A DNA stretch of 64,000 nucleotides, taken from positions 1,120,501 to 1,184,500 of the forward strand of contig NZ_CP072360.1 in NCBI RefSeq assembly GCF_018128065.1. The letters are read 5' to 3'. Position numbers and translations under genes: made by a program. Below, in pieces: positions 1 to 64,000 of the stretch. Position 1 is the stretch's first letter, and each line of letters opens with the position of its first letter. Source of the DNA: Prevotella melaninogenica. GTDB taxonomy: Bacteria > Bacteroidota > Bacteroidia > Bacteroidales > Bacteroidaceae. The notes under the pieces were generated by a model. That model made no database searches. It had not been told where the DNA came from and saw only the letters and a program-made list of their open reading frames with translations.

Positions 1-317
1 GTTCTAACCTTGAGAAGATGCAAAATGTTTATAATAAGCATCCTGAGTTCAAAGGATATTTTGATAAGATTCTTACCTCAGAGGACTTTGTAGAGAGCAA
101 GCCATCTCCAGATTGTTATTTCAAGGCAGCTGCTCGTTTGGATGTACCTCTTGAAGAGTGTATTGTCTTTGAGGATAGTTTCAACGGTTTACAATCTGGT
201 ATTGCTTCAGGAGCACGCGTAATAGGGCTTGCAACTACCAATTCTATAGCTGAAATAGAACCATTTACAAAGGAGGTAATTACTAATTATGATGGTTTTA
301 CTTTGTCAGACCATTAA
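1..317 (+). CDS. HAD-family phosphatase, C-terminal part (cut by window edge)
   Basis: The reading frame is open from base 3 and lacks its start, so only about the last 105 residues are present. It shows the second half of a HAD hydrolase of the beta-phosphoglucomutase type: a lysine in a KPSPDCY segment (motif III) followed by FEDS and a glycine-rich GIASGARVIGL stretch (motif IV, which binds magnesium). The nucleophile aspartate of motif I lies outside the window. Such enzymes dephosphorylate small sugar phosphates or related metabolites; the substrate cannot be told here. A promoter for the next gene overlaps its last codons. Confidence 0.85.
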   Translation, partial: SNLEKMQNVYNKHPEFKGYFDKILTSEDFVESKPSPDCYFKAAARLDVPLEECIVFEDSFNGLQSGIASGARVIGLATTNSIAEIEPFTKEVITNYDGFTLSDH

Positions 318-332
318 AAAGGAGTAACTTTG
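302..332 (+). promoter_or_regulatory. Bacteroidota-type promoter for panB
   Basis: TTTG at 302-305 and TAACTTTG at 325-332 are 19 bases apart and fit the phylum consensus TTTG/TAnnTTTG. The site overlaps the end of the HAD gene and would give a leader of roughly 90 bases before panB. Pattern match only. Confidence 0.5.
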
Positions 333-427
333 CAGCCCAAAACAAATAATCAAGGAGGTAAGATTAATGATATCAATATGTAAAACAGACATTGAATAGT
401 CTTACACTTTGAATTATAAAATTGATT

Positions 428-1246
428 ATGGGATATTTAACAACAGATAAGAAGAAAGTAACTGCAAAGACATTATTAGAAATGAAGGCTGCTGGTGAGA
501 AGATTACTCAGATGACAGCCTATGACTTTACGACAGCAGGAATTATTGATGCTGCAGGAATCGATAGTATTCTTGTTGGCGACTCTGCATCGAACGTAAT
601 GGCAGGTAATCAAGATACTACACCAATTACCATTGATCAGATGATTTACCATGCCCGTTCTGTTGTACGTGCATGTCAGCATTGTCTTGTTGTTTGTGAT
701 ATGCCATTTGGGTCTTATCAGGTGAGTCGTGAGGAGGGTATTCGTAATGCTATTCGTGTTATAAAGGAGACAGGTGCTGGTGCGCTTAAAATGGAAGGTG
801 GAAAGGAGATTGTAGATACTGTTAAAGGAATTGTTGATGCAGGCATACCAGTTATTGGACACCTCGGTCTTACTCCACAGAGTATCCATAAGTTTGGTGG
901 TTATGGTCTTCGAGCAAAAGATGAAGCAGAAGCTGAGAAGCTCATAGAAGATGCACTGGCACTTGATGAAGCTGGTGTCAGTGCAATTACCCTTGAGAAG
1001 GTTCCAGCAACGTTGGCTACTAAGGTAACATCAATGGTTAAAGCTGCCACAATTGGTATCGGTGCTGGTAATGGTACAGATGGGCAGGTACTTGTTTATG
1101 CTGACGCTCTTGGTATGACGCAAGGTTTCAAACCTAAGTTTCTTCGTCACTTTGCCAATGTCAACAAGTGTATAACAGATGGTGTACAAGAGTATATCAA
1201 ATGTGTAAAGGATATGAGTTTCCCTTCGGAAGCAGAGGCATATTAA
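428..1246 (+). CDS. panB: 3-methyl-2-oxobutanoate hydroxymethyltransferase
   Basis: This is ketopantoate hydroxymethyltransferase, the first committed step of pantothenate and CoA synthesis: it adds a hydroxymethyl group from 5,10-methylenetetrahydrofolate to 2-oxoisovalerate. The 272-residue product has the usual family length. It carries the motif GDSASNVMAG near the start (magnesium and substrate binding), the KMEGG segment, and the GHLGLTPQS and IGIGAGNGTDGQVLV signatures of the TIM barrel. The ATG at 428 is preferred over an in-frame TTG two codons upstream because homologues begin with a short MGYL-type sequence. No other pantothenate gene adjoins it. A promoter at 302-332 suggests separate transcription. 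Confidence 0.96.
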   Translation: MGYLTTDKKKVTAKTLLEMKAAGEKITQMTAYDFTTAGIIDAAGIDSILVGDSASNVMAGNQDTTPITIDQMIYHARSVVRACQHCLVVCDMPFGSYQVSREEGIRNAIRVIKETGAGALKMEGGKEIVDTVKGIVDAGIPVIGHLGLTPQSIHKFGGYGLRAKDEAEAEKLIEDALALDEAGVSAITLEKVPATLATKVTSMVKAATIGIGAGNGTDGQVLVYADALGMTQGFKPKFLRHFANVNKCITDGVQEYIKCVKDMSFPSEAEAY

Positions 1247-1412
1247 TATTTGTTTGACGTAAAAATACATGGTTTAAGATTAATTTATAAGTGAAGTATG
1301 TGTCATATAATCTAAATAAGGGCAAACTTAGTTTTTCCATCCATAATTAGATTGTTTTACATATTTCAGTGTTATAACTCATAACTATATAATTCAGGCT
1401 AATATAGAAATT

Positions 1413-2588
1413 ATGGACACTCAAAATATACCTGTTCACGTACGATTATGGAATAAGCATTTTTGGTTGTTGGCAATGGCTAATCTCTTGTTAGTCATGT
1501 CTTCCTATATACTTGTTGCTACCATCCCTTTACGTATGGTAGATAGGGGGTATTCTATGTCTCAAATTGCTTTGGTAATGGGTATTTTCTTTATTGGAAT
1601 ATATCTTTTTGGTAGTCTTTCTGGCTATCTTGTCCAACGCTATCGCCGTAAAAAAGTGTTTAATGTCTCAACATTATTATTGTTGGCTGTTACAGGTATG
1701 CTTTATTATTTGAGCAATTTACCTTATAACTCCTTCGATTATACATTACTTGTAGTACTTCGTTTTATACAGGGAGCTTTCTATGGACTTTCACAACTTG
1801 TACTTCTTAGCACGTTGATTATTGATACCGTAGAGGCTGTCCATAGGACAGAAGCAAATCATGCTGCTACATGGTTTGGTCGTTTTGCGATTTCTCTTGG
1901 TCCTTTAGCTGGAATCATGGTGTATCAAACGATGAATTTTGCTTCAGTACTTCTCTTATCTTGTATCTGTTTGGGCGTTTCTTTTGTTTTTGTCAACCTA
2001 ATAAGGTTCCCATTTCGTATGCCAAGTGAGGATTTCTCTCGTTTTTCTTGCGACCGTTTTCTCTTGAAGGGTAGTCATTGGCTTTTTATTAATGTAGCCC
2101 TTATTACGATAGTCGTTGGAGTCCTATTGAGCATAGAACACTCTCCGCGCTTTTTTGGAATGTTGATGGTCGGTTTTGTTATTGCAATTCTTGCTGAACG
2201 TTTTGTCTTTGCAGATGCCGACCTTCGTAGTGAGGCAACGACAGGAATGATCGTAATTGGAATAGCTATCCTTCTCATGATTACGCGTAGTCAGGAAAGC
2301 GTTAGTTATGTTGTTCCAATTCTTATTGGTTTTGGTGTAGGATTAATAGGTAGCCGATTCTTACTCTTCTTTATTAAGATGTCTGATCACTGTCAGCGTG
2401 GAACCAGTCAGAGTACGTTTTTACTTGCTTGGGAAACGGGTATCGGTACAGGATTATCCCTTTCTTATGGATTATTTAGCCTTGAGCAACCGCTTATCTT
2501 GTGGCTCTGTCTTGGAATCTTAGCCGTCTCGTTGATACTATATGATACATTTATCCATAGCTGGTATGTAAAGCATAAGCATCGATAA
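1413..2588 (+). CDS. MFS transporter
   Basis: The product is a 391-residue, very hydrophobic protein with about 12 predicted membrane helices. A charged loop after helix 2-3 contains the QRYRRKK cluster typical of the conserved major-facilitator loop, and a longer polar loop sits near the middle, around residues 200-215. These are general marks of the major facilitator superfamily; no substrate can be named from the sequence. The ATG at 1413 follows an AT-rich gap of 166 bases after panB. The gene stands alone, followed by 409 bases of hairpin-rich non-coding DNA. Confidence 0.85.
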   Translation: MDTQNIPVHVRLWNKHFWLLAMANLLLVMSSYILVATIPLRMVDRGYSMSQIALVMGIFFIGIYLFGSLSGYLVQRYRRKKVFNVSTLLLLAVTGMLYYLSNLPYNSFDYTLLVVLRFIQGAFYGLSQLVLLSTLIIDTVEAVHRTEANHAATWFGRFAISLGPLAGIMVYQTMNFASVLLLSCICLGVSFVFVNLIRFPFRMPSEDFSRFSCDRFLLKGSHWLFINVALITIVVGVLLSIEHSPRFFGMLMVGFVIAILAERFVFADADLRSEATTGMIVIGIAILLMITRSQESVSYVVPILIGFGVGLIGSRFLLFFIKMSDHCQRGTSQSTFLLAWETGIGTGLSLSYGLFSLEQPLILWLCLGILAVSLILYDTFIHSWYVKHKHR

Positions 2589-2754
2589 TTTTACTTAAAA
2601 AACGCTATTAAGATTCAATTGATAACCAGTATATTATAGCGTTGAGAAGGCTTGATAAGCCTCTGAAAAAGTATTAGTAGCCGTACAAACAAGCATTACT
2701 TATACATTAAGCAATGCTTGTTTGCATCAATAGGAGGTCTATATTGTAAAGTGA

Positions 2755-2831
2755 TTAGTGCTTAGCACCACTTGTGTTTACTAATCGCACCATTGGTGCA
2801 TACCATTCACACCATTGGTGCTAAGCACTAA
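2755..2831. repeat. Long palindromic repeat with CACCA/TGGTG core
   Basis: Perfect 16-bp arms at 2755-2770 and 2816-2831 enclose a loop that contains another palindrome, GCACCATTGGTGC. The arm shares TTAGCACCA with the hairpin at 42415-42443, and the GCAC...GTGC vocabulary recurs inside the mobile elements at 21.6, 34.3 and 58.9 kb. Confidence 0.75.
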
Positions 2832-2946
2832 CACATTCGTAAAGAACAATAAAAAAACACTTTTTGGGTCATTCTTGTGAGTATAACTAATGCATGTGGA
2901 AAATGATAGTTGAGCAACACTAATTTATATTGTGATGTAAAGCAAA

Positions 2947-2978
2947 TTTGCTTTTTCGTCAACTTTTTATTATCTTTG
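2947..2978 (+). promoter_or_regulatory. Bacteroidota-type promoter for ftsY
   Basis: TTTG at 2947-2950 and TATCTTTG at 2971-2978 are separated by 20 bases, an exact match to the phylum consensus. The -7 box ends 19 bases before the ftsY start, so the leader would be very short. Confidence 0.65.
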
Positions 2979-2997
2979 CAACAAATTAGCTAATTAT

Positions 2998-3948
2998 ATG
3001 GGATTATTCGATTTATTCGCAAAAAAGAAGAAGGAAACGCTTGATAAAGGTCTTGAGAAGACAAAAGAAAATGTCTTCTCGAAATTGGCGCGTGCAGTGG
3101 CTGGAAAGTCAAAGGTTGATGACGAGGTGTTGGACGACCTTGAAGAGATTCTTGTTACATCTGATGTTGGCGTAGACACAACTATCAAGATTATCCGCCG
3201 TATCGAGGAGCGTGTTGCTCGTGATAAGTATGTTTCTACAAGTGAACTAAATGGGATTCTAAAGAGTGAGATTACTGCATTACTCACAGAAAATAATACT
3301 GGTGATAATGGTGAATGGACATTACCAGAAGATACACATCCTTACGTAATTCTTGTTGTTGGTGTTAATGGAGTAGGAAAGACCACGACGATTGGTAAAC
3401 TTGCCTGGCAGTTTAAGCAAGCAGGAAAGAAAGTCTACCTTGGTGCAGCTGATACATTCCGTGCTGCAGCTGTTGAACAGATTCAGATTTGGGGTGACCG
3501 CGTAGGTGTTCCTGTTATCAAACAGCAGATGGGAGCTGACCCTGCGAGTGTGGCTTTTGATACGCTGCAGAGTGCTAAAGCTAATGGTGCAGATGTTGTA
3601 ATTATTGATACGGCCGGTCGCTTACACAATAAGATAGGCTTGATGAATGAGCTGAAGAAGATTAAGGATGTAATGAAGAAGGTTGTTCCAGAGGCTCCAC
3701 ATGAGGTTTTATTGGTACTTGATGGAAGTACCGGACAGAATGCTTTTGAGCAGGCTCGCCAGTTTGCCGCAGTAACGCAGATTACTTCACTTGCCATCAC
3801 AAAACTTGATGGAACGGCTAAGGGTGGAGTTGTGATAGGTATTAGCGATCAATTGAAGGTCCCCGTTAAATACATTGGATTAGGTGAAGGCATGGAGGAC
3901 CTGCAACTCTTTGATAAAGTGCAGTTTGTTGATAGCCTATTTAAATAG
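2998..3948 (+). CDS. ftsY: Signal recognition particle receptor FtsY
   Basis: FtsY is the membrane-side receptor that docks ribosome-SRP complexes at the SecYEG translocon through paired GTPase domains. The 316 residues comprise a short basic N-terminal helix (KKKKE), an NG domain and no long acidic A domain, as is usual outside enterics. Visible GTPase motifs are G1 GVNGVGKTTT at residues 122-131, DTAGR at 204-208 and TKLDG at 268-272. The GAADTFRAAA signature of SRP GTPases is also present. The ATG at 2998 gives the expected N-terminus MGLFDLFAKKK. A long hairpin separates it from rimO. Confidence 0.97.
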   Translation: MGLFDLFAKKKKETLDKGLEKTKENVFSKLARAVAGKSKVDDEVLDDLEEILVTSDVGVDTTIKIIRRIEERVARDKYVSTSELNGILKSEITALLTENNTGDNGEWTLPEDTHPYVILVVGVNGVGKTTTIGKLAWQFKQAGKKVYLGAADTFRAAAVEQIQIWGDRVGVPVIKQQMGADPASVAFDTLQSAKANGADVVIIDTAGRLHNKIGLMNELKKIKDVMKKVVPEAPHEVLLVLDGSTGQNAFEQARQFAAVTQITSLAITKLDGTAKGGVVIGISDQLKVPVKYIGLGEGMEDLQLFDKVQFVDSLFK

Positions 3949-3955
3949 GGTGTTG

Positions 3956-4032
3956 GGTGTTGAATGTTGGGTGTTGATGAATTGATATTACATTCTATTT
4001 ATGCAATTCATTAACATTCAACATTTAACACC
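3956..4032 (+). terminator. Long inverted repeat between ftsY and rimO
   Basis: Two 29-base arms at 3956-3984 and 4004-4032 enclose a 19-base loop. All mismatches between the arms are G versus A in the left arm, so the + strand RNA can pair along the full length using G-U wobbles. No run of T follows, so it may act as an RNA-stabilising or processing hairpin rather than a classical terminator. Confidence 0.55.
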
Positions 4033-4052
4033 TATCACCAAACAAAGAACGA

Positions 4053-5354
4053 ATGAAGAAAAATCAGATAGATATTGTTACCATGGGCTGCTCAAAGAAT
4101 CTTGTAGATTCAGAGCTAATCATGAAACAATTCGAAGAAAATGGCTTTCATTGCACTCATGATGCAAAGCGTCCACAAGGTGAGATTGCTGTTATCAATA
4201 CATGCGGTTTCATCGAAGCAGCAAAGGAAGAAAGCATCAATACGATTCTTGAATTCATCAATAGAAAGAAAAACGGACAGCTTAATAAACTCTATGTTAT
4301 GGGTTGTCTTTCACAACGATATAAAGATGAACTTGAAGCAGAACTTCCTGAAGTAGATAAGTTCTATGGTAAGTTTAATTATAAACAATTACTGAGTGAA
4401 CTTGGGAAAGCTGATGTTCCTGCATGTAATGGTGTTCGACACCTAACGACGCCACGACATTATGCTTATGTAAAGATTGCTGAAGGTTGTGACCGTCATT
4501 GTGCTTATTGTGCTATTCCATTGATTACAGGTCGTCATCGTTCACGTCCTGTAGAGGAGGTGTTGGATGAAGTGAGAGGACTTGTGGCTCAAGGAGTAAA
4601 GGAGTTTCAGATTATTGAGCAAGAGTTGACTTACTATGGTGTAGACCTTGATGGTAAGCACCATATTACCGAACTCATCTCTCGGATGGCGGATATAGAG
4701 GGAGTTGAGTGGATTCGCCTTCATTATGCTTATCCTAATCAGTTCCCACTTGACCTTCTCGATGTAATTGCAGAAAAGCCAAATGTTTGTAAATATCTGG
4801 ATATTGCTTTCCAGCATATTTCCGACCACATGCTTGACCGTATGCATCGCCATGTGAGCAAGCAAGAAACGCTTGATTTGATTGCTGAAATACGTCGTCG
4901 TGTACCTGGTATACATCTTCGCACAACTCTTCTTGTTGGTTTCCCTGGTGAGACTGATGAAGATTTTGAGGAATTAAAAGAGTTTGTAACTGAAGCCCGC
5001 TTTGAACGTATGGGAGCCTTTTCTTATTCCGAAGAAGAAGGAACATATAGTGCTAATCATTATGAGGATGATGTTCCAGAGGAAGTTAAGCAGGCTCGTC
5101 TTGATGAATTGATGTCTATTCAGCAAAGTATCTCAGAGGAGTTAGAAGCTGAAAAGGTTGGTAATATTTTTAAGGTTATTATTGACCGTAAGGAAGGGGA
5201 ATACTATGTCGGTCGTACAGAGTTCTGTTCGCCAGAGGTTGATCCGGAAGTATTGATTTCATTGACAGAAAAGCCTTTACGTGTGGGTAAGTTCTATGAT
5301 GTACGTATAACGGACTCTGATGAGTTTGACCTTTTTGGTGAGGTCGTAAAGTGA
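4053..5354 (+). CDS. rimO: Ribosomal protein S12 methylthiotransferase RimO
   Basis: RimO is a radical-SAM enzyme with two iron-sulfur clusters that methylthiolates an aspartate of ribosomal protein S12. The N-terminal UPF0004 domain carries three cluster cysteines, C13, C51 and C85. The radical-SAM CxxxCxxC motif is C146, C150 and C153 (EGCDRHCAYCAIP). The last about 70 residues form the TRAM domain. At 433 residues it has normal length. The N-terminal sequence VTMGCSKNLVDSE separates RimO from the tRNA-modifying MiaB and MtaB relatives. The start ATG follows the long hairpin at 3956-4032 closely. Confidence 0.95.
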   Translation: MKKNQIDIVTMGCSKNLVDSELIMKQFEENGFHCTHDAKRPQGEIAVINTCGFIEAAKEESINTILEFINRKKNGQLNKLYVMGCLSQRYKDELEAELPEVDKFYGKFNYKQLLSELGKADVPACNGVRHLTTPRHYAYVKIAEGCDRHCAYCAIPLITGRHRSRPVEEVLDEVRGLVAQGVKEFQIIEQELTYYGVDLDGKHHITELISRMADIEGVEWIRLHYAYPNQFPLDLLDVIAEKPNVCKYLDIAFQHISDHMLDRMHRHVSKQETLDLIAEIRRRVPGIHLRTTLLVGFPGETDEDFEELKEFVTEARFERMGAFSYSEEEGTYSANHYEDDVPEEVKQARLDELMSIQQSISEELEAEKVGNIFKVIIDRKEGEYYVGRTEFCSPEVDPEVLISLTEKPLRVGKFYDVRITDSDEFDLFGEVVK

Positions 5355-5454
5355 TAATCCATAAATTCATAGTTCAATATATTGATTTTAAGAATCGAAA
5401 CTTGAATGGAATTAGTTATAGGTTCTGAATTTTTGAATTAAAAGGAGAAACAGA

Positions 5455-5748
5455 ATGAATAATAAGGAATTCATTGCAGCATTAGCATTAAAAACTGGAT
5501 ATACGCAGGATGAAAGTCAAAAGATGGTGAAAACTGTCATAGATTTGATGGGCAAATCTTTTGAAACAGGCGACCCTGTACCAGTTATTGGTTTTGGAAC
5601 GTTTGAGGTGAAGAAACGTTTGGAGCGTGTGATGGTTAATCCTTCAACAGGTTTGCGCATGCTGGTTCCTCCCAAATTGGTTCTAAATTTCAAACCTGCT
5701 GCAACAATTAAAGGACATGTAAGAAAGGGAGGACAGGACAATGGCTAA
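5455..5748 (+). CDS. HU-family DNA-binding protein
   Basis: This 97-residue protein is a single HU/IHF domain that bends DNA and helps to compact the nucleoid. It shows the usual helix-helix-beta layout, a conserved GFGTFEVKKR strand at about residues 45-54, and the arm with the proline-containing motif VNPSTG at about residues 62-67, which inserts into the minor groove. Its last codons overlap the start of the next gene (5741) by 8 bases, so the two are almost certainly co-translated. The partner also begins with an HU domain. Confidence 0.93.
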   Translation: MNNKEFIAALALKTGYTQDESQKMVKTVIDLMGKSFETGDPVPVIGFGTFEVKKRLERVMVNPSTGLRMLVPPKLVLNFKPAATIKGHVRKGGQDNG

Positions 5749-7099
5749 GACAGCAATACAACAGATAATAAGTGCATTAGCTAAACAGTATAATCTGTCT
5801 GCTGCTGAAGCGTCAGCTTTTGTTGATGCCTTTTTTGAGATAGTAAGCTCTGAACTTAAAAATGGTAATCAAGTAAAGATAAAAGGACTTGGTACTTTTA
5901 AAGTTCAAGCAGTAAAGCCTCGTGAAAGTGTTAATGTTAATACGGGTGAGCGTGTACTTATAGAAGGGCATGACAAGATAAGTTTTACTCCTGATACAGT
6001 GATGAAGGAATTGGTAAACAAACCTTTCTCACAGTTTGAAACTGTCGTTATTAATGATGGTGTTGATACAGAGGAGTTAGAGCGTGTTCCTGCTGAAGAA
6101 GATATTGACGAGGTTAAGCCACAAGTAGCAGCGAATGAACGTCCAACAGGAAACATCACTGAAGAAAGACAAAACACAGTCAGCAAGAAAGAGAATATTA
6201 AGGTAGAAATTCCTGAGGTACAGAAAAAAGAAACTACAATACAGAAGGAAGATGTTACTGAAGATTCTTCTGTAAAAGAAGAGACTGTAATTGATGTTGA
6301 TGATAATGTTGCTGTAGATAATCTACCTGTTGGTATCATTGAAAGCTCATCTTCTTTAGAAGAGGAAGTTAAAACAGAATTATCTGATGAATCTATAGTA
6401 CAGAATAGTGTTGAAGAGGATTTGCAGCGTGTTCCTTCGGAGGAGAAAGAAGAGGCGGTAGAGTCTGAAGTTAAACTGGTACAAGCAGTTCAGACTGTCT
6501 CAAATGTTTCTGAAGAGCAGGCTGAAGCATCGAAAGAAGCGGTTGTAGAAAAAGTTGAACAACCAAAGCTTTCTGAGTCAATTCTTACTTCAAGTGCAGA
6601 AGATAATGATGTTGAAGGTTCTGAAAATGGTATGCTTAAGAAGGTTGCATTGGCTGCATTGATTGTAATTGTATGTCTTGGAATTTTTCTTTGGGTAAGA
6701 ATGAATAGTACAAAATCGCAGAAGAATACGAAAGAAGTAGCTGAGCAGACGACTGCTACTGATGATAATTCTTCACTCGGTACGAAGACTATTTCTGCAG
6801 ATACAACAAGAATAGCATCAATAAATCAGAAAGTTTCTGAAAAGAAAGACGTTGAAAAAGTTGATTCTTTTGCAGCATTAAATCATGATGCTCGTATCCG
6901 TTATGGTGCATATAACATCATTGGTATTGACCGCATCGTTGTGTTGAAGAAAGGTGAGACGATGGAGAAGTATAGCCGTAAAACACTTGGTGCTGATATG
7001 GTTGGATATTTCCAAGTTCTTAATGGCCGTAAAACAATGCAGGCAGGTGATACAATGAAGGTGCCAAAGGTAGAATTAAGACCAGAGTATAGAAAGTAA
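5741..7099 (+). CDS. HU domain-membrane anchor-LysM-like fusion protein
   Basis: The 452-residue product has three parts. Residues 1 to about 95 form an HU/IHF-like DNA-binding domain (IKGLGTFKVQAVKPRESVN, with NVNTGERV in place of the NPSTG arm). Residues about 100-295 form a long acidic, serine- and valine-rich linker of low complexity. A hydrophobic helix at about 300-320 (KKVALAALIVIVCLGIFLW) is followed by a C-terminal region ending in a LysM-like motif (VVLKKGETMEKYSRKTLG ... MQAGDTMKVPKV). The layout suggests DNA bound in the cytoplasm and a cell-wall-facing tail in the periplasm; this is inference. Similar fusions occur in Bacteroidales, without a proven role to my knowledge. Overlap with the preceding HU gene argues for a shared function. 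Confidence 0.82.
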   Translation: MAKTAIQQIISALAKQYNLSAAEASAFVDAFFEIVSSELKNGNQVKIKGLGTFKVQAVKPRESVNVNTGERVLIEGHDKISFTPDTVMKELVNKPFSQFETVVINDGVDTEELERVPAEEDIDEVKPQVAANERPTGNITEERQNTVSKKENIKVEIPEVQKKETTIQKEDVTEDSSVKEETVIDVDDNVAVDNLPVGIIESSSSLEEEVKTELSDESIVQNSVEEDLQRVPSEEKEEAVESEVKLVQAVQTVSNVSEEQAEASKEAVVEKVEQPKLSESILTSSAEDNDVEGSENGMLKKVALAALIVIVCLGIFLWVRMNSTKSQKNTKEVAEQTTATDDNSSLGTKTISADTTRIASINQKVSEKKDVEKVDSFAALNHDARIRYGAYNIIGIDRIVVLKKGETMEKYSRKTLGADMVGYFQVLNGRKTMQAGDTMKVPKVELRPEYRK

Positions 7100-7162
7100 A
7101 TATATTTTCAATATTTTCGATACAACAAAGTTATATCTTATTTCATACAGTTTAGTCATATA

Positions 7163-7196
7163 AAAAGCCCTTAGAATATGTTTTAAGGGCTTTTTT
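7163..7196 (+). terminator. Rho-independent terminator after the HU fusion gene
   Basis: The sequence AAAAGCCCTTA, a short loop, then TAAGGGCTTTTTT forms a compact GC-containing stem followed by a T run. It lies 64 bases after the stop codon and before the Bat operon promoter. Confidence 0.85.
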
Positions 7197-7241
7197 AATA
7201 TAATTTAGACACTATTCTTAGCTTCATCCGCATTTATGTTG

Positions 7242-7249
7242 TACTTTTG
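7242..7249 (+). promoter_or_regulatory. -7 box of probable Bat operon promoter
   Basis: TACTTTTG fits TAnnTTTG. It stands 51 bases before the MoxR start and just after a strong terminator, so this is where transcription of the operon should begin. The -33 region is weak (no clear TTTG). Confidence 0.45.
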
Positions 7250-7300
7250 CGAATAATAGAATAAGATAATAATAGTACAATAATAATAATTTGTAAGATA

Positions 7301-8296
7301 ATGGCAGAATCTATTGATATTAGAGAGTTGAACGAACGGATAGAAAGACAGAGTTCTTTTGTTACCAACCTTACAACAGGTATGAATCAAGTTATTGTTG
7401 GTCAGAGGCATCTTATAGACTCACTACTTATTTCATTGCTTAGTGATGGGCATATTCTTCTTGAAGGTGTACCAGGTTTAGCAAAAACCCTTGCCATCAA
7501 GACACTATCACAGCTTGTTGATGCACGTTATAGCCGTATTCAGTTTACTCCAGATCTTTTGCCAGCTGATGTTATTGGTACGCAGATTTATTCGCAGAAG
7601 GATGAGGCTTTTCATGTAAAGAAAGGTCCTGTATTTGCTAATTTTGTTCTCGCTGATGAAATCAACCGTGCTCCAGCTAAGGTTCAGAGTGCGTTGCTGG
7701 AAGCCATGCAGGAACATCAGGTAACCATTGGTGATTCTACTTTTACACTTCCTAATCCTTTCCTTGTATTGGCTACTCAGAACCCGATAGAGCAGGAGGG
7801 AACCTATATGCTTCCTGAAGCACAGGTAGACCGTTTCATGTTGAAGGTTGTTATTGATTATCCTACATTAGAGGAGGAGAAACTCGTTATTCGTGAGAAC
7901 CTTCAAGAGAGCATGCCTGTTGTACATCCTGTTGTCAGTGCAAATGATATTCTTGACGCACGTCGTGTAGTTAAGGATGTATATCTTGATGAAAAAATCA
8001 TGCAATACATTGCTGATATCGTTTTTGCTACACGTTATCCTGAACGTTACCAATTGCCTGAATTGAAGCAAATGATAACATTTGGTGGAAGTCCACGTGC
8101 AAGTATCAATCTTGCAAAGGCAAGTTGTGCATACGCTTTCATCAAGCACCGTGGTTACGTTGTTCCAGAAGATGTTCGTGCGGTTGCACATGATGTATTA
8201 CGTCATAGAATAGGTTTGTCATACGAAGCTGAAGCAACTGACCTTACAACGGAGAAAATCATTAGCGAGATTATTAATAAAGTTCAGGTGCCTTAA
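7301..8296 (+). CDS. MoxR-family AAA+ ATPase of the Bat operon
   Basis: MoxR ATPases act as chaperones, often for VWA-domain proteins encoded next to them. The 331-residue protein has Walker A GVPGLAKT at residues 56-63, Walker B VLADEINRAP near 115-124, the sensor segment LATQNPIEQEGTY and an arginine-rich lid (GGSPRASINLAKA). It opens the cluster of DUF58 and VWA genes that in Bacteroides fragilis is known as the bat (Bacteroides aerotolerance) locus, where this gene is often called batI or moxR. A terminator precedes it and a candidate promoter lies at 7242. Confidence 0.95.
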   Translation: MAESIDIRELNERIERQSSFVTNLTTGMNQVIVGQRHLIDSLLISLLSDGHILLEGVPGLAKTLAIKTLSQLVDARYSRIQFTPDLLPADVIGTQIYSQKDEAFHVKKGPVFANFVLADEINRAPAKVQSALLEAMQEHQVTIGDSTFTLPNPFLVLATQNPIEQEGTYMLPEAQVDRFMLKVVIDYPTLEEEKLVIRENLQESMPVVHPVVSANDILDARRVVKDVYLDEKIMQYIADIVFATRYPERYQLPELKQMITFGGSPRASINLAKASCAYAFIKHRGYVVPEDVRAVAHDVLRHRIGLSYEAEATDLTTEKIISEIINKVQVP

Positions 8297-8346
8297 TCTT
8301 TATTTATATTCTTAGAGGAGTTTAAGAAGCATTAGCATCATTGTCT

Positions 8347-9219
8347 ATGGATACAACTGAATTACTAAAGAAAGTCCGTAAGATTGAAATCAAAACCTTA
8401 GGACTAAGCCAGAATATCTTTGCAGGTCAGTATCATTCTGCCTTCAAAGGTCGTGGTATGGCTTTTTCTGAAGTACGCGAGTATCAGTATGGCGATGATG
8501 TCCGAGATATTGATTGGAATGTAACGGGTCGTTTTCATCGTCCGTATGTCAAGGTCTTTGAGGAAGAACGCGAGTTAACAGTAATGCTACTTGTCGATGT
8601 TAGTGGATCGCTTGACTTTGGTACATCAGGTCAATTGAAACGTGAAAGTGCCACGGAGATTGCCGCAACATTGGCTTTCTCTGCTATTCAAAATAATGAC
8701 AAGATAGGTATAATCTTCTTTTCTGATCATATTGAGAAGTATATTGCACCTAAGAAAGGGCGTAAGCACATTCTTTATCTTATTCGAGAGATGCTTACTT
8801 TTACTCCTGATAGTAAGAAAACGGATGTAGGTATTAGTCTTGAATATCTTAACAAGGTTATGAAACGCCGTTGTACAGCCTTTATAATCAGTGATTTTTA
8901 TACACGTAAGGATTTTAGTCAAGAACTTCGAATAGCTAATAAAAAACATGATGTAGTAGCAATTCAAGTCTATGACCCCCGAGCAAAAGAAATGCCTGAT
9001 GTAGGTTTGATGAAAGTTGTTGACGCAGAGACTGGTCATGAAATGTATATTGACACACATGATGCTCGCTTGCGTAAAGAACATAATAAATATTGGGAAG
9101 AACGTGAGATGCGTCTACATGATATGTTAAGTCAGAGTCATGTAGATAGTGTTGCTATAGCAACGGACGATGACTATGTAAAGAAGTTGATGACGTTGTT
9201 TTCAAAGAGGAATCGATGA
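8347..9219 (+). CDS. DUF58 protein with VWA-like fold (Bat operon)
   Basis: This 290-residue soluble protein carries the DUF58 signature near residues 30-75 (SEVREYQYGDDVRDIDWNVTGR) and a VWA-like metal site, D84-x-S86-x-S88, in LLVDVSGSLDFG. DUF58 proteins are regular partners of MoxR ATPases. The ATG at 8347 is chosen over an in-frame TTG two codons earlier. Its last four bases overlap the start of the next gene (ATGA), which shows tight translational coupling in the operon. The precise biochemical role is not established. Confidence 0.92.
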   Translation: MDTTELLKKVRKIEIKTLGLSQNIFAGQYHSAFKGRGMAFSEVREYQYGDDVRDIDWNVTGRFHRPYVKVFEEERELTVMLLVDVSGSLDFGTSGQLKRESATEIAATLAFSAIQNNDKIGIIFFSDHIEKYIAPKKGRKHILYLIREMLTFTPDSKKTDVGISLEYLNKVMKRRCTAFIISDFYTRKDFSQELRIANKKHDVVAIQVYDPRAKEMPDVGLMKVVDAETGHEMYIDTHDARLRKEHNKYWEEREMRLHDMLSQSHVDSVAIATDDDYVKKLMTLFSKRNR

Positions 9220-10259
9220 GAAAATATATTGTTATACTTATATTGCTTATCCTGGCTGTTGTAAGCCATGCACAGGTTCAGGTATCGGCAAGTGTGGATT
9301 CTGCCAAGATTTTGATAGGTGGACGTTCACACTATTTCATTACTGTATATGCCCCTAAAGGAACAAAGATTTCTTTTCCTGATTATAATAAGAAAAAGGA
9401 GATTGTTCCAAATATAGAAGTACTTACTGTGCAGTCTGACACAATAGATGCAAATAATGGTGTAAGAATAAGACGCATATATACTATTACTGGGTGGGAT
9501 GCCAAGCGTTATACCATTCCTGAACAGAAAGTTATCGTCAATGGTTCATCGAAAATGACAGGTAAAGTTGAGATGGAGGTTCAAGCTGTCCCCATTGATA
9601 CAGTGAAGAATATGCCAATGCCACCAGATGATATCCAAAAGGTTCCGTTCATGTGGAGCGAATGGATTCCGGTGATTTTATTAACAGTACTTGCACTCCT
9701 GTTTATCGGTATTGCTTTCTATCTTTATAGAATGCTTCGTCATAAGAAGCATGGTCGGAGACCAAAGAAAGAACGTGTACTATCATACTATGAGCAGGCA
9801 AAACATGACCTTGCTAAGATAGCAGCCAATAAAATGTTATATAAGGAGCAGAAGGATTATTATACGGATGTTACGAATATTCTCAGAATATATATATCAC
9901 AACGTTACAATATCAATGCTTTAGAAATGACCTCTCATGATATATTAGAAAGCATGAAAGATGTATGTGATGCTTCTAATATTGATAAATTAAAAGTGAT
10001 TTTCAATACTGTTGATCTTGTTAAGTTCGCTAAATATTCAACTAATGCAACTGATATGGATTATTATTTTGATAGTATTGAACACTTTATAGACAATACA
10101 AAAATGGATGAGCCTGCAGCCGTTGTTGTTGAGCCTAAGGAGGGAAAAAAGGATACTCGTTCACGTAAGATGTTAAAGCTTTCGATAGGACTACTCATCG
10201 TTGCATCTATTGCTTTACTTCTTTACGCAGCATCTGAAGCTTATTCGCTTTTGATGTGA
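9216..10259 (+). CDS. Exported, membrane-anchored protein of the Bat operon (BatD-like/DUF4381-like)
   Basis: The 347 residues start with a signal peptide (RKYIVILILLILAVVSHAQ) followed by an immunoglobulin-like periplasmic region to about residue 140. A membrane helix at about 150-172 (WIPVILLTVLALLFIGIAF) leads to a basic cytoplasmic part with a conserved tail region (ISQRYNINALEMTSHDIL). A second hydrophobic segment closes the protein. The layout resembles a short BatD or DUF4381 protein, and its place between DUF58 and BatA is the usual one in Bacteroidales. It overlaps the preceding gene by 4 bases. Function inferred from context only. Confidence 0.75.
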   Translation: MRKYIVILILLILAVVSHAQVQVSASVDSAKILIGGRSHYFITVYAPKGTKISFPDYNKKKEIVPNIEVLTVQSDTIDANNGVRIRRIYTITGWDAKRYTIPEQKVIVNGSSKMTGKVEMEVQAVPIDTVKNMPMPPDDIQKVPFMWSEWIPVILLTVLALLFIGIAFYLYRMLRHKKHGRRPKKERVLSYYEQAKHDLAKIAANKMLYKEQKDYYTDVTNILRIYISQRYNINALEMTSHDILESMKDVCDASNIDKLKVIFNTVDLVKFAKYSTNATDMDYYFDSIEHFIDNTKMDEPAAVVVEPKEGKKDTRSRKMLKLSIGLLIVASIALLLYAASEAYSLLM

Positions 10260-10278
10260 TTTAAATAGAATAATAGAA

Positions 10279-11235
10279 ATGGAATTTGCCAATAGTGGAT
10301 ATCTCCTTTTACTGCTTTTGTTGATACCGTATTTATTATGGTATTTCTTTCGTGGTAAAGGAAAAGAACCAACCATGAGGATGAGTGATACCTTCGCTTA
10401 TCAGCATGCTCCAAGAAGTTGGAAGGTGAGATTGATTCACCTCCCTATGGCTTTGCGATGTATAGTCTATGCATTAGTAGTGATTGTCTTGGCTCGTCCT
10501 CAAACATATAATGCTTGGGATAATAAAGATACTGAAGGTATTGACATAATGTTGACAATGGATGTATCAGCAAGTATGTTAACAGAGGATGTTTTCCCTA
10601 ATCGTTTGGAGGTTGCAAAGGACGTAGCATCCGAATTTATCAGTAGTCGTCCAAGTGATAACATTGGACTTACAATCTTTGCTGGTGAAGCCTTTACGCA
10701 ATGTCCAATGACCCTTGACCATGCAGCATTATTGAATCTTCTTCATAATGTTCGTACAGATTTGGTAACAAGCGGTTTGATGCAAGATGGTACAGCTATC
10801 GGTATGGGATTAGCCAACTCTGTCAGTCGCTTGAAAGATTCTAAAGCTAAGAGTAAAGTAGTTATCTTATTAACGGATGGAAGCAATAATGTTGGTTCTA
10901 TCTCCCCAATGACAGCTGCTACAATAGCAAAGAAATTCGGTATCAGAGTTTATACAATAGGCTTGGGAAGAGAGACTGGAGAAGACATCGGCGCTATTGA
11001 TTATAATACTTTGCAAGATATTGCAATATTAACGAATGGCGAATTCTATAGAGCACAAAGTCAAGCAGAGTTGTTAAAAATTTATCATGATATTGATAAA
11101 CTTGAGAAAACTAAGATGAGTATGAAGACATACGATCGTTTACATGAGGCTTATATGCCTTTTGCATGGTTTGCTTTATTACTCTTCTGTTTTGAGTTAC
11201 TGCTTCGTTGGACAGTCTTTAGACGATTGCCATAA
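10279..11235 (+). CDS. batA: BatA, membrane-anchored VWA protein
   Basis: The 318-residue protein has an N-terminal hairpin of two membrane helices (about residues 7-22 and 57-76), a von Willebrand A domain and a C-terminal membrane helix. The metal-ion-dependent adhesion site is D95-x-S97-x-S99 in TMDVSASML, with the later MIDAS elements (QDGTAIGMGL) and LLTDGSNN visible. In B. fragilis the bat genes are linked to tolerance of oxygen and to normal growth; the VWA domains are thought to assemble a periplasmic or membrane complex with the MoxR ATPase. A second VWA gene follows. Confidence 0.92.
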   Translation: MEFANSGYLLLLLLLIPYLLWYFFRGKGKEPTMRMSDTFAYQHAPRSWKVRLIHLPMALRCIVYALVVIVLARPQTYNAWDNKDTEGIDIMLTMDVSASMLTEDVFPNRLEVAKDVASEFISSRPSDNIGLTIFAGEAFTQCPMTLDHAALLNLLHNVRTDLVTSGLMQDGTAIGMGLANSVSRLKDSKAKSKVVILLTDGSNNVGSISPMTAATIAKKFGIRVYTIGLGRETGEDIGAIDYNTLQDIAILTNGEFYRAQSQAELLKIYHDIDKLEKTKMSMKTYDRLHEAYMPFAWFALLLFCFELLLRWTVFRRLP

Positions 11236-11292
11236 GACTTTTGCTCAACTATTACAATTGATAATTGCTTGTTTAACAAGAATTTTTGAAGA

Positions 11293-12288
11293 ATGTTTAG
11301 ATTTGATAATCCCATATATCTGTGGTTGTTATTACTGATTCCCTTATCAGTAATCATCTACTTATATTCCATTCGTAAGCGTAAGCAACGAATGGCAAAG
11401 TTTGGGAATACTGTACTTATCAATCAGCTTTCTCCTATGATAAGTCAGAGGAGGGAATGGATTAAATTTGTATTAGTAGAACTGGTGTTATTGCTCCTTA
11501 TACTTATTGTTGCTCGTCCTCAAGTTGGAAGTAAGATTGCTTCTAACAAGGAAAGAGAAGGTATAGAGACTATTATTGCACTTGATATTAGTAATTCAAT
11601 GTTGGCTGAGGATGTTGCCCCTTCTCGTTTAGAAAAGAGTAAGTTGTTGGTTGAGAATTTAATGAACAAGTTTAGTGAGGATAAGATAGGATTAATAGTC
11701 TTTGCTGGTGATGCCTTTGTTCAACTCCCAATAACAAGTGACTATGTTTCTGCCAAGATGTTTTTAGACAATATCAACCCTTCACTTATTGGAACACAAG
11801 GAACAGATATTGGTAAAGCACTTCAACTTTCAATGAATAGTTTCACACCTAACGCTAAGGTTGGTAAAGCTATCATCTTGATAACTGATGGTGAAGACAA
11901 TGAGGGTGGAGCTGAGAAAATGGCAAAGCAAGCATATCGTAAAGGGATTAATGTCTTTATCTTAGGTGTTGGTTCAAAAGATGGTGCTACTATTCCAATG
12001 CCTGATGGAAGTGAATTAAAGACATCAACAGGAGAGCTTGTTAGGACTCGCCTTAATGAAGAGATGTGTAAACAGATTGCTGCAGCAGGACATGGAGTAT
12101 ATGTTCATGTCAATAATAGTAGTACTGCTGATGCTGTATTGAGAAGAGAACTTAGTAAACTGCAAAAAGGAAAAATAAACAATGTTGTTTATAGTGACTT
12201 TGACGAACAGTTCCAAGCATTGGCATTACTGGTTGTTATTCTATTGATTGCAGATGTCTTATTACTTGAAAGAAAAAGACGTTGGTAA
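11293..12288 (+). CDS. batB: BatB, membrane-anchored VWA protein
   Basis: This is a second, homologous VWA protein of 331 residues with the same plan: two N-terminal membrane helices, a VWA domain and a C-terminal helix (LALLVVILLIADVLLL). The MIDAS motif is D98-x-S100-x-S102 (ALDISNSML), with GTDIGKAL and LITDGEDNEGG further on. It is similar to BatA over its length, which points to an old duplication. The next gene begins 4 bases after its stop codon. Sequence and order match the B. fragilis batA-batB pair. Confidence 0.92.
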   Translation: MFRFDNPIYLWLLLLIPLSVIIYLYSIRKRKQRMAKFGNTVLINQLSPMISQRREWIKFVLVELVLLLLILIVARPQVGSKIASNKEREGIETIIALDISNSMLAEDVAPSRLEKSKLLVENLMNKFSEDKIGLIVFAGDAFVQLPITSDYVSAKMFLDNINPSLIGTQGTDIGKALQLSMNSFTPNAKVGKAIILITDGEDNEGGAEKMAKQAYRKGINVFILGVGSKDGATIPMPDGSELKTSTGELVRTRLNEEMCKQIAAAGHGVYVHVNNSSTADAVLRRELSKLQKGKINNVVYSDFDEQFQALALLVVILLIADVLLLERKRRW

Positions 12289-12292
12289 AGGT

Positions 12293-12982
12293 ATGGTTAA
12301 ACGACTTTATATCACAATATGTATATTGTTTATGTTTGTTGGAGCAAATGGACAAACATCTAATCAACTCATTAGAGGGGGCAATAAGTTTTTCTCTTCA
12401 AAGAACTATGCACAAGCAGAGATACTTTATCGCAAGGCTGTTGATAAAGATGCAAAGAATGCAATTGCCAACTATAATTTAGGTAGAAGCCTACAAGCGC
12501 AGAAGAAGAATGATGAAGCTAAAAAGCTCTATGAGAAAGATGCTAAGTTAGAGAAAGACCCTGTACGTCTGTCAAGTAGTTATAATAACTTAGGAACTAT
12601 TTATCAAGGTGAGCAAGACTATGCTAAAGCTATAGAAGCCTACAAAGGTGCTTTGCGTAGTAACCCTAATCATAAGAATGCTCGATATAATTTAGAACTG
12701 TGTAAACGCAAGCAGAAACAGCAGCAAAAGAAACAGCAATCATCAAATAAAAATAAGAATAAATCTGATAAGAATAAAGATAGGAAGAATCGATCCCAAA
12801 ATCAGAATAAAAACAAGAATAAAAATCAGAAGAACAAACAACAGAAAGAAAATCAAGGCATGAGTAAAGATAATGCAGAGCAACTTCTCAATGCTGTTAA
12901 ACAGCAGGAGAAAGAAACGCAAGAACGTTTGTCAAAAGTGATGCGTCAGCCTTCTGATAAAAAACTTGATAAAAACTGGTAA
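12293..12982 (+). CDS. batC: BatC, exported TPR protein
   Basis: The ATG at 12293 is preferred over an upstream in-frame start inside batB because it begins a clear signal peptide (VKRLYITICILFMFVGANGQ). Of 229 residues, about 25-130 form tetratricopeptide repeats (AIANYNLGRSLQAQKKNDEA; a second unit YNNLGTIYQGEQDYAKAIEAY). The rest is a very polar tail, about 60 residues made mostly of K, N and Q, and then a short helix. TPR proteins of this locus are taken to scaffold the VWA complex. The last codons lie 10 bases before the batD start. Confidence 0.88.
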   Translation: MVKRLYITICILFMFVGANGQTSNQLIRGGNKFFSSKNYAQAEILYRKAVDKDAKNAIANYNLGRSLQAQKKNDEAKKLYEKDAKLEKDPVRLSSSYNNLGTIYQGEQDYAKAIEAYKGALRSNPNHKNARYNLELCKRKQKQQQKKQQSSNKNKNKSDKNKDRKNRSQNQNKNKNKNQKNKQQKENQGMSKDNAEQLLNAVKQQEKETQERLSKVMRQPSDKKLDKNW

Positions 12983-12992
12983 TATTGAAGAT

Positions 12993-15536
12993 ATGAAAAG
13001 ATATATTATTTTATTTCTATCTCTCATGAGTGTTTGTCTTTTACAAGCACAACGAGTTCGGGTGGCTGCACCTAAACAAGTAACAGTAGGAGAAGAGTTC
13101 CAAGTTGAATACATCGTATATACTCAGGATGTACGTAGGTTTCAATTGGGTAGGTTATCAAATGGACTTGAGAAAGTGTTTGGACCTGCAACTTCTTCGC
13201 AATCAAATTATCAATTCATTGATGGGCATGCAAGTAGTTCTTCTTCTATGTCGTTTACATACGTCTTTATAGCAACAAAGAAAGGAAATTTAAATATTGG
13301 ACCTGCTCATATTTTTGTGAATGATCAGGAGCTTGCATCTACACCAGTGAGAATCGTTGTTACTAATGGTCCTACTAATGTTGGTCATTATGATTCGCAC
13401 AATGATCCACGAACAGCACCGTCAAGAGTATCTTCTAATGACTTATTTATAAAGGTGAGTGCTAATAAGACTACTGTTTATGAGCAGGAGCCTGTTTTAC
13501 TTACATATAAAGTTTATACAACAAAGAATCTACGTCAGCTCATTGGTAAAATGCCCGATTTGGTTGGCTTTCATGTACAAGAGGTAGACTTACCACAACA
13601 AAAGACTTTCCATAAAGAACGTATTGGTAAGCGTTTGTATAATTGTGTCACTTGGAGTCAGTATGTAATGTATCCACAAATAACTGGAACATTGAAGGTT
13701 CCACCATTGACATTCCATGGAGTCATACAAGAATCGAATACATTCAATCCATTTGAAGCTTTTGGTATTGATGGCGGTAGCACAAATATCAATAAAGATA
13801 TTGTTGCCCCAGGATTAGCAATTAAAGTTTTGCCTTTGCCAAGTCGTCCGGCAGACTTCTCTGGTGGTGTAGGTCATTTTAATCTTTCAGCACAGTTAGA
13901 TAAGAAAGAAATAAAGGCAGGTAATCCTGTTACGATTCGTGTCGTTGTTAGCGGAGCAGGAAACTTGAAGTTGATTAAGCAGCCTATAATTCAGATTCCA
14001 AAGGAATTTGAATCATACGATGTAAAGGTTACTGATAAAACGCAATTGACGACAAAAGGAGCTGAGGGAAACATGATTTACGACCAGGTTGTAATTCCTC
14101 ATCAAGAGGGGCTGGTTGCCATTCCTCCAGTAAAGTTCTGTTATTACGATTTAGCACAGAGGAAGTATGTAACGCTTCAAACGTCTCCGATGGAGTTGAA
14201 GGTTTCAAGAGGTGATGGTACTTCAAAAGATATTCTGTCAGTAGATTTACCAAATGAAGATATCTTACCATTAAAGCAAGGAAGCAGCTCACTTGATAAA
14301 GTTGGTAACTTCTTCTTTGGATCAATAGCATATTATATCATTCTCATTTTGCTATTAGGAACAGGTGGAGTTCTTTCCTTCTATTATCGTGATCGTTTTG
14401 CACATCGTGTCGACATGGTTTTGAAACGTGGAAAGAACGCTAACCGTATAGCTTCCAGTCGTTTACATGCAGCAGAACTCTTAATGTTGAAGAACAAGAA
14501 TCTCGATTTTTACGATGAGGTTCTAAAGACTTTATGGGGTTATGCAAGTGATAAGCTAAACCTTCCTGTTGAATTATTATCACGTGATAACATCAGCGGA
14601 CAATTTAGTAAAATTAAAGTACCGTATGAAGTCATTGACAAGTATATTTCTGCTATTGATGAATGTGAATTTGAACGTTATGCTCCTGGTGACGAGAAAG
14701 GTAATATGAAAAGAACACTTGATGCTGCAATGAAGGCTATAGCTGATATGGAAGAAGCTGTTAAGAAGTTGAAACCTTCTAAGAAAAAGACATTAAACTT
14801 CTTCTTCCTTCTTATTTGTATGTCTGTATTCTCTTTACAATTATCAGCACAAACAAAGGCTGATGTTGACAAACTTTATCAAAAGGGACATTACAAGCAG
14901 GCTGTTAAGGGATATGAGAACCTATTGAGGCAGGGAGAATCTGCCGCCCTGTATTATAATCTTGGCAATAGCTACTATCGTCTTGATAACATTCCACATG
15001 CTGTTCTTTCTTATGAGCGTGCACAGCGTCTTGCTCCGAGTGATGAAGATATCCGTTTCAACCTTCAATTGGCGCAATCAAAGACAATTGATAATTTAAC
15101 TCCAGAGCCAGAGATGTTTTTCGTCACATGGTATAAAGCTTTAGTTAATTTTATGAGTGTTGATAACTGGGCTATCTTAAGTCTTGTTTGCTTGTTTATC
15201 TCGCTTTTAGCACTTGTTATCTATCTATTTGTTGAGATTGAGTTTCTTAGAAAGTTGGCAAAAGTTATATTGCCGCTTTTCTTTTTCTTCTTCCTTCTCA
15301 ACACATTCTTTGCTATCCAGCAAGTTTCCATGTTAGATTCAGAGTCTCATGGTATCATCATGACTCCTTCAGCAGTTGTTAGAAAGATGCCTGACCCCAA
15401 GTCTGCTGAGGCGTTTATCCTTCATGAAGGGTCTAAGGTAAGAATTACTGACAATAGTATGAGCCAATGGACGGAAATTAAATTAAGTGATGGACGTCAG
15501 GGATGGATTAAGGCTGAAAATGTTGAAGCTATATAA
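12993..15536 (+). CDS. batD: BatD-BatE fusion protein
   Basis: The 847-residue product joins two proteins that are separate in B. fragilis. Residues 1 to about 435 are BatD: a signal peptide (YIILFLSLMSVCLLQAQ) and several immunoglobulin-like domains, then a membrane helix at about 445-465 (IAYYIILILLLGTGGVLSF) and a cytoplasmic part. At about residue 600 a second signal-peptide-like helix (LNFFFLLICMSVFSLQLSAQ) is followed by TPR repeats (AALYYNLGNSYYRLDNI), two more membrane helices and a bacterial SH3 domain at the end, which is the layout of BatE. The frame is continuous with no stop. An internal start could still give free BatE. The ATG at 12993 begins the signal peptide. Confidence 0.88.
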   Translation: MKRYIILFLSLMSVCLLQAQRVRVAAPKQVTVGEEFQVEYIVYTQDVRRFQLGRLSNGLEKVFGPATSSQSNYQFIDGHASSSSSMSFTYVFIATKKGNLNIGPAHIFVNDQELASTPVRIVVTNGPTNVGHYDSHNDPRTAPSRVSSNDLFIKVSANKTTVYEQEPVLLTYKVYTTKNLRQLIGKMPDLVGFHVQEVDLPQQKTFHKERIGKRLYNCVTWSQYVMYPQITGTLKVPPLTFHGVIQESNTFNPFEAFGIDGGSTNINKDIVAPGLAIKVLPLPSRPADFSGGVGHFNLSAQLDKKEIKAGNPVTIRVVVSGAGNLKLIKQPIIQIPKEFESYDVKVTDKTQLTTKGAEGNMIYDQVVIPHQEGLVAIPPVKFCYYDLAQRKYVTLQTSPMELKVSRGDGTSKDILSVDLPNEDILPLKQGSSSLDKVGNFFFGSIAYYIILILLLGTGGVLSFYYRDRFAHRVDMVLKRGKNANRIASSRLHAAELLMLKNKNLDFYDEVLKTLWGYASDKLNLPVELLSRDNISGQFSKIKVPYEVIDKYISAIDECEFERYAPGDEKGNMKRTLDAAMKAIADMEEAVKKLKPSKKKTLNFFFLLICMSVFSLQLSAQTKADVDKLYQKGHYKQAVKGYENLLRQGESAALYYNLGNSYYRLDNIPHAVLSYERAQRLAPSDEDIRFNLQLAQSKTIDNLTPEPEMFFVTWYKALVNFMSVDNWAILSLVCLFISLLALVIYLFVEIEFLRKLAKVILPLFFFFFLLNTFFAIQQVSMLDSESHGIIMTPSAVVRKMPDPKSAEAFILHEGSKVRITDNSMSQWTEIKLSDGRQGWIKAENVEAI

Positions 15537-15571
15537 ATCCCTATCAGTGAATTGTTTTTATATAAGACCAA

Positions 15572-16270
15572 ATGATGAATTTAGACGTTTTACGAGAACT
15601 CGATAAATCATTATTACTCACTTTTAATGGGGGTAATAATCTTTTTCTTGACTATTTCATCTTGACGGTGACGTCTGCTTACACATGGATTCCACTTTAT
15701 GCGTCTTTACTTTATCTGGTTATAAAAAACAATGAGAACTGGCAAAAAATCATGCTTATTGTCGGTATGATGGCATTGGGACTTCTGATAGTAAATGGTG
15801 TTAACATTGGTATTGTTAAGCCATTTATAGCCCGACCTCGTCCACTCAACAATCCTGACCTACAAGGATTGGTTATGACCGTAAATTATTATAAGGCTAA
15901 TGGTTATAGCTTCTTTTCTTCTCATACTGCAAATGCTTTTGTTATTTCAGTCTTCTTTTGTTTATTGGTACGTGATCGTGTCTTTTCATTCGTAATGATA
16001 TCTTGGAGCCTTATCGTTTCTCTCACACGTCCTTATCTTGGCGTACATTATCCGTCTGACGTGTTTGTTGGAATGATATTTGGTTCAAGCGTCGCCATTC
16101 TCATTTATTTTTTATACCTTCGCATTTACATTCGTTTCAGTGAGAAGTTGCACTATATTTCGACGAGATATACACGAACAGGTTATAACTTTGCAGATAT
16201 TGACGTTGTTATCTGCGTGCTTATACTTACATTCATTTATGCGACTTTTTGTGCTGTTTTATCAATATAA
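15572..16270 (+). CDS. PAP2-family membrane phosphatase
   Basis: The 232-residue integral membrane protein has the three PAP2 catalytic motifs: K83-x6-R90-P91 (KPFIARPRP), SSH118 in place of the usual SGH (FFSSHTAN), and R153-x5-H159-x3-D163 (RPYLGVHYPSD). These form the acid phosphatase site used on undecaprenyl pyrophosphate, phosphatidylglycerol phosphate or lipid A; which one cannot be told here. Several hydrophobic helices flank the motifs. Two ATG codons stand in tandem at 15572 and 15575. The gene follows the Bat operon by 35 bases and may be read from it. Confidence 0.9.
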   Translation: MMNLDVLRELDKSLLLTFNGGNNLFLDYFILTVTSAYTWIPLYASLLYLVIKNNENWQKIMLIVGMMALGLLIVNGVNIGIVKPFIARPRPLNNPDLQGLVMTVNYYKANGYSFFSSHTANAFVISVFFCLLVRDRVFSFVMISWSLIVSLTRPYLGVHYPSDVFVGMIFGSSVAILIYFLYLRIYIRFSEKLHYISTRYTRTGYNFADIDVVICVLILTFIYATFCAVLSI

Positions 16271-16279
16271 ATAAATATT

Positions 16280-17551
16280 ATGTCTGAAGATACAAAACAT
16301 ATCTGCATTTCTGATTACAACTATCCCCTCCCTGATGCGCGCATTGCCAAATTCCCATTAGCAGAGCGCGACCATAGTAAGCTTTTGCTTTATAAGCATG
16401 GAGAAGTATCGGAGGATATATTTTATAATCTTCCTGAAAATTTGCCTAAAGGTGCATTAATGGTTTTCAATAATACGAAAGTCATCCAAGCACGTATGCA
16501 CTTCCGTAAGGAAACGGGCGCACTGATAGAGGTCTTTCTTATGGAACCCGCACAACCAACTGATTATGAGTTGATGTTCCAGACAAATCATGCGTGTGCA
16601 TGGCTTTGTATGGTGGGTAATCTCAAGAAGTGGAAGGAAGGAGCATTGAAACGTGAATTTGAAATCAAGGGACATAAGCTAACGCTCACAGCATCAATGG
16701 ACCGCACAAAGGTTCAGATGCAGGCTGGTGGAACGAATCATTGGATTAACTTTGAGTGGGATAATTCAAACATCTCTTTTGCTGAAATCCTCGAAGCTGT
16801 GGGTGAGTTGCCTATTCCTCCCTATCTTAACCGTGCGACCGAAGAAAGCGACAAGGAGACCTATCAAACGGTATATTCCAAAATTAAAGGCTCAGTGGCA
16901 GCCCCTACGGCTGGACTTCACTTTACTGATCGGGTATTGAAAGCACTTGATGAGCATGGCATTGATCGTGAGGAGCTCACCCTTCATGTTGGAGCAGGAA
17001 CTTTCAAACCTGTGAAAAGCCACGAGATTGAAGGACATAGTATGCACACAGAATTTGTCGTTGTTCGTCGTCAGACATTAGAAAAGTTGCTTAAACATCA
17101 TTGTCAAGCGATTGCCGTGGGGACAACAAGTGTAAGAACATTGGAGAGCCTTTATTATATGGGTGTAAAGCTTGTGTTATCACCAGATGCAACAGAGAAG
17201 GACCTCCACGTTAATCAATGGGAACCATACGACTTGCCACATAATGCAGAGGGATTGGTTGAAAAGGATGGGAAGGTAATAACAGTAGAAGATGCCATCC
17301 GACACCTTCTCGCTTATTTGGATAAAGATGGATTAAATGTGCTACATTCAAGTACACGGATTATTATCGCACCAGGTTTTACTTACAAGATTGTCAAGGC
17401 ACTCGTTACCAATTTCCATCAGCCGCAATCAACGTTATTGCTTTTGGTAAGTGCTTTCTTAAGAGGAGATTGGCGAAAGGTATATGACTACGCACTCTGT
17501 CATGATTTTCGTTTTCTTAGCTATGGTGACTCTTCATTGCTGATGCCATAG
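16280..17551 (+). CDS. QueA-type S-adenosylmethionine:tRNA ribosyltransferase-isomerase (long form)
   Basis: The enzyme family transfers and rearranges the ribose of S-adenosylmethionine onto preQ1 in tRNA, giving epoxyqueuosine. The conserved segments LMVFNNTKVIQARM, GSVAAPTAGLHFT, LTLHVGAGTFKPV, IAVGTTSVRTLES and LVTNFHQPQSTLLLLVSAF are all present. At 423 residues it is longer than E. coli QueA (356). The extra part lies mainly between the TSVRTLES and IIIAPGF motifs (about residues 295-345) and in the middle domain. Bacteroidales often carry a long paralogue besides ordinary QueA, so the exact role is not certain. It starts 9 bases after the PAP2 gene. Confidence 0.85.
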   Translation: MSEDTKHICISDYNYPLPDARIAKFPLAERDHSKLLLYKHGEVSEDIFYNLPENLPKGALMVFNNTKVIQARMHFRKETGALIEVFLMEPAQPTDYELMFQTNHACAWLCMVGNLKKWKEGALKREFEIKGHKLTLTASMDRTKVQMQAGGTNHWINFEWDNSNISFAEILEAVGELPIPPYLNRATEESDKETYQTVYSKIKGSVAAPTAGLHFTDRVLKALDEHGIDREELTLHVGAGTFKPVKSHEIEGHSMHTEFVVVRRQTLEKLLKHHCQAIAVGTTSVRTLESLYYMGVKLVLSPDATEKDLHVNQWEPYDLPHNAEGLVEKDGKVITVEDAIRHLLAYLDKDGLNVLHSSTRIIIAPGFTYKIVKALVTNFHQPQSTLLLLVSAFLRGDWRKVYDYALCHDFRFLSYGDSSLLMP

Positions 17552-17738
17552 CAATGATAATGTTTTACCATAATATTAGGAATAGGAAGCAATAAATCCA
17601 ATTCTTGAGGATAAGCATATTGAACAAGAGCATCCAAAGGATTGGATATATATGTCCAAAAGATTGAATAACCAAAGTTTAAGATGATGGGATGCTTTCA
17701 ATAATTAAGGATAATCATAAACTTTAAGAAGGAAAAAG

Positions 17739-18959
17739 ATGAAAATTGGAGATAAAGTTAGGTTTTTGAGTTCCACTGGTGGTGGTATCATCGCTGGATT
17801 TAAAGGTAATATCGTGCTCGTAGAAGATGAAGATGGTTTTCAGATTCCAACACCAGTCAACGAAGTTGTTGTTGTTGAGGATACTGCTTCCGATCGTGCA
17901 AAGCTCCGTATTGACCAACAGCAACGTAAGATAGAGAAAGGCGAGGACAACCGAAGCATTAAACAACTTCTTACGTCCACTAATACAGAGGATGACGAGG
18001 TTGGGGATGATTGGCGTGATGTTGATGCTAATATCGAACCTAATGATGACCCTTCCATTAACTTTGAAGCTCCTGTAAAGGAACGTTTGGGAGGTGATGA
18101 ATTGTCGGTTTATTTAGCTTTTACGCCTACAGATATAAAGAATCTCACGACGACACACTTCAAGTCCTTTCTTGTCAACGACTCTAATTATCACCTTCAT
18201 TTCTCTTACTCCTTGAAGCAAGACGAAAGCTGGGTATTGAAAGCTGCGGGCGAATTAGAGCCAAACACGAAACTACTCATTGAGGACTTCACACTTGCTG
18301 ATCTTAATGAAATGCTCAATGGATGTGTTCAGCTTTTTAGTTATAAGAAGGATAAACCTTTTGTGCTCAAGCCTACTTGTGACCTGAAGGTAAAGATTGA
18401 CGCTGTAAAGTTTTATAAGTTAAATACTTTCCACGAAAACATATTCTTCGAACAACCAGCGTTGATATATACGTTGATTGAGAAGGATAAGCCTGCCCAG
18501 CAGCCAATGTTGGAACCTATAACAAGAAAAGCAGAAGAAGAGAAGACAGAGGAGTTAAAAGTGGGATTTTCTTCTCCGAGCCGCCTTTCAAAGGAAGAGA
18601 TTGACAAGAAGACGGACGAACTTGCCAAGCGCTATAAGTTTGAGCGTAAGAAGCCAGCAAAGCAGATTCTTAGTGATAACAAAATTATAATTGATCTCCA
18701 TGCAGATGAACTTCTTGAGACAACAGCTGGTATGACAGCAGTTGATATTCTTGATTATCAGTTAGATGTCTTCCGTCGTACGCTTGATCAATACAAGGAT
18801 CAACATGGTAAGAAACTCATCTTTATTCACGGTAAAGGGGAGGGCGTATTACGCCGTGCTATCATCCACGAACTTAATTATAAATACAAACATTGTTCTT
18901 ATCAGGATGCCTCTTTCCGTGAGTACGGCTATGGTGCCACCCAAGTAACAATAAAATAA
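17739..18959 (+). CDS. DUF2027 and Smr-domain protein
   Basis: The 406-residue protein begins with a small beta-domain (KIGDKVRFLSSTGGGIIAG) that is followed by the DUF2027 domain typical of Bacteroidetes, to about residue 260. A charged linker leads to a C-terminal Smr domain at about 315-406 with the signature LHADEL, then FIHGKGEGVLRRAI and a YGYGATQVTIK end. Smr domains of MutS2 and related proteins bind or nick nucleic acids, and recent work on MutS2-type Smr proteins links them to stalled ribosomes; the role of this family member is unknown. It precedes nadE by 16 bases. Confidence 0.88.
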   Translation: MKIGDKVRFLSSTGGGIIAGFKGNIVLVEDEDGFQIPTPVNEVVVVEDTASDRAKLRIDQQQRKIEKGEDNRSIKQLLTSTNTEDDEVGDDWRDVDANIEPNDDPSINFEAPVKERLGGDELSVYLAFTPTDIKNLTTTHFKSFLVNDSNYHLHFSYSLKQDESWVLKAAGELEPNTKLLIEDFTLADLNEMLNGCVQLFSYKKDKPFVLKPTCDLKVKIDAVKFYKLNTFHENIFFEQPALIYTLIEKDKPAQQPMLEPITRKAEEEKTEELKVGFSSPSRLSKEEIDKKTDELAKRYKFERKKPAKQILSDNKIIIDLHADELLETTAGMTAVDILDYQLDVFRRTLDQYKDQHGKKLIFIHGKGEGVLRRAIIHELNYKYKHCSYQDASFREYGYGATQVTIK

Positions 18960-18975
18960 AAATAACGATTTCGAT

Positions 18976-20943
18976 ATGAAACATGGATTAATAAAGGTTG
19001 CATCAGCGATTCCTGCACTAAAGGTAGCAGACACGAAGTTCAACCTTATTGAGACCGAGAAGCAAATAGTTTCAGCTGAAGGACAAGGTGTAGAGATTAT
19101 AGTCTTCCCCGAGCTTTCAATAACGGGTTATACCTGTCAGGATCTTTTCCAGCAACAGTTGCTTCTTGATGATGCTGAGCAAGCTGTTCTTGAGTTACTC
19201 GACTTTACACGTCAGTTGGATATTACCGTGATTGTAGGCGCACCGATTGCTGTTGGCGCATTACTGCTTAATTGTGCAGTCGTCATCCAGCAAGGTAAGC
19301 TGCTGGGCATCGTGGCTAAGACCTTCCTCCCTAACTACAGCGAGTTTTATGAGAAACGATGGTTTGCATCTTCACAAGACCTTCGCCCTCAGCATATTCA
19401 CTTTGCAGGAACCAGAATACTCGTAACTCCAGAGTTGCAGATTTTCCGCACGTCAGAGGGTGCAACCTTTGCCATTGAAATCTGTGAAGATGTATGGGCA
19501 CCAACGCCTCCAAGTAATCATCTCGCCTTGGCGGGCGCAGAAATTATCTTCAACCTTTCGGCCAGTGACGAACTTGCTGGAAAGCATACCTATTTGAAGT
19601 CGCTCCTTGCGCAGCAGAGTGCTCGAACAATTTGCGGATACGTCTATAGTAGCAGCGGCTTTGGTGAGAGCACACAAGATATTGTCTTTGGTGGAAATGC
19701 ACTCATCTATGAGAATGGGACGCTCATCAAACAGGGGGAACGTTTCAAGATTGACCCTCAATTGATAGTATCCGAGATTGATATAGAGAATCTACGTGGT
19801 GAACGTCGAACCAATAGCACCTTTGTAAACGCACAACGTCCTGTAGCTACAGGGTTGGCGGGTGTTACTGGGCAGATTGGAGAACTCGCCTTACACGTTG
19901 AATGTATGCCCCCGCTCAATGCTCATGAGTTCACGCTGACACGTGCGTTCGACCAACATCCATTCATTCCTCGGGATGAGAATATGCAAGACGCTTGTGA
20001 TGAAATCTTTAACATACAGATAAATGGATTGGCGAAGAGACTGGTACATACGAATTGTAAGACAGCCGTTATCGGTATCAGCGGTGGACTTGACTCTACG
20101 CTTGCGTTGCTCGTCGCTGTTAAGACTTTTGACAAACTTGGACTCAATCGTAAGGGTATCGTTGGTGTGACAATGCCAGGATTTGGAACCACGGGTCGAA
20201 CCTATAAGAATGCTATGGCACTGATGGAGCATCTTGGAATAACTATCCGTGAAATCGACATAAAAGACTCAGTTTTACAGCATTTTAAAGACATTAATCA
20301 CGACCCAGCGATACATGATGCTACGTATGAGAACGCTCAAGCGCGTGAGCGTACGCAGATTCTAATGGATTTAAGCAACCAGTTGAACGGGCTTGTCATT
20401 GGTACTGGCGACCTCAGTGAGCTGGCTTTGGGATGGTGTACGTATAATGGTGACCACATGAGCATGTATGCTGTAAATGCTGGTGTGCCCAAGACGTTGA
20501 CACAGTATCTTGTACGCTATGCTGCGGACAGAACAAAGGACGAAAATGTACGTAGGACATTGACCGACATCGTGGAAACTCCAATCTCACCAGAACTGAA
20601 ACCAGCCGATGATAAGGGAAATATAGCCCAAAAGACTGAAGACCTCGTCGGACCATACGAGCTTCACGATTTCTTCCTCTATTACGTCCTTCGCTGTGGT
20701 TTCCGTCCATCGAAAATCTATTGGATGGCGCAAAATGCTTTCCGTGGGGTTTATTCTGATGAGACAATACTTCATTGGATGCGCCTCTTCTTCCGTAGAT
20801 TCTTCGCGCAGCAGTTTAAGCGTTCTTGCTTACCTGACGGTCCAAAAGTGGGCAGCGTCAGTCTATCGCCACGAGGCGATTGGAGAATGCCTTCAGATGC
20901 AATGTCAACCAACTGGCTCAATGAGTTGGAAGGACTGTCATGA
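18976..20943 (+). CDS. nadE: Glutamine-dependent NAD+ synthetase
   Basis: This enzyme makes NAD+ from deamido-NAD+ with ammonia released from glutamine. The 655 residues hold an N-terminal carbon-nitrogen hydrolase (glutaminase) domain with the catalytic triad E46 (FPELSITGY), K115 (KTFLPNY) and C170 (IEICEDVW). A C-terminal synthetase domain carries the PP-loop S369 GGLDST. The long two-domain form is usual in Bacteroidetes. The stop codon overlaps the start of the next gene (ATGA), so the unknown exported protein behind it is probably co-translated. Confidence 0.96.
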   Translation: MKHGLIKVASAIPALKVADTKFNLIETEKQIVSAEGQGVEIIVFPELSITGYTCQDLFQQQLLLDDAEQAVLELLDFTRQLDITVIVGAPIAVGALLLNCAVVIQQGKLLGIVAKTFLPNYSEFYEKRWFASSQDLRPQHIHFAGTRILVTPELQIFRTSEGATFAIEICEDVWAPTPPSNHLALAGAEIIFNLSASDELAGKHTYLKSLLAQQSARTICGYVYSSSGFGESTQDIVFGGNALIYENGTLIKQGERFKIDPQLIVSEIDIENLRGERRTNSTFVNAQRPVATGLAGVTGQIGELALHVECMPPLNAHEFTLTRAFDQHPFIPRDENMQDACDEIFNIQINGLAKRLVHTNCKTAVIGISGGLDSTLALLVAVKTFDKLGLNRKGIVGVTMPGFGTTGRTYKNAMALMEHLGITIREIDIKDSVLQHFKDINHDPAIHDATYENAQARERTQILMDLSNQLNGLVIGTGDLSELALGWCTYNGDHMSMYAVNAGVPKTLTQYLVRYAADRTKDENVRRTLTDIVETPISPELKPADDKGNIAQKTEDLVGPYELHDFFLYYVLRCGFRPSKIYWMAQNAFRGVYSDETILHWMRLFFRRFFAQQFKRSCLPDGPKVGSVSLSPRGDWRMPSDAMSTNWLNELEGLS

Positions 20944-21452
20944 TGCGAAAAATCATACCTTATATACTTCTGTCGATTCCTCTGTGCCTGCGTGCGCAGG
21001 GGAATCTGCCTTTACTCCAAATACCTGTGCTCGAACTCCTGCAATATCAGGTACAGAAAGGGAAGCGGACCGTTGCACCTTATCTTTTCAGTAAGTACGG
21101 ACTTAAGCAAATACCGGCAGAGTTGGTGGTCAATGGCAGTCGACAGCTTTGGGGATGGCACGTCAGTCCTAACACGGATTTTGACCCATCCAAACAACCA
21201 TTTTACAGGCTCTTTGCCAAGAAGGATAATTCAAGTATTGTCATCATTGACGATAGGGGAGGCACGTTGCAGATTGTCTTTTGGGATAAGCATTATTATC
21301 GTACTTTTGTGGCGGATCTTCAGTCACATGGCTATCAGCTGCAGCCTGTAAAGCCAGCGAACAACGTTCTCCGTTTTCAGCGTGTGGGCAGTTCGCTTGT
21401 CGCAGATGTGACAGTGTGGGCAGATATGTACGTCTTAGAGCTTCACAGCTAA
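20940..21452 (+). CDS. Exported protein of unknown function coupled to nadE
   Basis: No family was recognised. The 170-residue product begins with a signal peptide (MRKIIPYILLSIPLCLRAQ) and probably cuts after AQ. The mature part of about 150 residues is rich in beta-strand-type sequence and ends DVTVWADMYVLELHS. Two in-frame ATG codons (20940, 20943) are possible, and the first overlaps the nadE stop codon. The stop codon at 21450-21452 is immediately followed by sequence matching the interior of a mobile element, so the native 3' flank, and perhaps the last codons, may have been altered by that event. Confidence 0.75.
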   Translation: MMRKIIPYILLSIPLCLRAQGNLPLLQIPVLELLQYQVQKGKRTVAPYLFSKYGLKQIPAELVVNGSRQLWGWHVSPNTDFDPSKQPFYRLFAKKDNSSIVIIDDRGGTLQIVFWDKHYYRTFVADLQSHGYQLQPVKPANNVLRFQRVGSSLVADVTVWADMYVLELHS

Positions 21453-21814
21453 TGACGGATTTATCTACAAAGATAAAGAAGTTTGAGCTAAACAAGCTTC
21501 TACACACCTCCTTTTTACTCTTAGTATTACTACGTTTTGCCCACAATTCATTCCCTGTCATTCATATATCATACTGAATTTAACCCTCCGCACCATATGT
21601 GCTAACCCTCCGCACAACATGTGCAGAGTATCCGCACAACAGCAAATGATAGTAAACATTCACAAACATAGTATGAATTAAGACCATAAAACATCCTATT
21701 CCGTTGGCTAAAGAGTAAAACGCTAAAACTAAACTGAACAAATAACTTCTTTCCATGAATATAACAGATGTTATTCTAATCGAGTTAAACAACCCACACG
21801 ATTCGTTATGAAGC
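21453..21814. mobile_element. MITE-like element, copy B (5' truncated)
   Basis: From about 21453 to 21814 the sequence matches the inner and right parts of the complete elements at 34122 and 58732, including GAGCTAAACAAGCTTC, the palindromes with CCCTCCGCAC, and the right terminal repeat in degenerate form (ACCCACACGATTCGTTATGAAGCC). The left 24-bp terminal repeat and about 80 bases are absent. No target duplication can be tested. An open frame on the minus strand (21580-21861) is also present in copy C, but is interrupted in copy A and is not taken as a gene. Confidence 0.8.
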
Positions 21815-22083
21815 CTAAAAAATATGTTTGCATGTGTTATTATGTCTTGTGATACTCTCATGGCAATTGAATGTAAATCCTAAAATGAACACTTTGAAAT
21901 AATTTGTATTGATGATATTTTTCGTTATAAGCTCTTTGCGGTATAAAAAAAAGTTCGTATCTTTACACCTTGAAAAAGTGCGAAAAAGGCTCAGAAAGGA
22001 AATAAAGGCTATTGTGGGCAATTTTAGCCTTGCAAAGATGAGCTTGTTTGAGTGATAGAATTTTATAATAGAAAAAATATATA
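21815..22083 (+). promoter_or_regulatory. gyrA upstream region with promoter and leader hairpin
   Basis: TTTG at 21935-21938 and TATCTTTA at 21958-21965 are 19 bases apart, a near-consensus promoter (last G replaced by A). The predicted leader is about 110 bases and contains a small stem, AAGGCTA at 22005-22011 with TAGCCTT at 22025-22031. No gene is seen in the rest of the region. Confidence 0.5.
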
Positions 22084-24660
22084 ATGGACGAAAATCAGAC
22101 AATTGATCAGGACAGAATTATGAAGATCAACATTGAGGAGGAGATGAAAAGCTCCTACATCGACTACTCTATGTCGGTGATTGTGGCACGTGCCCTCCCT
22201 GATGTTCGTGATGGTTTTAAGCCTGTTCACCGCCGTATCCTCTTTGGTATGCGTGGAATTGGCAATTTTAGCAACCAGCCTTACAAGAAGTGTGCCCGCG
22301 TTGTTGGTGAGGTGCTCGGTAAGTATCACCCACATGGTGACTCTTCTGTTTACGGTGCGCTTGTGCGTATGGGACAGGAGTGGAATATGCGCTATAAGTT
22401 GGTTGATGGACAAGGTAACTTTGGTTCTGTCGATGGTGACTCTGCAGCCGCAATGCGTTATACGGAGTGCCGACTCTCAAAGATGGGTGAGCATGTCATG
22501 GACGATATCGAAAAAGATACGGTTGACATGGTTAACAACTTCGACGATACGCTTCGTGAACCTGCCGTAATGCCTACGAAGATTCCTAACCTGCTGGTAA
22601 ATGGTGGTAATGGTATCGCTGTGGGTATGGCAACAAATATTCCAACACACAATCTCAGTGAGGTTATTGATGGATGTTGTGCATATATTGATAATCCAGA
22701 GATTTCAACTGATGGATTGATGGAATTTATTCCAGCTCCAGACTTCCCAACAGGTGCTTATATTTATGGTCTTCAAGGCGTCAAAGATGCTTACGAGACT
22801 GGTCGCGGACGTGTCGTTATGCGTGCTAAGGCTGAGATTGAAAGCGAGGAGAGTCATGATAAGATTGTCGTAACAGAGATTCCATACGGAGTAAATAAAC
22901 AGCAACTTATTGAATATATTGCTGACCTTGTAAAAGAAGGGAAAATTGAGGGTATCTCCAACGTAAATGACGAGACTGGTCGTCAAGGTATGCGTATCGT
23001 TGTTGACGTTAAGCGTGATGCAAATGCAAATGTCATCCTGAACAAGCTTTTCAAAATGACAGCATTACAGAGCTCTTTCTCTGTGAATTGTATAGCATTG
23101 GTAGCTGGTCGTCCACGTCTGTTGAGTCTTCGCGAGTGCATTAAGTACTTCGTTGAACATCGTCACGACGTAACAATTCGCCGTGCCCAATTCGACTTGA
23201 AAAAGGCACAGGAACGCGCACACATCTTAGAAGCATTGATAAAGGCTTGTGATAACATTGATGAGGTTGTACGTATCATTCGTGCCAGCAAGACACCTTC
23301 AGATGCTCAAAAGAACCTTGAGAAGCGTTTCGACTTCGATGAGTTGCAGTCAAAGGCTATCGTTGACATGCGTCTGTCACAGCTGACAGGTCTTCGCCTT
23401 GATCAGTTGCATCAGGAGTTTGAAGAATTAATGCAGACAATTAAGGATTTGCAAGAGATTCTCAACAATCCTGAACGTTGTAAGGAGGTGATGAAAGCAG
23501 AGTTGCAGGAGGTGAAAGAGAAGTATGGCGATGATCGTCGTACAGAGATTATCCCTGATGAGCACGAGTTTAATGCAGAAGACTTCTATCCTAACGACCC
23601 AGTCGTAATCACGATTAGCCACCTTGGATATATTAAGCGTACACCGCTAACCGACTTTAAGGAGCAGGCACGTGGTGGTGTCGGGTCAAAGGGTGCGCGT
23701 ACACGCGATAAAGACTTCACCGAATATATCTATCCAGCCACAATGCACCAGACAATGCTATTCTTTACACGTAAGGGGCGTTGTTACTGGATGAAGTGTT
23801 ATGACATCCCAGAGGGCGATAAGAACTCAAAGGGACGTGCTATTCAGAATATGCTCTCACTTGAACCAGGCGATTCAGTAAATGCATTCTTGCGTATTAA
23901 AGGCTTGGACGATAACGATTTCCTTGATACACACTACGTTGTATTTGCTACAAAGCAGGGTATCGTAAAGAAGACCTCTCTCCGTGCTTACTCACGCCCT
24001 CGTACCAATGGTGTGATTGCTATCAATATCAATGAAGGTGATGAGGTTGTAGACGTTCGTCTGACAAATGGTCATAACGAATTGATTATGGCTGATCGCA
24101 ACGGCCGAGCTTGCCGCTTCGATGAGTCAAATATCCGTACAATGGGGCGTGTTTCTACTGGTGTTCGTGGTATGCGTTTGGACGATGACGGTCAGGATGA
24201 GGTTGTCGGCATGATTGTTGTTAACGACCCTGTGAATGAAACTGTTATGGTTGTATCTGAAGAGGGTTATGGCAAGCGTTCACAGGTTGAGGACTACCGA
24301 TTGACCAATCGTGGTGGTAAGGGTGTTAAGACACTGAATATTACGGAAAAGACAGGTAAGCTCGTGGCTATCAAGAATGTTACTGATGATAACGACTTGA
24401 TGATTATCAACAAGAGCGGTATTGTTATCCGTCTGTCAGTGGCTGAATGCCGTGTAATGGGTCGTGCTACACAAGGTGTACGACTGATTAACCTCGCTAA
24501 GAAGAATGATGTCATCGCATCTGTATGTAAGGTGATGAGTTCAGAGATGGAATCACAAGTTGAGGAAGAAAATCATGAAGCGCTTCCAACTGCTAATGAA
24601 GAAATCAAAGGTGAGGAATCATCAGATAACGCTGAAGTGACACCTGTTGATTTTGAGTAA
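22084..24660 (+). CDS. gyrA: DNA gyrase subunit A
   Basis: GyrA cuts and rejoins DNA in the type II topoisomerase that supercoils the chromosome. The 858-residue protein has the winged-helix cleavage domain with active tyrosine Y126 (AAMRYTE), the coiled-coil tower, and a C-terminal beta-pinwheel with the gyrase box RGGKGVK (about residue 740). An acidic tail of some 40 residues ends the protein. In the quinolone-response segment GDSSVYG the position equal to E. coli Ser83 is serine, while the position equal to Asp87 is glycine. GyrA rather than ParC is indicated by the pinwheel and the gyrase box. Confidence 0.97.
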   Translation: MDENQTIDQDRIMKINIEEEMKSSYIDYSMSVIVARALPDVRDGFKPVHRRILFGMRGIGNFSNQPYKKCARVVGEVLGKYHPHGDSSVYGALVRMGQEWNMRYKLVDGQGNFGSVDGDSAAAMRYTECRLSKMGEHVMDDIEKDTVDMVNNFDDTLREPAVMPTKIPNLLVNGGNGIAVGMATNIPTHNLSEVIDGCCAYIDNPEISTDGLMEFIPAPDFPTGAYIYGLQGVKDAYETGRGRVVMRAKAEIESEESHDKIVVTEIPYGVNKQQLIEYIADLVKEGKIEGISNVNDETGRQGMRIVVDVKRDANANVILNKLFKMTALQSSFSVNCIALVAGRPRLLSLRECIKYFVEHRHDVTIRRAQFDLKKAQERAHILEALIKACDNIDEVVRIIRASKTPSDAQKNLEKRFDFDELQSKAIVDMRLSQLTGLRLDQLHQEFEELMQTIKDLQEILNNPERCKEVMKAELQEVKEKYGDDRRTEIIPDEHEFNAEDFYPNDPVVITISHLGYIKRTPLTDFKEQARGGVGSKGARTRDKDFTEYIYPATMHQTMLFFTRKGRCYWMKCYDIPEGDKNSKGRAIQNMLSLEPGDSVNAFLRIKGLDDNDFLDTHYVVFATKQGIVKKTSLRAYSRPRTNGVIAININEGDEVVDVRLTNGHNELIMADRNGRACRFDESNIRTMGRVSTGVRGMRLDDDGQDEVVGMIVVNDPVNETVMVVSEEGYGKRSQVEDYRLTNRGGKGVKTLNITEKTGKLVAIKNVTDDNDLMIINKSGIVIRLSVAECRVMGRATQGVRLINLAKKNDVIASVCKVMSSEMESQVEEENHEALPTANEEIKGEESSDNAEVTPVDFE

Positions 24661-24663
24661 CTC

Positions 24664-24762
24664 AACGAGTTGACAAGTTAACGAGTTTACAAGTAGACAA
24701 GTTTATGAGTAGACAAGTTTATGAGTAGACAAGTTTATGAGTAGGCAAGTTAACGAGTTAAT
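24664..24762. repeat. 16-bp tandem repeat array after gyrA
   Basis: Unit AGACAAGTTTATGAGT is repeated exactly at 24695-24710, 24711-24726 and 24727-24742. Diverged units flank it: TGACAAGTTAACGAGT at 24671-24686, an 8-base half unit, and AGGCAAGTTAACGAGT at 24743-24758. The array starts a few bases after the gyrA stop codon. Related words (ACAAGTT, GAGTTTACGAGTTA) occur on the minus strand at 47849-47884. Confidence 0.85.
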
Positions 24763-24858
24763 TGTTCCAACGCCACAAGAATCAACGGTAATCATAATTA
24801 TGAATTTTGAATTCTGAATTAAGATAAGGATTATAAACCTTTTAAATAGATAACTAAT

Positions 24859-26121
24859 ATGAAAAAATTAATGTTCGCAGCATTGATGTTACTAAGTACA
24901 TCTGCTGCATTCGCTGGTGACAGTGAGCCATTGAAGGCAATTCTGAAGGCGCAGACTTATGCTGAAGCATCAGACCTTTTGAAGGCAAACATCTCACAGA
25001 TTACTGACAATGCTGAGAAAGCAAAGGCTTATGACAAGCTTTTTCAACTTGCTATGAAAAAAGTAAATGCAGAGCAAGGTATTCAGCTTGAAAACCAGAC
25101 TAATCAGCAGATGGGTAAGGAAGGTAATAAGCCTGTTGACGAGAAAGGTCTTTATGAGGCTGTAGGTCAGGCTTTTGATGCAGCTGAGGAAATTGTTAAG
25201 TATGACAATATGCCTAATGCTAAAGGTAAGGTTAAGCCTAAGTACACAGGTCTTGCTGATCAACTTTATCCACTTCGTGGACAGCTTATTAATGGTGGTA
25301 TCTTCTATCAGGGGGCTAAAGATGATGCAAATGCTTATAAGTATCTTGCTCGTTATGTAGAATCTGCTGATGCTCCATTATTCTCAAAGTTCGATAAGTC
25401 TAAGGATGAAAACTTGAATGAGATTGCTTATTTTGCAACTTATTATGCTTATCAGAATAAGGACTATCCAAAAGCCGAGAAGTATGTAGCATATGCTTTG
25501 AAGAGCAAGGATCGTGCAAAGGATGCACAGCAGCTCCAGCTTGCTATTTTAGGTGCACAGCTTAAGACTCGTCAGGACTCTGTAGCTTATGCTGACAAGC
25601 TCGCTGGTATCTATGCACAAGATCCAGAGAATGATGCTGTATTGACGACATTGACTTCTATCTATAGCTCACTTGGCATGCAGAGCAAGGCAGAGGAAAT
25701 TGTAAATGCTGCCCTTGCAAAAAATCCTAATAGCTATGGTGCGTTGGTAATGCTCGGTCAGTTTGCAAGCCAGAAGAAGGATTATGACAAGGCTGCTGAC
25801 TATCTTTCAAAAGCTTTGGCACTTGCTAAGGATGACAATGCAAAGATTGCTATCAATGCATCAATCGGTCAGTGCTGGTTCTATAAGGCACAGGATCGTG
25901 TTGCTGCTGTCAAGGGCGTATTGTCACCAGCTGCTCGTGCTCAGTTTAATGAGGTATATAATAAGGCAATTTCATATCTTGAAGCTGCAAAGCAACTTGA
26001 TACACTCAAAGAGCAGAAGAGCTCATGGGCTTACCCACTTTATGGATGTTACTACTTTGTAAAGGGCGCACAAGCTCCTGAAACATTGGAAGCTGCATCA
26101 ATTGCTGGCGTTCAGCAGTAA
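24859..26121 (+). CDS. Exported TPR protein 1 of a three-gene paralogous set
   Basis: The 420-residue product has a signal peptide (KKLMFAALMLLSTSAAFA) and then alpha-helical tetratricopeptide-type repeats to the end, for example AEEIVNAALAKNPNSYGALV and YDKAADYLSKALALAKDD. A mid-N-terminal segment, YDNMPNAKGKVKPKY at about residues 114-128, is shared in altered form by the next two proteins. It is probably periplasmic; no lipobox was seen. The function is unknown; such repeats usually bind other proteins. A hairpin at 26137-26177 follows. Confidence 0.85.
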   Translation: MKKLMFAALMLLSTSAAFAGDSEPLKAILKAQTYAEASDLLKANISQITDNAEKAKAYDKLFQLAMKKVNAEQGIQLENQTNQQMGKEGNKPVDEKGLYEAVGQAFDAAEEIVKYDNMPNAKGKVKPKYTGLADQLYPLRGQLINGGIFYQGAKDDANAYKYLARYVESADAPLFSKFDKSKDENLNEIAYFATYYAYQNKDYPKAEKYVAYALKSKDRAKDAQQLQLAILGAQLKTRQDSVAYADKLAGIYAQDPENDAVLTTLTSIYSSLGMQSKAEEIVNAALAKNPNSYGALVMLGQFASQKKDYDKAADYLSKALALAKDDNAKIAINASIGQCWFYKAQDRVAAVKGVLSPAARAQFNEVYNKAISYLEAAKQLDTLKEQKSSWAYPLYGCYYFVKGAQAPETLEAASIAGVQQ

Positions 26122-26136
26122 ATAGTCTTTAATATT

Positions 26137-26177
26137 CCCTCTTATATGATTCCTATTATATAGGTCATATAAGAGGG
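26137..26177 (+). terminator. Hairpin between TPR genes 1 and 2
   Basis: Arms CCCTCTTATATGA (26137-26149) and TCATATAAGAGGG (26165-26177) pair perfectly, with a nested CCTATTATATAGG palindrome in the loop. A short T-rich stretch (GATTTTGTG) follows, so it may be a partial terminator. Confidence 0.6.
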
Positions 26178-26203
26178 GATTTTGTGTTACTAAATTATAG
26201 CTA

Positions 26204-27316
26204 ATGAAAAGAGTACTAATACTGATTATTTCTGTTTTTACAAGTTGGAATATTACTGAGGCACAGGAAGCATATCAACAAGCCGAATCTTTTAACCGCC
26301 TTGCAAAAGAAGCTTTCTCCCGTGTAGAGAAACATTCGAATAGGGATTCTGTAGCCATCTTCAAAGCTGTTGTTGATGGTGTAGAATATTCATTGAAAAG
26401 TGATGACTTTGACAGAATGCCTAATCGAAAGGGAAAAGTTAATCCTAAATTTGAGGAGGAGAATAAAAATCGCCTTGCCGTTCTGCACCCAATGCTTATT
26501 GATGCTGGTAAATATTTCAGCAAAGGAAGTTATACGAGAAATGAGGGGCTTGATGCCTTGAAATTATATTTAAAAACTCGTAAATCGCTATTGGTAAAAG
26601 ATAATATTGATGAGTCGGGTGTTGCCGCTTACTATATTGCTTATTATTACCTCAAGGCACGTGACTTACAGAAAGCTGATGAATATGCCGACATTGCGAT
26701 GCAATATGATGAAACAGCACAAGTGGCGGTCGAAATTAAGGCACAATGTATGCAAAGTAAGATGGTGACGGAAGAAGATTCTCTGCGTTATCTATCCGTA
26801 ATACAGCGGCTTTATCGTACTGACCCAACAAATGAGAAATATTTCTCATGGATAATGAAGTTTTATCAGAATCCAACACCTAAATTTAACATAGAAGATT
26901 TTATTGATAGAATGCTCGAAGAGAATACAAACTCTGTCGTCCCTTGGATTCTAAAAGGTGAGATTGCTATGCACGCCGAGCGTTGGGAAGAAGCCATAGA
27001 CGCATACAAGCACGCCGATGAGATAGAACCAAGTAGTATTCCTGTTGCATACAATATTGGTGTTTGTTTGAATACGATAGGCTTGGCGGCACGTGAGTCT
27101 GTTATTGAACGAAGAAAGAAGAAGGAGAACGTATCTGATAATGAGTATCTGAAATATTTTTCAGAAGCACGTACCTATCTTGAACGTGTGAGAGCGAAAG
27201 ACCCACGTAGGAACAAAGTTGACTGGGTAGGTCCTCTCTATTTGGATTATACGGTATTGAACGATAAAATAAAGGCAGAAGAGCTTGAACCTCTTGTAAC
27301 AAATTATAAAAAGTGA
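26204..27316 (+). CDS. Exported TPR protein 2 of the set
   Basis: The 370-residue protein starts with a signal peptide (KRVLILIISVFTSWNITEAQ). Residues about 65-85 contain DRMPNRKGKVNPKF, aligned with the KGKVKPKY segment of protein 1. TPR-like units follow (WEEAIDAYKHADEIEPSSIPVAYNIG). Its TGA stop overlaps the GTG start of gene 3 (GTGA), which indicates co-translation. The whole layout matches protein 1, supporting duplication. No enzyme motif was found. Confidence 0.85.
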   Translation: MKRVLILIISVFTSWNITEAQEAYQQAESFNRLAKEAFSRVEKHSNRDSVAIFKAVVDGVEYSLKSDDFDRMPNRKGKVNPKFEEENKNRLAVLHPMLIDAGKYFSKGSYTRNEGLDALKLYLKTRKSLLVKDNIDESGVAAYYIAYYYLKARDLQKADEYADIAMQYDETAQVAVEIKAQCMQSKMVTEEDSLRYLSVIQRLYRTDPTNEKYFSWIMKFYQNPTPKFNIEDFIDRMLEENTNSVVPWILKGEIAMHAERWEEAIDAYKHADEIEPSSIPVAYNIGVCLNTIGLAARESVIERRKKKENVSDNEYLKYFSEARTYLERVRAKDPRRNKVDWVGPLYLDYTVLNDKIKAEELEPLVTNYKK

Positions 27317-28518
27317 AGTCTATAAAGTTTTTTTTAATATTTATTTGTTTGCTTTTCCCATTATCAGGCATTGCACAGAAGAAGCAGCTTCAGGTTGTGC
27401 GTGATCAGATTAAAACTGGGAAAGAACTCACGAAAGCAGAAAACACACTTCGTGGATTGTTAGCTGATTCTGCGTATAAGAAGAATATCAAAGTATGGCT
27501 TCTTCTCTGTGATGCATTGATAAAACAGTATGACCAGGGTAATGAAAAATTATATCTAAAACAAAAGTATGATACAGCGGCTTTCTTCTCTTTAACAAGG
27601 AAATTGTATGATACAATGTCTCGTTTTGATTCACTTGATGCAAAGCCTGATACTAAGGGAAGAATTCGAGCAAAGTATAGAGCTAAGCATGCTGCGTTTC
27701 TGAATTCAATTCGCCCAAATATTTTCAATGGAGGAACATATTTTGTTCATAAAAAAGACTATAATACAGCTTTTGATTATTATGCTGATTACCTGCTATC
27801 TGCAAATTATCCGCTCTTTGAAGGCTATGATTATATGCAGCACGATGCGTTAATTCCACATGCAGCTTATTGGGCAATGTTTTGTGGATATAAACTTAGT
27901 GATGCGGATAAGATTATGTGTTTTAAGGATCAAGCAGAAAAAGATACTTCGATGCTTAGCTTTGTAAGGCAGTATGAAGCTGAAGCCTATTTAGTGAAGA
28001 AAGATACGGCTATGTACGTAAAGTCGTTACAAGCAGGTTTTGAACAGTATCCTAATTTTGCTTTCTTCTTTCCACGTTTGGTAGAATATTACGCTAAGAT
28101 TGGAGAACACGAAAAAGCATTGGAAATCACTGAACGTGCTTTGAAAGCAGACTCAACAAGTCTTTTATTCCGATTTGCAAAAAGTACGGCATTGCTTAAC
28201 CTTGGAAGATATACTGAATGTATTAATATTTGTAAGCAACTGATAAAAGACAACGACGCTTACGCGGATGCATATTATAACATAGGACTTGCTTATTTTA
28301 ACCAAGCAATAGAGTTAAATAAGGATAGGCAAAAGTATCGTGCAAATAAAGAAAAGATTATAACGTTATATCAACGTTCTAAACCCTATATGGAAAAATA
28401 CAGAGAGCTTGAACCAACGGCAAAGAGCAAATGGTTAGCTCCTTTGTATACAATTTATTTAAACCTGAATATGGGTAAGGAATTTGATGAAATTGATAAG
28501 ATAAGAAAGGAGAAATAG
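27313..28518 (+). CDS. Exported TPR protein 3 of the set
   Basis: Translation appears to begin at a GTG at 27313, inside the stop codon of gene 2, because this places a signal peptide (KFFLIFICLLFPLSGIAQ) at the N-terminus. The 401 residues include the shared segment DAKPDTKGRIRAKY (about residues 112-125), then a block close to protein 1 (NGGTYFVHKKDYNTAFDYYADYLLSANYPLF), and TPR units in the second half (ADAYYNIGLAYFNQAIELNK). It is followed within 3 bases by the helicase gene, so all may be one transcript. Function unknown. Confidence 0.84.
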   Translation: MKSIKFFLIFICLLFPLSGIAQKKQLQVVRDQIKTGKELTKAENTLRGLLADSAYKKNIKVWLLLCDALIKQYDQGNEKLYLKQKYDTAAFFSLTRKLYDTMSRFDSLDAKPDTKGRIRAKYRAKHAAFLNSIRPNIFNGGTYFVHKKDYNTAFDYYADYLLSANYPLFEGYDYMQHDALIPHAAYWAMFCGYKLSDADKIMCFKDQAEKDTSMLSFVRQYEAEAYLVKKDTAMYVKSLQAGFEQYPNFAFFFPRLVEYYAKIGEHEKALEITERALKADSTSLLFRFAKSTALLNLGRYTECINICKQLIKDNDAYADAYYNIGLAYFNQAIELNKDRQKYRANKEKIITLYQRSKPYMEKYRELEPTAKSKWLAPLYTIYLNLNMGKEFDEIDKIRKEK

Positions 28519-28520
28519 AT

Positions 28521-29834
28521 ATGAACAACGATATTCTTTCCAAACTTGGCATAACCCTCAATGTTATGCAGGAAGCTACGGCTGATGCTATATTACATAC
28601 GAATAAGGATGTTGTGGTATTGTCACCGACAGGCTCTGGCAAAACTTACGCTTACCTCCTGCCATTGATTCAACGATTAGATGCCTCATCAGATGCTTTG
28701 CAGGCTGTTGTCTTGGTGCCTGGACGTGAATTGGCTCTGCAATCTGCTAACGTTTTAAAGGATCTGGGTAGTGGTTTGCGCAGTATGGCATTATATGGTG
28801 GTCGTCCAACAATGGAAGAACATCGTGTGTTGAGAGATGTAAAACCACAGATAGTCTTTGCTACTCCTGGAAGATTGAATGACCATCTTGATAAATCAAA
28901 TATCAATGCTGAGACGATAAAGTGGCTTGTTATTGATGAGTTTGATAAGTGTCTCGAGTTAGGCTTTCAAGATGAAATGATGAGTATCCTCTGTAAGCTC
29001 CCGAATATAGAAAGAAGAAGCTTACTATCAGCAACAGAGTCTGAGTCTATTCCTAAATTCGTTTCAATGGGTAGGACTGTTCATCTTGACTTTCGTACAG
29101 AGGAAGAAAATATTCCTGATCGTATTCGTCTCTATACGGTTACAAGTACGGAGAAAGATAAGCTTGAATGCTTGAAGAAGCTTCTACTTTCTTTAGACGA
29201 TACGAGTAGTATTGTGTTTTTGAATTATCGTGACTCTGTTAAGCGTGTAGCTTTATTCCTGAAAGAAAATGGTTTTACATTAAGCTGGTTCCATGGTGGC
29301 ATGGAGCAACGTGAGCGTGAATCAGCACTTTATAAGTTCTCTAATGGTTCAGCACCGATTCTTGTCAGCACCGACTTAGCTTCACGTGGATTGGATATTC
29401 CTGATGTTGATAATATCATTCATTATCATTTACCAGAAACAGGAGACAGCTATGTGCATAGAGTAGGGCGTACAGCACGTTGGGATAAGGAAGGAAGAAC
29501 TTTCTTTATTCTTGGTCCTGATGAACATTTACCTGAATATGTTAGTAATGATCATGAAGAATATCAGATTCCAGAATCGTTACCGAAACCAGCTCTGCCG
29601 CGTATGGCGACAATATATATAGGAAAAGGGAAGAAAGATAAAATTTCCAAAATGGATATTGTTGGCTTTCTTTGTAAAAAAGGTGGTTTGAACTCCTCAG
29701 ACATAGGAAAGATTGATGTTAAGGATCGTTTTACTTATGTTGCAGTTTTACGTGCGAAAATTAAGAAATTAATTTCGCTAACTAAAGGTGAAAAAATAAA
29801 GGGTATTCGTACCGTTGTGGAAGAAGTTAGGTGA
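28521..29834 (+). CDS. DbpA-like RNA helicase with DEFD motif
   Basis: The 437-residue protein has the two RecA-like domains of DEAD-box RNA helicases: motif I SPTGSGKT at residues 35-42, Ia VPGRELALQ, motif II DEFD rather than DEAD, motif III SATES, motif IV-V STDLASRGLDIPDV and motif VI HRVGRTAR. The last about 75 residues (MATIYIGKGKKDKISKMDIV ... DVKDRFTYVAVL) resemble the RNA-binding domain of DbpA, which directs that helicase to 23S rRNA during ribosome assembly. The Q-motif region is short. A terminator overlaps its stop codon. Confidence 0.9.
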   Translation: MNNDILSKLGITLNVMQEATADAILHTNKDVVVLSPTGSGKTYAYLLPLIQRLDASSDALQAVVLVPGRELALQSANVLKDLGSGLRSMALYGGRPTMEEHRVLRDVKPQIVFATPGRLNDHLDKSNINAETIKWLVIDEFDKCLELGFQDEMMSILCKLPNIERRSLLSATESESIPKFVSMGRTVHLDFRTEEENIPDRIRLYTVTSTEKDKLECLKKLLLSLDDTSSIVFLNYRDSVKRVALFLKENGFTLSWFHGGMEQRERESALYKFSNGSAPILVSTDLASRGLDIPDVDNIIHYHLPETGDSYVHRVGRTARWDKEGRTFFILGPDEHLPEYVSNDHEEYQIPESLPKPALPRMATIYIGKGKKDKISKMDIVGFLCKKGGLNSSDIGKIDVKDRFTYVAVLRAKIKKLISLTKGEKIKGIRTVVEEVR

Positions 29835-29859
29835 CGCATTTTACAATGTGTCACTTTTT
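29831..29859 (+). terminator. Rho-independent terminator after the helicase gene
   Basis: GTGACGCAT and ATGTGTCAC form a 9-bp stem with one mismatch, followed directly by TTTTT. The stem includes the TGA stop codon (29832-29834) of the helicase gene. Confidence 0.8.
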
Positions 29860-29925
29860 CTTAACCTTATTGCATCACATATATAAAACAGTTGTTTTTT
29901 TGTTAGAAAAAAATATGATATATTA

Positions 29926-29957
29926 TTTGGAAATATAAAAATAAAACTGTATCTTCG
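29926..29957 (+). promoter_or_regulatory. Promoter for serC
   Basis: TTTG at 29926-29929 and TATCTTCG at 29950-29957, 20 bases apart, match the phylum consensus except for one base. The leader to the serC start would be about 80 bases. Confidence 0.5.
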
Positions 29958-30041
29958 CAACATAAACTACAGAAGCCGATTACAATATTTAATACTGATA
30001 ATAACTACAAAACATAAGTCAAACTTAAACTAAGCAATCAG

Positions 30042-31112
30042 ATGAAAAAGTACAATTTTGGTGCTGGTCCATGTATCCTTCCACGTGAAGTTATTGAAAA
30101 AACAGCAAGTGCAATTTTAGATTTTAACGGAATTGGTCTCTCAATTGCAGAAATCAGCCATCGTTCAAAAGACTTCCAACCAGTAATGGATGAAGCAATG
30201 GCTTTAGTCAAGGAAATTCTAAACGTTCCTGAAGGCTATTCTGTGCTTTTCTTAGGTGGTGGTGCTTCACTTGAGTTCTGTATGATTCCTTTCAACTTCT
30301 TGGTAAAGAAGGCTGGTTATTTGAATACTGGTGTTTGGGCAAAGAAGGCAATGAAAGAAGCTAAGTTGTTCGGAGAAGTTGTAGAAGTAGCTTCATCAGC
30401 AGATGAAAACTATACCTATCTTCCAAAGAACTTTGACGTTCCCACAGATTTGGATTACTTGCATGTAACAACCAATAATACCATTTATGGTACAGAGTAT
30501 CATAAAGATTTGGAGGTTCCAGTGCGTTTGATTGGTGATATGTCATCAGACATCTTTAGCCGTCCTGTAGATGTTTCTAAGTATGACTGTATCTATGGTG
30601 GTGCACAGAAGAACCTCTCTATGGCTGGTGTTACATTCGTTATCATTAAGGACGATGTCCTTGGTCGTGTACAGCGTGAAATTCCTACAATGTTGGATTA
30701 TCGTACACACATTAAAAAGGGCTCTATGTTCAATACTCCTCCTGTGGTACCAGTCTACACAGCTTTAGAGAATCTTCGTTGGATTAAGGCGAATGGTGGC
30801 GTAGAAGCAATGCAGAAATTGGCTAAGGAACGTGCTGACATCGTTTATGGTGAAATCGATCGCAACAAGTTGTTCCGTGGTACAGTTAAGTGTGAGGAAG
30901 ATCGCTCTTACATGAACATCTGCTTCGTTCTCAATGATGAGTATGCTGATCTTCAGGACGAGTTCTTCAAGTTTGCAACTGAAAGAGGTATGGTTGGTAT
31001 CAAGGGACATCGTGATGTTGGTGGTTTCCGTGCAAGCTGCTACAATGCTATGTCTGTTGAAGGCTGCAAGGCTCTTGTTGAAACAATGAAGGAATTCGAG
31101 GCTAAGCATTAA
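30042..31112 (+). CDS. serC: Phosphoserine aminotransferase
   Basis: SerC converts 3-phosphohydroxypyruvate to phosphoserine with glutamate as amino donor and also serves in pyridoxal phosphate synthesis. The 356-residue protein begins with the typical [12 protein letters not shown] and carries the cofactor-binding lysine in [13 protein letters not shown]. The closing region [19 protein letters not shown] is a family signature. It is followed by serA with a hairpin in between, so the first two steps of serine synthesis sit together. Confidence 0.97.
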
Positions 31113-31118
31113 AAATAT

Positions 31119-31157
31119 TAGACTTAGCAGTGGAGCATATTCCATTTGCTAAGTCTA
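31119..31157 (+). terminator. Hairpin between serC and serA
   Basis: TAGACTTAGCA at 31119-31129 pairs perfectly with TGCTAAGTCTA at 31147-31157, followed by AAAA rather than T. It may weaken read-through or protect the serC message. A possible upstream start for serA at 31130 lies inside this hairpin and was not used. Confidence 0.5.
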
Positions 31158-31195
31158 AAAACAACTTTATTATATCTAACCAAAATATTAAGGCT

Positions 31196-32113
31196 ATGAA
31201 GGTTTTAATTGCAACTGAAAAACCATTTGCACCATCTGCTGTGCAGGGTATCACAAATGAACTAAAGAATGCAGGACATGAAGTAGTACTGCTTGAGAAA
31301 TATACAGATAAAGCACAATTGCTTGATGCAGTGAAAGATGCTGATGCAATGATTGTACGTTCTGATAAGATTACTCCTGAAGTTTTGGATGCTGCTAAGC
31401 AGTTGAAGATTGTGGTTCGTGCTGGTGCTGGTTATGATTCTATCGACACTGCTTATGCAAAAGAGAAGAATGTTGTCGTTGAAAATACACCTGGACAGAA
31501 CTCTAATGCTGTCGCTGAACTTGTATTTGTACTGTTGGTTTATGCTGTGCGTAATTTCTTCAATGGTAAAGCTGGTACAGAGTTGAAAGGTAAGAAATTA
31601 GGTATACTTGCTTTTGGTAATGTTGGTCGTAATGTGGCACGTATCGCTAAGGGCTTTGATATGGATGTATATGCTTACGATGCATTCTGCCCAGCAGATG
31701 CTATTGAGGCAGCTGGTGTACATGCTTGCAAAACACAGGATGAGTTGTTCCAATCTTGCGATGTTGTATCACTCCATATCCCAGCAACTCCACAGACCGT
31801 AAAAAGCATCAATTATGATCTCGTTAACAGACTCCCAAAAAATGGTATACTCGTAAATACTGCTCGTAAGGAAGTTATTAATGAGGAAGAATTGCTCAAA
31901 TTGATGGCTGAACGTGAGGACTTAAAGTTTATGACAGACATTATGCCTGATGCTGATGCAGAATTTAAGAAGTTTGAAGGTCGCTACTTCTCTACACCAA
32001 AGAAGATGGGCGCTCAGACAGCTGAAGCTAACAATAATGCTGGTATTGCTGCAGCAAAGCAGATTAATGCTTTCTTTGCAACAGGTGATACTAAATTCCA
32101 AGTAAACAAATAA
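31196..32113 (+). CDS. serA: D-3-phosphoglycerate dehydrogenase (short form)
   Basis: This enzyme oxidises 3-phosphoglycerate to 3-phosphohydroxypyruvate, the entry to serine synthesis. The ATG at 31196 gives 305 residues beginning MKVLIATEKPF, without the regulatory ACT domain found in longer SerA enzymes. Visible elements are the catalytic RAGAGYDSID segment, the NAD-binding motif GFGNVGR in the form LGILAFGNVGRNVARIAKGF (about residues 145-164, Gly-x-Gly-x-x-Gly partly altered), and NTARKEVINEEEL. The missing ACT domain suggests no direct serine feedback. Confidence 0.94.
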   Translation: MKVLIATEKPFAPSAVQGITNELKNAGHEVVLLEKYTDKAQLLDAVKDADAMIVRSDKITPEVLDAAKQLKIVVRAGAGYDSIDTAYAKEKNVVVENTPGQNSNAVAELVFVLLVYAVRNFFNGKAGTELKGKKLGILAFGNVGRNVARIAKGFDMDVYAYDAFCPADAIEAAGVHACKTQDELFQSCDVVSLHIPATPQTVKSINYDLVNRLPKNGILVNTARKEVINEEELLKLMAEREDLKFMTDIMPDADAEFKKFEGRYFSTPKKMGAQTAEANNNAGIAAAKQINAFFATGDTKFQVNK

Positions 32114-32124
32114 CTTTCTAATTG

Positions 32125-32182
32125 ATAGGGGTTGAATGCCTTAATTTTTCAATAAGGTTATGGCTTTCAACCCTATTATTAT
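32125..32182 (+). terminator. Hairpin between serA and the DUF1015 gene
   Basis: ATAGGGGTTGAA at 32125-32136 pairs with TTCAACCCTAT at 32166-32176 with one bulged base. An inner CCTTA/TAAGG stem is nested, and a T-rich tail follows. Confidence 0.65.
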
Positions 32183-32200
32183 TTTCTAAAAAATAATACT

Positions 32201-33448
32201 ATGGCAGTAATCAAACCTTTTAAAGGTGTTCGCCCTCCAAAAGACTTAGTAGAGTCTGTTGCCAGTCGTCCATACGATGTGTTGGATTCAGAAGAAGCTC
32301 GTGCTGAAGCTGGTGATAACAAGAAGAGTTTATATCATATTATCAAACCAGAAATCAACTTTGAAGTTGGTACAAGCGAATATGACTCAAGAGTCTATAA
32401 AAGTGCTGTTGAACAATTCGAGAAGTTCCAAGAAAAAGGCTGGTTAGTTCAAGATGATAAGGAACATTATTATATCTATGCACAGACAATGAATGGCAAG
32501 ACTCAATATGGTCTTGTTGTTGGAGCGTTTGTTGATGATTATCTAAAAGGTAATATCAAGAAGCATGAGCTGACACGTAGAGATAAGGAAGAAGACAGAA
32601 TGAAGCATGTACGCATTTGTAATGCCAACGTTGAGCCTGTATTCTTTGCTTATCCTGATAATAGAGTTCTTGATGATTTGTTAGCTCGCTATGCAGCTAC
32701 AAAGCCTGAATATGATTTCGTAGCTCCTGATGATGGTTTCAGACACCAATTCTGGGTTATCACAGATGAAGCTGATATAAAGACTGTGACAGAAGAATTC
32801 AAGAAGATGCCAAGTCTTTATATCGCTGATGGTCATCATCGTTCAGCTGCGGCAGCATTAGTTGGTGCTGAGAAGGCTAAGAACAATAAAAATCATAAGG
32901 GCGATGAAGAGTATAACTACTTTATGGCTGTATGCTTCCCAGCAAGTCAATTGACAATTCTCGATTATAATCGTGTTGTCAAAGACCTAAATGGCATGGA
33001 AGTTGCAGACTTCTTAAAAGCTTTGGAGAAGAACTTCACTGTTGAGTTAAAAGGTAAGGAAGAATATCGTCCTAAAAAACTTCATGAGTTCTCATTGTAT
33101 CTTGATGGTAATTGGTATAGCTTAGTTGCTAAACCTGGTACTTACGATGATAATGATCCAATTGGTGTTCTTGATGTTGATATTTCAAGTCGACTGATTT
33201 TGGACGAACTGATGGGTATAAAGGATTTGCGCTCAGATAAACGTATCGACTTTGTTGGTGGTTTGCGTGGTCTTAGTGAGTTGAAACGCCGTGTTGATAG
33301 TGGCGAAATGCGTTGGGCATTAGCACTCTATCCTGTATCTATGCAGCAGATTATGGATATTGCTGATAGCGGTAAGATTATGCCACCAAAGGCAACATGG
33401 TTTGAGCCAAAACTTCGTTCAGGTCTTGTAATCCATAAGCTGGATTAA
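32201..33448 (+). CDS. DUF1015 family protein
   Basis: The 415-residue protein belongs to DUF1015, marked by the start IKPFKGVRPPKDLVESVASRPYDV, the block ELTRRDKEEDRMKH and the histidine-rich YIADGHHRSAAA. Proteins of this group often lie beside serA and serC in Bacteroidetes and Firmicutes, as here; a kinase-like role in serine metabolism has been suggested for some relatives, but this cannot be read from the sequence. It appears cytosolic, with no signal peptide. Confidence 0.9.
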   Translation: MAVIKPFKGVRPPKDLVESVASRPYDVLDSEEARAEAGDNKKSLYHIIKPEINFEVGTSEYDSRVYKSAVEQFEKFQEKGWLVQDDKEHYYIYAQTMNGKTQYGLVVGAFVDDYLKGNIKKHELTRRDKEEDRMKHVRICNANVEPVFFAYPDNRVLDDLLARYAATKPEYDFVAPDDGFRHQFWVITDEADIKTVTEEFKKMPSLYIADGHHRSAAAALVGAEKAKNNKNHKGDEEYNYFMAVCFPASQLTILDYNRVVKDLNGMEVADFLKALEKNFTVELKGKEEYRPKKLHEFSLYLDGNWYSLVAKPGTYDDNDPIGVLDVDISSRLILDELMGIKDLRSDKRIDFVGGLRGLSELKRRVDSGEMRWALALYPVSMQQIMDIADSGKIMPPKATWFEPKLRSGLVIHKLD

Positions 33449-33468
33449 AACAAGATTAATATTTTTGA

Positions 33469-34062
33469 ATGGATAGCGATAAATATAAGACTATAAAAGA
33501 GAAAGCGATTAGCGAGGGATATTACTCTGAAAAACGGAGTAAGTTCCTCGCTTTTGCGCATCATGTTGAATCTGTAGAAGAGGCTTTGGAGATAGTAAAA
33601 GAGTATCGTAAGAAATATTATGATGCTCGCCATTGTTGTTATGCGTATAGAGTAGGCTTTGTAGGGACAGAATTTCGTGCAAATGATGATGGAGAGCCAT
33701 CTTCAACAGCAGGTAAGCCTATCCTTGGACAAATTGACAGTTATGGATTAACCAATACGCTGATTTGTGTTATTCGTTATTATGGAGGAATAAACCTCGG
33801 TACTGGTGGCTTGATTGTTGCTTATCGTGAAGCAGCAGCAGATGCTTTAGCAAACAGTGAGATAGAAGAAAAGTTCATAGAAGAAGAAATAAAATATACA
33901 TTTACTTATCCCATGATGAACGATGTTATGCGAATCATAAAAGAAATGAATCCTCGCATCGTTAATCAAGTTTTTGACAATACTTGCGAAGTCATTCTTT
34001 CCATCAGGAAGGAGAAGGCTGAAGAACTTCGTATCCGATTAAAGAATTTATCCTTTGATTAA
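33469..34062 (+). CDS. YigZ/IMPACT family protein
   Basis: The 197-residue protein has the UPF0029 (IMPACT) N-terminal domain with the signature ANDDGEPSSTAGKPIL at about residues 67-82 and VIRYYGGINLGTGGLI near 102-117, followed by a small EF-G-like C-terminal domain. In E. coli the relative YigZ has been crystallised; the bacterial function is not settled. It follows DUF1015 by 20 bases and is probably in the same transcript. Start ATG at 33469 is the first of the frame. Confidence 0.92.
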   Translation: MDSDKYKTIKEKAISEGYYSEKRSKFLAFAHHVESVEEALEIVKEYRKKYYDARHCCYAYRVGFVGTEFRANDDGEPSSTAGKPILGQIDSYGLTNTLICVIRYYGGINLGTGGLIVAYREAAADALANSEIEEKFIEEEIKYTFTYPMMNDVMRIIKEMNPRIVNQVFDNTCEVILSIRKEKAEELRIRLKNLSFD

Positions 34063-34113
34063 TCTTTTATTAGGCTTTATACATTCATAAGTTTAATAAA
34101 ACCACTGATAGAT

Positions 34114-34121
34114 AAATTTAT
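34114..34121. repeat. Left target-site duplication of element A
   Basis: AAATTTAT, repeated exactly at 34590-34597 on the other side of the element. Confidence 0.85.
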
Positions 34122-34589
34122 GGTTCTATAACGAATCGTGTGGGTAAATAGTTTTTCCTTGCCAGCGTTCCTATGTTTAATGGCTTTATGGCTAAACAGA
34201 TGAAGACGAATTAATCTACAAAGTATAAAGGAGTTTGAGCTAAACAAGCTTCTATACACCTCCTGTTTATTCTTAGTATTACAACATTTTGCTCACAATT
34301 TATCCCCTGTCATCCATATATCATAGTGAGTTTAACCCTCCGCACATGTGGTGTTAACCCTCCGCACCATATGTGCTAAGTACCTGCACCACATGTGCAG
34401 AGTATCAGCACAACAGCAAATGATGGTAAACATTCACATACTTTGTATGAATTAAGACCTTAAAACATCTTATTTTGTTGGCTAAAGAGTAAAACGCTAA
34501 AACTAAACTGAACAAATAACTTCTTTCTATGATTACAACAGATATTATTCTAATCGGGTCAAACAACCCACACGATTCGTTATAGAGCC
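34122..34589. mobile_element. MITE-like element, copy A (complete)
   Basis: The 468-bp element is bounded by 24-bp terminal inverted repeats, GGTTCTATAACGAATC... at 34122-34145 and its complement at 34566-34589 with one mismatch, and by 8-bp direct repeats AAATTTAT on both sides. The interior has no transposase. It contains several GCAC...GTGC palindromes at about 34340-34400, one unit more than the other copies. The 8-bp duplication and GGYTCT ends resemble the ISL3 insertion-sequence family; that assignment is inference. It fills most of the gap between the YigZ gene and tamB. Confidence 0.9.
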
Positions 34590-34597
34590 AAATTTAT

Positions 34598-34731
34598 CCT
34601 TTCCCTTTTGGCTTTTTTACCTTTTTAAAGTTTTCTATTCCATTTTTTTTGTGTTACTTTGCAGTTAATTCTCTTGATTTAATAATGTATAAATCCTATG
34701 AATTAAGGATATACTTTCGAATTAGCTGTTA
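34598..34731 (+). promoter_or_regulatory. Region upstream of tamB with weak promoter
   Basis: TTACTTTG at 34654-34661 differs from TAnnTTTG by one base and precedes the tamB start by 70 bases. No clear -33 TTTG is visible. Confidence 0.3.
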
Positions 34732-37700
34732 ATGACTAACATATTCAATATAAAAAGGAGCTTGAAATGGTTGATTGCTATCGTTGCAACACCAGTCATT
34801 TTGTTTCTTATCCTTGTTGCTTTGCTATATTGTCCACCCATTCAAAATTGGGCTGTAAAGCATGTTACTGCTTATGTTTCAGAAAAAACTGGGATGGAGA
34901 TAAGCCTCAATCGAGTTAATCTCTCTTTTCCTTTAGACCTCCAGTTAGACGGACTAAAAATGCTTCGCTCCAATGACTCTATTCCTAATCAGAAAGATAC
35001 GGTGGCAGATGTACAGCATTTAGTAGCAAAGGTTGACTTGTTACCGCTATTCAAAAGAAGAGTAGAAGTAAACGAACTAACATTTACAAAGCTGAAGGCA
35101 AACACTGTTAATTTTATCGGTGACCTTCGTATTCGTGGAGATGTGCAACGTCTACATATTGTGAGTCATGCTGTTAATTTGGTTGGTGATTCTATTCGTG
35201 TAAACAAAGCCGATATTGAAGGTGGATGGGTTGACATTGCATTAGGTGATACCGTACCCGTAGACCCAAATAAACCGAAATTACTTTGGCGTATCAATAT
35301 TGATAAACTCAATCTTGCTAAAACCGATTTCCGTCTTCATATGCCTGGAGATACTATGAGCGTTCGTGCTAATTTCAAGAAAGCTATGGCAAAAGGAACT
35401 GAGCTTCTACTACACGACAATATATACAAAGTGGCAAACGTAGACTGGCAAGGAGGCAACTTAAGTTATGACAAAAACTATGTAAAACATGCAAGTGTCG
35501 TATTTGATGCTGCGCATATAGCCATGCAAGATGTCAATCTTGGAATAGATTCTTTCCAATATGCTGCTCCTAAAATCCATATGAATATTCGGACTGCCAA
35601 TATGAAAGAACGGAGTGGACTGATAGTAAAGGATTTCCATGGACATTTCTCTATGGATTCTACAAGTATCAATCTACCTGATTTATATTTCCGTCTACCT
35701 GGTACAGAACTGTCAGGACGTTTTAAGATGGATATGAATGCTTTTGCAGATAAGGATCCAGGACAGATAGCTACACAATTAGATGGTTTCCTGCACCTTG
35801 ATGACTTACGTCCGTTCTTAACCTCAGTACCTAAAAATATTTATCAAGCACTTCCTAATCAACGTATTATTGTAAAAGGTAAAATGGAAGGCAATCTTCG
35901 TTCAGCATCGTTTAATCAGCTTCGATTGGCTATGCCAGGTTATTTTAATCTTACAGGAACAGGCTGGATTGCTGATATGATGTCAGGTGCTGGTCATCTT
36001 CGTAGCGATTTAAAGCTGAAAGGGACAGCAAACAATTTAAGTTTTATTTCCAAGTTATTGCCACACAATGTACGCAAGACAATTGCTCTCCCACGTGGAG
36101 TAAACATAAATGGTGATGTCCATGTCAGAAAAAAACTTTATATGGGTAATATACAACTGACACAAGGTGGTGGATGCATCCGTATGAATGGAGCTTATAA
36201 TTCTTCTACAGAACTATATCGTCTTACAGCTGATGCTACTGCTTTTCCTGTGCAGCGTTTTTTACCAACCATGGGATTGTCAGCTTTTTCTGGAAGTATA
36301 AGAACTCAAGGACGAGGAACGGATTTCTTGAATCCAAAATCATCTACAAATCTAAGCTTACGTATTCGAAGTTTCAAATATGGTAAATATGTACTTGACG
36401 GATTGAATGGCGATATTTCAAAACATGGAGAACAATTATCTGCTCATGTCAATAGTACGAATCGAATGTTAGGTGGTAACTTCACTTATCAAGGTAGAGT
36501 GAACAGCAATCTTGTTGATGGTCACATTCGTGGTTGGTTACATCGTGTTGACTTGCATGCAATGGGAGTTATGACAGAGAGGTATGTTGTCTCTACATGG
36601 GCTGATGTTGATATACGCTCGGATATGAAGAATAATCATTATGTGAGTGGTCCACTTCGCTCTTTTCGTCTTCTGCAAGAGGGAAGAAAGAAAAGCTATC
36701 TCCTTGCTGCTGGTAACTTTGACATACGTGCTGATGTACACTCTAATAGTCTTGAAACACATTTAAAAGGAAATTTATCTGAAGCCGATTTGCAGGCATT
36801 CGGATTTATAGATAAGCATTATATAACCTCTGCTAAAGCAGATATTACTCTTCGTTCTGATATGAAGAAGTACTATGCTGTCAGCGGAAATGTTGGACAT
36901 CTATTGCTGAGTGAACTACGTAAGGGAAAGCGTGTACCATTAGTTGAAGGAAATTTTAATCTTGATGCAACAATGCGAGGTGATCAGATTGGAGGCTCAA
37001 TAAATGGTGTCTTTCCACGTGTAGACCTCTATCAGTTAGGAATCGTAGACAAGGCAATGTCAAGTAGTTTTACAGCAAACACCTCATTCGCTATGTCTGG
37101 CAAAGATGATTTGAATGTTCGTGGTTTGGTTGGGAATCTTCGTATCACAGATCAAAATCGGATTTATACACCAGGCGATGTGAAAATAGATCTTATGAGC
37201 AGACGCGATGCCGTATATGCGACCTTGGATGGTGGAGACTTTCATCTTAGTACTGCATTTAATAGTAGTGTGAACCAATTGACTGAAAATGGAATGAGGA
37301 TATATAAAACAATACGCAAACAACTTACAGATCGTCGTATTGACCAGCCAGCAATAATACGTCAGTTACCTTTAGGACACTTTACGTTACGCAGTGGACG
37401 TAATAACTTGCTTTCTAATTTATTAGCACAAGATGGCTATGCCTTTAGTCAGGCAGATATTAACTTAACGTCATCACCTCAAAAAGGACTTGATGGATAT
37501 ATTAGCGTTGATTCGTTGGTATATAATGATATTCATATTGACAGCATCAGAGCCGATCTAACCAGTGTTGATGGACAAGTGAACTATAAGCTATCAGTTG
37601 TAAACAATCCTAATAATTCTTATCCTTACCATGGTTATCTACAGGGTATCCTCTATGAACATGGTTTGCAAACACATGCAACAATCCTTGATAATAATGG

Positions 37701-39876
37701 AAAGAAAGGCTTTGATTTGGCAGTACAGGCTGCAATGAAGGGTAGAGGTATACAACTTTCTATTACATCCCCACAATCAATCTTAGGATATAAGTCCTTT
37801 GCTGTTAACGACTCCAACTACATCTATATAGGAAGGGATCGGCGTTTGTCCGCCGACCTTCGTCTTGAAGCTGCTGATGGAACTGGTATGCTCGTATCAA
37901 CAGAAGATTCAGATACGACATCACTGCAGAATGTGACACTATCAATGAACCACTTTGAGTTGGGCAACTTACTTGCTGTATTACCATTTGCACCAAAATT
38001 GTCAGGAATGTTGGATGGTGACTATCACCTTGTACAGACAAAGAAAGAGCTCACCATTTCAAGTGATATGACTATTAAGAAGCTCATTTATGAGAATAGT
38101 TTTATGGGCGATGTTGGTACACAGTTTGTTTATATGCCTAAAGATGATGGTTCACACTATGTTGATGGTATCATAACACAGGATGGTAAAGAGGTTGGTA
38201 TACTCTCAGGAACCTATAATAACGAGGGTGCTGGAGAACTCGATGCTACCTTAGAAATGAATCATTTCCCATTAAATTACGTCAACGGCTTTGTTCCTGA
38301 TCAGATTGTTGGACTTGATGGATTTGGAGAAGGAACACTCACGATGAAAGGGTCATTAAAGAACCTTGATATAAATGGTGAGGTTTATCTTGATTCATCT
38401 TACTTGGTTAGTGTACCATACGGTATAAAGATGCGATTTGCAGATGATCCTGTACAAATACGCAATAGTCATATCCAATTTGAAAACTTTGAACTTTTCG
38501 CAAGTAATGGTTCTCCACTTGATATTTCAGGATACTTAGATTTCTCTAATTTCGCACATATGAAGCTTGATGCGCAAATGAGAGCAGAGAATTTCCAGAT
38601 CATCAATTCAAAGAAGAATTCACGTTCAGAAGTTTATGGAAAGGCTTTTGTTGACTTTATGGGACGTATTAATGGAGAGTTAAGTAATTTACAATTGACA
38701 GGAAAGCTTGATGTTTTAGGTAATACTGATGTTACATACGTTGTGAGAGATGGTACACTGGCAACAGATAATGATTTAAAAGACCTTGTTCAGTTTACCA
38801 ACTTCAATGACTCTACTACGAATGTCGTTGTCAAACGTCCTGATATTACGGGTTTCACAATGGCTCTCAATGTCGATATAGATGAGCAAGCGCATGTGTT
38901 CTGCGCATTGAATGCTGACCAATCGAATTATATTGACTTCTTAGGAGGAGGAAATCTGCTTCTTAACTATGACCCAACGAATAGTGTACAGGTACGTGGC
39001 AGATATACGTTAAATGATGGTAAAATGAAATATTCTCTACCTGTTATTCCACTTCGCACCTTTAATATAAAGGATGGTAGTTATATTGAATTTACAGGTA
39101 ATCCAATGAAGCCAACACTTAATATTACTGCAACGGAAAATGTCAGGACAAGTGTATCAAGTGGTTCGGGTGAAGGCAGGATAGTTGATTTTGAATGTGG
39201 AGTAAGCCTTACCAAACAGTTTCCTAAGCCTGGAGTTCAATTTATTATCACTGCACCAGAGGATCAAGAGATGCAGAATGTTTTAAACACAAAGGGTGTT
39301 GAGGAACGCTCGAAACTTGCTGTTACGATGTTAGCATCAGGTATGTATTTTGATGGTGAGAATTCTGCGAGTGCAAATACTGCTATGAGTGGAGCATTAG
39401 CAGGCTTTTTACAGACACAGGTCAACTCTATCACGGGTAAGGCACTCAACTCTATGGGACTTGACTTGACTGCTAATATGGAAAGTGCAGCCGATGTGAA
39501 TGGAAACTTACATACCGATTATACCTTCAAGTTCTCAAAACGTTTGTGGAATAATCGATTACGAATCATTATGGGAGGACGTGTGTCAACAGGTTCACAA
39601 TTCTCTGAAGATAATGGTGCTTACTTTGACAATTTCTCACTTGAATATCGTTTGAATCAGAAAGAAACAAAGTATTTGAAACTTTATTATGAACGTGAAG
39701 CATACGATTGGCTTGAGGGTAATTTGAGTGAGTTTGGAGCTGGTTTTATGTGGAGGCGTAAGTTACGTCATTTTAAAGATATATTCCGTTTTAAGAATGA
39801 TTCACCTGTTGTAATGCCACAGCCTGAGAAGCCCAAACGTGACACTTTAATTAATTTCGTTAATGAGAAGAAATAA
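34732..39876 (+). CDS. tamB: TamB-like translocation/assembly protein
   Basis: TamB-type proteins span the periplasm from the inner to the outer membrane and help outer-membrane protein assembly or lipid transport. The 1714 residues start with one membrane helix at about 12-32 (LKWLIAIVATPVILFLIL) and then an AsmA-like region (DVQHLVAKVDLLPLFKRRVEV). Long beta-strand repeats follow, ending in the DUF490/TamB C-terminal domain (PLRTFNIKDGSYIEFTGNP, then the end region SKRLWNNRLRIIMGGRVSTG). Its size is within the usual range. The next gene, an Omp85 lipoprotein, overlaps its end, giving the TamB-TamL pair known from Bacteroidetes. Confidence 0.93.
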   Translation: MTNIFNIKRSLKWLIAIVATPVILFLILVALLYCPPIQNWAVKHVTAYVSEKTGMEISLNRVNLSFPLDLQLDGLKMLRSNDSIPNQKDTVADVQHLVAKVDLLPLFKRRVEVNELTFTKLKANTVNFIGDLRIRGDVQRLHIVSHAVNLVGDSIRVNKADIEGGWVDIALGDTVPVDPNKPKLLWRINIDKLNLAKTDFRLHMPGDTMSVRANFKKAMAKGTELLLHDNIYKVANVDWQGGNLSYDKNYVKHASVVFDAAHIAMQDVNLGIDSFQYAAPKIHMNIRTANMKERSGLIVKDFHGHFSMDSTSINLPDLYFRLPGTELSGRFKMDMNAFADKDPGQIATQLDGFLHLDDLRPFLTSVPKNIYQALPNQRIIVKGKMEGNLRSASFNQLRLAMPGYFNLTGTGWIADMMSGAGHLRSDLKLKGTANNLSFISKLLPHNVRKTIALPRGVNINGDVHVRKKLYMGNIQLTQGGGCIRMNGAYNSSTELYRLTADATAFPVQRFLPTMGLSAFSGSIRTQGRGTDFLNPKSSTNLSLRIRSFKYGKYVLDGLNGDISKHGEQLSAHVNSTNRMLGGNFTYQGRVNSNLVDGHIRGWLHRVDLHAMGVMTERYVVSTWADVDIRSDMKNNHYVSGPLRSFRLLQEGRKKSYLLAAGNFDIRADVHSNSLETHLKGNLSEADLQAFGFIDKHYITSAKADITLRSDMKKYYAVSGNVGHLLLSELRKGKRVPLVEGNFNLDATMRGDQIGGSINGVFPRVDLYQLGIVDKAMSSSFTANTSFAMSGKDDLNVRGLVGNLRITDQNRIYTPGDVKIDLMSRRDAVYATLDGGDFHLSTAFNSSVNQLTENGMRIYKTIRKQLTDRRIDQPAIIRQLPLGHFTLRSGRNNLLSNLLAQDGYAFSQADINLTSSPQKGLDGYISVDSLVYNDIHIDSIRADLTSVDGQVNYKLSVVNNPNNSYPYHGYLQGILYEHGLQTHATILDNNGKKGFDLAVQAAMKGRGIQLSITSPQSILGYKSFAVNDSNYIYIGRDRRLSADLRLEAADGTGMLVSTEDSDTTSLQNVTLSMNHFELGNLLAVLPFAPKLSGMLDGDYHLVQTKKELTISSDMTIKKLIYENSFMGDVGTQFVYMPKDDGSHYVDGIITQDGKEVGILSGTYNNEGAGELDATLEMNHFPLNYVNGFVPDQIVGLDGFGEGTLTMKGSLKNLDINGEVYLDSSYLVSVPYGIKMRFADDPVQIRNSHIQFENFELFASNGSPLDISGYLDFSNFAHMKLDAQMRAENFQIINSKKNSRSEVYGKAFVDFMGRINGELSNLQLTGKLDVLGNTDVTYVVRDGTLATDNDLKDLVQFTNFNDSTTNVVVKRPDITGFTMALNVDIDEQAHVFCALNADQSNYIDFLGGGNLLLNYDPTNSVQVRGRYTLNDGKMKYSLPVIPLRTFNIKDGSYIEFTGNPMKPTLNITATENVRTSVSSGSGEGRIVDFECGVSLTKQFPKPGVQFIITAPEDQEMQNVLNTKGVEERSKLAVTMLASGMYFDGENSASANTAMSGALAGFLQTQVNSITGKALNSMGLDLTANMESAADVNGNLHTDYTFKFSKRLWNNRLRIIMGGRVSTGSQFSEDNGAYFDNFSLEYRLNQKETKYLKLYYEREAYDWLEGNLSEFGAGFMWRRKLRHFKDIFRFKNDSPVVMPQPEKPKRDTLINFVNEKK

Positions 39877-39892
39877 GAAATATATACCTTCA

Positions 39893-42286
39893 ATGAGTAG
39901 AAAAAGAATCATGAAACTATTATGTTTTATGGGTATCTTTTTTGTTTTTGTTGCATGTAGTACAACTTCTGCAATTCCTGATGGAGAGTATTTGTACACG
40001 GGAATGGATGAAACGAGGTATGATAACTATCAACCAAATAAGCATTTTAATGATGTAAAAGAAGAGTTAGATTTGGTTCTTGCTACCAAGCCTAATGCAG
40101 CTTGGTTTGGTAGTCCAAGTGTGCGCTCTCCTTTCCCCGTAGGCTTATGGATATGGAATGCTTTTTCGCAAGACACAACAAGACTTAGTCGTTGGTTGGT
40201 GCGTGCATTTGGTTCTGCGCCAGTTTTAATGAGCTCAACGACTCCAGATCTACGTGTGACAGTCGGAGAGAATCTTCTACGCAAACGTGGTTACTTCAAT
40301 GGAAAGATAAACTATGAGAAACTTGCACAGAAAAATCCAAAGAAGATGCGTCTAAAGTATGCTGTTAACATGGGTCGTCTATGGTTACTTGATAGCATAC
40401 AATACACCAATTTCCCACCTACTGCTGATAGTCTGATAGGAAAGAATCTTAAAGACGCAATCATTCACAAGGGAGATGCCTTTGATGTAGCAACACTTGA
40501 ACAGGAGCGCAAGAGAATTACAGAGCTTTTCCGTAATAATGGTTACTATTATTATCAGAATAATGATGCGAGTTATCTCGCTGACACAACGAAAGTATAT
40601 GGCTCTGCTTCCGTTCGTCTTCAGTTGGCTGACTCTGTGAATACAAAAGCACTAAGAAAATGGAATGTTGGGACTATGACCTTTAATTTACAACGTCAGG
40701 TTATGGACTCTCTTCATCAACAAAAGCGTTTTCGTGATATTATTGTAAATTACAATGGTTCACACATGCCACTCCGACTTCGTGCAATCGCTAATAGTTT
40801 AAAGATATGGCCTGGTACGGTTTATAATAATGAACTATTTGAAAAGACCCAGCAACAGCTGAATAATAGTGGCGTTTTCTCTGCAACGAATTTTACATTC
40901 TCTCCTTCTGATACGACGGATACATGTAATGTTTTGGATATGACTGCCAATTGTTTGTTTGATAAGCCTTATGACTTTTATATTGAAGCCTATGGAAAAG
41001 GAAAGACAAGTGGTAGATATGGTCCAGAGGCAATTATTGGTCTAACAAAACGCAATGCCTTGCGTGGTGGCGAAAAGTTTAACTTACGTGTGCATGGCTC
41101 TTACGAATGGGCATCAAGTATTGATGATAATGGTAATGATCATCTTGGAATTAACAATTACGAATATGGGGCTGAAGCGAGCCTGCAGTTCCCTCGTCTT
41201 GTTAATCCATTTGTAACACCACCACGAAAACGATGGGAACATGAAGAAAGGAAGATTGCTGCGGCGGCTGAAAAGGGACTTGTCTATAAGCCGAAACCGC
41301 CTCACACATATTACACAATACCTTCTACAACGCTCAAAGCTTCTTTTGATGTACTGAATCGTGCGAAGTATTTTAAACGACATGTTGTGTCAGGTGAGTT
41401 GATTTATCAATGGCAACCAAACGAACGCAATAGCTATTCCTTTTCGCCATTGACATTAACTTACGAATATATGCACAAGGTAACTGATCGTTATCAACAA
41501 CTCATTGATAGTGTACCTTATCTTGAAGCTTCATTGGCAAACCAATTCATTCCAAAAATGGTTTTTCAATATAACTTCATGAGTCCAGCTTATTATAAGA
41601 GTCCTGTCAATATGTGGGTCACTGTCAGCGAGGCATCAAACATTCTTTCGACAGGTTATGCTGTCTTCGGGAGATCATGGAGTGAAAAAGAAAAGCAACT
41701 TTTTAAGAATCCATACGCACAGTTTGTTAAGGTAGATGCTAATTTTACAAAGGTGTGGGGTTTGGGTGATAAAAGTGGTATAGCTGCACATGCTAATTTA
41801 GGTGCACTTTGGGCATACGGAAATAGTAGGTTTGCTCCTTATACAGAACAATTTTACGTGGGTGGAGCAAATAGTATTCGTGCTTTCAATGCTCGTCAGA
41901 TTGGACCTGGACGTTATCGCTCTACACAACAACGTCGTTCATATGTAGAGCAAACTGGTGATATAAAACTACAACTTAATCTTGAATATCGTCCTCACCT
42001 TATGGGCTCACTCTATGGAGCAGTTTTCTTCGATGCTGGTAATGTTTGGACAATGCATTATGATGCAGGACGACCAGGAGGGTATTTTAGATTTAAGAAT
42101 CTTTTAAAGGAGATGGCACTTGGTACAGGTGTTGGACTTCGTTATGACCTTGGTTATTTCATGATTCGTTTAGACTGGGGTGTTGGTTTGCATGTACCTT
42201 ATGAAACTGGTAAGACAGCATTCTATAATATCTCTAAATTCAAGGATGCACAAGCCTTTCATTTAGCAATTGGTTTACCATTCTAA
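39893..42286 (+). CDS. tamL: Omp85-family outer-membrane lipoprotein TamL
   Basis: The product (797 residues from the ATG at 39893) has a lipoprotein signal with lipobox FVAC (KLLCFMGIFFVFVAC), POTRA-like domains in the N-terminal half and a C-terminal beta-barrel of the BamA/TamA family. The barrel shows the GGANSIRAF form of the conserved VRGF-type loop motif, GAVFFDAGNVW near the end and a terminal aromatic residue (GLPF). A lipid anchor on an Omp85 protein is the mark of TamL in Bacteroidetes. An ATG at 39863, overlapping tamB, and one at 39911 are alternative starts; 39893 gives a basic N-terminus before the hydrophobic stretch. Confidence 0.9.
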   Translation: MSRKRIMKLLCFMGIFFVFVACSTTSAIPDGEYLYTGMDETRYDNYQPNKHFNDVKEELDLVLATKPNAAWFGSPSVRSPFPVGLWIWNAFSQDTTRLSRWLVRAFGSAPVLMSSTTPDLRVTVGENLLRKRGYFNGKINYEKLAQKNPKKMRLKYAVNMGRLWLLDSIQYTNFPPTADSLIGKNLKDAIIHKGDAFDVATLEQERKRITELFRNNGYYYYQNNDASYLADTTKVYGSASVRLQLADSVNTKALRKWNVGTMTFNLQRQVMDSLHQQKRFRDIIVNYNGSHMPLRLRAIANSLKIWPGTVYNNELFEKTQQQLNNSGVFSATNFTFSPSDTTDTCNVLDMTANCLFDKPYDFYIEAYGKGKTSGRYGPEAIIGLTKRNALRGGEKFNLRVHGSYEWASSIDDNGNDHLGINNYEYGAEASLQFPRLVNPFVTPPRKRWEHEERKIAAAAEKGLVYKPKPPHTYYTIPSTTLKASFDVLNRAKYFKRHVVSGELIYQWQPNERNSYSFSPLTLTYEYMHKVTDRYQQLIDSVPYLEASLANQFIPKMVFQYNFMSPAYYKSPVNMWVTVSEASNILSTGYAVFGRSWSEKEKQLFKNPYAQFVKVDANFTKVWGLGDKSGIAAHANLGALWAYGNSRFAPYTEQFYVGGANSIRAFNARQIGPGRYRSTQQRRSYVEQTGDIKLQLNLEYRPHLMGSLYGAVFFDAGNVWTMHYDAGRPGGYFRFKNLLKEMALGTGVGLRYDLGYFMIRLDWGVGLHVPYETGKTAFYNISKFKDAQAFHLAIGLPF

Positions 42287-42299
42287 GCTCTTTTTTATC

Positions 42300-42342
42300 A
42301 ACTATTCAGCCCAGTTAATTCTATTAATGGGGCTGAATAGTT
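42300..42342 (+). terminator. Hairpin terminator after tamL
   Basis: AACTATTCAGCCC (42300-42312) and GGGCTGAATAGTT (42330-42342) form a perfect 13-bp stem beginning 14 bases after the tamL stop codon. T runs are present on both sides, which suits two converging transcripts. Confidence 0.7.
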
Positions 42343-42414
42343 ATTAGTCATGGTGAACGAAACTCTTTTATGGCAAGAAATAGATTTTTCGCATGTATTT
42401 CTTTTTTTAGTGCC

Positions 42415-42443
42415 AAGGCTTAGCACCATTGGTGCTAAGCCTT
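42415..42443. repeat. Perfect 29-bp palindrome AAGGCTTAGCACCA
   Basis: Two 14-bp arms with a single central base. The inner TTAGCACCA/TGGTGCTAA core is the same as in the hairpin at 2755-2831. Confidence 0.85.
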
Positions 42444-42734
42444 AACACATATGGTGTTTACCCACTGCACCACATGTGATAAGTATAAACAGAATGGTTG
42501 AATATCGTAAAAGAGATAATTGCTTTTATAACATTGTGTTGTAAGATATGAACGATGAAAGGTTAATCAGATACGAGTAAACTTTTATTGTTCAAGTGTA
42601 GCTTTTCTTTTTAGCCAGTTATAGAGCAAAAAGATGAGAAATAATATTTCTCACATTGTTTTATATAATACATAGAGAGGGGCAGAATGATTATATTTCC
42701 TTTCTATGGATAATAGGTGAGGGGGTAATAAGAC

Positions 42735-43220
42735 TTACTTCCTCACATAGTTTACAAAGCTGTATGCTGGGTTATCACCAGTAGCAGGGAGTTCTTCGCA
42801 TGATTCTACAACCCAAGTTCCATCGTTATATTCAGGGAAGAAGACATCGGCCTGTGGGGGAGTAGCGTGTATCTCTGTAAGGTAAAGGTGATCTGCTATG
42901 ACAAGTGCCTCTTTGTAAAGACTCGCTCCGCCAATGATGAAAGCTTTTTCCTCAATGCCTAAATGTTTGAGTGCTTCTTCAAGTGAAGGATAAACATCAC
43001 AGCCAGGGAAGTCTGTTTTTGTCCTACTAAGTACGATGTTCCTGCGGTTAGGTAGGGCACCTTTAGGTAGTGAATAAAATGTTTTACGTCCCATGATTAC
43101 GGTGTGTCCCGTTGTAAGTTGCTTAAAACGTTTTAGGTCTTCACTAATATAATAGACCATATCATTCTTATAACCAATGGCGCGATTTTTTGCTACTGCT
43201 GCAATGATGTTTATTTCCAT
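42735..43220 (-). CDS. folA: Dihydrofolate reductase
   Basis: FolA reduces dihydrofolate to tetrahydrofolate with NADPH, completing the cycle started by thymidylate synthase, whose gene is next upstream. The 161 residues match the family length. Visible are the N-terminal strand IIAAVAKNRAIGYKND, the substrate aspartate in YISEDLKRFK, the NADPH-binding VIMGRKTFYSLP and the FIIGGASLY segment. The position of E. coli Trp22 (MPW) is tyrosine in MVYY. A long inverted repeat separates it from thyA. Confidence 0.95.
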   Translation of the reverse strand: MEINIIAAVAKNRAIGYKNDMVYYISEDLKRFKQLTTGHTVIMGRKTFYSLPKGALPNRRNIVLSRTKTDFPGCDVYPSLEEALKHLGIEEKAFIIGGASLYKEALVIADHLYLTEIHATPPQADVFFPEYNDGTWVVESCEELPATGDNPAYSFVNYVRK

Positions 43221-43235
43221 AATGGTGTTTTAGGA

Positions 43236-43409
43236 CCTCCCCCAACCCCTCCAAAGGAGGGGAGTGCTAATTTAGCAATCAATTGGGTGAAGGATATAAA
43301 GTTCTTGACTAATTAAATTTACTATTTTAGAAGTTGAGAGAATGATTAATTTTCATACTCCAACTACTTTCTATTTGCACTCCCCTCCTTTCGGAGGGGT
43401 TGGGGGAGG
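43236..43409. repeat. Long inverted repeat between folA and thyA
   Basis: CCTCCCCCAACCCCTCC... with its own inner hairpin, at 43236-43267, recurs inverted at 43377-43409 with a one-base indel. Each arm of about 32 bases contains CCCCTCC/GGAGGGG and can also fold on itself. Base composition is far more GC-rich than the surroundings. The same type of element is common between genes in Bacteroidales. Confidence 0.8.
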
Positions 43410-43412
43410 CTT

Positions 43413-44207
43413 CTACACCGCAACCACACCAGGAATATGTGGTAACGGATTGTAATCAGTCAGTTCAAAGTCTTCGTATTTGAAGTCAAATATATCCTTT
43501 ACATCAGGATTAATCTTCATCTTTGGCAGTGGATGTGGCTCACGAGTAAGCTGGAGTTTAGCCTGCTCAAGATGGTTAAGATAAAGATGTGTATCACCTG
43601 TTGTATGGATAAACTCACCAGCCTCAAGACCTGTTACCTGTGCAATCATTTGCAAAAGGAGAGCATATGATGCAATGTTAAAAGGGACACCGAGGAAACT
43701 ATCTGCCGAACGCTGATAGAGTTGGAGCGATAGTCTACCATCTGCAACATAGAATTGGAAGAGACAGTGGCAGGGTGGGAGAGCCATATCATCCACCTCA
43801 GCAGGGTTCCATGCTGTGACCAACATACGACGTGAGTTTGGATTATGCTTAATCATGTCCACCACATTCTTAATCTGATCGATTGTACCTCCTTTATAAT
43901 CAGGCCATGAACGCCACTGATGACCATAGACTGGACCAAGTTCACCATTCTCGTCAGCCCATTCATTCCATATTCTTACACCATGCTCTTGTAGGTATCT
44001 CACGTTTGTATCACCACGTAAGAACCATAGTAATTCATAAATAATACTCTTCAAATGAAGCTTTTTGGTTGTCAGTAATGGAAAACCTTCGCGCAAGTCA
44101 AAGCGCATCTGATGCCCAAAAATGGATAAAGTTCCCGTTCCTGTTCTATCACCTTTCTGTATTCCTTCTGTGAGAATGCGGTTGAGAAGGTTTAAATATT
44201 GTTGCAT
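43413..44207 (-). CDS. thyA: Thymidylate synthase
   Basis: ThyA methylates dUMP to dTMP using methylenetetrahydrofolate, yielding dihydrofolate for FolA. The 264 residues equal the E. coli length. The catalytic cysteine lies in [12 protein letters not shown], preceded by the phosphate-binding arginines in [12 protein letters not shown]. Other signatures are [13 protein letters not shown] near the N-terminus, [20 protein letters not shown] and the end [16 protein letters not shown]. It appears to be in a minus-strand run with the rRNA methyltransferase gene upstream and folA downstream. Confidence 0.97.
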
Positions 44208-44276
44208 AATTGTTCGTTTATTTCTAAGATATTGTAGGGATATATTGTTTTCAAATTTTTATTATTGAGATTTACA

Positions 44277-45680
44277 TTATAGAAGTACCATAGGTTCCTC
44301 TGGTATATGTGTACTCTTTATTCGCCATTCTTGCGGATAAAGGTTGTTCGCACGGTTTCCGAGGTTCTTTGCAAAGCCTATCGGATAGCCTTTATAAGTA
44401 AGCAGAACGATACCACGTGGGGCATCAGAAGATAGTACAATAGCCTCATGACGAAGATAAGCGATAGCTGTTTGATAATCAACCTCTATATTAGGATAAG
44501 CCGATTTTTCTGCTGAAAAGGAGAGTGCTAATGTATGATCAGGGATGACATTCTTCCCCTTTTGTATTCCTTCTTTTACTCCATGCGAGAGGATACGAAG
44601 ACGTTTACGAGCTTCAGTGATTGCTTTATCAATATCAATAGTTGTCTTACTATTAAGCGCCTCATGCTCTCCACGCTTACGAATAATAGCCATAAAGATT
44701 CCTTCACCACGTGTCTTACCAGGGATGAAGCGGTAGACTGGGAAATCTCGACCGTCTTTAAGTGGATTGTCAATGAGTGACCCTGTTATATTCCATGTTT
44801 CTTCTGTAGGCACAGAGAGGAGTTCAGCATCATATTCGTTGAGAATCCACGCAATATTTTCTTCATCTTCATGTGCATTAAAGGTACAAGTAGAATAAAT
44901 GAGAATACCTCCAGGCTTTAAGTTGTCCCATATATCTGCGATAATACTACGCTGTAGTTGCCAACAATTCTCTACATTCTGTGGGCTCCATTCCTCAATT
45001 GACTGTGGGTCTTTACGGAACATTCCTTCTCCAGAACAAGGCACATCAGCTATGATAACATCAAAACGAAGCTTTGTTTTCTTATAATCACGAGGATAGT
45101 TATTTGTAACAACAACATCCTCATGACCAAACTTTTGAACATTCTCTGCCAATATCTGTGCTCGTTTTCCTATTGGTTCGTTAGAGAAAAGTAAGGAACC
45201 TGCAGGTAAAGATGTACGTGCACAAGTCGTTTTCCCACCTGGAGCAGCACAAAGGTCAAGTGCCACAACAGGCTGTTTTATCCAATAATGCAGTACATAA
45301 GAAAGAAACATAGATGATGCTTCTTGCACATAATAGACTCCAGCATGGAGTAGGGGGTCGAACGTAAAGTTAGGTCTTGTTTTCAACCAGAAACCTTCCT
45401 TACACCAAAGAATTGACTGTGGGGTTAACGCTGGATTAATTTTATTGGTATCCTCTGACAACTTAAAAGGGTTCAGACGAATGCTCACAGGTGGATTCTC
45501 ATCCAATCCTTTTAAGAAAGTTTGATAAAGGTCATCTCCGAAAAGGTTACGTGTATAGTCAGTAAAGGCAAGAGGAAGTCTTTTCTCCACTTTTTCTACC
45601 GTCTTTATTCCTTGCCCATCTTGAGTTGATGAACAAGGAGATTGTGTTACTTGATATGGTTGGCTATTATCTTTCATCAT
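44277..45680 (-). CDS. RsmF/NOL1-NOP2-Sun family rRNA m5C methyltransferase
   Basis: The 467-residue protein has an N-terminal RNA-binding region and a Rossmann methyltransferase domain with motif I DLCAAPGGKTT, the IIADVPCSGEGMFRKDP segment and the catalytic cysteine in IYSTCTFNAHEDEENI. The C-terminal part (about residues 375-467) has the extra domain seen in RsmF/YebU, which modifies C1407 of 16S rRNA. It starts 5 bases after the porE-like stop codon, so it belongs to the same transcript. The exact target base is inferred from the family. Confidence 0.9.
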   Translation of the reverse strand: MMKDNSQPYQVTQSPCSSTQDGQGIKTVEKVEKRLPLAFTDYTRNLFGDDLYQTFLKGLDENPPVSIRLNPFKLSEDTNKINPALTPQSILWCKEGFWLKTRPNFTFDPLLHAGVYYVQEASSMFLSYVLHYWIKQPVVALDLCAAPGGKTTCARTSLPAGSLLFSNEPIGKRAQILAENVQKFGHEDVVVTNNYPRDYKKTKLRFDVIIADVPCSGEGMFRKDPQSIEEWSPQNVENCWQLQRSIIADIWDNLKPGGILIYSTCTFNAHEDEENIAWILNEYDAELLSVPTEETWNITGSLIDNPLKDGRDFPVYRFIPGKTRGEGIFMAIIRKRGEHEALNSKTTIDIDKAITEARKRLRILSHGVKEGIQKGKNVIPDHTLALSFSAEKSAYPNIEVDYQTAIAYLRHEAIVLSSDAPRGIVLLTYKGYPIGFAKNLGNRANNLYPQEWRIKSTHIPEEPMVLL

Positions 45681-45685
45681 ATCGC

Positions 45686-47779
45686 TTAGGGAATGTCAAT
45701 GATTATCATTCCATCATCGTCAAAGTTTTCCTTCTTCTTTGGTTTTGGCTGTTGCTTTAGCTTTCCCTTCTCATCAAACATACCATATGTGGTCCGAAGG
45801 ACTGTAAACTCTGTTCGGCGGTTCAACTGATTGGCTACCTCTTGCTTTTCCTTATCAAGTTTCTTGATGAAATCTTCAGTGAGTACGTCATTTTCTTTTA
45901 GCCAAGGATATTTCTCAGTTAGTTTTTTACGGATTTTCTTTGGACGCTCTTTACCATAACCTACAGGGGTAAGACGCTCTTTAACGATACCATGTGCGGT
46001 AAGATATGCCACTACTGCATCCGCACGGCGTTGTGAAAGTCGTTTGTTATAATCGGCAGAACCGAGGTAATCGGTGTGTGCGGATAGTTCTATGGTTACG
46101 TTAGGATTTTCTTTAAGGAGCTGAACGAGATTGTCCAAAGCCTTCTCTGATTCTGGACGAAGCGTTGCTTTGTCAAAGTCATAAAAGATATTGTCTATCA
46201 AGACAGGTACGTTTATTCCTGCTAAAGCAAACTGAAGTGTATGTACTTTAGACTCTTCGGTAGCATCAACCTTAACTTCTTCTTTATGGTTTAGATAACC
46301 ATTGCAGGTCGCAAGGAAGATATAATTAACGCCAGGCTGTACCTCTTGTTCAAAAGAACCATCCCCTTTGACAGCCAATTTCTTATTGGTCCCATCATCA
46401 CCCACCATGAATACCTGTGCTGCAGGCAACTCATAGCCATCCATTTCATAGACCCATCCCTTCACTGTCTGAATGATTTCAGGAAGTTCAAAACTGTATA
46501 TATGGTCCCAACCACGACCGTCTCCACGATTTGAAGAGAAGAAACCACGGTTATGAATACCCTCGAAAGTCATCCCAAAGTCATCACCTTGCGAGTTAAG
46601 AGGATATCCTGGATGTTCCAAGTGATAGCGACGATCATTTCCAACCTTAGCTATAAAGATATCAAGTCCCCCCAATCCACCATGTCCGTTACTTGAGAAA
46701 TAAAGGTCACCATTAGGTCGGAACGTAGGGAACTCTTCGTCTCCAGGAGTGTTGATGGGTTCTCCAAGGTTCTCAACACCTCCTGTTGTACCGCCTGTCA
46801 GACGTACACGCCAGATGTCAAGACCACCTTTACCTCCAGGCATATCGCTGGTGAAATAAAGCCAGTTACCATCTGGTGAGATTGCAGGGTGGGCAAAACT
46901 TGATAGGGTGTCACGGCTTATTTCTAATTTCGTTGCCTTTCCCCAAGCTGCATCAGCGCGATTACTAACAGCAATCTGAGCATAACGAGGATTACTGGGG
47001 TCGGTCAAGCACTGCGTGATATACATCTCCCTACCATCTACTGAGAATGCAGGTGTGCCCTCATCGGCCTCTGTATTCAAAGCTGACTCTATCGCCTTCG
47101 GTGTACTCCATTTGCCTTTATCATCCTTTTCACTAAGGAAGATGTCGCCAACTTTTGCACCAGTGATACCGCTCACCTCATCGCCTTTGGCTTCGTTTCG
47201 TGTAGAAGTGAAATAAAGCTGTTCGTATTTATCGCCGAAAAGCATTGGCGAATAATCCTGTCGACGTGAGTTAAACACATCCATGCGTTTCACAATATAC
47301 TTTGAACTACGTTCTTTTACACCTGTAGCTATTGATGCTGCCTGCAATTCTTGGGCGATAAGTTGATTGTTAGGCATTGAATCAAGTGCAATGCGATACT
47401 CCTTAACAGCCTCCGCATAGCTACCTTCCTTCATCAGATTATCAGCCAAATGCTTATGCGTCTCACCATTATCCAATTTATATCGGATGACATTTCTATA
47501 GGCAGCAATCGCTCGTTGAGACGACGAAATACGCTCATAGCACTCAGCCATCTTCAAAGACAGCTCACCACGTTGACGTCTATCCTTTGGTGATGTGCGT
47601 TGATAAGCGGTCTTAAATTGGGTCGCAGCGTCATAATACTCGCCCAAGGAAAGGTGTTTTTCGCCTTTCTTGATATTTCTATCTATACCGCATGATGTCA
47701 GCATCAACGTGACACCAACTGCTAACAGAAGATACTGTTGCTGCCTACAAAGTATATGTAAAAGCCTTAGGTAGTTCAT
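45686..47779 (-). CDS. porE: PorE-like lipoprotein: TPR, PD40 propeller, regulatory domain and OmpA domain
   Basis: The 697-residue protein has the domain order of PorE (PG1058) of the type IX secretion system. It begins with a lipoprotein signal (LAVGVTLMLTSC), then TPR units (residues about 35-150), PD40/WD40-like propeller repeats (FSVDGREMYIT, AISPDGNWLYFTSD, TFRPNGDLYFSSNG), a carboxypeptidase-regulatory domain near 440-510, and an OmpA C-terminal domain (ELSAHTDYLGSADYNKRLSQ) that binds peptidoglycan. PorE helps to link the outer-membrane type IX complex to the cell wall. Other OmpA/PD40 lipoproteins exist in this phylum, so the symbol is probable rather than certain. Confidence 0.8.
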   Translation of the reverse strand: MNYLRLLHILCRQQQYLLLAVGVTLMLTSCGIDRNIKKGEKHLSLGEYYDAATQFKTAYQRTSPKDRRQRGELSLKMAECYERISSSQRAIAAYRNVIRYKLDNGETHKHLADNLMKEGSYAEAVKEYRIALDSMPNNQLIAQELQAASIATGVKERSSKYIVKRMDVFNSRRQDYSPMLFGDKYEQLYFTSTRNEAKGDEVSGITGAKVGDIFLSEKDDKGKWSTPKAIESALNTEADEGTPAFSVDGREMYITQCLTDPSNPRYAQIAVSNRADAAWGKATKLEISRDTLSSFAHPAISPDGNWLYFTSDMPGGKGGLDIWRVRLTGGTTGGVENLGEPINTPGDEEFPTFRPNGDLYFSSNGHGGLGGLDIFIAKVGNDRRYHLEHPGYPLNSQGDDFGMTFEGIHNRGFFSSNRGDGRGWDHIYSFELPEIIQTVKGWVYEMDGYELPAAQVFMVGDDGTNKKLAVKGDGSFEQEVQPGVNYIFLATCNGYLNHKEEVKVDATEESKVHTLQFALAGINVPVLIDNIFYDFDKATLRPESEKALDNLVQLLKENPNVTIELSAHTDYLGSADYNKRLSQRRADAVVAYLTAHGIVKERLTPVGYGKERPKKIRKKLTEKYPWLKENDVLTEDFIKKLDKEKQEVANQLNRRTEFTVLRTTYGMFDEKGKLKQQPKPKKKENFDDDGMIIIDIP

Positions 47780-47848
47780 ATTAATATTCTAACGCTTACT
47801 CTATCAATTTATTGCCTATATTCTTTATCTGTCTTCTAATAAAAAGAA

Positions 47849-47884
47849 TAACTCGTAAACTCCTCAACTTGTTTACCTGTTAAC
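47849..47884 (-). repeat. Diverged copy of the gyrA-flanking tandem repeat words
   Basis: Read on the minus strand, this stretch contains GTTAACAGGTAAACAAGTTGAG followed by GAGTTTACGAGTTA, the same ACAAGTT and ACGAGTT words as the array at 24664-24762. It lies just after the mutS2 stop codon. Confidence 0.5.
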
Positions 47885-47888
47885 CGCC

Positions 47889-50597
47889 TCAAAGTTCTAC
47901 AACCGTGATACCTGCGCCACCAAACTGTACGTGTTCATCGCGATAATTTGTAACGTTAGGAACACTGCCAAGATACTGTCGGATAAGCTGACGAAGTATT
48001 CCGTTGCCTTTGCCATGAAGAATGCGCACCTGACTTGCCCCAACAAGGATAGCATCATCTATAAAGTATTGCACCTGATTTAAGGCTTCATCCGCTCTCA
48101 AACCACGTACATCCAACTCCTGACGGAACTGGTTACGATGTTTATCAATGGTCTCACGTGTCTCACGACTATAATTATAAGCTTGGAATTGCTTCTGTTC
48201 TGACTGAATAGTTGCCGCATCAACATGCTCCAAACGACTAACAGCCATCTTTGTTCTCATTCCACCAAAGATAATAGTTGCCTGCTTTCCTTCAATTGAT
48301 TCAACCTTTCCAACACTTGTCAGACCCTTAATACGTACAGAATCACCTGCCATAACAGCTCCGCCGCTCTGCTGTTTTCGCACAGCGTTTTTCAAAGCTT
48401 CAGCTGCAGCTTGTTGCCTACCAGCTTTCTCTTTCAGATGTTGTTCGTGGCGTTCCTTGCGACTCTTAATCTTGTCAACCTTCTTCTGGAAATCGTCATC
48501 AGACAACAATCCGCTGCTTTTAAGTTTCTTTTTATTAGATGTTTCACCCTTGTCAGTCTTACTTCCATCTAACAATCCAGCTTCATAAGCAGCCAATTCC
48601 TGACGAATACGTTTGGTCTCCTCCTTTTCAGCTTGCTTCTCTCTGATTTCTCGGATAGCGTTTTCTATCCGACGATTACTCTCTTTAATAATCTCTTCAG
48701 CTTGTGCCTTGGCACGGTTGAGAATCTCCTTACGACTTTGTTCTAACGCAGCAATATCTTTTTCATATTGACTAATACGTTTCTCCAACTCCTTCTCATG
48801 ACTGTGGATTGTCTGACGTTTGTTCTCCCAATAACGCTTATCTCGAACAATATCCTGTAAGTATTTGTCACTCTGAATATAATCAGAACCAACAATCTCT
48901 GATGCATCACGGATTACTTCTTCTGGTATTCCTGTCTTTCGAGCAATCTCAATAGCAAACGAACTACCCGGTCTACCGATTGCCAACTGGAAGAGTGGAC
49001 GCATTTCATGACGGTCATAGAGCATCGCTCCATTGACTGTACCAGGATGTTCTTCTGCAAAATGCTTGAGGTTCTGATAGTGGGTTGTAATCACAGCCCA
49101 CGCATGTTTCTTCCAGAACTGACGTAAGACAGACTCGGCAATGGCTCCACCTATCTGTGGCTCTGTACCTGTTCCGAACTCATCAATAAGGATGAGCGTA
49201 CGATCTGATGCACGACGCATCATCACCTTCATATTCATCAAGTGTGAAGAATAGGTACTAAGGTCATTCTCAATACTCTGTTCGTCACCGATGTCTATCA
49301 TGATATCAGCAAAAATACCAGTCTTAGAGCGGTCGCCAACAGGGATAGAAAGACCACACTGAAGCATATACTGAAGTAGACCGACCGTCTTTAGACAAAC
49401 AGATTTACCACCAGCATTTGGACCAGAGATAATCAACAGATGCTTGTCTTTTGTGAGTTGAATATCAAGGGGAACAACACTTGAAGGAACATTACGTGTA
49501 TCGTCCTCTTCTTCTAATATTGTGTCGTCCTCCTGTGTATTATCAAATTCATTAGAAACTTTATCTATTTCGGCTTTATTAGCAGACAATGAAGTGTTTA
49601 ACTTATTATAATGCTTTCTTTCTAATGATAGTTGAAGTAGGGGATGAATAGCTCTAATCCAATCAATATGAGGTTCCTCTGCCACCTGTGGTTCAAAGCC
49701 CTTAAAGAGTCGAGCAAGTTCAGCTTTTGCACGAATGAAGTCTACTGCTGACATAAGATTATACGAGTCGAGAATCTCACGCACGTTTGGACGTACCTTC
49801 TTCGCAAAGTCTGTGAGAATACGAATCATCTCTCTTCGTTCCTCATTCTCAAGTTCACGAATCTTATTATTAGCTTCAACAACCTCAGTAGGCTCAATAT
49901 ATACTGTTCTACCCGTTGCACTTTCATCGTGTACAATACCAGAGATCTTACGTTTCAGTCCTGGTGCAACTGGTATAACCAATCGACCGTCACGCAGGGT
50001 AGGCGTGACATCTTTCTCAACAAGTCCTTCTCCCTGTGCCGCACGTAAGATACCATACAGTGTGCGCGAGATACTTCCCTCTATTCGGGCAAGTTCACGG
50101 CGTATCTGAAGCAGTTCAGGAGAGGCGTTATCACGCATCTTACCGAATTTATCAATAATCTGTGAGATGCGCTGAACAAGCAATGGAAAGGTTGCAACAC
50201 CATCCGCAAGGTTGTATAGAGCAGGGTAGTAATGGCGTACTTCTCCTTGTTCAGTTTCTTCTCCACGACTTAGGAAGCTCACAATAGCAATGATAGTTTC
50301 TAATGAACGCTTCAAATCAAAGAGTTCTTCCACCTCCATGTGTGTTCCTTCCAATCGGATTCGTGCTACACTTTCGCGTACATCAAAGAAATTATCTAAT
50401 GGGAACTCGTCCTGCCCTTCTTGTATTCTGCGAAACTCTCTAATCTCTTCCATCCAAATATTCACTTGAGTGGCATCAGTAGAAAAGTTCATCTCATCTA
50501 TCCGTTCCTTACCTAAAGTAGACAGACAGCGTGCTCGCAGAAGTGAACGCACCTCCGTGAAACCAATTTTTTGTTCAAAGTTCTTGGGATATATCAT
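47889..50597 (-). CDS. mutS2: Endonuclease MutS2
   Basis: MutS2 is a MutS-related ATPase with a C-terminal Smr domain; it limits recombination in some bacteria and in others rescues collided ribosomes. The product (902 residues from the ATG at 50597; a TTG 11 codons upstream is less likely) has Walker A ISGPNAGGKS, the DEFGTGTEPQIG segment, a coiled coil and an Smr domain with LDVRGLRADEA and ILHGKGNGILR. It is longer than the usual 780-830 residues, partly from an acidic insert just before the ATPase domain (DNA 49498-49593). On the minus strand it leads the mutS2-porE-rsmF-thyA run. Confidence 0.94.
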   Translation of the reverse strand: MIYPKNFEQKIGFTEVRSLLRARCLSTLGKERIDEMNFSTDATQVNIWMEEIREFRRIQEGQDEFPLDNFFDVRESVARIRLEGTHMEVEELFDLKRSLETIIAIVSFLSRGEETEQGEVRHYYPALYNLADGVATFPLLVQRISQIIDKFGKMRDNASPELLQIRRELARIEGSISRTLYGILRAAQGEGLVEKDVTPTLRDGRLVIPVAPGLKRKISGIVHDESATGRTVYIEPTEVVEANNKIRELENEERREMIRILTDFAKKVRPNVREILDSYNLMSAVDFIRAKAELARLFKGFEPQVAEEPHIDWIRAIHPLLQLSLERKHYNKLNTSLSANKAEIDKVSNEFDNTQEDDTILEEEDDTRNVPSSVVPLDIQLTKDKHLLIISGPNAGGKSVCLKTVGLLQYMLQCGLSIPVGDRSKTGIFADIMIDIGDEQSIENDLSTYSSHLMNMKVMMRRASDRTLILIDEFGTGTEPQIGGAIAESVLRQFWKKHAWAVITTHYQNLKHFAEEHPGTVNGAMLYDRHEMRPLFQLAIGRPGSSFAIEIARKTGIPEEVIRDASEIVGSDYIQSDKYLQDIVRDKRYWENKRQTIHSHEKELEKRISQYEKDIAALEQSRKEILNRAKAQAEEIIKESNRRIENAIREIREKQAEKEETKRIRQELAAYEAGLLDGSKTDKGETSNKKKLKSSGLLSDDDFQKKVDKIKSRKERHEQHLKEKAGRQQAAAEALKNAVRKQQSGGAVMAGDSVRIKGLTSVGKVESIEGKQATIIFGGMRTKMAVSRLEHVDAATIQSEQKQFQAYNYSRETRETIDKHRNQFRQELDVRGLRADEALNQVQYFIDDAILVGASQVRILHGKGNGILRQLIRQYLGSVPNVTNYRDEHVQFGGAGITVVEL

Positions 50598-51010
50598 TTG
50601 TTTATCTCTCAATTGTACTATTGCAGGCAATTAAACAATATAGTTCTCGCTAAAAAGCTGCAGAACCTACAATCTATATGTGCTAATATATGAAATCGCC
50701 TATTGAACTGCAAATTTACGAAATGTTTCTGTAATATGGATAGTATATGAGCAGAACCTTTAAAGACGATATTAAATCAAAACTTGATCTACTCCCTCCA
50801 AAGGAAGAAACTATCAAAAAATAATAGAAAACTAAACTGAATATTCGTTGTCCTTATTAGACAAAAAAATATAAATCACAGGGATTGGATTGCGAAATAA
50901 CTTTACAAAAACATCAAGATATTATCGTTAAAACTGTCGTTTTTTAGCTATAATATCCACGTTTGTAATCAACAGATTATCAATAAGATACAAATCAGTT
51001 TAAGAAAAGG

Positions 51011-51101
51011 TGCTTAATTGGACTTCAAAAGGGCGTTAGTAAGAGCTCAAAAGGGCACCTTTTGCAAGTCAATTGGGCGTTAATTCAAAGCCAATTAAGC
51101 A
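51011..51101. repeat. Compound hairpin element
   Basis: TGCTTAATTGGACTT (51011-51025) pairs with AAGCCAATTAAGCA (51088-51101), and AAAAGGGCACCTTTT (51049-51063) forms an inner stem. The words AAAAGGGC and AATTGG(A/G)C are repeated in between. It looks like an interspersed repeat. Confidence 0.6.
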
Positions 51102-51315
51102 TCAATAAAAAATTAAGTGGTGTATTTATTTTTACAAATCAACTCTTTTAACGTCTATCTTTTACGTGCAGTTTATGCTTATTTACGCTTATAAACATAT
51201 CTTTGTTGTTTTCTTATTACTCATCGTTCATCATTTATAAACAAGAACTTTGATGATTTTTAAAATATCATGTATGTTTTTCTGTATTATAATCGTATTA
51301 TTTAAGATTTTTGTG

Positions 51316-51323
51316 TAAGTTTG
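51316..51323 (+). promoter_or_regulatory. -7 box before the plug-domain gene
   Basis: TAAGTTTG matches TAnnTTTG and is 45 bases before the ATG at 51368. It shows that an in-frame TTG at 51311 is unlikely to be the real start. No clear -33 box. Confidence 0.4.
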
Positions 51324-51367
51324 CATTACACTCTACAAATATTTGTTCCCATAACAGAGAACCTATT

Positions 51368-53416
51368 ATGAAAACTCATTCACTGACACCTGCCTATATG
51401 AGAAAACTACAATTCGTAATATTATTAATATGCTTTCAAACCTCATTGTTTGCCCAGACAAACAACGTCTTGTTGAGCCGTATTCTTCGGCAGGTACAAT
51501 TATTCCCGCAGGAGAAGACATACGTATTCACTGATGCCAATAGTTATCAAGCTGGACAACGAATCCATTTGCGTGTATTTTTAGTAAATGCAGTGGTACA
51601 TCAGTCGGATAGCTTGAGTCGATATGTATATGTAGAGCTCCTTAATCCAGAACGTCTTGTTGTGAAGCGGGTGCGCTTGATCAGAAGCGACCAAGGTTTT
51701 GTTGGACATATAGACATTCCTGAAGGAGCAGCAAAAGGGCGGTATGTGTTACGTAGCTATACGCAGAATATGTTAAACTTAAGTAGATATGAAAGTCTTA
51801 AAAGTATCTATATTGGTGCACAAGGAATATTGTTGTCTCATAAGTATTGTAATACTTTAAATAAGGATAATAAATATCCTTTATCACTATTGTATATCAA
51901 TAAATTAGAAAATAATATTAAAGTTAATATTAACAGTTATACTGATAGTATAAAGAATGACTACTGGCTGTTTATACACTGTCGCTCCATTCCTATTTAC
52001 TTTGGAAAAATAAGTAAAGAAAAGGATGTTGTTTTGCATTATGATAGTCTTTCACAAGGTGGCGTTTATTCTTTTCAACTTCTTGATGCCAATTTAAAAA
52101 TAGTTGAAGAAAGATTAAGATTTTTGTATCCAGAGAAAGAACAATGTCCTATTTCAGTAAAATGGGCTGCAGATGAAACGACAGACAAGGGGTTAGTTCC
52201 TTGTTTAATCAAGTCTGATGGTCTACATAAAGGAGAAACAATGGATGTTTCTGTACGTGTAGAATATGCTGGAACAAACTATTTAGATGGACAATCGAAC
52301 ATCCTTTCTCATTTATTATATGATATGGACGTGGCAGATTGCCCAGAAGAGCCAGCATCTATACTTCTGAATAATGAAATCGAACCGCTACTTGACAGCT
52401 GTTGTTGGACTCGATACAGGATGGCTGATGTGATTAAAGGGGAATGCAAGAAAGGGAAGATTGGTGTTGAAAAGTCAGCTGTGATACGAGGGCGAGTAGA
52501 GATGTTGATAGGTCATAAGCCAATAAAAGAAGCTATTGTTAATCTTATTTCCCCTGACAAAGGATTTTATGCCGTCACGAAAACAGACGCACACGGACGG
52601 TTTTCATTTGCAGAAATAGACTTTCCAGAAGGTACACAGTATGTTCTTAATGCGTTTACAAAGGCAGAGAAGTCATGGGTAAAACTGTTATTGGACGAAG
52701 AGGAGTTCCCCTCTTATACAGGTCAATTCCCTCCGTTTGAATGGACGGGTCATGACACTACACGTGTAGACGCAACTTTAAAACTACAAAAAGGCGGTAT
52801 TCAGATGGAGGAGGTGAGTGTCTTTAGCCATCAACCCACCTATTCTTCCCGTTCTGATTCGTACGCTCGTACTGCTGATTTCTCCTTTGGGCTGCGCGAT
52901 ATCGAAAGCATAGGAGCAACTTGTTTACATGAACTATTGCGTAGAGTTCCAAGTGTTACAGTTGAGTTTGGGAAATGTTATGTGCGAGGAGGTATGACAA
53001 TCAATGGTAAACGTCCTGCAGCAATAGCCATAGATGGTATATTTGTTGATAATGATTATGACTTAGATAATATCCAAATGGCAGATGTTGAACGAGTAGA
53101 TGTCTTTAAGGGCGGCTCAACGGTTATTTGGGGAGCTATTGGTGGTATGGGTGTTATTTCCATAACGACAAAGAAAGGAGATTTCAAAGCAACTTCTGTT
53201 CCACTGACAAATACGAAGACATTTACAACATTAGGCTATCAAATTCCACAAAGTTATACTCCTAATGCACATACACCAGTGTGGTTACCATCACTACGCG
53301 GTGCATCTTTCCGTCTACTTTTACCTGCAGAATATCGTTCGGACTATCGCCTTATCATCGAAGGTGTGACAAGTGAGGGAAGAATAATTCACTATGTGGG
53401 AGAGTTAGGGAAATAG
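51368..53416 (+). CDS. Exported protein with MG2-like, regulatory and TonB-plug domains but no barrel
   Basis: The product (682 residues) starts at the ATG at 51368 or 51398; the second begins a signal peptide (RKLQFVILLICFQTSLFAQ). Residues about 45-140 resemble an alpha-2-macroglobulin MG2 domain (EKTYVFTDANSYQAGQRIHL). A carboxypeptidase-regulatory fold lies near 380-450 (IRGRVEMLIGHKPIKEAIVN), and a TonB-receptor plug near 515-610 (INGKRPAAIAIDGIFV, VERVDVFKGGSTVIWGAIGG). The beta-barrel that should follow is absent; only about 75 residues remain. Similar proteins are known in Bacteroidetes without a proven role. It stands alone and converges with the Crp gene. Confidence 0.82.
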   Translation: MKTHSLTPAYMRKLQFVILLICFQTSLFAQTNNVLLSRILRQVQLFPQEKTYVFTDANSYQAGQRIHLRVFLVNAVVHQSDSLSRYVYVELLNPERLVVKRVRLIRSDQGFVGHIDIPEGAAKGRYVLRSYTQNMLNLSRYESLKSIYIGAQGILLSHKYCNTLNKDNKYPLSLLYINKLENNIKVNINSYTDSIKNDYWLFIHCRSIPIYFGKISKEKDVVLHYDSLSQGGVYSFQLLDANLKIVEERLRFLYPEKEQCPISVKWAADETTDKGLVPCLIKSDGLHKGETMDVSVRVEYAGTNYLDGQSNILSHLLYDMDVADCPEEPASILLNNEIEPLLDSCCWTRYRMADVIKGECKKGKIGVEKSAVIRGRVEMLIGHKPIKEAIVNLISPDKGFYAVTKTDAHGRFSFAEIDFPEGTQYVLNAFTKAEKSWVKLLLDEEEFPSYTGQFPPFEWTGHDTTRVDATLKLQKGGIQMEEVSVFSHQPTYSSRSDSYARTADFSFGLRDIESIGATCLHELLRRVPSVTVEFGKCYVRGGMTINGKRPAAIAIDGIFVDNDYDLDNIQMADVERVDVFKGGSTVIWGAIGGMGVISITTKKGDFKATSVPLTNTKTFTTLGYQIPQSYTPNAHTPVWLPSLRGASFRLLLPAEYRSDYRLIIEGVTSEGRIIHYVGELGK

Positions 53417-53493
53417 GATAGGGGAGATTTAATAGAATAAAAAGAATATTCAGCCTTCTATTCTTCTTTCTATAAAAGGACAACAAAATAAAA

Positions 53494-53582
53494 GGAATTA
53501 GAGGAGTTAAGCAATTACCATCTACATTTAATATTCGCTTTACAAAGCGAACAATAGGCAATTATTTAACTCCTCTAACTCC
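53494..53582. terminator. Nested hairpin between convergent genes
   Basis: Outer arms of about 25 bases at 53494-53519 and 53557-53582 (GGAATTAGAGGAGTTAA and its near complement) enclose an inner perfect hairpin TTCGCTTT-AC-AAAGCGAA at 53534-53551. It lies between two stop codons and could end both transcripts. Confidence 0.6.
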
Positions 53583-53610
53583 ATATACTCTTAACAAATA
53601 TAAAGACTCA

Positions 53611-54210
53611 TTAATCATCGAGCAATGTTGATGAACGAACACGGCTCAATGTTTCTGGTGTCATCTGCAGATAGCTGGCAATATAAACCAGTGGAGCACG
53701 CAAAATAACCTGTGGACTGAGTTTACACATTCTCTTATAGCGAGCCTGTGCTGTCTCAAAACGCACAAGGTCAGCATGTATCTGTGAAGTGATAAGACTC
53801 TCTTCTAATATCTTACGATAGAGAATCTGGATGTTGACATTATGAAGTGCCACCTGTTCCAACTTCTGTTTAGGCAGAGCATAAACCCATGTTGGCTCTA
53901 ATGCCTCAACCTGTAGCTTAGTAGGCTCTTCACGGAAAAGACTTTCAATGCACATAAAGATACTTCTGTCCTCCCCTAAGTGTTCAGTAATCTGCTTACC
54001 GTTCTTGAAATAGAATTGGCGAATAAGACCTCTTTCTATATAATAAACGTGCTTACAGACCTCACCCTCACTGAGAATCATCTGTCCTTTAGTGAATTTC
54101 ATTGGTACGAGGATACTTTCAAGTACATCCAATTCGTCATGAGTCATCGTACTATATTTACGTGCCAATTCACGCGCTATATCTCTTGTATCGTTTACCA
54201 AATCTTTCAT
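53611..54210 (-). CDS. Crp/Fnr-family transcription regulator
   Basis: The 199-residue protein has a cyclic-nucleotide-binding fold in the N-terminal 120 residues (MKFTKGQMILSEGEVCKHVYYIERGLIRQFY) and a helix-turn-helix region near the end (LVYIASYLQMTPETLSRVRS). The segment lacks the cysteines of Fnr iron-sulfur sensors. The ligand is unknown. It starts 27 bases after the lepA stop codon on the same strand, so it may be read from the lepA promoter, or be separately controlled. Confidence 0.88.
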   Translation of the reverse strand: MKDLVNDTRDIARELARKYSTMTHDELDVLESILVPMKFTKGQMILSEGEVCKHVYYIERGLIRQFYFKNGKQITEHLGEDRSIFMCIESLFREEPTKLQVEALEPTWVYALPKQKLEQVALHNVNIQILYRKILEESLITSQIHADLVRFETAQARYKRMCKLSPQVILRAPLVYIASYLQMTPETLSRVRSSTLLDD

Positions 54211-54237
54211 TTTCCAATCCTTTCTTAATCTTTGATT

Positions 54238-56019
54238 TTAATCTAACTTCAATACGGCAAGGAATGCCTTCTGTGGAACTTGTACGTTTCCAATCTGTTT
54301 CATACGTTTCTTACCCTTCTTTTGTTTTTCAAGAAGTTTACGTTTGCGGCTGATATCACCACCATAACACTTGGCTGTGACGTCCTTACGTACTTGCTTA
54401 ACTGTTTCGCGTGCAACAATCTTTGCACCGATAGCAGCCTGAATAGCAATATCAAACTGTTGACGTGGTATCAAGTCTTTCAGCTTCTCACAGATTCTTC
54501 GTCCGAAAACAACAGCATTACTCTCATGCGTCAGTGCTGAAAGGGCATCAACAGGCTCTCCATTCAAAAGAATATCAAGCTTTGCTAACTTTGATGGACG
54601 GAACGAATCAATATGATAATCAAATGAAGCGTATCCTTTTGAAATACTCTTCAACTTATCATAGAAGTCTATCACAATCTCACCTAAGGGTATCATAAAG
54701 AGAAGTTCCAGACGATTTCCGCTCACATAGTTCTGACTGATGAGTTCACCTCGTTTATCAAGGCAAAGCGTCATGATGGGACCTATATACTCACTGGAGG
54801 TAATGATTGAAGCTTTGATATATGGTTCTTCAATATGGTCAATCATCGTCTGATCGGGAAGGCCAGATGGATTATGAACTTCTTTCTTATTTCCTTGTTT
54901 GTCATAGACCATATAGCTAACGTTAGGTACGGTGGTGATGACATCCATGTTGAACTCACGATCCAAACGTTCCTGTATAATCTCCATATGAAGCAGACCT
55001 AAAAAACCACAACGGAAACCAAAGCCTAAAGCCTGAGAACTTTCTGGCTGAAAGGTTAGGGAGGCATCATTCAACTGAAGTTTCTCCAAAGAAGCGCGTA
55101 ACCCTTCATAATCATTCGGGTCGATAGGGTAGACTCCTGCAAATACCATCGGCTTTACCTCTTGGAATCCTTCAATAGCTTTCTTACAAGGATTGATGAC
55201 ATGTGTAACTGTATCACCCACCTTCACCTCAGTGGCATTCTTGATACCAGAGATGATATATCCAACTTCGCCCGTAGAGAGCTGTTGGGTTGGTACCATT
55301 TCCATCTTTAATACGCCCACTTCATCAGCTACGTATTCCATACCAGTTTGTACGAACTTAACCTTATCACCCTTTTTGATAACGCCATTTTCAACCTTAC
55401 AAAGCGTGATAATACCACGGAAAGAATTGAAAATAGAGTCAAAAATAAGTGCTTGCAAAGGTGCTTTGATATTTCCAGTTGGTGCTGGGATACGCTTAAT
55501 GATTGCTTCAAGAATGTCTGGCACACCCTCACCAGTCTTTCCACTTGCACGAATAATATCCTTTGGGTCACAACCAATAAGGTCAACAATCTCGTCCTCT
55601 ACCTCCTCAGGCATAGCATTTGGCATATCAATCTTATTGATAACAGGGATAATCTCCAAGTTATGATCAATAGCCATATAGAGGTTTGAAATCGTCTGAG
55701 CCTGTACTCCCTGTGTTGCATCAACGATAAGCAATGCTCCTTCACAAGCAGCAATGCTTCGTGAGACCTCATACGAGAAGTCAACGTGTCCCGGAGTATC
55801 AATAAGATTAAGGACATATTTTTCCTTATCCAATGTATACTCCATTTGGATAGCATGGCTCTTAATCGTAATACCACGTTCACGCTCCAAATCCATATCA
55901 TCGAGCATCTGCCCACCAGTAATCTTAATCGTCTGAGTATATTCCAAGAGACGATCTGCCAAGGTAGACTTACCATGGTCAATATGGGCAATAATGCAGA
56001 AATTTCTTATATGATTCAT
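54238..56019 (-). CDS. lepA: Elongation factor 4 (LepA)
   Basis: LepA is a ribosome-bound GTPase related to EF-G, active in initiation or in back-translocation under stress. The ATG at 56019 gives 593 residues starting [19 protein letters not shown], as in other LepA proteins; the TTG nine codons earlier is rejected. GTPase motifs are [17 protein letters not shown] and NKIDMP. The C-terminal domain with [14 protein letters not shown] is specific to LepA. A -7 box on the minus strand lies at 56044-56051 (TATATTTG). Confidence 0.97.
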
Positions 56020-56043
56020 CCGTTTGTCTATAATTTCAACATG

Positions 56044-56051
56044 CAAATATA
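56044..56051 (-). promoter_or_regulatory. -7 box of lepA promoter
   Basis: The minus strand reads TATATTTG, a match to TAnnTTTG, 25 bases before the lepA start. The -33 box is unclear. Confidence 0.4.
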
Positions 56052-56105
56052 GTCATAATTATTGAGAATTAAGAATGTTAAAATAAGAAATTGCCTATTT
56101 TTTCT

Positions 56106-56113
56106 TATCTTTG
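56106..56113 (+). promoter_or_regulatory. -7 box before the small lipoprotein gene
   Basis: TATCTTTG matches the consensus and is followed by GCAAC, as often at start sites in this phylum. It precedes the 56199 gene by 85 bases and is divergent from the lepA box. Confidence 0.45.
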
Positions 56114-56198
56114 CAACGGATAAATGGTTAGGCATAATATAAAAAGAGATATCTTCGCATAATGGTCCTAAACCAAATTAATATTAACTTCAAAGAGA

Positions 56199-56591
56199 AT
56201 GAAACACTTACTTTATGCAGGCATACTGCTGCTCTCTCTCTCTGCTTGTCGTAACAGTTTGGAAGAAAGAGCAGCACAAGAATGTAAAGAATATACTGAG
56301 AAGAAATGCCCTACACCCGTAGTCAATGACACAAGAATGGATAGTATGGTATTTGAACCATCTTCTCGTACAATTCACTATTATTACTTGCTCGTCGGAA
56401 ATGCTGATAATGAACAGGCTGTTATCTCAAAGAAAACGGAGTTAAGAAAAGCTTTAAATGATGCTTTGAAAGCTGATGCTGGCACCAAGGGATACAAGGA
56501 CGCTGGTTTTAATTTCAGATACACCTATCGCTCAGGTAAAACTCCTTCAAAAGTTTTGTTGGATGAGACCTATACCGAAAAGGATTACTAA
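56199..56591 (+). CDS. Small lipoprotein of unknown function
   Basis: The 130-residue product has a clear lipoprotein signal with lipobox LSAC (HLLYAGILLLSLSAC), so it is probably anchored to a membrane. The mature part starts with a charged helix (NSLEERAAQECKEYTEKKCP) and has a beta-rich core (SSRTIHYYYLLVG). The final segment AGFNFRYTYRSGKTPSKVLL looks conserved, but I cannot name the family. It has its own promoter and is followed by an inverted repeat before the polymerase gene. Confidence 0.82.
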   Translation: MKHLLYAGILLLSLSACRNSLEERAAQECKEYTEKKCPTPVVNDTRMDSMVFEPSSRTIHYYYLLVGNADNEQAVISKKTELRKALNDALKADAGTKGYKDAGFNFRYTYRSGKTPSKVLLDETYTEKDY

Positions 56592-56614
56592 GGGAAATAA
56601 AGGATTTAAAAATC

Positions 56615-56691
56615 AAAGGGAGTTACAGAATTTAAGACATTATTTTGAATTGGCTGCAAAAAAACATGTCTTACCTTCTCTAATTCCCTTT
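56615..56691. terminator. Inverted repeat after the small lipoprotein gene
   Basis: Arms at 56615-56639 and 56667-56691 (AAAGGGAGTTACAGA and near complement) pair over about 25 bases with a few mismatches. The plan resembles the hairpin at 53494-53582. Confidence 0.5.
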
Positions 56692-56771
56692 AAATCAATA
56701 ACTCTGGATAAAACAATCGATTTAAATTCTCTTATTCCTTGTTCACGCATCTAACTTCTAATCATACCAAA

Positions 56772-58292
56772 ATGTCTTCATCAAGAAAGCCATCTACCAA
56801 AACTTACATTGCCATAGACCTAAAATCGTTCTATGCCAGTGTGGAGTGTGTGGAACGTGGACTTGACCCTATGACGACTAACTTGGTTGTTGCGGATGAA
56901 GGAAGAACAGAAAAGACAATTTGTCTTGCGGTTTCACCTTCTTTGAAAACACATGGTATTCCCGGACGAGCGCGTTTATTTGAGGTGATACAACGATTAA
57001 GAGAGGTCAATGAAGAGCGTAGCACCTTGACTGGAAAAGCACTAACAGGAAAGTCATATAATGCGAAAGAACTCGAACAGCATCCCAACTGGGCTGTTGA
57101 CTATTTAACAGCAATGCCCCGTATGGCGCATTATATCAAACATAGTGCAAAGATATACAATGTCTACCTACGATATATTGCCCCAGAAGATATACATGTG
57201 TATTCGATAGATGAAGTGTTTATTGATGCCACTTCTTATCTCTTCAGCTATCGTATGACAGCCCACGAACTGGCAATGAAGATGATACGTGACGTACTAC
57301 GTGAGACTGGTATTACAGCAACTGCTGGCATTGGTACAAATTTGTACCTCTGTAAGGTAGCGATGGATATTGTTGCAAAGCATATCCCAGCTGATAAAGA
57401 TGGTGTACGAATAGCCGAATTAGATGAACAAAGCTATCGTGAAAAGCTATGGAACCATCGTCCACTGACCGACTTCTGGCGTGTTGGAAAGGGTATTGCA
57501 CAGCGTCTTAATTCCTATGGAATAGACACGATGGGAAAGATTGCACGTTGTTCTATGCATCAAGAGGAACTTCTATATAAGCTTTTCGGTGTGAATGCAG
57601 AGTTGCTTATCGACCATGCTTGGGGATGGGAGCCTTGTACAATGGAAATGGTTAAGGCTTACCGACCAGAGCATAGTTCGATGAGCAGTGGTCAGGTTCT
57701 ACAAGAGCCATATACCTTTCGTAAAGCAAGAGTTGTTGTACAAGAAATGGTTGATGCTATTGCGTTAGACTTAGTTGAGAAGCGTTGTGTTGCAGATCAA
57801 CTCGTTTTGTCCGTTGGATATGACCGTGAAAGCCTTACTTCGATGGCTGGAAAGAGTTATACTGGACCTGTGGCTATTGACTGGTATGGGAGAAAAGTAC
57901 CTAAAAGTGCCCATGGAACAGCAAATCTTCATCGATTTAGCTCCTCGTCTCGATTGATTAGTAAAGCTATTCTTACTCTTTATGATGATATTGTTGATAA
58001 ACGTTTGTTGGTCAGACGACTAAGCATATCAACCAATCACGTCATTAGTGAGGAGCAAATGAAACATCAAGTCTCCAAACCCATTGAACTTGATATGTTC
58101 ACTGATTATGAAGCAGTAAGACGAGAAAAGCATGTTGAAGAGGCAGAGTTAGCACGTGAACGTAAAATACAAGAAACCATTATTAATATCAAAAACAGAT
58201 TTGGCAAGAACTCTCTTCTACGTGGTTTGAACTTTGATGAAGGCTCAACGGCAAGAGATCGTAACAAACAGATAGGAGGACATAAGGCATGA
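56772..58292 (+). CDS. Y-family DNA polymerase (UmuC/UvrX type)
   Basis: Y-family polymerases copy past damaged bases. The product has 506 residues from the ATG at 56772. The metal-binding residues are in YIAIDLKSFYASVEC (first aspartate) and YSIDEVFID (aspartate-glutamate pair). TAGIGTNLYLCKVAMDIVAK is the thumb-linked segment and a helix-hairpin-helix region is seen in FWRVGKGIAQRLNSYGI. The little-finger domain and a charged C-terminus follow. The next gene is YolD-like and overlaps by 4 bases, which is the arrangement of UvrX and YolD in Firmicutes. Confidence 0.92.
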   Translation: MSSSRKPSTKTYIAIDLKSFYASVECVERGLDPMTTNLVVADEGRTEKTICLAVSPSLKTHGIPGRARLFEVIQRLREVNEERSTLTGKALTGKSYNAKELEQHPNWAVDYLTAMPRMAHYIKHSAKIYNVYLRYIAPEDIHVYSIDEVFIDATSYLFSYRMTAHELAMKMIRDVLRETGITATAGIGTNLYLCKVAMDIVAKHIPADKDGVRIAELDEQSYREKLWNHRPLTDFWRVGKGIAQRLNSYGIDTMGKIARCSMHQEELLYKLFGVNAELLIDHAWGWEPCTMEMVKAYRPEHSSMSSGQVLQEPYTFRKARVVVQEMVDAIALDLVEKRCVADQLVLSVGYDRESLTSMAGKSYTGPVAIDWYGRKVPKSAHGTANLHRFSSSSRLISKAILTLYDDIVDKRLLVRRLSISTNHVISEEQMKHQVSKPIELDMFTDYEAVRREKHVEEAELARERKIQETIINIKNRFGKNSLLRGLNFDEGSTARDRNKQIGGHKA

Positions 58293-58714
58293 CAGATAAT
58301 TATGACGACATCATTCATCTTCCACATCATGTCTCCAAACGTCATCCGCAGATGAGTCTCTATAATCGTGCAGCACAGTTTGCCCCATTTTCCGCCCTTA
58401 CAGGCTATGAAGAAGTTATTGCTGAGACAGCTCGACAGACAAATCCAAAGATAGAGATAATGGAAGATGACCGTCAACTGATGGACAGAAAGCTTTCAAT
58501 TCTTACCACTTGTTTAGAAGAAGAACCAACAATTACAATTACTTACTTCCAACCCGACGGATGTAAGGATGGCGGGCAATACCTTACAATTAAAGGTATT
58601 GTTAAAGCTATTCATACCAATGAACGTATTATTATTTTGAAAGACAAAAAGAAAATAAGCATTGATGCTATTATCGGCTTAGAAGGAGAGCTGTTTTCTT
58701 CTTTCAAATTTTAG
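58289..58714 (+). CDS. YolD-like protein
   Basis: The 141-residue protein shows the YolD-like pattern: an N-terminal part with HVSKRHPQMSLYNRAAQFAPF, helices, then a small beta-domain (ITITYFQPDGCKDGGQYLTI) ending in KKKISIDAIIGLEGE. In Bacilli YolD-like genes accompany Y-family polymerases and are assumed to assist or regulate them. Its start overlaps the polymerase stop (ATGA). A mobile element is inserted 17 bases after its stop codon. Confidence 0.85.
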   Translation: MTDNYDDIIHLPHHVSKRHPQMSLYNRAAQFAPFSALTGYEEVIAETARQTNPKIEIMEDDRQLMDRKLSILTTCLEEEPTITITYFQPDGCKDGGQYLTIKGIVKAIHTNERIIILKDKKKISIDAIIGLEGELFSSFKF

Positions 58715-58723
58715 TCGCTTATC

Positions 58724-58731
58724 ATAAAAAT
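58724..58731. repeat. Left target-site duplication of element C
   Basis: ATAAAAAT, repeated exactly at 59169-59176. Confidence 0.85.
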
Positions 58732-59168
58732 GGTTCTATAACGAATCGTGTGGGTAAATAGTTTTTCCTTGCCAGCGTTCCTATGTTTACTGGCTTAGAT
58801 GAAGACGAATTAATCTACAAAAAGTATAAAGGAGTTTGAGCTAAACAAGCTTCTACACACCTCCTGTTTATTCTTAGTATTCCAACATCTTGCTCACAAT
58901 TTATCCCCTGTCATCCTTATATCATAGTGAATTTAACCCTTCGCACCATATGTGCTAACCCTCCGCACCACATGTGCAGAGTAACAGCACCACAGCAAAT
59001 GATGGTAAACATTCACAAACATAGTATGAATTAAGACCATAAGATATCCTATTCCGTTGGCTAAAGAGTAAAACACTAAAACTAAACTGAACAAATAATT
59101 TCTTTCTATGAATACAACAGATATTATTCTAATCGGGTCAAACAACCCACACGATTCGTTATAGAGCC
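58732..59168. mobile_element. MITE-like element, copy C (complete)
   Basis: The 437-bp element has the same 24-bp terminal inverted repeats as copy A (58732-58755 and 59145-59168) and perfect 8-bp flanking duplications ATAAAAAT. It is about 31 bases shorter than copy A, through fewer palindrome units (about 58937-58995) and a deletion near the left end. No transposase is encoded. The minus-strand open frame 58933-59205 crosses the element border and is not taken as a gene. Confidence 0.9.
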
Positions 59169-59472
59169 ATAAAAATAGGACTTGAAGATGACGGTAGTAA
59201 GACATACCTTCCTGTATTATTACAACTCACAAATATTATAGATCTCTTCAAAATTAAATGATTTTCTCAAGCAAGAGAATGAATGTATTGGGGCTTCTAT
59301 AATTCAAAGAGACGCTTTACGTATAATACACATTATGATAAATAAAATAATTAGATCTAAGAATATTTTCCTATTTCGTCTTTCTATATTTGATTCTTTT
59401 GGTTTGATACCCTTTAATTCAATTGCACTTATAAAAGGATGTACCTAACAATGACATGGGAAGTCAATAAAT
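59169..59472. other. Non-coding stretch right of element C, with possible coding remnant
   Basis: No complete gene. After the duplication at 59169-59176, a 28-codon open stretch at about 59172-59258 reads like protein (KIGLEDDGSKTYLPVLLQ) and is in frame with DNA on the left side of the element once the insertion is removed. The rest is AT-rich without visible signals. Confidence 0.35.
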
Positions 59473-59520
59473 ATAAAAGTAGGAGGTAAATCTTACTTAT
59501 GTGTAATATTTACCTCCTAC
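59473..59520 (-). terminator. Terminator of the ferritin gene
   Basis: On the minus strand GTAGGAGGTAAAT (59520-59508) and its complement (59491-59479) form a perfect 13-bp stem followed by TTTTATATTT. It lies 10 bases after the ferritin stop codon. Confidence 0.85.
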
Positions 59521-59529
59521 CGATTTCTT

Positions 59530-60021
59530 TTAACTCTTACGAGCCTGCTCAAGTTTACTGTCAATATGTGCAACAGCATGACTTTCTAAGTGAGAGAATG
59601 AATCCAGAATGTCCTTAACATTCTTTTCCTCCTCTACCTGTTCATCAATATACTTTGCTATAAAGTTCTGTGATGCACGATCCTTCTCTTCATCAGCAAC
59701 GTCTGCCAACTTATTAATAAGTTCTGTAACTTTCTGCTCATGCGCAAATGTGTCTATAAAAGCCTCCTTAGCATCAACCCAGCTTGTCTTAACAGCATCA
59801 ATGCTGGTAATAATAACTTCACCACCACGGTGAAGAACAAACTGTGCCATATCCATTGCATGCTGTCTTTCCTCTTCTGCCTGCTTATACATCCAGCTTG
59901 AAAAACCTTTCCAGCCTTCCTTGCGGAACCAACAAGACATTTGTAAATAGAGGTTTGACGACCACATCTCTGCCGCAATCTGCGCATTGAACGCATCCTG
60001 CATTTTCTTTGATATATTCAT
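59530..60021 (-). CDS. ftnA: Ferritin
   Basis: The 163-residue protein is a non-haem ferritin that oxidises and stores iron in a 24-subunit shell. Ferroxidase residues are visible as E in QIAAEMWSSNLYLQMS, the E and H in QAEEERQHAMDMAQ, and the later glutamates in EQKVTELI and YIDEQVEEEKNV. No haem-ligand methionine of bacterioferritin type was noticed. In Bacteroidales such genes react to oxygen and iron. A strong promoter at 60086-60117 and a terminator make it a single-gene unit. Confidence 0.95.
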   Translation of the reverse strand: MNISKKMQDAFNAQIAAEMWSSNLYLQMSCWFRKEGWKGFSSWMYKQAEEERQHAMDMAQFVLHRGGEVIITSIDAVKTSWVDAKEAFIDTFAHEQKVTELINKLADVADEEKDRASQNFIAKYIDEQVEEEKNVKDILDSFSHLESHAVAHIDSKLEQARKS

Positions 60022-60370
60022 TTCTTATCCTTTTAAATTAACAATTACTTACTACTTCGTTAGTCACTAATAATAATTCCAGCTACAAAAGTACTATTTT
60101 TTTGTTATTCTTCCAAATAAACAACTCTTAAATATTTTCTAATATTTGTTCATAAAAGAGTTAGCTGATTTCGTTTTACCGTGCAATTCATAAACTTAAT
60201 TTCCTGTCACTCTTGTCATTTGTAATAGGCACTTAACTTGTTATATTACAGTAAGATAGATAAAATGTTAAAAATGACAGCAAATTGAATTAAAACAATT
60301 CTACGTTTTGATGCAATTCTTATTTTCAATATTATATCTCCTTGAGCATCTCTATCTGCTCGATCAAAGA
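60022..60370. promoter_or_regulatory. ftnA upstream region with consensus promoter (minus strand)
   Basis: Read on the minus strand, TTTG (60117-60114) and TACTTTTG (60093-60086) are 20 bases apart, an exact consensus. This gives a leader of about 60 bases. Between 60120 and 60370 no gene or strong hairpin was found. Confidence 0.65.
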
Positions 60371-61387
60371 TTATTCAATTACGACTGTTGTCCAACCATG
60401 CTTATCTTCTATCGTACCATACTGAATATCACGAAGTGTCTCATAAAGCTTAGTTGACCATGGACCTGGCTTATTACCAAAGTTATAAACCTTACCTGTA
60501 TCCATATCATCGAGATGAGAGATCGGAGAGATAACGGCCGCAGTTCCACAAGCTCCTGCCTCCTCAAAATTATCCAACTCATCTTCTGAAACAGGACGGC
60601 GTTCTACCCTCATACCCAAATCTTCCGCAATTTGCATAAGACTCTTATTGGTAATAGATGGCAAAATTGAACTTGACTTAGGCGTAATATAAGTGTCATT
60701 CTTGATACCAAAGAAGTTGGCTGCACCACACTCATCTACATATTTCTTTTCTTTTGCATCTAAATAGAATTCTGAAGCATAGCCTTGTTCATGAGCACGA
60801 CTGTTAGCTCTCAGTGATGCAGCATAGTTACCGCCCACTTTATACATTCCAGTTCCTAATGGAGCAGCACGATCTACATCACGAACAATAACATAAGGAT
60901 TGGCACAGAATCCGCCTTTAAAGTAAGGACCTACAGGAGTAACAAAGATCAAAAAGCAATATTCCTCTGCTGGACGAACTCCCACCTGAGCTGATGTACC
61001 AATTAACAACGGCCGTATATAAAGTGAGGCACCACTCTCGTAAGGTGGAATAAATTCCTGATTAAGACGAACAACTTTCTTAACCATTTCTGTAAATAAT
61101 CCCGTAGGCACCTCTGGCATTACAATACCACGGCTTGTACTCTGCAGACGTGCTGCATTTTCTTCTACTCGAAAAACACGCACCTTTCCATCAGGACAAC
61201 GATACGCTTTCAATCCTTCAAAGGCTTCTTGACCATAGTGAAGACAAGTTGCAGCCATATGCAGTTTAAGATATTCGTCTGAACAAACCTCTATCTCCCC
61301 CCAATGACCATTATGATAGTAACAGCGTACATTATAATCAGTTGGCATATAGCCAAAGGATAAATTTGACCACTCTATATTTTTCAT
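60371..61387 (-). CDS. ilvE: Branched-chain amino acid aminotransferase
   Basis: IlvE transfers amino groups between glutamate and the 2-oxo acids of valine, leucine and isoleucine. The 338-residue protein is of the longer, eukaryote-like BCAT2 type. The pyridoxal phosphate lysine is K183 in MYKVGGNYAAS. Other signatures are HYGQEAFEGLKAYR near the N-terminus, VDECGAANFFGIK and EAGACGTAAVISPI. It has its own promoter (61428-61459, minus strand), so it is likely to be separate from xseB. Confidence 0.96.
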   Translation of the reverse strand: MKNIEWSNLSFGYMPTDYNVRCYYHNGHWGEIEVCSDEYLKLHMAATCLHYGQEAFEGLKAYRCPDGKVRVFRVEENAARLQSTSRGIVMPEVPTGLFTEMVKKVVRLNQEFIPPYESGASLYIRPLLIGTSAQVGVRPAEEYCFLIFVTPVGPYFKGGFCANPYVIVRDVDRAAPLGTGMYKVGGNYAASLRANSRAHEQGYASEFYLDAKEKKYVDECGAANFFGIKNDTYITPKSSSILPSITNKSLMQIAEDLGMRVERRPVSEDELDNFEEAGACGTAAVISPISHLDDMDTGKVYNFGNKPGPWSTKLYETLRDIQYGTIEDKHGWTTVVIE

Positions 61388-61427
61388 ATTATTTTCGTGT
61401 TAAGTTATTATTCATGACAATTATCTA

Positions 61428-61459
61428 CAAAAGTAAGCAAAAATATCTTACCATGCAAC
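61428..61459 (-). promoter_or_regulatory. Promoter for ilvE
   Basis: The minus strand reads GTTG (61459-61456), 20 bases, then TACTTTTG (61435-61428). The -7 box is a full match and the -33 box has one difference. The start codon is 40 bases further on. Confidence 0.5.
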
Positions 61460-61510
61460 CAAATGATAAGTTAATTAAACTTGCTTCTGGTAAAAAAAGA
61501 AGATAAAGGC

Positions 61511-61699
61511 TTATTGTTTCTCTAAAAGTTTCTGAATCTCGTTGTCAGTACGCTTCAGCTTTTGTTTACAAAGTTTCACTAACTCTTGTGCCTGTTTCAA
61601 TTGGGCTGCCATAGAGTCAATATCAAGTTCACCATCCTCCATTTTGTTAACAATTGCTTCCAGCTGACGAACAGCTTCTTCGTATTTTATTTCTTTCAT
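61511..61699 (-). CDS. xseB: Exodeoxyribonuclease VII small subunit
   Basis: XseB binds XseA to form exonuclease VII, which digests single-stranded DNA from both ends. The 62-residue helical protein shows the family pattern IKYEEAVRQLEAIVNKMEDG followed by ELDIDSMAAQLKQAQELVKLC. It follows xseA by 39 bases on the same strand. Confidence 0.93.
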   Translation of the reverse strand: MKEIKYEEAVRQLEAIVNKMEDGELDIDSMAAQLKQAQELVKLCKQKLKRTDNEIQKLLEKQ

Positions 61700-61738
61700 T
61701 GCTCTTTTACTTTTATTTTAGATGAAATATATACTCAT

Positions 61739-63043
61739 TTAAGATAGACGTTCCACCCTACTTTCCACCTCTCCTTTTTCCAATCGTGTTATTATAGTGT
61801 CACCAATCTTTAGGTCCTTAGCATTACGAACGGTCTTTCCATTACATAAGGTGATACTATATCCACGCTTTAAGGGTAATGAGGGGTCGAGTAATCGTGC
61901 TCGTTGCTCAAGAATTTCAAGTCGATGTTGCTCAATAGACAACCGATTTTGTAGTGTGGGTAATATGCGACTTTGTAACGTACTAAGATGGAAATTAGTC
62001 TGTTTCATAGTTTCTTTTAACTTCATAAGAAAACGCTGAGACAAGCCATCAAGCCTTGCCTCCTGCTTTGTACGAACAACGGAAAACAACACAGGAATAT
62101 GTATGCCAATATGCTGGACACGCATTTTCTCTACTTCCAATGCTCGTCTAACGCTGTCAACAATTTGAGTTTGTGCATTCTCAACTCTCATAAGCGTTGA
62201 TGCAAGATGGTCAATGAGATAAGCTGCTGCTGCCGTCGGCGTTTTCACACGTTGAAACGACACCATATCCAAAACACTTTCATCACGTTCATGCCCAATA
62301 CCTGTTACGATTGGAAGTGGGAAGTTTGCCACATTCTCTGCAAGGCTTAAAGTATCAAAGCCACTGAGGTCGGCTGTTGCACCGCCCCCTCGGATGATAA
62401 CAACACAGTCGAAATCATCTTCACGACTGTTGATTTGGTTCAAAGCATTGATAATACTCTGCTCAACATGATCACCTTGCATGACTGCAGAAAATAACTC
62501 TACATGGAAGTAGAGTTCATACTCATTTGTTTCTAACTGATTGCAGAAGTCTCCATAACCAGCAGCTGTTTCAGAAGAAATTACAGCTATGCGTTGAGCA
62601 AAAATCGGAAAGTGAAGTTCTTTTTGTAATTCAAAAACTCCTTCAGCCTTCAACTGGCGGATAATCTCCTGACGCTTACGCATCATATCCCCCATTGTGT
62701 ACTCAGGATTAATATCATCAACGATCCAAGAGAAACCATACTGAGGGTGGAACTGAGCATGAACTTGCAACATTACCTTCATTCCAGTCCGCACTTCCTG
62801 TCCTGTCATGCGTATAAAAGCAGGCTTAATAAGCATCCAAACATTACTCCAACACTTAGCTGAAGCACGTGCTATAGGTATATTGCTACCTTCGTTTTTC
62901 TCTATCAACTCCATATAGCAGTGTCCACGATTTTCTCGAGCTTCAGACAATTCTGCTTGAACCCAATAAGAACGTGACATTGTGCTATCTATAACATCTG
63001 CGACAAGACTGTTCAATTCAAAAAGTGAAAGTGCTTTTATCAT
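61739..63043 (-). CDS. xseA: Exodeoxyribonuclease VII large subunit
   Basis: XseA is the catalytic subunit of exonuclease VII, used in mismatch repair and degradation of single-stranded DNA. The 434 residues contain an N-terminal OB fold (YWVQAELSEARENRGHCYME), the catalytic region with VVIIRGGGATADLSGFD and VTGIGHERDESVLDMVS, a long coiled coil, and the closing segment RGYSITLCNGKTVRNAKDLK. It begins 28 bases after the subtilase gene, and xseB follows, so the three genes are probably co-transcribed. Confidence 0.96.
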   Translation of the reverse strand: MIKALSLFELNSLVADVIDSTMSRSYWVQAELSEARENRGHCYMELIEKNEGSNIPIARASAKCWSNVWMLIKPAFIRMTGQEVRTGMKVMLQVHAQFHPQYGFSWIVDDINPEYTMGDMMRKRQEIIRQLKAEGVFELQKELHFPIFAQRIAVISSETAAGYGDFCNQLETNEYELYFHVELFSAVMQGDHVEQSIINALNQINSREDDFDCVVIIRGGGATADLSGFDTLSLAENVANFPLPIVTGIGHERDESVLDMVSFQRVKTPTAAAAYLIDHLASTLMRVENAQTQIVDSVRRALEVEKMRVQHIGIHIPVLFSVVRTKQEARLDGLSQRFLMKLKETMKQTNFHLSTLQSRILPTLQNRLSIEQHRLEILEQRARLLDPSLPLKRGYSITLCNGKTVRNAKDLKIGDTIITRLEKGEVESRVERLS

Positions 63044-63071
63044 CTTTCAATAATTTTTATAGAACAATTAA

Positions 63072-64000
63072 CTACTGATTAAAGCAAGTAGCTGACTGAT
63101 AAGCTGACCAAAAGTCAGGGATACCATAACCCATGATATTGTCTGGATATTGATAGTTATTTCCTGATTGGCGCACAAGGTCTATTATCTCTTTGGCTGG
63201 CTTGTTTGGAAATGCCTGCCATAAACAAGCAACCATACCAGCAATTAGCGGACAAGCAAATGAAGTCCCATTATCAGGAACAATATATCCCCTACCCGAC
63301 ACAACGTTCGTAGGACAACCATAAGCCATTACATCAGGTTTTACTCGATCATCAGCGGTAGGTCCAATTGATGAGAATGGAGCATTAACCCTATCGAGAG
63401 AAACTGCCCCAACAGTAAGAATATCATGAGCATCAGCAGGAACATTAATCTTCTTCCAAGTACCCATACCATCATTACCAGCACTATTAATAAGTATCAT
63501 TCCCTTACTTGCTAAACGAGAAGCAACTTTTGAGATAGCAGCTGTCTGACCATCTAAATCTGCATATCGATAGTTCATTGATTTATCATCGAAACCATGA
63601 TAACCCAAAGATGAACTAATAACATCTACACCAACAGAATCTGAGAACTCAACAGCAGCTATCCAGAAATCTTCTTCTGCAGAACTCTCTGTCAAATAAT
63701 CTTCCGTCCGAAGTAGCCAGAAATCAGCTTTAGGAGCTGTACCTACAAAAAATGTAGGTTGATTCATTGCTATTGTGGATAATGTCTTGGTGCCATGATC
63801 CATCTCTTTATAGACATCATTGTCATAACCCGCAACAAAATTATGCGTACCTTTTATATTTATTTTTTTAAAAGCTGGGATTTTATCAACATTCATAAAA
63901 CCTGCATCCAATATGGCTATTGTCATTCCTTGTCCCATAAAACCAAGGTCATGCAGTTTTCTGCCATTCAAGCTCTCAATCTGTCCCTTACCCATACCAT
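63072..64000 (-). CDS. S8 (subtilisin) family serine peptidase, C-terminal part (cut by window edge)
   Basis: The frame is open to the window edge, so the N-terminus (signal and any propeptide) is missing. The 308 visible residues hold the catalytic triad: D in AILDAGF, H in MDHGTKTLS (about 37 residues later), the oxyanion asparagine in INSAGNDG, and S in NGTSFACPLIAG. The protein ends soon after the peptidase fold (GIPDFWSAYQSATCFNQ), without the C-terminal sorting domain of type IX secreted proteins. An exported location is assumed from the family. Confidence 0.92.
   Translation of the reverse strand, partial: GMGKGQIESLNGRKLHDLGFMGQGMTIAILDAGFMNVDKIPAFKKINIKGTHNFVAGYDNDVYKEMDHGTKTLSTIAMNQPTFFVGTAPKADFWLLRTEDYLTESSAEEDFWIAAVEFSDSVGVDVISSSLGYHGFDDKSMNYRYADLDGQTAAISKVASRLASKGMILINSAGNDGMGTWKKINVPADAHDILTVGAVSLDRVNAPFSSIGPTADDRVKPDVMAYGCPTNVVSGRGYIVPDNGTSFACPLIAGMVACLWQAFPNKPAKEIIDLVRQSGNNYQYPDNIMGYGIPDFWSAYQSATCFNQ

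Follow-up and report, generated by a model that had tools for sequence, protein, structure and literature searches.

Target duplications of 8 bp are typical of insertion sequences (ISs) of the ISL3 family, and repetitive extragenic palindromes and BIMEs are short palindromes that are found between genes at high copy number. Nine papers mention ISL3 and miniature elements (MITEs) together, one of them on Microcystis (PMC11448079), so MITEs of ISL3 type may already have been described in other organisms. A term search finds neither ISL3 nor Prevotella in the main text of a 2024 review of prokaryotic MITEs (PMC10969869). The nearest published analogue found for the element examined here is BrickBuilt of Porphyromonas gingivalis, taken together with MITE464/PgRS of that species. 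It is described (PMC4596501) as an intergenic MITE with 19 copies in ATCC 33277, an internal 23-nt tandem repeat, ends that match IS5-family elements, and irregular flanking duplications. Among the titles and abstract openings of the papers listed (20 of 1,652 in one listing, 10 of 11 in another), none dealt specifically with MITEs of Prevotella or with the 22-nt repeat considered below.

The element analysed here lies in a stretch of 64,000 nucleotides from Prevotella melaninogenica, the whole of which is referred to as the window. It is very likely a non-autonomous MITE of ISL3 type, one of about 26 copies moved by an ISL3 transposase acting in trans, the source of which has since been lost from the strain.

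Extent, ends and setting of the element

The element occupies positions 34122–34589 of the window (+ strand) and is 468 bp long, beginning with GG and ending with CC. It includes no open frame of note, the sole frame of at least 60 aa in the ORF listing that touches it being one of 60 aa. The left terminal inverted repeat (GGTTCTATAACGAATCGTGTGGGT, 34122–34145, + strand) is identical to the left end of an ISL3 element from Tannerella, and the right one (34566–34589, − strand, on which it reads GGCTCTATAACGAATCGTGTGGGT) shares 24/24 positions with the left end of an ISL3 element from a congener. When taken as 34121–34145 and 34566–34590, the inverted ends are 25 nt long and complementary at 24/25 positions (96%). 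Perfect copies of AAATTTAT flank the element at 34114–34121 and 34590–34597, which lies between two + strand neighbours, a gene that ends at 34062 and a frame of 1714 aa that starts at 34732. The short length, absence of coding content and terminal inverted repeats expected of a MITE are all present.

An earlier note on this DNA had described a 468-bp element with near-perfect inverted ends and perfect AAATTTAT duplications, and this is confirmed. It had also held that these features prove movement by a transposase not encoded in the element. The duplications do record an earlier insertion, although the identity of the transposase responsible is something that we infer.

A dispersed family of about 26 copies

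The genome that includes the window consists of two contigs (3.34 Mb, 99.97% complete). Scoring of 40 of the 104 first-look candidates showed that the element belongs to a family of at least about 26 copies, scattered over both contigs. This count is made up of 26 stretches with E < 1e-60, two of which are the halves of one split copy, and a weaker pair of matches at C1:930 kb, apparently a decayed copy. Besides the element itself, the window includes two of these copies. One, at 58732–59168 (+ strand), is 437 bp long, retains both ends and has perfect ATAAAAAT duplications on both sides; the other, recognised by a genome match at about 21445–21818 (+ strand), is truncated at the left.

The flanks were surveyed at the 26 strong loci, of which the 17 two-ended copies were kept and the nine without a recognised end pair were dropped. 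The 8-bp duplication is perfect in five of the 17 and has no more than one mismatch in 10/17, and in control pairs made up of flanks from different copies no more than one mismatch was seen in 4/272. For the five perfect copies, a duplication length of 8 bp fits better than 5, 6, 7, 9 or 10 bp, and their five 8-bp targets are 92.5% A+T. Many dispersed copies and a target duplication of constant length, here 8 bp, are further properties of a MITE. The seven two-ended copies with at least two flank mismatches and the 9/26 loci without an end pair count against the explanation favoured here. Chance as the origin of the ends and duplications of the window element is excluded, because the element recurs about 26 times, the 17-nt end core is in excess over its reversed control (58 matches against 14 in this genome, with up to 3 mismatches allowed) and the duplications are in excess over the cross-pairs.

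When 21 copies were compared with their majority consensus, they were 92.4–96.8% identical to it. The closest pair shares 97.4% identity and no two are identical. The burst therefore looks old, and nothing in the divergence of the 21 copies points to very recent movement. None of the 21 lies inside a frame of at least 90 aa as delimited by a crude ORF call, and a neighbouring frame enters the copy by 31 and 51 nt at two loci. Several copies are truncated or broken up by another IS. The copy at C1:38.1–40.7 kb (L068, G000 C1:37000–42000) is split by an IS66 element (PF05717, PF03050) that starts GTAAGCATCC and is flanked by two copies of GTTTATTC. A copy in the congener G385 is 93% identical over the first 119 bp and then runs into the same GTAAGCATCC IS66 end, followed by N. 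Two isolated matches that resemble the end, at C2:1083 kb and C2:669 kb, for which no partner end was found in the stretches fetched, were excluded from the copies. At the former (L069, G000 C2:1083237) the MITE-like end has a TATAACGAATCGTGTG core with 3 mismatches in 22 nt, and no partner is present in the 3.5-kb stretch.

ISL3 elements with matching ends

The earlier note had assigned the element to the ISL3 family on its GGYTCT ends and 8-bp duplication, and had placed the parent element outside the window. The first assignment is supported by full elements with matching ends and an ISL3 transposase, which were found in a Tannerella MAG and in the congener G179. In a search of the genome collection that may omit records near the window's own genome, the exact 25-mer end is present in three stretches. 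That in the Tannerella MAG (contig L032) forms the left terminus of an ISL3 element of 1296 bp, the transposase of which is 412 aa long and matches PF01610 (5e-68) and NF033550 (above cut-off). The flanks of this copy do not share an 8-bp duplication. Stretches L031 and L033, in which the 25-mer also occurs, break off approximately 280 and 380 bases beyond it. The exact 22-nt end was found in 4/299 genomes of the genus, the own genome included; this set is a subset of a larger group and the count covers exact matches only.

The ISL3 element of G179 (L109:228–1522) is 1295 bp long with the 8-bp GGAATGTC on both sides, and its transposase (PF01610, 3.5e-65; NF033550 above cut-off) is 50% identical to that from Tannerella. 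Both putative parent transposases thus include the ISL3 DDE domain (PF01610), and the 8-bp duplication is shared by the MITE copies and the IS in G179. The two ends of the MITE match the left end of the G179 element at 24/24 and 24/25 positions, and both are nearer to the left end of the IS (96–100%) than to its right end (83–85%). The MITE therefore has its ends in common with autonomous elements of a named family. G179 also includes two tandem ISL3 copies (L111, C1 about 2.712–2.715 Mb) separated by a 5-bp gap (GGAAT), with TTTAATGT at both outer sides; one of these copies contains an ambiguous base, given the X in its reading frames. A further copy, at 1.698 Mb (L105), has undergone a deletion and retains transposase residues 1–86.

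When the G179 transposase was used to search the 299 genomes, 17 had matches with E ≤ 1e-30, and among the matches listed outside G179 identity is 27–32%, apart from a 111-aa stretch at 56% in G225. The exact MITE end is absent from viral contigs, again in a search from which records close to the window's genome may be missing, and a relative of the G179 transposase was not confirmed in them either. Among 3017 plasmid and 38 phage records, all relatives are <60% identical to this transposase, the nearest plasmid-borne ones sharing 43% identity. Carriage by a virus or plasmid was rejected on these grounds. A search by sequence found no solved structure of a relative.

Transposases encoded by the strain

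The parent element is indeed not in the window, and no close transposase is present elsewhere in the assembly, where the proteins most like the Tannerella and G179 transposases share 26–32% and 26–30% identity with them, respectively. This genome does encode three ISL3-type transposases of its own (at C2:945 kb, C2:702 kb and C1:29 kb), and it could be argued that these moved the copies. All three match PF01610, and that at C2:945 kb lies between the inverted arms GATTCTTCCGGAATTTGGAGTGATA and GGTTCTTCAGGAATTTGGAGTGATA. However, their identity to transposases that have matching ends is the low 26–32% noted above, and the C2:945-kb frame (300 aa) covers just positions 1–112 of the 240 in PF01610 and is therefore broken. 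In 4-kb stretches around the three genes the + scan found no MITE-like ends, and the − scan found one unpaired match with 2 mismatches (L078) but no end pair. Movement by these transposases is highly improbable, and they were rejected as the source. A recognisable parent transposase seems no longer to be encoded by this strain, as judged from the assembled sequence.

Origin of the interior

Miniatures that arose by simple internal deletion are found in the genus. The congeners G162 and G395 include elements of 224 and 223 bp, respectively, that correspond to IS positions 1–109 joined to 1181–1295, with 78–83% identity to the IS and MITE-type ends, though no perfect 8-bp duplication. The deletion joint is common to both (L222 in G162 and L229 in G395). 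This IS family therefore yields miniatures in the genus, and has done so more than once.

Such remnants lend some credit to the notion that the window element likewise arose from an ISL3 element by plain internal deletion and is not a MITE with a foreign interior, but its sequence makes that very doubtful. Matches to the two full ISs are limited to about 25 bp (within about 31 bp) of each end, so that IS sequence is not retained further inside, and the remaining ~420 bp of the interior match neither the Tannerella nor the G179 IS. In the searches made, no full ISL3 element with MITE positions 26–440 inside it was found. In G179, where the IS is present, the five MITE matches listed of eight are all confined to the ends. 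Further, both ends of the MITE resemble the left end of the IS more than its right end. A simple internal-deletion origin was rejected on the ~25-bp matches, and the interior of the MITE was presumably captured and not derived from the IS.

The 22-nt palindromic array

The more unusual part of the window element is the array at 34332–34419, made up of about four palindromic units of 22 nt. The first two (34332–34353 and 34354–34375) were identified by a repeat finder and the last two were read by eye. The unit is approximately CCTCCGCACNANNNGTGYTNAG and often occurs as two to four units head-to-tail. With up to 2 mismatches allowed, the pattern has 172 matches in the own genome, 194 in G148, 202 in G162 and 167 in G364; as a palindromic unit can match both strands, matches outnumber units. 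In the other ten of the 14 genomes searched there are 38 matches in G326, 17 in G395 and 0–4 in each of the remaining eight, and controls with the reversed pattern gave 0–2 matches across the 14. Loci with the unit are L029, L030, L183–L185, L224–L226, L228, L231–L234, L239–L242, L245–L249 and L252.

In a 464-kb sample (400 kb fetched plus the window), a crude ORF call places all 16 arrays between genes, with no clear preference for gene orientation, and 5/16 are within MITE copies. The unit thus also occurs outside the MITE. Arrays in the relatives are without MITE ends, and the array in the MITE interior is therefore probably a copy of a repeat native to this group. In G140, a lone MITE-type end is followed directly by a 22-nt array, and the 3-kb stretch around it contains no partner end.

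The array has an RNA fold z of −4.8. For the whole MITE as single-stranded DNA z is −5.6, in part because of the inverted ends. The one match to a known structured RNA family, which scored 19 bits (E 0.56) where the gathering score is 61, was rejected. Promoter-like and terminator-like sites in the MITE are not above the level in shuffles, and a promoter or terminator role was rejected for this reason.

Two accounts give the array a role. One is that an ISL3 MITE took up the group's 22-nt array and that the burst then spread a host DNA signal, putatively a protein-binding or RNA-processing site, to ~26 intergenic sites on both replicons; we consider this unlikely. The other, which we rate as very unlikely, is that the repeat is kept for a regulatory or structural host function exerted via the array and that the transposon ends are historical. 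The consistently intergenic position of the MITE copies (0/21 in frames) and of the sampled arrays (16/16), together with the 167–202 unit matches in each of the four related genomes, would fit a host function, but MITEs are usually intergenic (PMC10969869), the copies are 3–8% off consensus with several truncated or IS-interrupted, and the promoter-like and terminator-like sites do not exceed shuffles.

Distribution and the empty site

The earlier note had called for comparison with the empty site in related strains. In the congeners G148, G162 and G364 both flanking genes are kept in order, with 83–89% identity, and the MITE is absent from between them (G364 has a chance match of 14 bp). Alignment is good immediately after the element, but the stretch before it differs, with ~500 bp of unlike sequence (1.4 kb in G364). 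The empty site is therefore clear on one side only. The unlike sequence in these three (L216, L217 and L218) includes imperfect inverted repeats (TTGTAAAAGGTGC and GCACCTTTTAGAA in G148) and is possibly a further repeat family.

The body of the MITE was found in 1/40 genomes, namely its own, when up to 16 candidates were scored per genome, and in 2/398, its own and G385, when the best two were scored per genome. It was not seen in G148, G162 or G364 among the best 40 of 110–115 candidates scored. As G385 is outside the three syntenic relatives, transfer of the MITE between species is possible, and the family may have entered this lineage by horizontal transfer instead of originating in it.

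Proposed history and significance

Going by these sequence comparisons, an ISL3 (DDE) transposase acting in trans most likely moved the MITE. Its source would have been a full-length element, once present in the lineage, whose 25-bp ends were nearly identical to those of the MITE; the enzyme would have inserted the MITE at A+T-rich intergenic 8-bp targets and so duplicated them. The family would then have expanded to ~26 copies, probably in one older burst, after which the source of transposase would have been lost from the strain, leaving the copies to drift apart. The ~26 copies, the lack of a sign of recent activity and the non-IS interior with its palindromic array go beyond what the earlier note had reported. 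An ISL3-type miniature family is thereby documented in a Prevotella, as are the family from which it probably derives and its present status as an orphan in this strain, and the copies are usable markers for comparing strains.

Comparison with known systems

Members of the ISL3 family, namely the G179 and Tannerella MAG elements and the ISAtc1/ISAtc2 records, resemble the MITE in having ends of the form GGYTCT...TGGGTA of ~25 bp. On Acidithiobacillus caldus plasmids, the sequence GGTTCTTCGACGTTTCATGTGGGTA adjoining an ISAtc2-family gene matches the right end of the G179 element (GGGTCTATAACGTTTCATGTGGGTA) at 21/25 positions, and an ISAtc1-family record includes a 28-nt inverted pair starting CAGGCTCTTCG. 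Unlike these ISs, the MITE is 468 bp long, is without a transposase, and has two ends that both resemble the left end of the IS. The 224- and 223-bp derivatives in G162 and G395 share the ends and the parent family with it but, in contrast to the MITE, are IS-derived over their whole length.

BrickBuilt is like the window MITE in being intergenic, in having a similar copy number and in including a short internal tandem repeat (23 nt versus 22 nt). It differs in having IS5-type ends and irregular duplications where the MITE has ISL3-type ends and 8-bp duplications. The ends of the window MITE read GGYTCTATAACG, compared by eye with GAGACCTTTGCA in Table 2 of PMC4596501, and does not have IS5-type ends. 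The 23-nt unit given there (AGAYCATARTATCCTCTCRTRTG) looks unrelated to the 22-nt unit, which also occurs outside the MITE. Repetitive extragenic palindromes and BIMEs share with the 22-nt unit the properties of short, intergenic, high-copy palindromes, whereas the 22-nt arrays have a head-to-tail spacing of 22 nt. Set beside these systems, the window element represents a currently orphan MITE family, and is for the most part an ordinary kind of mobile DNA.
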